IMG/VR virus record: IMGVR_UViG_3300044858_002105
Span: 1 to 20,638 of that record
Direction: 5' to 3' (one strand)
From: a virus
DNA: 20,638 nucleotides
The notes below the pieces were generated by a model. It was not told the DNA's origin. It worked only from the letters and a program-made list of their open reading frames with translations, and searched no databases. Made by a program: the position numbers and the translations under genes. Position 1 is the first letter of the stretch; the number at the start of each line of letters is the position of its first letter. Positions 1 to 20,638 of this stretch are shown here, one piece after another.

Positions 1-18
1 ATCATCCTTGCTGAATTT

Positions 19-38
19 TCTAGAGGCCGACTCCTAGA
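19..38. repeat. Small inverted repeat between the first two direct repeats
   Basis: TCTAG at 19-23 pairs with CTAGA at 34-38, with partial extra pairing inside around GGCCGACTC. It occupies the spacer between repeat copies 1 and 2. It may be an integrase core or operator half-site pair, or chance. No tRNA anticodon or T-arm could be folded here. Confidence 0.3.
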
Positions 39-64
39 ATCCTTGCTGAATTTCAGGAAAAAAG

Positions 65-93
65 TTGGCACGGTTCATGCTGTAACAGATAAA
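65..93 (+). promoter_or_regulatory. Candidate sigma70-like promoter for the early region
   Basis: TTGGCA at 65-70 (5/6 match to TTGACA) is followed after 17 bp by GATAAA at 88-93 (4/6 match to TATAAT). It lies about 60 bp upstream of the integrase ATG, inside the repeat array. A host promoter at the left end is expected for a phage that encodes its own RNA polymerase further down. The role is inferred from spacing and position only. Confidence 0.4.
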
Positions 94-155
94 AAATTCT
101 TCAAAAAAAATCCTTGCCAAACTTTTATGACACGAATACCCTGATCTCGTTACAA

Positions 156-1184
156 ATGGCTACAATCAACCAACGTCCAACAGGCAGCTTCCAAGTTTCC
201 GTCATGCTGAGAGGCAAGCGGTTTCGCAAGGACTTCCGCACTAAGCAGGAAGCTGAGATATTTCTAGCGGAACTAAACCTCAACCGTTTGCGTGGCGTGG
301 TGGCTCACCCGACTGCGGCTGCTGCTGCTCGTCCTCGTCTGTGGCGTGAGCTTCAGTCTGAAGTAATGAAGCGGTGCTGGCAGGGAACCAAGGGGGAAAA
401 CACTGCTCGCATCAACAGCAACTCCGTGGTGACGTTTTTTGGCTCTGAGGCTGAATACGCTTTGATCGAAGAATCCGATGTGGACGCTTTTGTGGAGTAT
501 CTTCGTTCTTCTGGTAAAACCCCTGCAACCACTAACCGTCATTTGTCTGCCCTCTCCAAGATGCTCAGCTATGCCAAGCAACGTGGATGGCTTGACAAGT
601 CTTTGGTAATCTCACGAGAGGAGGAGAAGAACAATCGCTTGCGGTGGCTTACAGATGACGAGGAGGAGATTCTGCTTCTAGAAACCAACGCAATGCCTAA
701 CAAGAAAATCTACGCTGATTTGTGGGCTTTCCTGATTGACACTGGTGCTCGTGTAGGAGAGGCACTGAAACTTAGCTGGAAGGATGTTGATTTTGAAAAT
801 CGCAAGGTGACGTTTCGGGATACCAAGAACGGTGATGACCGGACACTTCCGATGACCAAACGAGTGTTTGAAATCCTTGACCACAATAAAAGGACACGAC
901 TTGGCCCTCCGTTCAGGGTGTCTCAGCCGAGCGTTAATTATGTGTGGCAGCTAGTCAAAGCACGCATGGGGCTGCTTTCCGACCCTGAGTTTGTTCCTCA
1001 CGCTTTGAGGCACACTTGTGCTTCTAGACTTGTCCAGCGAAACATTCCCTTGTTCACTGTAATGAAGTTTCTAGGACACAAATCTTTCCAAATAACGCAA
1101 AGATATGCTCATCTTGCTGCATCCAATCTCTCTGAAGCTGTCGAGGCTTTGGAACAACCCACAAACCAAAACCAAAATGTATAA
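156..1184 (+). CDS. int: Tyrosine site-specific integrase
   Basis: A tyrosine recombinase of 342 residues that would integrate or excise the phage genome at an att site. The N-terminal arm-binding-like segment begins MATINQRPTG, followed by a SAM-like core-binding domain (about residues 60-145) and the catalytic domain. The active-site set is complete: R199 in GARVGEALKLSW, K224 in the DTKNGD hairpin, H282 and R285 in HALRHT, H308 in LGHKS, and nucleophile Y317 in QRYAHL. ATG at 156 is chosen because the family-like sequence begins there; an upstream TTG at 114 adds 14 unremarkable residues and overlaps a direct repeat. The last 8 bases overlap the next small gene. No excisionase or repressor is recognisable nearby. 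Identification is firm; the att site is unknown. Confidence 0.93.
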   Translation: MATINQRPTGSFQVSVMLRGKRFRKDFRTKQEAEIFLAELNLNRLRGVVAHPTAAAAARPRLWRELQSEVMKRCWQGTKGENTARINSNSVVTFFGSEAEYALIEESDVDAFVEYLRSSGKTPATTNRHLSALSKMLSYAKQRGWLDKSLVISREEEKNNRLRWLTDDEEEILLLETNAMPNKKIYADLWAFLIDTGARVGEALKLSWKDVDFENRKVTFRDTKNGDDRTLPMTKRVFEILDHNKRTRLGPPFRVSQPSVNYVWQLVKARMGLLSDPEFVPHALRHTCASRLVQRNIPLFTVMKFLGHKSFQITQRYAHLAASNLSEAVEALEQPTNQNQNV

Positions 1185-1329
1185 CGAACCACCTGAAAAC
1201 GATACCACTGTAACGGTCATTGCCGTTATCCTTACTACCTTGCTGTCCCTGTTCATGCGTTTAGGGACGGTGTTTCTTGGCACTGTTGTTGCCGTCTGGA
1301 CACTACGATGGATGGGGGTGACGGTATGA
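1177..1329 (+). CDS. Small hydrophobic membrane protein, unknown
   Basis: A 50-residue ORF whose ATG overlaps the integrase stop (ATGTATAA). After a short polar N-terminus (MYNEPPENDT) nearly all of it is hydrophobic: TVTVIAVILTTLLSLF and LGTVFLGTVVAVWTL, consistent with two short membrane passes or a hairpin. It ends in a 4-base ATGA overlap with the next gene, which favours translational coupling and a real gene. The size would fit a small holin-like or early membrane-targeting peptide, but nothing identifies it. The function is not assigned. Confidence 0.5.
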   Translation: MYNEPPENDTTVTVIAVILTTLLSLFMRLGTVFLGTVVAVWTLRWMGVTV

Positions 1330-1571
1330 GTGTTTTGTGGTGCGAGAAGCAAACCGAAGACACGCTTCAGCTTTTGAAGTCAAGGAATTTCCTTCTGTCT
1401 TTTGAAAACAAACAACTCCGTGACCGTGTTTTTTCCTTGGAACGTAGAGTCAATGAGCTAGAAATGAGGCTTACCAAAAATGACCAAGACCGAAATGAGA
1501 ACGGTGATGGCTCTGGACAAAATCCTATCTTATCACCCAGCGGAGAAACACAGCTTCAATGGGGTTTCTGA
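1326..1571 (+). CDS. Small coiled-coil protein, unknown
   Basis: 81 residues from ATG 1326, which overlaps the preceding stop as ATGA. Residues about 12-55 have heptad-like leucines and charged residues (LQLLKSRNFLLSFENKQLRD, then RVFSLERRVNELEMRL) typical of a dimeric coiled coil. A polar tail (KNDQDRNENGDGSGQN) follows. An earlier ATG at 1308 adds six residues, but the ATGA junction is preferred. There is no membrane segment, so it is not a standard Rz. It could be an early regulator or an oligomerising accessory protein. Confidence 0.5.
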   Translation: MSVLWCEKQTEDTLQLLKSRNFLLSFENKQLRDRVFSLERRVNELEMRLTKNDQDRNENGDGSGQNPILSPSGETQLQWGF

Positions 1572-1728
1572 AGACAAGTGGGACGAACGACTCAAAGTTA
1601 TTGAAGACAAAAAGCAGTTGCTCAAAATCTTCAAAACTTTGGACATTCATCCAAGCTATCTTACGCAAAATGACTACGACAGAATCACGGTTCGACTGCG
1701 AGGAAACTCCTCCTTCCAATACGTATAG
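1480..1728 (+). CDS. Small early protein, unknown
   Basis: 82 residues if ATG 1480 is used; alternative ATGs at 1495 and 1507 shorten it. It overlaps the coiled-coil gene by 92 bases in another frame, or by 65 bases if translation starts at 1507, which may be more realistic. The segment DKWDERLKVIEDKKQLLKIF followed by KTLDIHPSYLTQNDYD looks like folded protein rather than a shadow: charged helix, then a turn and a hydrophobic core. No family is recognised. It lies in an early block between integrase and polymerase. Confidence 0.4.
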   Translation: MTKTEMRTVMALDKILSYHPAEKHSFNGVSEDKWDERLKVIEDKKQLLKIFKTLDIHPSYLTQNDYDRITVRLRGNSSFQYV

Positions 1729-1882
1729 AATCTGTTTTCACCGACCAAAAGGAAACTTAGACGGCTACTTTAAATCAATCCATGTTTCACAACTTCATCT
1801 TGTTCTTCAAACATTGCCTAAACAATGGGTCGCTGTTTGCTATGGAGAAGATGGGTTTCCTCACTTCAGTTTCACCAATTAA
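1670..1882 (+). CDS. Small early protein, unknown
   Basis: 70 residues from ATG 1670, whose context (GCAAAATG) matches other starts here. It overlaps the previous ORF by 59 bases. The part after the overlap, from YRICFHRPKGNLDGYFKSI to WVAVCYGEDGFPHFSF, has alternating hydrophobic and aromatic residues suggesting a small beta-rich fold. No family is recognised. The start is uncertain because the first 19 residues lie entirely in overlap with the upstream gene. It is the last gene before the structured intergenic region. Confidence 0.4.
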   Translation: MTTTESRFDCEETPPSNTYRICFHRPKGNLDGYFKSIHVSQLHLVLQTLPKQWVAVCYGEDGFPHFSFTN

Positions 1883-2047
1883 GCCAACGGAAGCAGACAT
1901 AAAAGTAGCTTGGGGGCTGCTCGTCCGCTAAACCAAAAGCAAAAAAAGAGCCAGCAGAGATTAAGAAAAACTTAACCAATTAAACAAATGGGAGGGGTTT
2001 GCGCCCTTTTTCTCTGCTGGTTCGCCCTTTAATCACACCCACACAAA
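1883..2047 (+). other. Intergenic region with structured RNA potential
   Basis: 165 bases without a gene, between the small early ORFs and the deaminase/polymerase operon. It carries a 13-bp inverted repeat (1948-1960 with 2011-2023, one mismatch), an inner TTAAG-AAAAA-CTTAA hairpin (1961-1975), a G-rich to C-rich pair ending in CCCTTTTTC, and an ATAAAAG motif at 1899-1905. No tRNA is visible. It likely separates two transcription or processing units. Confidence 0.5.
1948..2023 (+). terminator. Long-range hairpin, possible terminator or RNase III-type processing site
   Basis: GAGCCAGCAGAGA (1948-1960) pairs with TCTCTGCTGGTTC (2011-2023) with one mismatch, closing a 50-base loop. The loop itself holds TTAAG/CTTAA (1961-1975) and an AGGG/CCCT stem followed by TTTTTC (about 2005-2011). 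CGCCCTTT occurs both inside and just after the outer stem. A simple terminator has a shorter loop, so processing or a regulatory RNA are alternatives. Confidence 0.4.
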
Positions 2048-2260
2048 ATGAATAAATACCTAGTATGTTACGGAGATGAAGTCGTTGAGCTTGCTGCCAG
2101 CGGCTTGAACAGGAGACAAGCAATCGCCAAAGCTCAGGAGGTAGCTAGTAAGGGACATTCTCGTGTCCGCTTCAGGCTGGAAGACCCTCTCCATCCTTCT
2201 TGGCCCCTTAACTTTGACCTACGAGAAAAAGAAGATGAGCAATCAAACGTCAGCAATTAG
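2048..2260 (+). CDS. Small hypothetical protein
   Basis: 70 residues, ATG in the A-rich context CACACAAAATG with no Shine-Dalgarno. The N-terminus MNKYLVCYGDEVVELAASGL is beta-like. A helix (NRRQAIAKAQEVASKG) and a basic stretch follow, and the tail is highly charged. The last 26 bases overlap the dCMP deaminase start, so the two are probably co-translated. No family is recognised. Confidence 0.6.
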   Translation: MNKYLVCYGDEVVELAASGLNRRQAIAKAQEVASKGHSRVRFRLEDPLHPSWPLNFDLREKEDEQSNVSN

Positions 2261-2687
2261 GCCCAGTTGGGATACGTGGTTCATGGGATTAGCGGCTGTA
2301 ATCGCCGCACGTAGCGAAGACCCACACCAAAAGGTAGGGTGCATAGCCATCCGTTCCGATAACAGCGTGGTGGGGATGGGTTACAACGGTGTTCCATCGG
2401 GCATAGAGATTGATTGGTCAGGCCGAGATGAAAGGCGACCACTGGTTATCCATGCTGAAGCCAACGCTTTGCGCTACGCTAAGCCTGATGAGGTAATGTG
2501 CCTTTACGTCACCCTTCCTCCATGCCCATCCTGCCTGACTCTTATAGCTTCTTATCGTATACCTGTAGTCAGAACTATGTGCGCTTTGGAACAGATGGAT
2601 AAAATGCTCGTGTCAATGGAGATAGCACAGAAATTGGGCATCCAACTCAGCACCTCAGTTCCTAATGGATCAACAAGCTTTAATTGA
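2235..2687 (+). CDS. dCMP deaminase (deoxycytidylate deaminase)
   Basis: A zinc-dependent cytidine-deaminase-fold enzyme of 150 residues, expected to convert dCMP to dUMP and feed dTTP synthesis for phage DNA. The zinc and proton-shuttle motif HAE is at residues 73-75 (HAEANAL). The second zinc motif PPCPSC gives C97 and C100. The GMGYNGVPSG stretch (about residues 47-56) is typical of dCMP deaminases rather than tRNA or nucleoside deaminases. ATG 2235 is chosen over upstream options because homology-like sequence starts there and AAGAAG precedes it. It overlaps the small upstream gene by 26 bases and the RNA polymerase by 23. The family call is strong; substrate specificity is inferred. Confidence 0.85.
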   Translation: MSNQTSAIRPSWDTWFMGLAAVIAARSEDPHQKVGCIAIRSDNSVVGMGYNGVPSGIEIDWSGRDERRPLVIHAEANALRYAKPDEVMCLYVTLPPCPSCLTLIASYRIPVVRTMCALEQMDKMLVSMEIAQKLGIQLSTSVPNGSTSFN

Positions 2688-5076
2688 AAAGCAGCAAGTC
2701 GAAGATGGACGACAACGCTTCTGGAAGAAAATCCGGAATTACGTAAAATTAGGAGAAACAAGCAAAGCTAAGTGGGGGGTTGATATGCTCAACCAAGCTG
2801 TCCCTATTTACGCCAGAGCTTTGAATGCTTGGGTCAGTGATAAACGAATTAAGAAAGCGTCGAACTATTCGTTATTTGTTGCAGTAGCGGATTTGTTGCC
2901 TGAGAACACATTGGCTTTCTTAGGGGCTAAGGAGATTATTAACGGAGTCAGCCAAGGTGAGGCGTTTACTTCCCTTGCTGTAAGCGTAGCTAACTCTATT
3001 GAATTGGAGATATTGTGCCGTAAGTCCAAGAAACAGGTTGGCTCCGTGGAGTGGAGAAAGATAAGCAAGGCAATCCAAGACAACAACTTTTCCGATAAGC
3101 ACAAAGACGAAGAGTTCCGTAAGTTTGTTTACCGCTCAGGTATGGAACCTATCTTGCCTCTTAAATCCAAGGTTCAAATTGGAACGGTGATGCTTCACCT
3201 TTTCAAAGGTAGCACAGGAATTGTGGACTTTATCAATCTCCGCTCCGGAAATAACAAAATGAAAACCTTTGTTACCCTGTCAGATGAGGCTCGCTACTGG
3301 GTCGAAGCGCACACCGGACACTTTGAGATTCTCAGGCCAGTTCGCTACCCCATGATTCAGACTCCGGAACCTTGGCTTCCGCAAACGCTGTTCTCCGGTG
3401 GATACAATGACGAAAAAATCAAGCTGCCCTTGTTAAAGTCGCACAACAAAATACACAAGAAGCTTGCTTTGGAAACCGAGATGCCTGTGGTTATTGAGGC
3501 TGTTAACGCTATGCAAAGCGTTCCTTGGAGGGTAAACAAAGAGGTGCTCAGTGTTGTGGAGACTTACTTTTCCGAGAAGCGTTCCCTTAACGACATCCTT
3601 CCGTTCCACGGATTGCAGGACTTACCGCAAAAGCCTTATGATATTGAGTCCAACGAACTAAGCCGAAGGGAATGGAGACGGAAGGCTCAGGCTGTCTACC
3701 AGCAGAACTACAAGAACAAGTCCAAGTTCCTACTCATTGCCAAGATTCTCCAGACGGCACGGCAGTTTAGCCAGCATGACAAGCTGTTTTTTCCGTGTCA
3801 GTTGGATTTCAGGGGTCGTATGTATTACAGCAACGAGGTATTGCACCCACAAGGCAATGACCTTTCTCGCGGTCTGTTGGAGTTCACGCAGATAAGGCCC
3901 ATTGAAACCGAGGATGATGCTCGCTGGCTTGCCATCAACGGAGCCAACAAGTTTGGCATTGATAAAGTCAACTTTGACTTGCGAGTAAAGTGGGTAAAAG
4001 ACAACCAAGAAAAAATCTTAAACGTCCTTGACGATCCTATCGGGTTTGATTGGTGGACTCAGGCCGACAAGCCTTGGCAATTCCTTGCGTGGTGCTTTGA
4101 CTACGCTCGCTATATCCAAGAGGGATATGGTTACCTGTCTCGTCTTCCGTGCAGTCTTGATGGAACAAACAACGGATTGCAAATCCTGTCGCTGCTTACC
4201 GGAGACAGGAAAACAGCAGAGCTTACCAACGTGCTTCCTAGTGATGATCCTCAAGACGTTTACGAAGTGGTCAGAAAGCGGGTGATAGAGCTTTTGTTGG
4301 TGGATGGAGGTGACATGGCTGTTCGTTTGCTTCAATCCAATATGGTGCGTAGGGAGGTAATCAAAGTTCCGGTGATGGCATTACCCTATGGAATCAAACC
4401 ACACGGAGCAATGGAAGCTGTGGATGCTGCGTTTAGAAAGATCAGCTTTAACGAACCTGATACGTTCAACGAGCTTCCGGAAAACATGAGACGAGACGCT
4501 GCTTTGTATCTCACCAAAGTCATACGTGAAGCGATTGGTCAGCTTCTTACCGAGCCTATTGCGTGCATGAACTGGCTCAAAGACGTAAGCCGTGTTGTTG
4601 CGGAATCCGGACAGCCTGTGAAGTGGATAACCCCTAGCGGTTTTCCTGTCTGTGCCGCTTACATCAAGACACGAGAAATCACCGTATCAACGCGACTTGA
4701 TGCAACACTCATCGACAACCGTTGCGTAGTGGAGGAAACGAAGCAGATCAATGACAAAGCAATCATCCGCGCCATCAGTGCCAACTTTGTTCACAGCTTG
4801 GATGCCAGCATTGCTCACCTCGTTTGCTGCAAAGCCAAGCAATCAGCAATTCACTTTGCCATTGTTCACGATTGTTTTGTTGCCCATGCGTCTGACTTGG
4901 CACGCCTTGCAGAGATTGTAAAGTCTACTTACGTGTCGGTATTCTCTGAAAATCAACTACTTACGTTCTACAAGCAGCTTGTGTGCCAAAACCCAAAAGT
5001 TGCTGAAAATAAATTTTACGAAGTTTGTGATTTTCCGGTTGACCAGATCATGCACTCCAAATACTTTCTCTCCTAG
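2665..5076 (+). CDS. T7-like single-subunit DNA-directed RNA polymerase
   Basis: 803 residues (T7 gp1 is 883). It transcribes the middle and late phage genes from phage promoters. Catalytic elements match T7: D499 in SLDGTNNGLQ (T7 D537), K567 and Y575 in REVIKVPVMALPYG (T7 K631, Y639), H710 in NFVHSLD (T7 H784) and D736 in AIVHDCF (T7 D812). The DFRGR motif (381-385) with HPQGNDLSRGLL is the conserved pre-palm signature. The region between about 651 and 700 corresponds to the promoter specificity loop and is unlike T7, so promoter sequence will differ. The protein ends KYFLS instead of the T7 FAFA foot. It starts inside the deaminase gene (23-base overlap). Very confident. Confidence 0.97.
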   Translation: MDQQALIEKQQVEDGRQRFWKKIRNYVKLGETSKAKWGVDMLNQAVPIYARALNAWVSDKRIKKASNYSLFVAVADLLPENTLAFLGAKEIINGVSQGEAFTSLAVSVANSIELEILCRKSKKQVGSVEWRKISKAIQDNNFSDKHKDEEFRKFVYRSGMEPILPLKSKVQIGTVMLHLFKGSTGIVDFINLRSGNNKMKTFVTLSDEARYWVEAHTGHFEILRPVRYPMIQTPEPWLPQTLFSGGYNDEKIKLPLLKSHNKIHKKLALETEMPVVIEAVNAMQSVPWRVNKEVLSVVETYFSEKRSLNDILPFHGLQDLPQKPYDIESNELSRREWRRKAQAVYQQNYKNKSKFLLIAKILQTARQFSQHDKLFFPCQLDFRGRMYYSNEVLHPQGNDLSRGLLEFTQIRPIETEDDARWLAINGANKFGIDKVNFDLRVKWVKDNQEKILNVLDDPIGFDWWTQADKPWQFLAWCFDYARYIQEGYGYLSRLPCSLDGTNNGLQILSLLTGDRKTAELTNVLPSDDPQDVYEVVRKRVIELLLVDGGDMAVRLLQSNMVRREVIKVPVMALPYGIKPHGAMEAVDAAFRKISFNEPDTFNELPENMRRDAALYLTKVIREAIGQLLTEPIACMNWLKDVSRVVAESGQPVKWITPSGFPVCAAYIKTREITVSTRLDATLIDNRCVVEETKQINDKAIIRAISANFVHSLDASIAHLVCCKAKQSAIHFAIVHDCFVAHASDLARLAEIVKSTYVSVFSENQLLTFYKQLVCQNPKVAENKFYEVCDFPVDQIMHSKYFLS

Positions 5077-5102
5077 CCAGCGATGAGTTGGCTCTTTTAA
5101 AA

Positions 5103-5741
5103 ATGAATAATAAACCTAAGTTCCTTCGTCTCGTCAGCCCAAAAGGGGTGGCTGTTTATCCGAGACTTAACACTCCCTCAACTAAGTTCAAAGAAGAGGG
5201 AGAGTATAGCGTCAAGCTTACTGTTCTTGCCAACGAAGCTGTTGGCTATCTTGAACAGATCAAGGCAGTGGCACGCGAGTTCTATAAAGAGCAGTGCAGT
5301 CTCCTTAAAAAAGAGAAGCTCAAAGTTCATGCGTTCCCTTGGGAAGAAGATGGTGATAAGGTCACCATTAAGTTCTCCAATGTTGCCAAGATCACTGCGA
5401 AAAACGGTCAGACTTATGACCTGAAGGTGGCGTTGCTGGATAGCAAAGGAAGCCCAATCACCGACCTTATTGGTGCGGGTTCGATCCTGAAAGTCGCGGC
5501 TGAAGTTAAGCCGTGGTATGTCCCTGCCCTTGGAGTTGGAGTTTCGCTCCGTCTTCGTGCGGTTCAGGTCATCGACTTGAAGGCTCCTTCGCAACTGGTT
5601 AGTGCTGAGCAGTTCGGTTTTAGCACCGAAGAGCAAGGTTACGTTTCCGGTGGCGAATCCTTTGACGATTCGGTGTTTGGCAAACCCACTGAACAAGAAC
5701 CCTCAACAGGAGAACCTGTTTCCTCTGGTGAGGAGTTCTAG
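5103..5741 (+). CDS. Single-stranded DNA-binding protein, T7 gp2.5-like
   Basis: 212 residues (T7 gp2.5 is 232). It would coat ssDNA and coordinate the replisome. The OB-fold-type core includes KFKEEGEYSVKLTV and KVTIKFSNVAKITAKNG, and the segment GAGSILKVAAEVKPWYVPAL followed by GVGVSLRLRAVQV is characteristic of phage gp2.5/gp32-like SSBs. The C-terminus is acidic and ends in GEEF, matching the T7 rule of an acidic tail with a terminal aromatic residue that contacts the DNA polymerase. ATG 5103 is preferred to an upstream TTG at 5088. The gap to the RNA polymerase is 26 bases. The endonuclease gene overlaps the 3' end. Confidence 0.9.
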   Translation: MNNKPKFLRLVSPKGVAVYPRLNTPSTKFKEEGEYSVKLTVLANEAVGYLEQIKAVAREFYKEQCSLLKKEKLKVHAFPWEEDGDKVTIKFSNVAKITAKNGQTYDLKVALLDSKGSPITDLIGAGSILKVAAEVKPWYVPALGVGVSLRLRAVQVIDLKAPSQLVSAEQFGFSTEEQGYVSGGESFDDSVFGKPTEQEPSTGEPVSSGEEF

Positions 5742-6108
5742 TCCGAAGTATCGCTCAAAGCTGGAAGGTGTAGTCGCTCGACAATTATCGGGTAGCACAG
5801 CCTTCCAATATGAGGGTATTAAGCTGGCCTACGAAGTCCAAGAAATGAGACATTATGTTCCGGACTTCATACTTCCAAATGGGATCTATATCGAAGTAAA
5901 GGGCTACCTAAGATCAGAAGACAGGAAGAAGATGATTTTAGTTAAAAAGCAACACCCTGATATTGACTTGCGGCTCATCTTCCAGCGAGCGAGCAATCGG
6001 ATTTACAAAAAATCGAAAACAACATACGCAGATTGGGCAAGAAAACATGGATTCATTTACTCAGATAACGGACGAGTCCCTAGAGAATGGCTCGTCAACG
6101 CTAGTTAA
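5728..6108 (+). CDS. Endonuclease I (Holliday-junction resolvase), T7 gp3-like
   Basis: A junction-resolving nuclease of the restriction-endonuclease-like fold; in T7 it debranches replicating DNA and degrades host DNA. With GTG 5728 as start the protein is 126 residues (T7: 149). The active site is complete: E13 in RSKLEGVV, D46 in VPDFILPNG, and E56 and K58 in IYIEVKG (T7 E20, D55, E65, K67). LRSEDRKKMILVKKQHPDID and the C-terminal ARKHGFIYSD also align with T7. An open frame extends upstream to ATG 5602, but that would overlap the SSB gene by 140 bases with no conserved sequence, so the short form is preferred. The start is uncertain. It overlaps the primase-helicase by 62 bases. Confidence 0.88.
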   Translation: MRSSSPKYRSKLEGVVARQLSGSTAFQYEGIKLAYEVQEMRHYVPDFILPNGIYIEVKGYLRSEDRKKMILVKKQHPDIDLRLIFQRASNRIYKKSKTTYADWARKHGFIYSDNGRVPREWLVNAS

Positions 6109-7708
6109 TCACGGCCCTTGCTTGTCCTGCGGGTCAAGCGATGCCAACGCTCTTTACACGGACGGACACGAGTTTTGTTTCTCGTGCAAGGCTTATAAGC
6201 ACGGAGACAGTAGTATTCAATACACAAAAATGACAAACGACACGCAACAGTTTGGTTTCACTCCTGTCGCTGGAGAGGTTAAGCCTCTTACTAAGCGTCA
6301 AATCAACGAGGATACGGCTCGTAAATGGGATTATCAGGTAGGGTTGTATAACAATCAGCCTGTTCAGATCGCTAATTACCGGAATATGCAGGGGCAGATT
6401 GTTGCCCAAAAGCTACGGTTTCCTAACAAGGAGTTTATAATCAAGGGGGATGCTTCCAAGATGGGTCTTTACGGCCAGCACTTGTGGCGTGACGGAGGAA
6501 AGATGCTCGTGGTCACTGAAGGCGAGATTGATGCTCTTAGCGTCAGTCAAGTTCAGCAGAATAAGTGGCCTGTTGTTTCTGTTCCTAACGGAGCACAGGG
6601 AGCACTTAAAGCCATCAAGCAGAATATTGAATACATTGACCAGTTTGAAACTGTTGTCTTTATGTTCGACAATGACGAGCACGGTATCAGAGCAGCCAAG
6701 GAGTGTGCTTCCATCCTGAAGCCTAATCGTGCGCGTATTGCTACGCTGGAGTCGAAAGATGCAAACGACCTTCTTACCTCTGGAAACGGAGCCAGCATTA
6801 TTGACGCTATCTGGAAAGCCAAAAGCTTCCGTCCGGATGGCATCGTAGATGCGGCACAAATGTGGGATGCACTGGTTAACGCCCCAAAGATGGAGTCTAT
6901 TCCCTATCCTTGGATCGGTCTGAATGACATGACACGAGGGATACGTAAGGGGGAGCTTGTCACGCTTACCGCTGGTTCTGGTATCGGAAAGAGCCAGATT
7001 TGCCGTGAGATTGCTCACTGGTTGGTTCAGTCCGGTCAGGCTGTAGGTTACATTGCCTTGGAAGAAAGTGTCCGTAGGACGGTTTTGGGGATGCTAGGGA
7101 TTCACCTCAATAAGCCCCTGCACCTTGAAATGTCGGTGTCTGATGACCAGCTTAAAGAGGCTTTTGATGAGGTTATCGGTAGCGGTAACTTCTTCACCTA
7201 TGACCATTTCGGTTCTATTGAGTCCACTAACTTGCTCAATCGTATTCGATACATGGTTCACGGATGCGGGTGTAACTGGATTATACTTGATCACCTTAGC
7301 ATTGTTGTCAGTGCTTTTGGTGAGGGAGATGAACGTAGGCTGATTGATTCCGTAATGACCAAGCTTCGCTCACTGGTCGAAGAGTTGAAGATAGGGGTTA
7401 TTCTCGTCAGCCATCTCAAGCGTCCCGATGGTCGCGGCCACGAAGAAGGGGCAGCTACTTCTCTATCACAACTGCGTGGTTCCGCTGGTATAGCTCAGCT
7501 TAGCGATATGGTATTGGGCCTTGAGCGCAACCAGCAAGACGAACAAAACAAGCACATCACAAGAGTTCGTGTCCTAAAGAACCGCTTTAGCGGAGAAACC
7601 GGACTTGCGTGTAGCCTTGGCTATAACCCCGAAGAAGGCAGACTCAGAGAAGTCCATACTGAGCCTGAAGTTCCAGACCAACTAGAAAATAAGAAACACG
7701 AATTTTAA
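6047..7708 (+). CDS. DNA primase-helicase, T7 gp4-like
   Basis: 553 residues (T7 gp4A is 566). The zinc-binding primase domain has C25, C28, C44 and C47 (CLSC and CFSC). TOPRIM has E158 in VVTEGEIDAL and D208, D210 in MFDNDEHG. The RecA-like helicase has Walker A GSGIGKS (K315), Walker B near IILDHLS (D415), the VSHLKRP sensor region and an arginine-finger-type VLKNRFSGETG. The C-terminus ends KKHEF, keeping the terminal phenylalanine used in T7 to touch the DNA polymerase. ATG 6047 gives an N-terminus resembling T7 gp4; longer TTG starts run into the endonuclease gene. An internal ATG (M62, base 6230) falls where T7 makes the helicase-only form. Confidence 0.95.
   Translation: MDSFTQITDESLENGSSTLVNHGPCLSCGSSDANALYTDGHEFCFSCKAYKHGDSSIQYTKMTNDTQQFGFTPVAGEVKPLTKRQINEDTARKWDYQVGLYNNQPVQIANYRNMQGQIVAQKLRFPNKEFIIKGDASKMGLYGQHLWRDGGKMLVVTEGEIDALSVSQVQQNKWPVVSVPNGAQGALKAIKQNIEYIDQFETVVFMFDNDEHGIRAAKECASILKPNRARIATLESKDANDLLTSGNGASIIDAIWKAKSFRPDGIVDAAQMWDALVNAPKMESIPYPWIGLNDMTRGIRKGELVTLTAGSGIGKSQICREIAHWLVQSGQAVGYIALEESVRRTVLGMLGIHLNKPLHLEMSVSDDQLKEAFDEVIGSGNFFTYDHFGSIESTNLLNRIRYMVHGCGCNWIILDHLSIVVSAFGEGDERRLIDSVMTKLRSLVEELKIGVILVSHLKRPDGRGHEEGAATSLSQLRGSAGIAQLSDMVLGLERNQQDEQNKHITRVRVLKNRFSGETGLACSLGYNPEEGRLREVHTEPEVPDQLENKKHEF
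6230..6232 (+). promoter_or_regulatory. Possible internal start for a helicase-only form (gp4B-like)
   Basis: In-frame ATG at codon 62 of the primase-helicase, just after the zinc domain; T7 starts gp4B at codon 64. Upstream context ACACAAAAATG resembles the context of the gene start at 2048 (CACACAAAATG). No Shine-Dalgarno at proper spacing. Inference from position. Confidence 0.35.
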
Positions 7709-7713
7709 TACTT

Positions 7714-7827
7714 TGTCGGGGAAAAGGGATTGCGGCGGCGTTTTTCTGCGTGTTGTTGGAGTTCCGCTGGTTAGTTTTCATCCCCTGTCTCGTAACCGCA
7801 TAAAAGCGAGACACCCGACACTTTTTT
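7714..7827 (+). ncRNA. Predicted three-way-junction RNA element upstream of the polymerase unit
   Basis: The 121-base gap after the primase-helicase folds by eye into nested stems. Stem 1 is TGTCGGG (7714-7720) with CCCGACA (7814-7820). Stem 2 is GGGAT (7726-7730) with ATCCC (7780-7784), enclosing GCGG/CCGC. Stem 3 is TGTCTCG (7786-7792) with CGAGACA (7807-7813), loop AACCGCATAAAA. Stems 3 and 1 abut with no spacer. A run of six T follows (7822-7827), two bases before the next ATG. It matches no riboswitch or ribozyme core known to me. It could be a terminator, a leader controlling the downstream genes or a processed RNA. Confidence 0.4.
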
Positions 7828-7829
7828 CC

Positions 7830-7991
7830 ATGAAAAAGCAGCCCAAACAAACCAAGTTTGACTTCCTGAGTGAAATTCCGAAGTCAAGTAAACCCCGCAA
7901 CAAAAAGAAGCTAATTAATGAGATTGAAAATCAAGAAAGCGAAGAACAGCTTGAATTAGATCTCCGATGCCCTGAGAATTACGAACTATGA
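7830..7991 (+). CDS. 53-residue protein with clamp-binding-like motif, unknown
   Basis: It begins at ATG 7830 right after the structured RNA and T-run, and its stop overlaps the DNA polymerase start as ATGA (7988-7991), so the two are likely translationally coupled. The N-terminal half is lysine-rich (MKKQPKQTKF, KPRNKKK). The C-terminal half is acidic with QLELDL at residues 40-45, which fits the QLxLxL hexapeptide that docks proteins such as E. coli Pol IV on the bacterial sliding clamp. No globular domain is evident. A role as a small polymerase accessory or tether is inference. A longer frame from 7713 would run across the RNA structure and is not favoured. Confidence 0.6.
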   Translation: MKKQPKQTKFDFLSEIPKSSKPRNKKKLINEIENQESEEQLELDLRCPENYEL

Positions 7992-9829
7992 GCACCCTCC
8001 TGTTCGATACCGAAACGGATCACCTTGTTGAAAAAGCAACAAAGCTTCATTGCTTAGTGGCATACAATCCGGAGACTGATGAGCTTTTCCGGTTTAATTC
8101 TCAAAGCAACAACCTTGAAGAAGGACTAAAGCTTCTTGAGTCTACTGATGTCATAGTAGGACACAACGCAATCGGTTTTGACGTTCCTGTGCTTCAAAAG
8201 CTGTATCCTTCATTCACACCGAAGACAGTGCGTGACACTTTGATTTATACACGGTTCATGTTTGCTGATTTGAAGGAACGCGATTTTCACCGTGTAAACA
8301 AAGACTCTACGTTTCCAAAAAACCTGATCGGATCTCATTCGCTAAAAGCGTGGGGTTTCCGGTTGGGTATTTATAAAGGGGAGTTCAAAGAGAAGAACAG
8401 TTTTGAGAACTGGTCGCCTGAGATGGAGGAGTATTGTGTTCAGGATGTCATGGTAACTCGTCGCCTTTGGCAGATGATCAAGGATCAAAACCCCGCTGAT
8501 CGTGCCGTAGAGCTTGAGCACGATTTTGCCACACTAATCTACGGTCAGGAAAAGCACGGCATTATGTTCGATGTAAAGAAAGCCAACGCTTTGTATGCGA
8601 CCCTTGCCAAAAAGCGGATTGATATTGAACAGAAGCTTCAAGTCATCTTTGAGCCTCGTGTTGAGATCATGAAGAAGCGTCACTACCTCTTCTTTGACAA
8701 AGTGTTTGCTTCCAAAGGCGAAGCTACTGCGTATGCTAAGGCATGGGCAAAAGATCAGTTAATGACCCAAAAGGATGCCCTTGCGTTGATCAAGGAAGGC
8801 GAGCCTCACAAGAAGGAAATCCCATTCAACTGTGGAAGCCGCGATGAAATCGCGCAACGCTTCAAAGCGAAGTATGGATGGGAGCCTACGGAGTTTACTC
8901 CTGACGGAAAACCCAAGATGGATGAGTCAATCCTTTCCAAGCTGGATTTCCCTGAAGCTACTCCTTTACTTGAGTATCTTACGGTTCAAAAGCGTATTGG
9001 ACAGCTTGCGGAGGGTAAAGAAGCGTGGATTAAGTTGGAACGTAACGGACGGATTCACGGACGAGTAAACACCAACGGAGCCGTTACCGGACGATGCACA
9101 CACAGCAAGCCTAACATTGCCCAAGTTCCTGCGGTCAGGGCTGCGTATGGCAAGGAGTGTCGGGAGTTGTTCACCGTTCCTCGTGGATACAAGATGGTGG
9201 GCTGTGACGCTTCCGGATTGGAGTTGCGTTGCTTAGCTCACTACATGGCTAAGTGGGACAACGGAGCCTACGCTACTGAGCTTCTGGAAGGCGACATTCA
9301 CACTGCCAACCAGACTGCTGCTGGTCTTCCTACGCGAGACAATGCCAAGACCTTCATCTATGCGTTCCTTTACGGAGCGGGTGATGCCAAGATCGGAAGC
9401 ATCATTGGTAAGGGTCAGGATGCTGGAAGGCAGCTACGCGAAAATTTCCTGAAGAAAACCCCTGCTTTGAAGTATCTCAAAGAAGCCGTGGAAAAGGCCA
9501 GTAGCCGTGGGTGGCTGGTTGGTCTTGACGGACGGCAGCTTCCTATCCGCTCGCAGCACGCCGCTCTTAACACGCTTTTGCAATCAGCAGGGGCTTTGGT
9601 AATGAAGAAGGCTGCTTGCTTCCTGTGGGAAGGATACCGTGGGGTATTTTCTTGGAAGTTTGTCGCTAACATCCACGACGAATGGCAAATCGAAGTCGAT
9701 GAAGATTACGCTGAGATGATTGGAAAGGGTTCTGTTGATGCCATACAAGACTCAGGGGAATACTTCAACTTCCGATGCCCCCTAGACGGAGAATTCCGTA
9801 TCGGAAATAATTGGGCAGAAACGCACTGA
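7988..9829 (+). CDS. T7-like family A DNA polymerase with 3'-5' exonuclease
   Basis: 613 residues; T7 gp5 has 704. Exonuclease carboxylates: D7 and E9 (FDTETD), D65 (GFDVPV) and D153 (VQDVMVT). Polymerase motif A is CDASGLELRCLAHYM with D407; motif B is RDNAKTFIYAFLYGAG with K454 and Y458 (T7 Y526); motif C is NIHDEW with D564, E565. All catalytic residues are present. The thumb insert that forms the thioredoxin-binding domain in T7 is replaced by a shorter alanine/lysine-rich helix-like segment (about residues 231-277). The basic loop VKWKRRW that precedes IKGLDG in T7 is absent (here SSRGWLVGLDG). It probably replicates the phage genome with the upstream SSB and helicase. Identity is very secure; the processivity mechanism is open. 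Confidence 0.97.
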   Translation: MSTLLFDTETDHLVEKATKLHCLVAYNPETDELFRFNSQSNNLEEGLKLLESTDVIVGHNAIGFDVPVLQKLYPSFTPKTVRDTLIYTRFMFADLKERDFHRVNKDSTFPKNLIGSHSLKAWGFRLGIYKGEFKEKNSFENWSPEMEEYCVQDVMVTRRLWQMIKDQNPADRAVELEHDFATLIYGQEKHGIMFDVKKANALYATLAKKRIDIEQKLQVIFEPRVEIMKKRHYLFFDKVFASKGEATAYAKAWAKDQLMTQKDALALIKEGEPHKKEIPFNCGSRDEIAQRFKAKYGWEPTEFTPDGKPKMDESILSKLDFPEATPLLEYLTVQKRIGQLAEGKEAWIKLERNGRIHGRVNTNGAVTGRCTHSKPNIAQVPAVRAAYGKECRELFTVPRGYKMVGCDASGLELRCLAHYMAKWDNGAYATELLEGDIHTANQTAAGLPTRDNAKTFIYAFLYGAGDAKIGSIIGKGQDAGRQLRENFLKKTPALKYLKEAVEKASSRGWLVGLDGRQLPIRSQHAALNTLLQSAGALVMKKAACFLWEGYRGVFSWKFVANIHDEWQIEVDEDYAEMIGKGSVDAIQDSGEYFNFRCPLDGEFRIGNNWAETH

Positions 9830-9830
9830 T

Positions 9831-10181
9831 ATGGATATTTCTGAAGCCGCCAAAGCTTATATTGCGGGTTATATGGACGGAGAAGGATGCTTTCGCTGGC
9901 ACGTATACTCCCCCGAAGTTGGCGTTAAATCATGCAACCCCTATCCCATGAAATACATTTCAAGTATTTTTGGCGGGACGATCCGGAAAGAAAAAGGAAA
10001 AACTAAAAAAGGAAAGTCTGTTTATAGTCTCCGCTACTACGGACAGACAGCCATTGATGTTCTGGATTGTATTCAGGAATACCTCATCGAGAAAAAAGAC
10101 CAAGCAGAAACAATGATTCAGTTATTCGATCTAAACAATAAACTAAAACAAGCAAAGCGAAAGGATCACAATGAGCACTAA
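9831..10181 (+). CDS. LAGLIDADG-type homing endonuclease (free-standing, single motif)
   Basis: 116 residues with one LAGLIDADG-like helix, AYIAGYMDGEGCFRW (residues 9-23, D16 and E18 as likely metal ligands). The usual C-terminal pattern follows: YISSIFGGTI, a basic hairpin, YYGQTAIDVLDCIQEYLI and a KK..QAE helix. One motif implies it works as a homodimer. It begins one base after the polymerase stop and overlaps the exonuclease start by 11 bases. It is therefore a compact insertion between polymerase and exonuclease rather than an intron-borne ORF; both neighbours look intact. The target is unknown, possibly the same locus in related phages. Confidence 0.75.
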   Translation: MDISEAAKAYIAGYMDGEGCFRWHVYSPEVGVKSCNPYPMKYISSIFGGTIRKEKGKTKKGKSVYSLRYYGQTAIDVLDCIQEYLIEKKDQAETMIQLFDLNNKLKQAKRKDHNEH

Positions 10182-10929
10182 ACGAGTATTACTAATCGAC
10201 GGAGATACAATAGCTTATCAGCAGAGTATCATAGCTGAGCAGCCTATTGATTGGGGTGACGGCTTTTGGACTCTTCACGCTTATTCCAAAGAAGTAATTG
10301 CTGCGGTGGAGAACCGTATCACTAACCTTGTGGAAGACCTCCAAGCTGATGAAGCTGTTATCTGCCTGTCTGACCACAACAACTTCCGACAGGAAATTCT
10401 TCCCTCTTACAAGGAACACCGTAAGAAAACCCGCCGCCCTTTGTGCCTTGGTGATATCAGGGAACATTTGATCTTTAACCGCAAAGCCGTAATTTACCCA
10501 CGACTTGAGGCAGATGACGTTATCGGGATCAACGCCACGGAGAACATCCGTAGGGATTCCGAGATGATCATTGTCGGTATTGACAAAGACTACAAAACCA
10601 TCCCATGCAAATTTTACAACCCTGATAAGCCCGACCTTGGCATTGTCGAGCAAAGCCCCTTGGAAGCTGATCGGTTCTGGATGATGCAAGCCTTGATGGG
10701 AGATGCCGTGGACGGCTACAAAGGGTGTCCTACTGTCGGCCCTAAGAAAGCCGAGGCTCTTCTAGGGTTCGCAGAATCGTTTGAAGATATGTGGGAAATT
10801 GTTAAAAATACCTACGTCAAGAATGGGCTGACTGAGTTGGATGCGCTTATCCATGCTCAGGTGTCCCGAATCCTCCGCTTTGGGGATTACAACAAGAAAA
10901 CCAAAAAGATAAATATATGGACTCCTTAA
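10171..10929 (+). CDS. 5'-3' exonuclease, FEN family, T7 gp6-like
   Basis: 252 residues (T7 gp6 is 300). It removes RNA primers and degrades DNA 5'-3'. Metal-binding acids typical of FEN nucleases are visible: D10 and D12 (LLIDGD), E113, D115 and D116 (LEADDVIG), D138 and D140 (GIDKD), and D178 and D181 (GDAVDG). The YKEHR sequence (80-84) is the conserved YKxxR helix. GCPTVGPKKAEALL (about 185-198) is the helix-3-turn-helix DNA-binding motif. AAAGGA before ATG 10171 is one of the few clear Shine-Dalgarno sites in the window. It overlaps the following gene by 13 bases. Confidence 0.92.
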   Translation: MSTKRVLLIDGDTIAYQQSIIAEQPIDWGDGFWTLHAYSKEVIAAVENRITNLVEDLQADEAVICLSDHNNFRQEILPSYKEHRKKTRRPLCLGDIREHLIFNRKAVIYPRLEADDVIGINATENIRRDSEMIIVGIDKDYKTIPCKFYNPDKPDLGIVEQSPLEADRFWMMQALMGDAVDGYKGCPTVGPKKAEALLGFAESFEDMWEIVKNTYVKNGLTELDALIHAQVSRILRFGDYNKKTKKINIWTP

Positions 10930-11252
10930 AACTAGATTGGAAAGGCACTTGGGTAGACCAAAACCGTGCTCCGGAACCCGTTGAGCTTAAAGCACTTGTG
11001 TGCGAAATCATTGACCGTGTAATGAAGGGTGGCAAAGCCAAACACGGAGAGCACATTTGGTATAACAAGGAGACGGTTCGACACCATGCAGACAGAGTTG
11101 CCCGACACGCTGTTACTTCGTCTATGAGGTGGGAGGGGGATGAGCCTATTTCTGTGGATGGTGAAGACGGTATTGACCACATGGAGAGGGCTGTCATTAG
11201 AGGGCTGTTTGCCCTTGCCAAGATGAAAGCAATCGTTTACCGTGACCGCTAA
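10917..11252 (+). CDS. Possible dATP/dGTP diphosphohydrolase-like protein (DUF5664-like)
   Basis: 111 residues. The spacing G-K-A-K-H-G (39-44), a VRHHADRVARH stretch (H56, H57, H64), a Gly/Asp turn (EGDEPISVD) and EDGIDHMERAVIRGLFALA (83-101) resembles the all-helical DUF5664 family, which is linked to MazG-type nucleotide pyrophosphohydrolases. If so, it would adjust the dNTP pool, together with the dCMP deaminase. The match is by pattern from memory; metal ligands cannot be assigned with certainty. It lies directly after the exonuclease (overlap 13 bases) in the replication block. Confidence 0.4.
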   Translation: MDSLKLDWKGTWVDQNRAPEPVELKALVCEIIDRVMKGGKAKHGEHIWYNKETVRHHADRVARHAVTSSMRWEGDEPISVDGEDGIDHMERAVIRGLFALAKMKAIVYRDR

Positions 11253-11254
11253 TT

Positions 11255-11452
11255 ATGGAATCTGATACTTTTCCAATAATTCCGAAAGACCTCATCGAAG
11301 CACTTAATGAGATTGTTCCGGAACAGCATCCTTCCCTTTCGGACTCCAAGAGGAAAATATGGTGGAACGCAGGGAAAAGAAGCCTTGTAAATTTTCTGGT
11401 TGACAAATACAACCTTCAGAATCAAAACATCCTGAGCAATTCAACTATCTAA
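11255..11452 (+). CDS. Small conserved-type phage protein, unknown
   Basis: 65 residues starting two bases after the previous stop. The pattern FPIIPKDLIEALNEIVPEQ, then KIWWNAGKRSLVNFLVDKY, resembles small proteins I associate with other podoviruses and cyanophages (IP.eLleaLe followed by IW..G...vv.fL). No function is known to me. It is probably a helical domain. It is the last gene of the replication block before the virion cassette. Confidence 0.65.
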   Translation: MESDTFPIIPKDLIEALNEIVPEQHPSLSDSKRKIWWNAGKRSLVNFLVDKYNLQNQNILSNSTI

Positions 11453-11468
11453 TACCACTTAAAACACT

Positions 11469-11861
11469 ATGGCTCCTTCATCACCAAAAAGTTCAAGTTA
11501 CCAAGAAAAAGTAGCCGCAGCTAAAGCTGTGGGGCTTGATGCCAATGCAAACTGGGTTGAAATTAAGGAGGCGCAGAAACAAGCTGAACTTGCTAGAATT
11601 ACAGCAGAAAACTTAAAAAAACAAAGAGAAAGAGGGGAGGCGTTGAGGTTACAAGACGAAAAAACCCGCAATGAAAATTCATTAAAACAGCAGCAACAGC
11701 AGCAGCAGAAAAAATCAGCAGTCACTATTGACCAACAAGAGCGTGAAAGAATGGTGAGGACTTTTCAAACTCGTCGCCGTGGCCGCGCCTCTCTTCGTAT
11801 TAACCTTGGTTCTTCTGGATCTCCGTATGAGGGCTCTTCTGGAATCAGTATTAACTTGTAA
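11469..11861 (+). CDS. T7 gp7.3-like virion accessory protein (coiled coil, Gly/Ser tail)
   Basis: 130 residues. A long charged helix (about 20-85) contains seven consecutive glutamines. Then come an arginine-rich stretch (RTFQTRRRGR) and the tail RASLRINLGSSGS...GISINL. T7 gp7.3, a small tail-associated virion protein, ends with the similar KKSLSVARSSGGGINI, so a tail-assembly role is suggested. The next gene has the same type of C-terminus. The link is a short-motif inference; the helical part is too low in complexity to help. Confidence 0.5.
   Translation: MAPSSPKSSSYQEKVAAAKAVGLDANANWVEIKEAQKQAELARITAENLKKQRERGEALRLQDEKTRNENSLKQQQQQQQKKSAVTIDQQERERMVRTFQTRRRGRASLRINLGSSGSPYEGSSGISINL
11688..11708 (+). 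repeat. CAG/CAA trinucleotide run encoding seven glutamines
   Basis: Seven codons CAG or CAA (one CAA) inside the coiled-coil gene, a potential slippage tract that would change glutamine number without shifting frame. Confidence 0.85.
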
Positions 11862-11866
11862 ATATT

Positions 11867-12217
11867 ATGTGTATGTTCGGTGGAAATAGAGGTGCGGGTA
11901 TTCAAGCTCAAATTGCAGCACAGCAGCAAATGGCGGCTCGACAAGAAGCTATGTTCCGTCAGCAAATGGAAGAGAGCAAAAAAGCGGAAAACGAGCAGAG
12001 GCTTCGCTACGAGCAATCACGTAATGAGCAACAGCTTGAATCTGAACGGATTCAGCAAGAACAATCTGATGCCAAAGCTAGACAAGAACAAATTAAGCAA
12101 AAAACTGCATCTTCTTATCAAAAGACTCAAACATCAGCTTCAACAGGAAAAGCTGCTTTACGTATCAACCCTATGGTTTCTGAAGCCACAACCGGAGTTA
12201 ACGTCACGCCTCTATGA
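11867..12217 (+). CDS. Second gp7.3/gp6.7-like virion accessory protein
   Basis: 116 residues from ATG 11867 (a second ATG follows at 11873). The N-terminus MCMFGGNRG recalls the MCF-type start of T7 gp6.7. Then a Gln/Glu/Arg-rich coiled coil (about 10-85) and a serine/threonine linker lead to GKAALRINPMVSEATTGVNV. This tail mirrors the upstream protein (GRASLRIN...GISI), so the two are probably distant paralogues or share a docking peptide. The last 4 bases overlap the next start. A role in tail or portal assembly is inferred. Confidence 0.5.
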   Translation: MCMFGGNRGAGIQAQIAAQQQMAARQEAMFRQQMEESKKAENEQRLRYEQSRNEQQLESERIQQEQSDAKARQEQIKQKTASSYQKTQTSASTGKAALRINPMVSEATTGVNVTPL

Positions 12218-12492
12218 GTCTTAACGCATGGGCTAAAGCTTTGGGTGAGTATGGAGCTACGTTCATTGCTTCAACCACACGATTTCAGGGTAACTGGTCT
12301 GCGTTGCAGTGTATTGTCGCAACTAAGTTCTCAACTTTGGACGGTAATTTCAACGGAGACGTTTCCTCGTTTATCAACGATACTCAAGCCAGTGCTTATG
12401 AGTTTCCAGCGGGTTTTGTCATTTTTGGGGACATCCGTGCAATCGACCTTCATTACGGAAAAGTCATAGCCTACAAGAGCAATAACGCCTAA
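12214..12492 (+). CDS. Small structural-type protein, unknown
   Basis: 92 residues with ATGA overlap to the upstream gene. It starts SLNAWAKALGEYGATFIAST; the rest is beta-rich (NWSALQCIVATKFSTL; EFPAGFVIFGDIRAIDL; GKVIAYKS). The pattern of a sheet protein ending in an AIxLxxGKVIAYK strand is one I associate with small phage structural proteins of unknown role. It sits between the gp7.3-like genes and the fibre-like gene. Confidence 0.55.
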   Translation: MSLNAWAKALGEYGATFIASTTRFQGNWSALQCIVATKFSTLDGNFNGDVSSFINDTQASAYEFPAGFVIFGDIRAIDLHYGKVIAYKSNNA

Positions 12493-12494
12493 TC

Positions 12495-13847
12495 ATGCCT
12501 ATTATCGGATTTGGTGGAGGATTTGGTGGAGGAGGAACCAGCTACATTAACGGTGTAGTTCCTACCAGTGCTGACCTACCTACAACTGTGGGTAATCCTC
12601 CAACGGATTCAGTGTATCTTGCCAAAGTTGGTTCCGGAGTATGGCTTATCAATAGGAAGCCAGCGGGGCTTTATGTTCGTGTAGCTGATAACGGAAACTT
12701 AAATGATTGGACTTATTTGGGGGCATTTCCGGAAGTCAATGCCGATGGTAACTGGGAACTGTATAATACAGCAGACCCCACCAAGGAGCTTAAATTTAGT
12801 TTGTCTGGCATCACCACCGGCACCGTCCGCACATTAACCGCGCCGAATGCCTCTGGCCGCATCCAGATCGAAGGCCAAGCCATCGGCGACACCACGCCCG
12901 CCGCAGGCACCTTCACCACGCTTCGCATCAACAGCACAAGCACACTTGAGGCGGGTATAGGCAGGCCGAACTTGGGCGTCATGGGATTCAACCGCCAAGA
13001 CGCGCCCTCGACATACCACTTTGCACACGGGTTTGACGGGACAAACAGGGCAGCGTTTTGCAGTGATGTCACATTTTTTGGATGGGCCAGCGGCAACGCA
13101 ACGTCGGTATCAAGCTGCGACATTCGCTTATTCCGTGATGCAGCAGGAACCCTCGGCCAACGCAACACCACCAACGCCCAAACCTTCAACATATACAACA
13201 CCTTCACCTCCTCCACGAACCACGAACGTCTACGTTTGGCTTGGGCAAGCAATGTCGCCATCATCGGCACGGAGAAGGGATCGGGCGGCGGGACGGCGAG
13301 GGCGCTGGAGTTTCAGACGGATGGGGCGACGGGCTTGAGCATTTCAACGGGCGGCAATGTCAGAATCGGGCCAACCAGCGGTTCTTCAACGGCACTCCTT
13401 GGCTGGAACAATAATTGCTTCATGCGTCCAGTTTCATCCACCACTGGCATTCTGACATTACTCAACAACGCCTTGGACGGTTTTAACCGCCTTAATTTCG
13501 GCGGCACAACCAGCAGCTTCCCCGCCCTAAAGCGAGACAGCGCAACGCTGCAAGTGAGGCTCGCGGATGATTCGGCGTTTGGTGCGCTCTCATGCGGTGC
13601 GCTGACCCTCAACGGCAACCTCGACGCCTCCACGCGGAACCTCGTCACCGACACCACGACCGGCACCAAGATCGGCACCGGCACCACGCAGAAGCTCGGC
13701 TTCTTTGGCGCAACGCCAGTGGATCGTCCTGAAACCGTGTCAAAACCAGATCCTTTCCAAGAAAGCGGAACAGTGGATGCGGATGCTCGGACTGCCGTCA
13801 ATGCTGTTATCGACCGACTACAAGAACTCGGCCTCATTGCCACTTAA
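12495..13847 (+). CDS. Tail-fibre-like or appendage protein with GC-rich central module
   Basis: 450 residues. The N-terminus is glycine-rich (GFGGGFGGGG). Residues about 20-75 form a small beta domain (TSADLPTTVGNPPTDSVYLA). The middle (about 102-413) is repetitive, Thr/Ser/Asn/Gly-rich, beta-helix-like (GTVRTLTAPNASGR, TTPAAGTFTTLRIN, GGGTARALEFQTDG). The C-terminus GTKIGTGTTQKLGFFGATPV plus a helix (ARTAVNAVIDRLQELGL) is a layout I associate with phage appendage proteins. DNA for the middle is clearly more GC-rich and uses C/G-ending codons, unlike both ends, pointing to a swapped module. It could be host-binding, but no enzymatic motif is visible. Confidence 0.6.
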   Translation: MPIIGFGGGFGGGGTSYINGVVPTSADLPTTVGNPPTDSVYLAKVGSGVWLINRKPAGLYVRVADNGNLNDWTYLGAFPEVNADGNWELYNTADPTKELKFSLSGITTGTVRTLTAPNASGRIQIEGQAIGDTTPAAGTFTTLRINSTSTLEAGIGRPNLGVMGFNRQDAPSTYHFAHGFDGTNRAAFCSDVTFFGWASGNATSVSSCDIRLFRDAAGTLGQRNTTNAQTFNIYNTFTSSTNHERLRLAWASNVAIIGTEKGSGGGTARALEFQTDGATGLSISTGGNVRIGPTSGSSTALLGWNNNCFMRPVSSTTGILTLLNNALDGFNRLNFGGTTSSFPALKRDSATLQVRLADDSAFGALSCGALTLNGNLDASTRNLVTDTTTGTKIGTGTTQKLGFFGATPVDRPETVSKPDPFQESGTVDADARTAVNAVIDRLQELGLIAT

Positions 13848-13852
13848 ACTCT

Positions 13853-14173
13853 ATGCTAACCAATCCTAACCCACTAACTACCGAACCCATCCCAGCGAAG
13901 GTGTTCGATAAACTACACGTATATAGCCTTTCAGCCATCCAACCGACCCAAGATTCGGGAAGCCTGACCGTGGAGCTTCTGCCATGCACTTCCGAAGGGG
14001 AGCTTGCAACTGGAGACAAAATTCAACGGTTGACTACTTCTTTATATCCTGCGATACAAGAAGTTCCTGAGCTTGCTTCGGCTTTTGCTGCTGTATTGGC
14101 TGCTATCCCTGCAACCCAAGCTTGGCTTAATCAACAAAATCAAACAAATGAAAATCCAACTGAATCTAACTAA
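13853..14173 (+). CDS. Hypothetical protein downstream of fibre-like gene
   Basis: 106 residues, ATG 13853, five bases after the fibre-like gene. It has an N-terminal proline-rich lead, a likely beta segment (KLHVYSLSAIQ; SLTVELLPCTSEGELATGD) and an alanine-rich helix (ASAFAAVLAAIPATQAWL) ending in a polar tail. Codon use returns to the window norm. No family is recognised. It may be an assembly partner of the fibre protein. Confidence 0.55.
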   Translation: MLTNPNPLTTEPIPAKVFDKLHVYSLSAIQPTQDSGSLTVELLPCTSEGELATGDKIQRLTTSLYPAIQEVPELASAFAAVLAAIPATQAWLNQQNQTNENPTESN

Positions 14174-14315
14174 CGAACAACTTGAAGTTGTCATGCAGTC
14201 CTTGGACATCGCAGTTAAAACTGGCGGCTTAAACGTTGCTCCGGTTGTCCTTCCGGTTGCCATCGAAATCCAAAAACAAGTAAAGCAAGCGGAACCTTCT
14301 AGCTCAGATGCCTAA
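14148..14315 (+). CDS. Small helical protein, unknown
   Basis: 55 residues from ATG 14148, overlapping the previous gene by 26 bases and the portal by 8. The sequence NLTNEQLEVVMQSLDIAVKT followed by GGLNVAPVVLPVAIEIQKQV resembles tiny ORFs I have seen near structural genes in other phages. Two helices are predicted. The function is unknown. Confidence 0.6.
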   Translation: MKIQLNLTNEQLEVVMQSLDIAVKTGGLNVAPVVLPVAIEIQKQVKQAEPSSSDA

Positions 14316-15990
14316 CGATTCTTACAGTAAAATCTCCATTCCCACAGAGCTTAGCGAAGCTCAGGAACAGCAGGGAACTGCTTCTTCTCTTTATTCTCGT
14401 CTAGAGGAGCACAGGGCAATCTTTTTGGATAGGGCTAGGGATTCGTCCAAGCTTACGATCCCCATGCTTATTCCCCCTGCTGGTTATGGAGAGCACACCA
14501 AATACGATACACCGTTCCAATCTATCGGTGCTCGTGGTGTTAATAACTTGGCATCCAAGCTTTTACTTGCTCTGTTTCCCCCAAACAGCCCATTTTTCCG
14601 TCTGGTCATTGATCCGTATGTCCTTGCCAAAGAAGCAGGAGAAGACGCAGATAAGCTTAAAACTGAGATGGATAAAGCCCTCTCAAAAATTGAACGCATG
14701 GCTATGCAGGAAGTTGAGACTTCAGCCTTGCGTGTTGGGGCTTATGAAGCCCTTCGCCACCTTATCGTAGCTGGTAACGTCCTTGTCCACACTCCGGAAA
14801 AGGGAGGTATTCGCGTGTTCCGCATGGACTCTTATGTGGTCAAACGTGACCCTTCCGGTCTTGTAACACACATTGTAGTCAAAGAGCGTGTTAGTCCTTT
14901 CAATCTTCCTGACAATGTTAAGGCTCTTCTGTCCGATCCGAATGTTGGGGTTAACAAAGAATACGTTGATCTTTACACAAAAATTTATTTGGAAGAAGAC
15001 GGTGACGGTTACGAGATTTGCCAAGAGCTTAACGGAATGGAAGTTCCGGAAACCAAGGGATATTACCCTGAAGATAAGATGCCTTGGCTTGCCCTCCGCT
15101 TTAACCGTATTGATGGTGAGGACTATGGGCGCGGATTTGTCGAAGAGTATCTAGGTGACCTCCGTTCCCTTGAAGCCCTGTCGCGTGCTGTGGTCGAAGC
15201 TACGGCTGCTGCCAGTAAAGTTGTCTTCATGGTCAACCCCACCGGAACAACGAGAATCAAATCCCTTGCTGATGCCCCTAACGGAGCTTTTATTAGCGGT
15301 GTTGCTTCGGATGTTACGGCTCTTCAGGTTGAAAAACGTGCTGACCTCCAGATCGTCAACCAGCTTATTCAAGACATACAATCTCGTCTCTCTTTCGCGT
15401 TCCTTCTCAATAGTGCAGTCCAACGCAACGCCGAGCGTGTAACTGCGGAGGAGATTCGCTTTATGGCTCAGGAATTGGAAACTACCCTAGGCGGGGCTTA
15501 TTCTATCTTGAGTCAGGAATTTCAGCTTCCCCTTGTTCGTCGGATCATGGATCGCATGGTCAAGCAAAAGCGTATGCCCAAGCTTCCCAAGGAAATCGTC
15601 AAGCCTATGATCGTCACTGGCGTCGAAGCCCTTGGCCGTGGGAACGATCTGGTAAAGCTGGATCAGTTCTTGGCTGGAGTTCAGCAAGCTATGGGGCCAG
15701 AGTCCCTCCGCTACCTCAATCCTATTGAGTATCTATCACGTAGGGCTGCTGCTCTTGGTATCGACACCGAGGGGCTTATTAAGACCCAAGAAGAACTTGA
15801 TGCTGAAAATCAGGCGGCTCAGCAAGCTCAGCAAGCACAGATGATGCAAGAAATGGCTCCTGACGCTCTCCGTGCCGCTGCTCAAGTTGCTAGTTCAACG
15901 CCCGAAACGGCTGCTGCTGCCACAAGCTTGCTGATGGGACAGCCCACCAATTTTGCAGATTTTACTCCTCCTTCCGCGAAGAGGGGGTAA
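14308..15990 (+). CDS. Portal (head-tail connector) protein, T7 gp8-like
   Basis: 560 residues (T7 gp8 is 536). It forms the dodecameric ring at the packaging vertex and the base of the tail. Characteristic segments: LYSRLEEHRAIFLDRARDSS near the N-terminus; TKYDTPFQSIGARGVNNLAS; KLLLALFPPNSPFFRL; FNRIDGEDYGRGFVEEYLGD; and LNSAVQRNAERVTAEEIRFM in the C-terminal crown region. The tail is Gln/Ala-rich (about 500-535). It overlaps the small upstream ORF and is followed by a 39-base gap before the scaffold. Confidence 0.95.
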   Translation: MPNDSYSKISIPTELSEAQEQQGTASSLYSRLEEHRAIFLDRARDSSKLTIPMLIPPAGYGEHTKYDTPFQSIGARGVNNLASKLLLALFPPNSPFFRLVIDPYVLAKEAGEDADKLKTEMDKALSKIERMAMQEVETSALRVGAYEALRHLIVAGNVLVHTPEKGGIRVFRMDSYVVKRDPSGLVTHIVVKERVSPFNLPDNVKALLSDPNVGVNKEYVDLYTKIYLEEDGDGYEICQELNGMEVPETKGYYPEDKMPWLALRFNRIDGEDYGRGFVEEYLGDLRSLEALSRAVVEATAAASKVVFMVNPTGTTRIKSLADAPNGAFISGVASDVTALQVEKRADLQIVNQLIQDIQSRLSFAFLLNSAVQRNAERVTAEEIRFMAQELETTLGGAYSILSQEFQLPLVRRIMDRMVKQKRMPKLPKEIVKPMIVTGVEALGRGNDLVKLDQFLAGVQQAMGPESLRYLNPIEYLSRRAAALGIDTEGLIKTQEELDAENQAAQQAQQAQMMQEMAPDALRAAAQVASSTPETAAAATSLLMGQPTNFADFTPPSAKRG

Positions 15991-16029
15991 TTAAAGAAAC
16001 TAACCCTAAAATTGAATAAGAAATAACAA

Positions 16030-16872
16030 ATGGCAAATACCATCGAAATTAAATCACCGGAAACTGGTGCTGATGCTCCTGTGACCGAAAACGAATCTAA
16101 CAGTCCAGAGGTCACAATACCCGAAATTGAGGTAATTGACCAGATGGGTGTTCCAACGGCACGCCCCAAACACGAGGAGGATCAAGAATCCCGCCCTGAG
16201 TGGTTGCCTGAGAAGTTCAAATCAGCCGAAGACATGGCTAAAGCTTACTCAGAGCTTGAAAAAAGGATGAGCACCCCTGCTCCTGCTAAAGAACCTGAAA
16301 CTACTGCTGAAATCGGTGAGCTTCTCCAAAAAGAAGTTGAGAACGTAGAAGAAGCAAAAACCGTAGAAGAGCCTAAAGCTCGTGATTTCACCAAATACTC
16401 TGAAGAATGGGCCGATAAAGGCGAACTTTCTGAGGATTCTTTTAGAGAACTGGCTGAAATGGGTATCCCTAAAGAAGTGGTTAATCGCTACATTGAGGGA
16501 GTTGAGGCTGTTCAGACTCGTCAAGTTGCAGAAGTTTATAATTCTGTCGGCGGGGAGGAAAACTACAAAGCAATGGTTGAGTGGGCATCTGGTAACCTCT
16601 CCAAAGAGGAAGTTGATGCTTACGATAGCCTAGTCACCGGAAACGATGTAACCAGCGTCCGTCTGGCAGCTAAGGGTCTTTGGGCGCAATACGTTGCTCA
16701 GAACGGCAAAGCTCCTAAACTGATTGGTGGATCGCAATCCATGTCTAGCAGCGTCTCGCCGTTCCGTAGCACTGCTGAAGTTGTCTCTGCTATGGCTGAT
16801 TCTCGATACGCTAATGATCCCGCTTACCGCCGCGATGTAGAAAAGAGACTTGAAATTTCGGATGTGTTGTAA
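16030..16872 (+). CDS. Scaffolding / capsid assembly protein, T7 gp9-like
   Basis: 280 residues, strongly acidic. It guides capsid assembly and leaves the mature head. The low-complexity acidic N-terminus (about 1-55) leads to RPEWLPEKFKSAEDMAKAYS, a signature of podovirus scaffolds. Then comes an E/K-rich helical stretch and a C-terminal helical domain (FRELAEMGIPKEVVNRYIEG; NGKAPKLIGG). The ATG follows AATAACAA with no Shine-Dalgarno. Its position between portal and capsid is as in T7. Confidence 0.9.
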   Translation: MANTIEIKSPETGADAPVTENESNSPEVTIPEIEVIDQMGVPTARPKHEEDQESRPEWLPEKFKSAEDMAKAYSELEKRMSTPAPAKEPETTAEIGELLQKEVENVEEAKTVEEPKARDFTKYSEEWADKGELSEDSFRELAEMGIPKEVVNRYIEGVEAVQTRQVAEVYNSVGGEENYKAMVEWASGNLSKEEVDAYDSLVTGNDVTSVRLAAKGLWAQYVAQNGKAPKLIGGSQSMSSSVSPFRSTAEVVSAMADSRYANDPAYRRDVEKRLEISDVL

Positions 16873-16875
16873 AAA

Positions 16876-16908
16876 AGCTGTTGACAGCTATTTATAAATA
16901 CGATAAAA
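16876..16908 (+). promoter_or_regulatory. Candidate regulatory site / promoter upstream of the capsid gene
   Basis: AGCTGT-TG-ACAGCT (16876-16889) is a 6-bp inverted repeat directly after the scaffold stop. It contains TTGACA (16881-16886), a perfect -35 hexamer, with TAAAAG 17 bp downstream as a poor -10. The same stretch carries the ATAAAAG motif (16903-16909). Either a host-type promoter, an operator or part of a phage promoter; the evidence is short motifs only. Confidence 0.3.
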
Positions 16909-17037
16909 GCATTTCAACCTGAAGAAATCGTTAGATTTAACAGAGTGGCTCCTTGCGAGGAACAACCCTATGAAGAATCTCATGTGACTATTCGGATAAC
17001 CAAAGACACAAAAACTAACTTAGAAAGACATAACTAA
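16885..17037 (+). other. Cryptic open frame without canonical start, between scaffold and capsid
   Basis: The 167-base gap holds an open frame from after TGA 16882 to TAA 17035. From about base 16903 it reads IKAFQPEEIVRFNRVAPCEE, then QPYEESHVTIRITKDTKTNL, ERHN, which looks like real protein. No ATG is in frame; a GTG at 16945 would give 30 residues, and ATA at 16903 gives 44. It could be a gene with an unusual start, a remnant or chance. It ends two bases before the capsid ATG. Confidence 0.3.
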
Positions 17038-17039
17038 TT

Positions 17040-17999
17040 ATGGCTAATTCTGATACCACTGCTTCGCGGTTGGGCCAGATCAACGCTACTGGTGACGCTT
17101 ATGCTCTTTTCCTGAAGAAGTTTGCGGGTGAGGTTCTCACGACTTTCACGACTGAGAACATCATGACACCGTTGCATACGGTTCGCACTATTTCCAACGG
17201 TAAGAGCGCTCAGTTTCCGGTGACGGGGATCGCCTCCGCGAAGTATCACGTTGCTGGTCAGTCGATTCTCGACGCTGGTAACTCCTACCTGTCCGCTATC
17301 AAACATGGCGAGCGGGTCATCTCGATTGATAACCTCCTGCTTGCTTCGACTTTCGTTGCTCGTATCGACGAGGCGATGAACCACTACGATGTGCGTTCCA
17401 TCTACTCGACGGAGCTTGGCCGTGCGCTGGCGATTAAGTTCGACCAGACCGTGCTGAAAGTCCTCATCAAAGCAGCGAGTGCCGCCGAAGTGTTCACTGG
17501 TAGCGGAACCGGAACTGTCTTGAACAAAGGCACTTCGGTCACCACTGGTGCAAACTTGGCTGCTGCTATCTACGAAGCTGCTCAAGTCCTTGACGAAAAG
17601 AACGTCCCTTCGGATGGTCGTTTCGTTGTGGTCAAACCCGCCGAATACTATGCGCTTGTGCAAGAGCTTGCTGCTCCTAACAAGCCTACTCCGGCTGGTT
17701 CCTACACTGATGGTCGCATTGCGGTTATCGGTGGGGTTCGCATCTACAAGTCCAACAACCTGCCTACCACGAATACTGGTGCTCAGGAGTCTGGAACCAA
17801 CACCAACTATGAAGGTGATTTCACCAACACGGTTGCTGTGGTCAGCCACAAAGCTGCTGTGGGAACTGTTAAACTGCTCGACCTCGCTGTTGAGTCGGAA
17901 TACCAGCTTACCCATCAGGGAACTTTGATGGTTGCGAAGTATGCGATGGGCCACGGTTCGCTGCGTCCGGAAACGGTCGTGGTGATCAAGAAGTCCTAA
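17040..17999 (+). CDS. Major capsid protein, T7 gp10-like
   Basis: 319 residues (T7 gp10A is 345), HK97-type fold by family. Close resemblance to T7: DAYALFLKKFAGEVLTTF near residue 20, then ISNGKSAQFPVTG, IKHGERVISIDNLLLA and the hallmark DEAMNHYDVRSIYSTELGRALA around 115-140. The C-terminal GTLMVAKYAMGHGSLRPETV is also typical. DNA here is more biased (GCT, CGT, ATC, AAG favoured), as expected of the most expressed virion gene. No slippery-frameshift extension like T7 gp10B was identified. A strong hairpin follows. Confidence 0.96.
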   Translation: MANSDTTASRLGQINATGDAYALFLKKFAGEVLTTFTTENIMTPLHTVRTISNGKSAQFPVTGIASAKYHVAGQSILDAGNSYLSAIKHGERVISIDNLLLASTFVARIDEAMNHYDVRSIYSTELGRALAIKFDQTVLKVLIKAASAAEVFTGSGTGTVLNKGTSVTTGANLAAAIYEAAQVLDEKNVPSDGRFVVVKPAEYYALVQELAAPNKPTPAGSYTDGRIAVIGGVRIYKSNNLPTTNTGAQESGTNTNYEGDFTNTVAVVSHKAAVGTVKLLDLAVESEYQLTHQGTLMVAKYAMGHGSLRPETVVVIKKS

Positions 18000-18010
18000 G
18001 CTTCTAACAC

Positions 18011-18097
18011 ATTTGAAGGGAGGGTTTCGGTGCTCTCGTCAGAAGGGTTTAGCTCATTTTACCTTCTGTTGCCCGATTCCCTCCCTTTCAAATTTTA
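18011..18097 (+). terminator. Hairpin terminator downstream of the capsid gene
   Basis: ATTTGAAGGGAGGG (18011-18024) pairs with CCCTCCCTTTCAAAT (18079-18093) with a one-base bulge, then TTTTAGG. Inside, TCGG (18027-18030) pairs with CCGA (18073-18076) and CAGAAGG (18040-18046) with CCTTCTG (18062-18068). T7 has its main late terminator at the same place, right after gene 10. The U-tract is short, so partial termination or RNA processing is possible. Confidence 0.6.
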
Positions 18098-18136
18098 GGT
18101 TGATCAAATGAGGAATTTTATCTAGCTTCCCTTTAT

Positions 18137-18715
18137 ATGGCACTTTCTATTACTTCCAAACTGGACGCTATCAACTGGATGCTTTCCTCTATTGGAGAAG
18201 CACCTATTAACCAGCTTGGAGGAGCCACCACAGTTGACGCAGACGTAGCGGAACAAACTTTGGATGAAATTAGCCGTCAGGTTCAATCTATTGGATGGCA
18301 TTTTAACACTGAAAAACACTACCCCCTTATCAGGGCAAACGATAAACGAATTTCAATTACTTCCGATATTGTCCGGATTGACGTAAGTAAGTTTGACTAC
18401 CCTAACATTGATCCGGTTCAACGTGGGGCTTATCTCTACGATAGCAAAAATCACACTTATCAATTCGATTACGATCTTGAGGCTGATCTGGTTAAGTTGA
18501 TGGATTGGGAGTATCTTCCACAACCTTTCAGGACTTACATAACAACCAAGGCTACACGAGTATTTCAAACCAAAGTGGTAGGTAGCGAATCACTGGCTAA
18601 CCAGCTTGCCACTGACGAGGCTTCTGCTTTTGCGGCTCTTAGGGAGTATGAAGCAGATACCGGAGATTACAGTGTGTTTGACAATTACGATGTAGCTAGT
18701 GTCCTAGACAGATAA
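18137..18715 (+). CDS. Tail tubular protein A (gatekeeper/adaptor), T7 gp11-like
   Basis: 192 residues (T7 gp11 is 196). It forms the ring connecting portal and nozzle. The start ALSITSKLDAINWMLSSIGE plus PINQLGG is the family signature; QVQSIGWHFNTEKHYPL and LPQPFRTYITTKATRVFQTK also fit. The stop TAA overlaps the next ATG by one base (TAATG). Confidence 0.93.
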   Translation: MALSITSKLDAINWMLSSIGEAPINQLGGATTVDADVAEQTLDEISRQVQSIGWHFNTEKHYPLIRANDKRISITSDIVRIDVSKFDYPNIDPVQRGAYLYDSKNHTYQFDYDLEADLVKLMDWEYLPQPFRTYITTKATRVFQTKVVGSESLANQLATDEASAFAALREYEADTGDYSVFDNYDVASVLDR

Positions 18716-20638
18716 TGGCTCTTGTAACCACCAACATCCCTAACCTGATCAACGGTGTTAGCCAACAGGCTGATGCGTTGAAGTTTGCTACTCAAGCTGA
18801 CGAGCAAATCAATGGGATGAGTTCGGTTGTGGAAGGTCTGGTGAAACGCAACCCGACTGAGCACATCAAAAAGGTAATGACTTCTCCTGTCTCAAATGCC
18901 TTTGTTCACTTTATTAACCGAGATCCTACTGAACAGTATGTGTTCTCTGTCTCTGGAACAAGTGTCAGGGTGTTCGATCTTCAAGGCAATGAGAAAGTAG
19001 TTAACGTCCTTGGAACCTCAATACCTTCTTATTTTAACTCTACTTCTCCTAAACAAGAATACCGTGCGCTCACTGTAGCAGACTACACGTTTATTCTTAA
19101 CACCAAAAAGACAGCCGCAATGGGAGTTACTTTATCCCCAGCAGCAGCTATCCAAGCCGTTGTTACGGTAGCTCGCGGGTCTTTCTCTTCCGATTACCGA
19201 GTAATAATTGATGGTATTTCAATCAACTTTACCAGTGGAGATAGCGCAACAGCAGCTAACGGAAAAACAACTACAATCGCTGCGGGAATTAGAGCAGCAT
19301 TGGTTGCCAATGCAACAATCAACACAAATTTTGACATCAGTGCGGTAACCAACTCATCCATACACATTAAGCGTAAAAATTCCGCTAATTTCACCATTGA
19401 TATAGCTGACAGCACAGGAAGCAGCTTCAACAGCACAGCAATGTCTCTTGTTTTTAAAGAATCAAAAACGGAGGCAGAACTTCCATTGATTGCTTTTCAC
19501 GGACAAAAAGTAAGAGTAACAGATTATTCGGAAGATGACGAAAGCGGCTATTGGGTTGAATTTGTGGCTGCTAACGGTTCTGGTATAGGAACAGGATATT
19601 GGAAAGAAACGCAGACACCTGATCAAGAGTTCAAGCTAAATGCCGACACTATGCCCCACGTTCTTGTTCGTCTGGCTAACGGCCAGTTTGCTCTTAGTTC
19701 CTGTGACGGACAGACTATTGCTGTCGGTGCTTCAACGTATACGATTCCTAGTTGGGCTCAGCGAAAAGTGGGAACTGATGCCAGCAACCCTCCCCCCAGT
19801 TTTGTAGGAAACACATTAAACGATATTTGCTTCTTTAGAAACCGTTTGGGATTCCTATCGGACGAGAATGTTATTCTTTCCGAAAACTCAGAATTTTTTA
19901 ATTTTTTCAGGACAGATACTACTTCGCTGCTGGATTCCGATCCGATTGATGTAGCTAGTAGCCATACTCGTGTATCCGTTCTTAGACACGCTGTTCCGTT
20001 CTCAGAGCGGCTGGTTTTGTTTGCAGATCAAGCTCAATTCTACCTATCTGCTCAAGACATCCTAACTCCAAAAACAGCCACTATTCAGCAGACAACAGAG
20101 TTCACTGCTTTAAAGGACAGTAAACCTCTTGTTGTTGGTAAGAACATTTTCTTTCCGTTTAGCCGAGGAGCTTATTCCGGTGTGATGGAATACTTTGTTA
20201 CTCAAGATACGCTTGAGTTTAACGGTATTGATATTTCAGCTTCAGTTCCTTCTTACATAAAAGGAAACATTACTTACATGACGGCTTCAAGCAATGAACA
20301 GATTTGCGCCTTTACGTGTGATCGGGACAGGAACACAGTTTACATTTACAAATACTTTTTTACCGGAGACGAGAAACTACAATCCTCATGGTCTAAATGG
20401 ACTTTGGATTCATCAGCAACAGTCCTTGGTATAGAATTTATAGACAACATTTTGTATTTTTTAGTCAGTAGGTCTGATGGTGTCTTTCTTGAAAAAATTA
20501 ACGTCGAATCCGGATACACAGACACGGATTCTAATTTCACAATCTACTTGGACAGGAAGATTACTGAATCAGGTCTAACTAGAACATTTAACTCCACACT
20601 AGATCAAACCACTATCACACTTCCCTACGCAATCGGGG
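18715..20638 (+). CDS. Tail tubular protein B (nozzle), T7 gp12-like, 3' end outside window
   Basis: The frame is open from ATG 18715 to the window end, about 641 codons (T7 gp12 is 794), so the gene is cut. It forms the tail nozzle. The N-terminus MALVTTNIPNLINGVSQQAD, then MSSVVEGLVKRNPTEH, is the gp12 signature (ingested T7 form: NL..GISQQ...GL.KRP). The region about 145-250 is the usual inserted beta domain (RVIIDGISINFTSGD). Near residue 370 DICFFRNRLGFLSDENVILSE is highly conserved in nozzle proteins. No internal stop was seen in the sections translated. Confidence 0.93.
   Translation, partial: MALVTTNIPNLINGVSQQADALKFATQADEQINGMSSVVEGLVKRNPTEHIKKVMTSPVSNAFVHFINRDPTEQYVFSVSGTSVRVFDLQGNEKVVNVLGTSIPSYFNSTSPKQEYRALTVADYTFILNTKKTAAMGVTLSPAAAIQAVVTVARGSFSSDYRVIIDGISINFTSGDSATAANGKTTTIAAGIRAALVANATINTNFDISAVTNSSIHIKRKNSANFTIDIADSTGSSFNSTAMSLVFKESKTEAELPLIAFHGQKVRVTDYSEDDESGYWVEFVAANGSGIGTGYWKETQTPDQEFKLNADTMPHVLVRLANGQFALSSCDGQTIAVGASTYTIPSWAQRKVGTDASNPPPSFVGNTLNDICFFRNRLGFLSDENVILSENSEFFNFFRTDTTSLLDSDPIDVASSHTRVSVLRHAVPFSERLVLFADQAQFYLSAQDILTPKTATIQQTTEFTALKDSKPLVVGKNIFFPFSRGAYSGVMEYFVTQDTLEFNGIDISASVPSYIKGNITYMTASSNEQICAFTCDRDRNTVYIYKYFFTGDEKLQSSWSKWTLDSSATVLGIEFIDNILYFLVSRSDGVFLEKINVESGYTDTDSNFTIYLDRKITESGLTRTFNSTLDQTTITLPYAIG

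Follow-up and report, generated by a model that had tools for sequence, protein, structure and literature searches.

The locus described here raises the question of how processivity may be supplied to the DNA polymerase of a T7-like phage when that polymerase has no thioredoxin-binding domain. In T7, host thioredoxin is the processivity factor of gp5; how a polymerase without the domain that binds thioredoxin is made processive in T7-like phages is, to our knowledge, not settled. The sequence analysed (the window), 20,638 bases long, is the record of an uncultivated virus, in which a gene for a protein of 53 amino acids (MKKQPKQTKFDFLSEIPKSSKPRNKKKLINEIENQESEEQLELDLRCPENYEL) lies between the helicase and polymerase genes of a T7-like replication module (Table 1). 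The preliminary description had pointed to this ORF and to QLELDL at residues 40-45 of its product, and both were found as described when the sequence was read again. By analogy with known clamp ligands, it is judged somewhat probable that the small protein binds the host beta clamp in one way or another, either as a tether or as a blocker; that it tethers the phage polymerase or replisome to the clamp on DNA is put forward tentatively, as one possible form of such binding.

Table 1. Features of the replication region of the window
Feature	Position	Strand	Basis or remark
SSB	from 5088		T7-like replication module
Endonuclease I	from 5602		T7-like replication module
T7 gp4-like primase-helicase	5963..7708	+	Profile matches; true start probably inside the ORF
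Leader with inverted repeats, helicase stop to small gene	7709..7829	+	Conserved in the window's subclade only
Small gene, 53 aa, new family	7830..7991	+	Orthologues, purifying selection; no Pfam, NCBIfam or PHROG family
N-terminal motif QTKFDF, residues 7-12	7848..7865	+	Q, F and F invariant in 9/9; clamp spacing, F at position 4 non-canonical
Basic stretch N-K-K-K-[LI]-I, residues 24-29	7899..7916	+	Conserved; start of predicted helix 25-46
C-terminal motif QLELDL, residues 40-45	7947..7964	+	Fits hexameric beta-clamp-binding consensus (PMC11139829); Q-L-[EKT]-[LF]-x-[LFY] in 9/9
Family A (T7 gp5-like) DNA polymerase, 613 aa	7988..9829	+	PF00476, E=3.3e-42; model Z ~42 to T7 gp5
Thumb insert, polymerase residues 222-275, in place of T7 thioredoxin-binding domain	8651..8812	+	Alignment to T7 gp5; insert type limited to small-gene clade
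Free-standing LAGLIDADG/HNH-like endonuclease ORF	9831-10181		Directly after polymerase gene
Exonuclease	from 10171		T7-like replication module

Ahead of the T7-like RNA polymerase gene, the window contains an ORF (114-1184) that resembles a tyrosine integrase by eye, which suggests that the phage is a temperate T7-like one. The nearest polymerase from a cultured phage (50.7% identical) is that of LUZ100, which has been characterised as a T7-like phage that shows temperate features (PMC10134795). This phage and other T7-like phages that carry an integrase resemble the window in their replication module as well as in that integrase, but in them about 40 bases separate the helicase gene from the polymerase gene and no small gene lies there.

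The modelled polymerase (mean pLDDT 91.5) has the T7 gp5-type fold, including both the polymerase and the exonuclease, with a Z score of about 42 over 540-576 residues. Alignment to T7 gp5 ends at T7 residue 261 and picks up at residue 330, so that the 68-residue thioredoxin-binding stretch of T7 is replaced by 54 residues; nothing in the window polymerase aligns with the thioredoxin-binding domain itself (T7 residues ~262-329). The "reduced thioredoxin site" of the preliminary description is thus altered but not merely reduced, T7 gp5 residues 262-329 having given way to 54 unalignable residues (222-275) that are modelled as strand-strand-helix-strand. The span from the thumb-helix motif to FN.GS is 78 residues long in all polymerases of the clade of phages that carry the small gene, which are at least 79% identical to that of the window, and the insert within it is nearly invariant (MKKRHYLFFDKVFASKGEATAYAKAWAKDQ in the window). 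Among the other relatives measured, the same span is 53-54 residues in seven and 70 in L009, and the inserts found in L129 and L110 are similar in length but unrelated. Because this type of insert is confined to the clade that has the small gene, the gene and the insert co-occur, which favours the tether; their co-occurrence within one tight clade may represent a single event, which counts against it. In seven records of the clade, contigs of up to 35 kb that may be incomplete, neither a DnaN-family gene nor a thioredoxin gene was found, which also favours the tether. Clamp motifs inside the polymerases themselves are not general; one candidate, QMTLLF of L004 and its copies, was rejected as it spans the start codon and lies outside the conserved part of the mature protein.

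The small ORF is a genuine gene. Orthologues were found in L001, L002 (=L003), L084, L006 (=L004/L005), L131 (=L008), L132, L133 (=L134) and L137 (=L007), giving nine distinct sequences including that of the window, to which the other eight are 38-74% identical; all come from uncultivated phages of a single T7-like clade. Nei-Gojobori dN/dS was 0.07-0.30 in eight of the nine computable pairs and 0.56 in the other (three further pairs being left out with saturated synonymous sites), and these low values indicate purifying selection on the protein. An upstream TTG start that would lengthen the product to 92 aa was ruled out because the orthologues begin at the ATG; at the other end, the L007 copy (62 aa) runs on past the polymerase ATG, and its alignment row is shorter. 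At codons 36-42 (7935-7955, GAAAGCGAAGAACAGCTTGAA), four sequences are free of synonymous differences, although synonymous sites elsewhere are near saturation, and a constraint at the nucleotide level shortly before the polymerase start is possible. The family is new to the profile libraries searched and previously undescribed: no Pfam, NCBIfam or PHROG profile fits the small protein (the best E value is about 0.02, to a family that differs between members), three members had no tblastn match (E up to 10) among 50,697 records of cultured phages, and an HMM search of six-frame ORFs from 131 sequences returned only members of the clade itself. Among more distantly related T7-like polymerases, in a sample that included 41 loci on bacterial or archaeal genome contigs, none has the small gene beside it. 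A fold search with the model of the small protein found nothing (best E 6.9), and its sole sequence match in the PDB (E 3.7) was dismissed as chance.

By its genomic position, the small gene belongs to the replication operon. It lies 3' of the helicase gene in every lineage examined, either overlapping it, or at most five bases away, or separated from it by a conserved leader of about 120 bases, the last of these in the window's subclade. In the window, the TGA of the small gene (7989-7991) overlaps the ATG of the polymerase gene (7988-7990) in an ATGA arrangement, as had been noted before, and the polymerase gene directly follows in six of the nine distinct lineages. Coupling to the polymerase gene is a property of the window and not of the whole family, because other ORFs intervene in L006, L131 and L133, where the helicase gene is still adjacent. 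The constant location in the replication operon beside the helicase gene, directly before the polymerase gene in six of nine lineages, favours the tether; since three lineages separate the two genes, synteny does not demand a role specific to the polymerase. The intervening ORFs of L131 (6130-7471) and L133 (3687-4310) are cargo that resembles methyltransferases and a glycosyltransferase by eye, and the site between the small gene and the polymerase gene is an apparent insertion hot spot. The LAGLIDADG/HNH-like ORF that follows the polymerase gene of the window is present also in L084, L132 and L133.

The leader, which has 85% mean column identity in four relatives and is absent from other lineages, contains the stems TGTCGGG/CCCGACA and TGTCTCG/CGAGACA, as well as a TTTTCAT sequence (7775-7781) that is complementary to the start-codon region ATGAAAA in all four. 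It could be a regulatory RNA leader; it had no match in Rfam, its folding z-score was -1.0, and zero compensatory changes were scored. A scan for sigma-70 promoters and terminators gave fewer sites than in shuffled sequences.

The case for clamp binding is made chiefly by the C-terminal motif (within residues 36-47, ESEEQLELDLRC). The nine hexapeptides are QLELDL, QLELNL (twice), QLELEL, QLELPY (twice), QLEFGY, QLKLSY and QLTFGF: they all begin with Q and L, have L or F at position 4 and L, Y or F at position 6, and vary at positions 3 and 5. The motif is thus kept in every orthologue, and the linker and tail drift. In the clamp-binding peptide of Pol IV, the glutamine and three leucines make contacts and the other two positions do not; conservation of the small protein's motif at the four contact positions and freedom at the other two, over nine sequences, favours the tether. 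Published work gives the hexameric consensus as Q-aliphatic-x-[L/M]-x-[F/L] (PMC11139829), and the fit to QLxLxL that had first drawn attention to the ORF holds strictly for the window's subclade (the window, L001, L002 and L084; 4/9), but elsewhere Y occupies position 6 and/or F position 4, so that the whole family (9/9) fits only the relaxed form Q-L-x-[LF]-x-[LFY]. The confinement of the strict consensus to one subclade counts against the tether. Y at position 6 and F at position 4 are absent from, or weaker in, ligands of the E. coli clamp, although the MutS protein of Bacillus subtilis uses QLSFF as its clamp motif (PMC8034640).

The hexapeptide of the window is one residue away from the QLELDF contained in LQLELDF, the most abundant peptide in a phage-display screen on the E. 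coli clamp, with low micromolar affinity (PMC11139829). The C-terminal end of the Pol III alpha subunit, SEQVELEFD, binds the clamp with a KD of 1.4 uM, and SEEQLELDL of the window is very near to both peptides. Acidic residues flank QLELDL, as in known clamp ligands, and this resemblance to QLELDF and SEQVELEFD, flanks included, favours the tether. Compared with the clamp motifs of bacteria (QLVLGL in Pol IV, QLSLPL in Hda, QVELEF at the C-terminus of Pol III alpha), the small protein shares the glutamine, an aliphatic residue at position 2, leucine at position 4, a hydrophobic residue at position 6, the acidic flanks and, putatively, the location in a flexible tail; it differs in being a free phage peptide of 53 residues rather than part of an enzyme, and in that its orthologues tolerate F at position 4 and Y at position 6.

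The likeness may be coincidental, with the small gene serving another role such as inhibition of a host defence, or serving in part as an element whose translation sets polymerase expression through translational coupling. Chance matches to short linear motifs are common, loose matches occur in four other ORFs of the window, and the codons with no synonymous change hint at nucleotide-level constraint; but the motif is kept between subclades whose proteins are only 38-45% identical and whose nucleotide sequence is not kept, and translational coupling is absent from three lineages. The pattern QLx[LF]x[LFY] occurs at a frequency of 4.2e-5 per residue in 880 phage ORFs, from which 0.002 occurrences are expected in a protein of this size, and it appears in 0.8% of shuffles of the small protein itself (about 0.008 expected from its own composition). 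Among 38 loci screened for small clamp-like ORFs between helicase and polymerase genes, the matches outside the clade (QAFIRI, QAEFPL, QLDIII, QLPLAL) were no more than isolated ones, and the ORFs that contain them are unrelated or doubtful. Coincidence is regarded as improbable.

Two further elements of the small protein were missed by the preliminary description. The N-terminal motif, Q-x-[KE]-F-x-F (within residues 4-15, QPKQTKFDFLSE), takes the forms QTKFDF, QTKFSF, QTEFAF, QSKFDF, QMEFEF, QIEFEF, QTEFDF and QVEFDF; it departs from the canonical clamp motif because position 4 is F and not L or M in all nine sequences, which counts against the tether. Two motifs of the looser common form occur together in 0.02% of shuffles, for a pattern that was defined after the data had been seen. 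The second element is the conserved basic stretch, which lies between the two motifs. The net charge is about +8 over residues 1-28 and about -8 over the second half, making the protein dipolar; of the twelve alignment columns that are invariant across the nine sequences, five fall in the two motifs. The small protein is modelled as a lone helix (residues 25-46) and coil, with a mean pLDDT of about 72 (66 for residues 41-50). QLELDL is placed at the end of this helix, which is predicted with moderate confidence; clamp peptides bind in an extended form, and the model to that extent disfavours the tether.

These features bear on an alternative in which the small protein never contacts the host clamp but acts as a mediator within the phage replisome, with its two Q-x-x-[FL]-x-[FL] motifs and basic helix as docking contacts to the helicase, SSB or polymerase, comparable to the docking of acidic tails on T7 polymerase. 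The constant linkage to the helicase gene, the dipolar charge with the conserved N-K-K-K-[LI] stretch, and the departures from the strict clamp consensus (F at position 4 throughout the N-terminal motifs, F/Y in the C-terminal one) all agree with such a role. It nevertheless leaves unexplained the match between the C-terminal motif and the clamp hexapeptide, which in the window's subclade extends to every contact position. This alternative is considered doubtful.

If the small protein is a tether, then a small and mostly flexible peptide of the replication module would grip the host beta clamp by its C-terminal QLELDL, perhaps with the N-terminal QTKFDF as a second, weaker contact. The basic first half would touch DNA or a partner in the phage replisome, for which the candidates are the thumb insert of the polymerase and the acidic, Phe-ending tails of the helicase or SSB. 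The polymerase, with no thioredoxin-binding domain, or the replisome as a whole, would thereby be tied to the clamp on DNA. We infer that a partner would be bound and, one step beyond the step from motif to clamp binding, that clamp binding would confer processivity. The most specific version, in which a two-motif adaptor of 53 residues docks the host beta clamp onto the T7-type polymerase via the thumb insert, is unlikely to be correct in every part. Such an arrangement would resemble that of T7 gp5 and thioredoxin in pairing a T7-type polymerase with a small protein whose proposed action is to confer processivity at the thumb; it would differ in that the thioredoxin-binding domain is replaced by the unrelated 54-residue insert and in that the small protein is encoded by the phage and is not a thioredoxin.

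The same C-terminal motif would also serve if the small protein bound the host clamp so as to exclude host polymerases and repair enzymes from it, with host replication shut down or redirected as a result; having two motifs would provide avidity, the dimeric ring having two pockets. A free small peptide could act in this way with no partner, and there are precedents: E. coli ceases to grow when the clamp peptide MGPRQLDLF is expressed in it, and gp168 of phage Twort inactivates the clamp by blocking its DNA channel (PMC11139829). The small protein would be like gp168 in that a small phage protein is aimed at the host clamp (for the window's protein, as a proposal only), but gp168 fills the DNA channel and not the peptide pocket (PMC11139829), and no resemblance of clamp motifs is claimed. 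A blocker is quite unlikely, given that the gene belongs to the replication operon and not to the early genes of host takeover, that it is linked to the helicase gene in all lineages, and that the conserved basic stretch would be left with no explanation.

Clamp motifs on enzymes are already known, as is a phage inhibitor of the clamp that acts at a different site (Twort gp168). A limited search of open-licence papers found no description of a tiny phage protein with clamp motifs beside a T7-type polymerase that has no thioredoxin-binding domain. The motif of the small gene suggests, from sequence, that these phages may borrow or block the host clamp, and a lineage that combines an altered polymerase thumb with a near-optimal clamp peptide offers a direct test case for use of the host clamp. 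Should the small protein prove to be a blocker, it would provide a natural small ligand for the clamp, which is a recognised antibacterial target. If it is an adaptor, there would be a second route by which a host factor confers processivity among T7-like phages, one in which the adaptor is a separate tiny protein.
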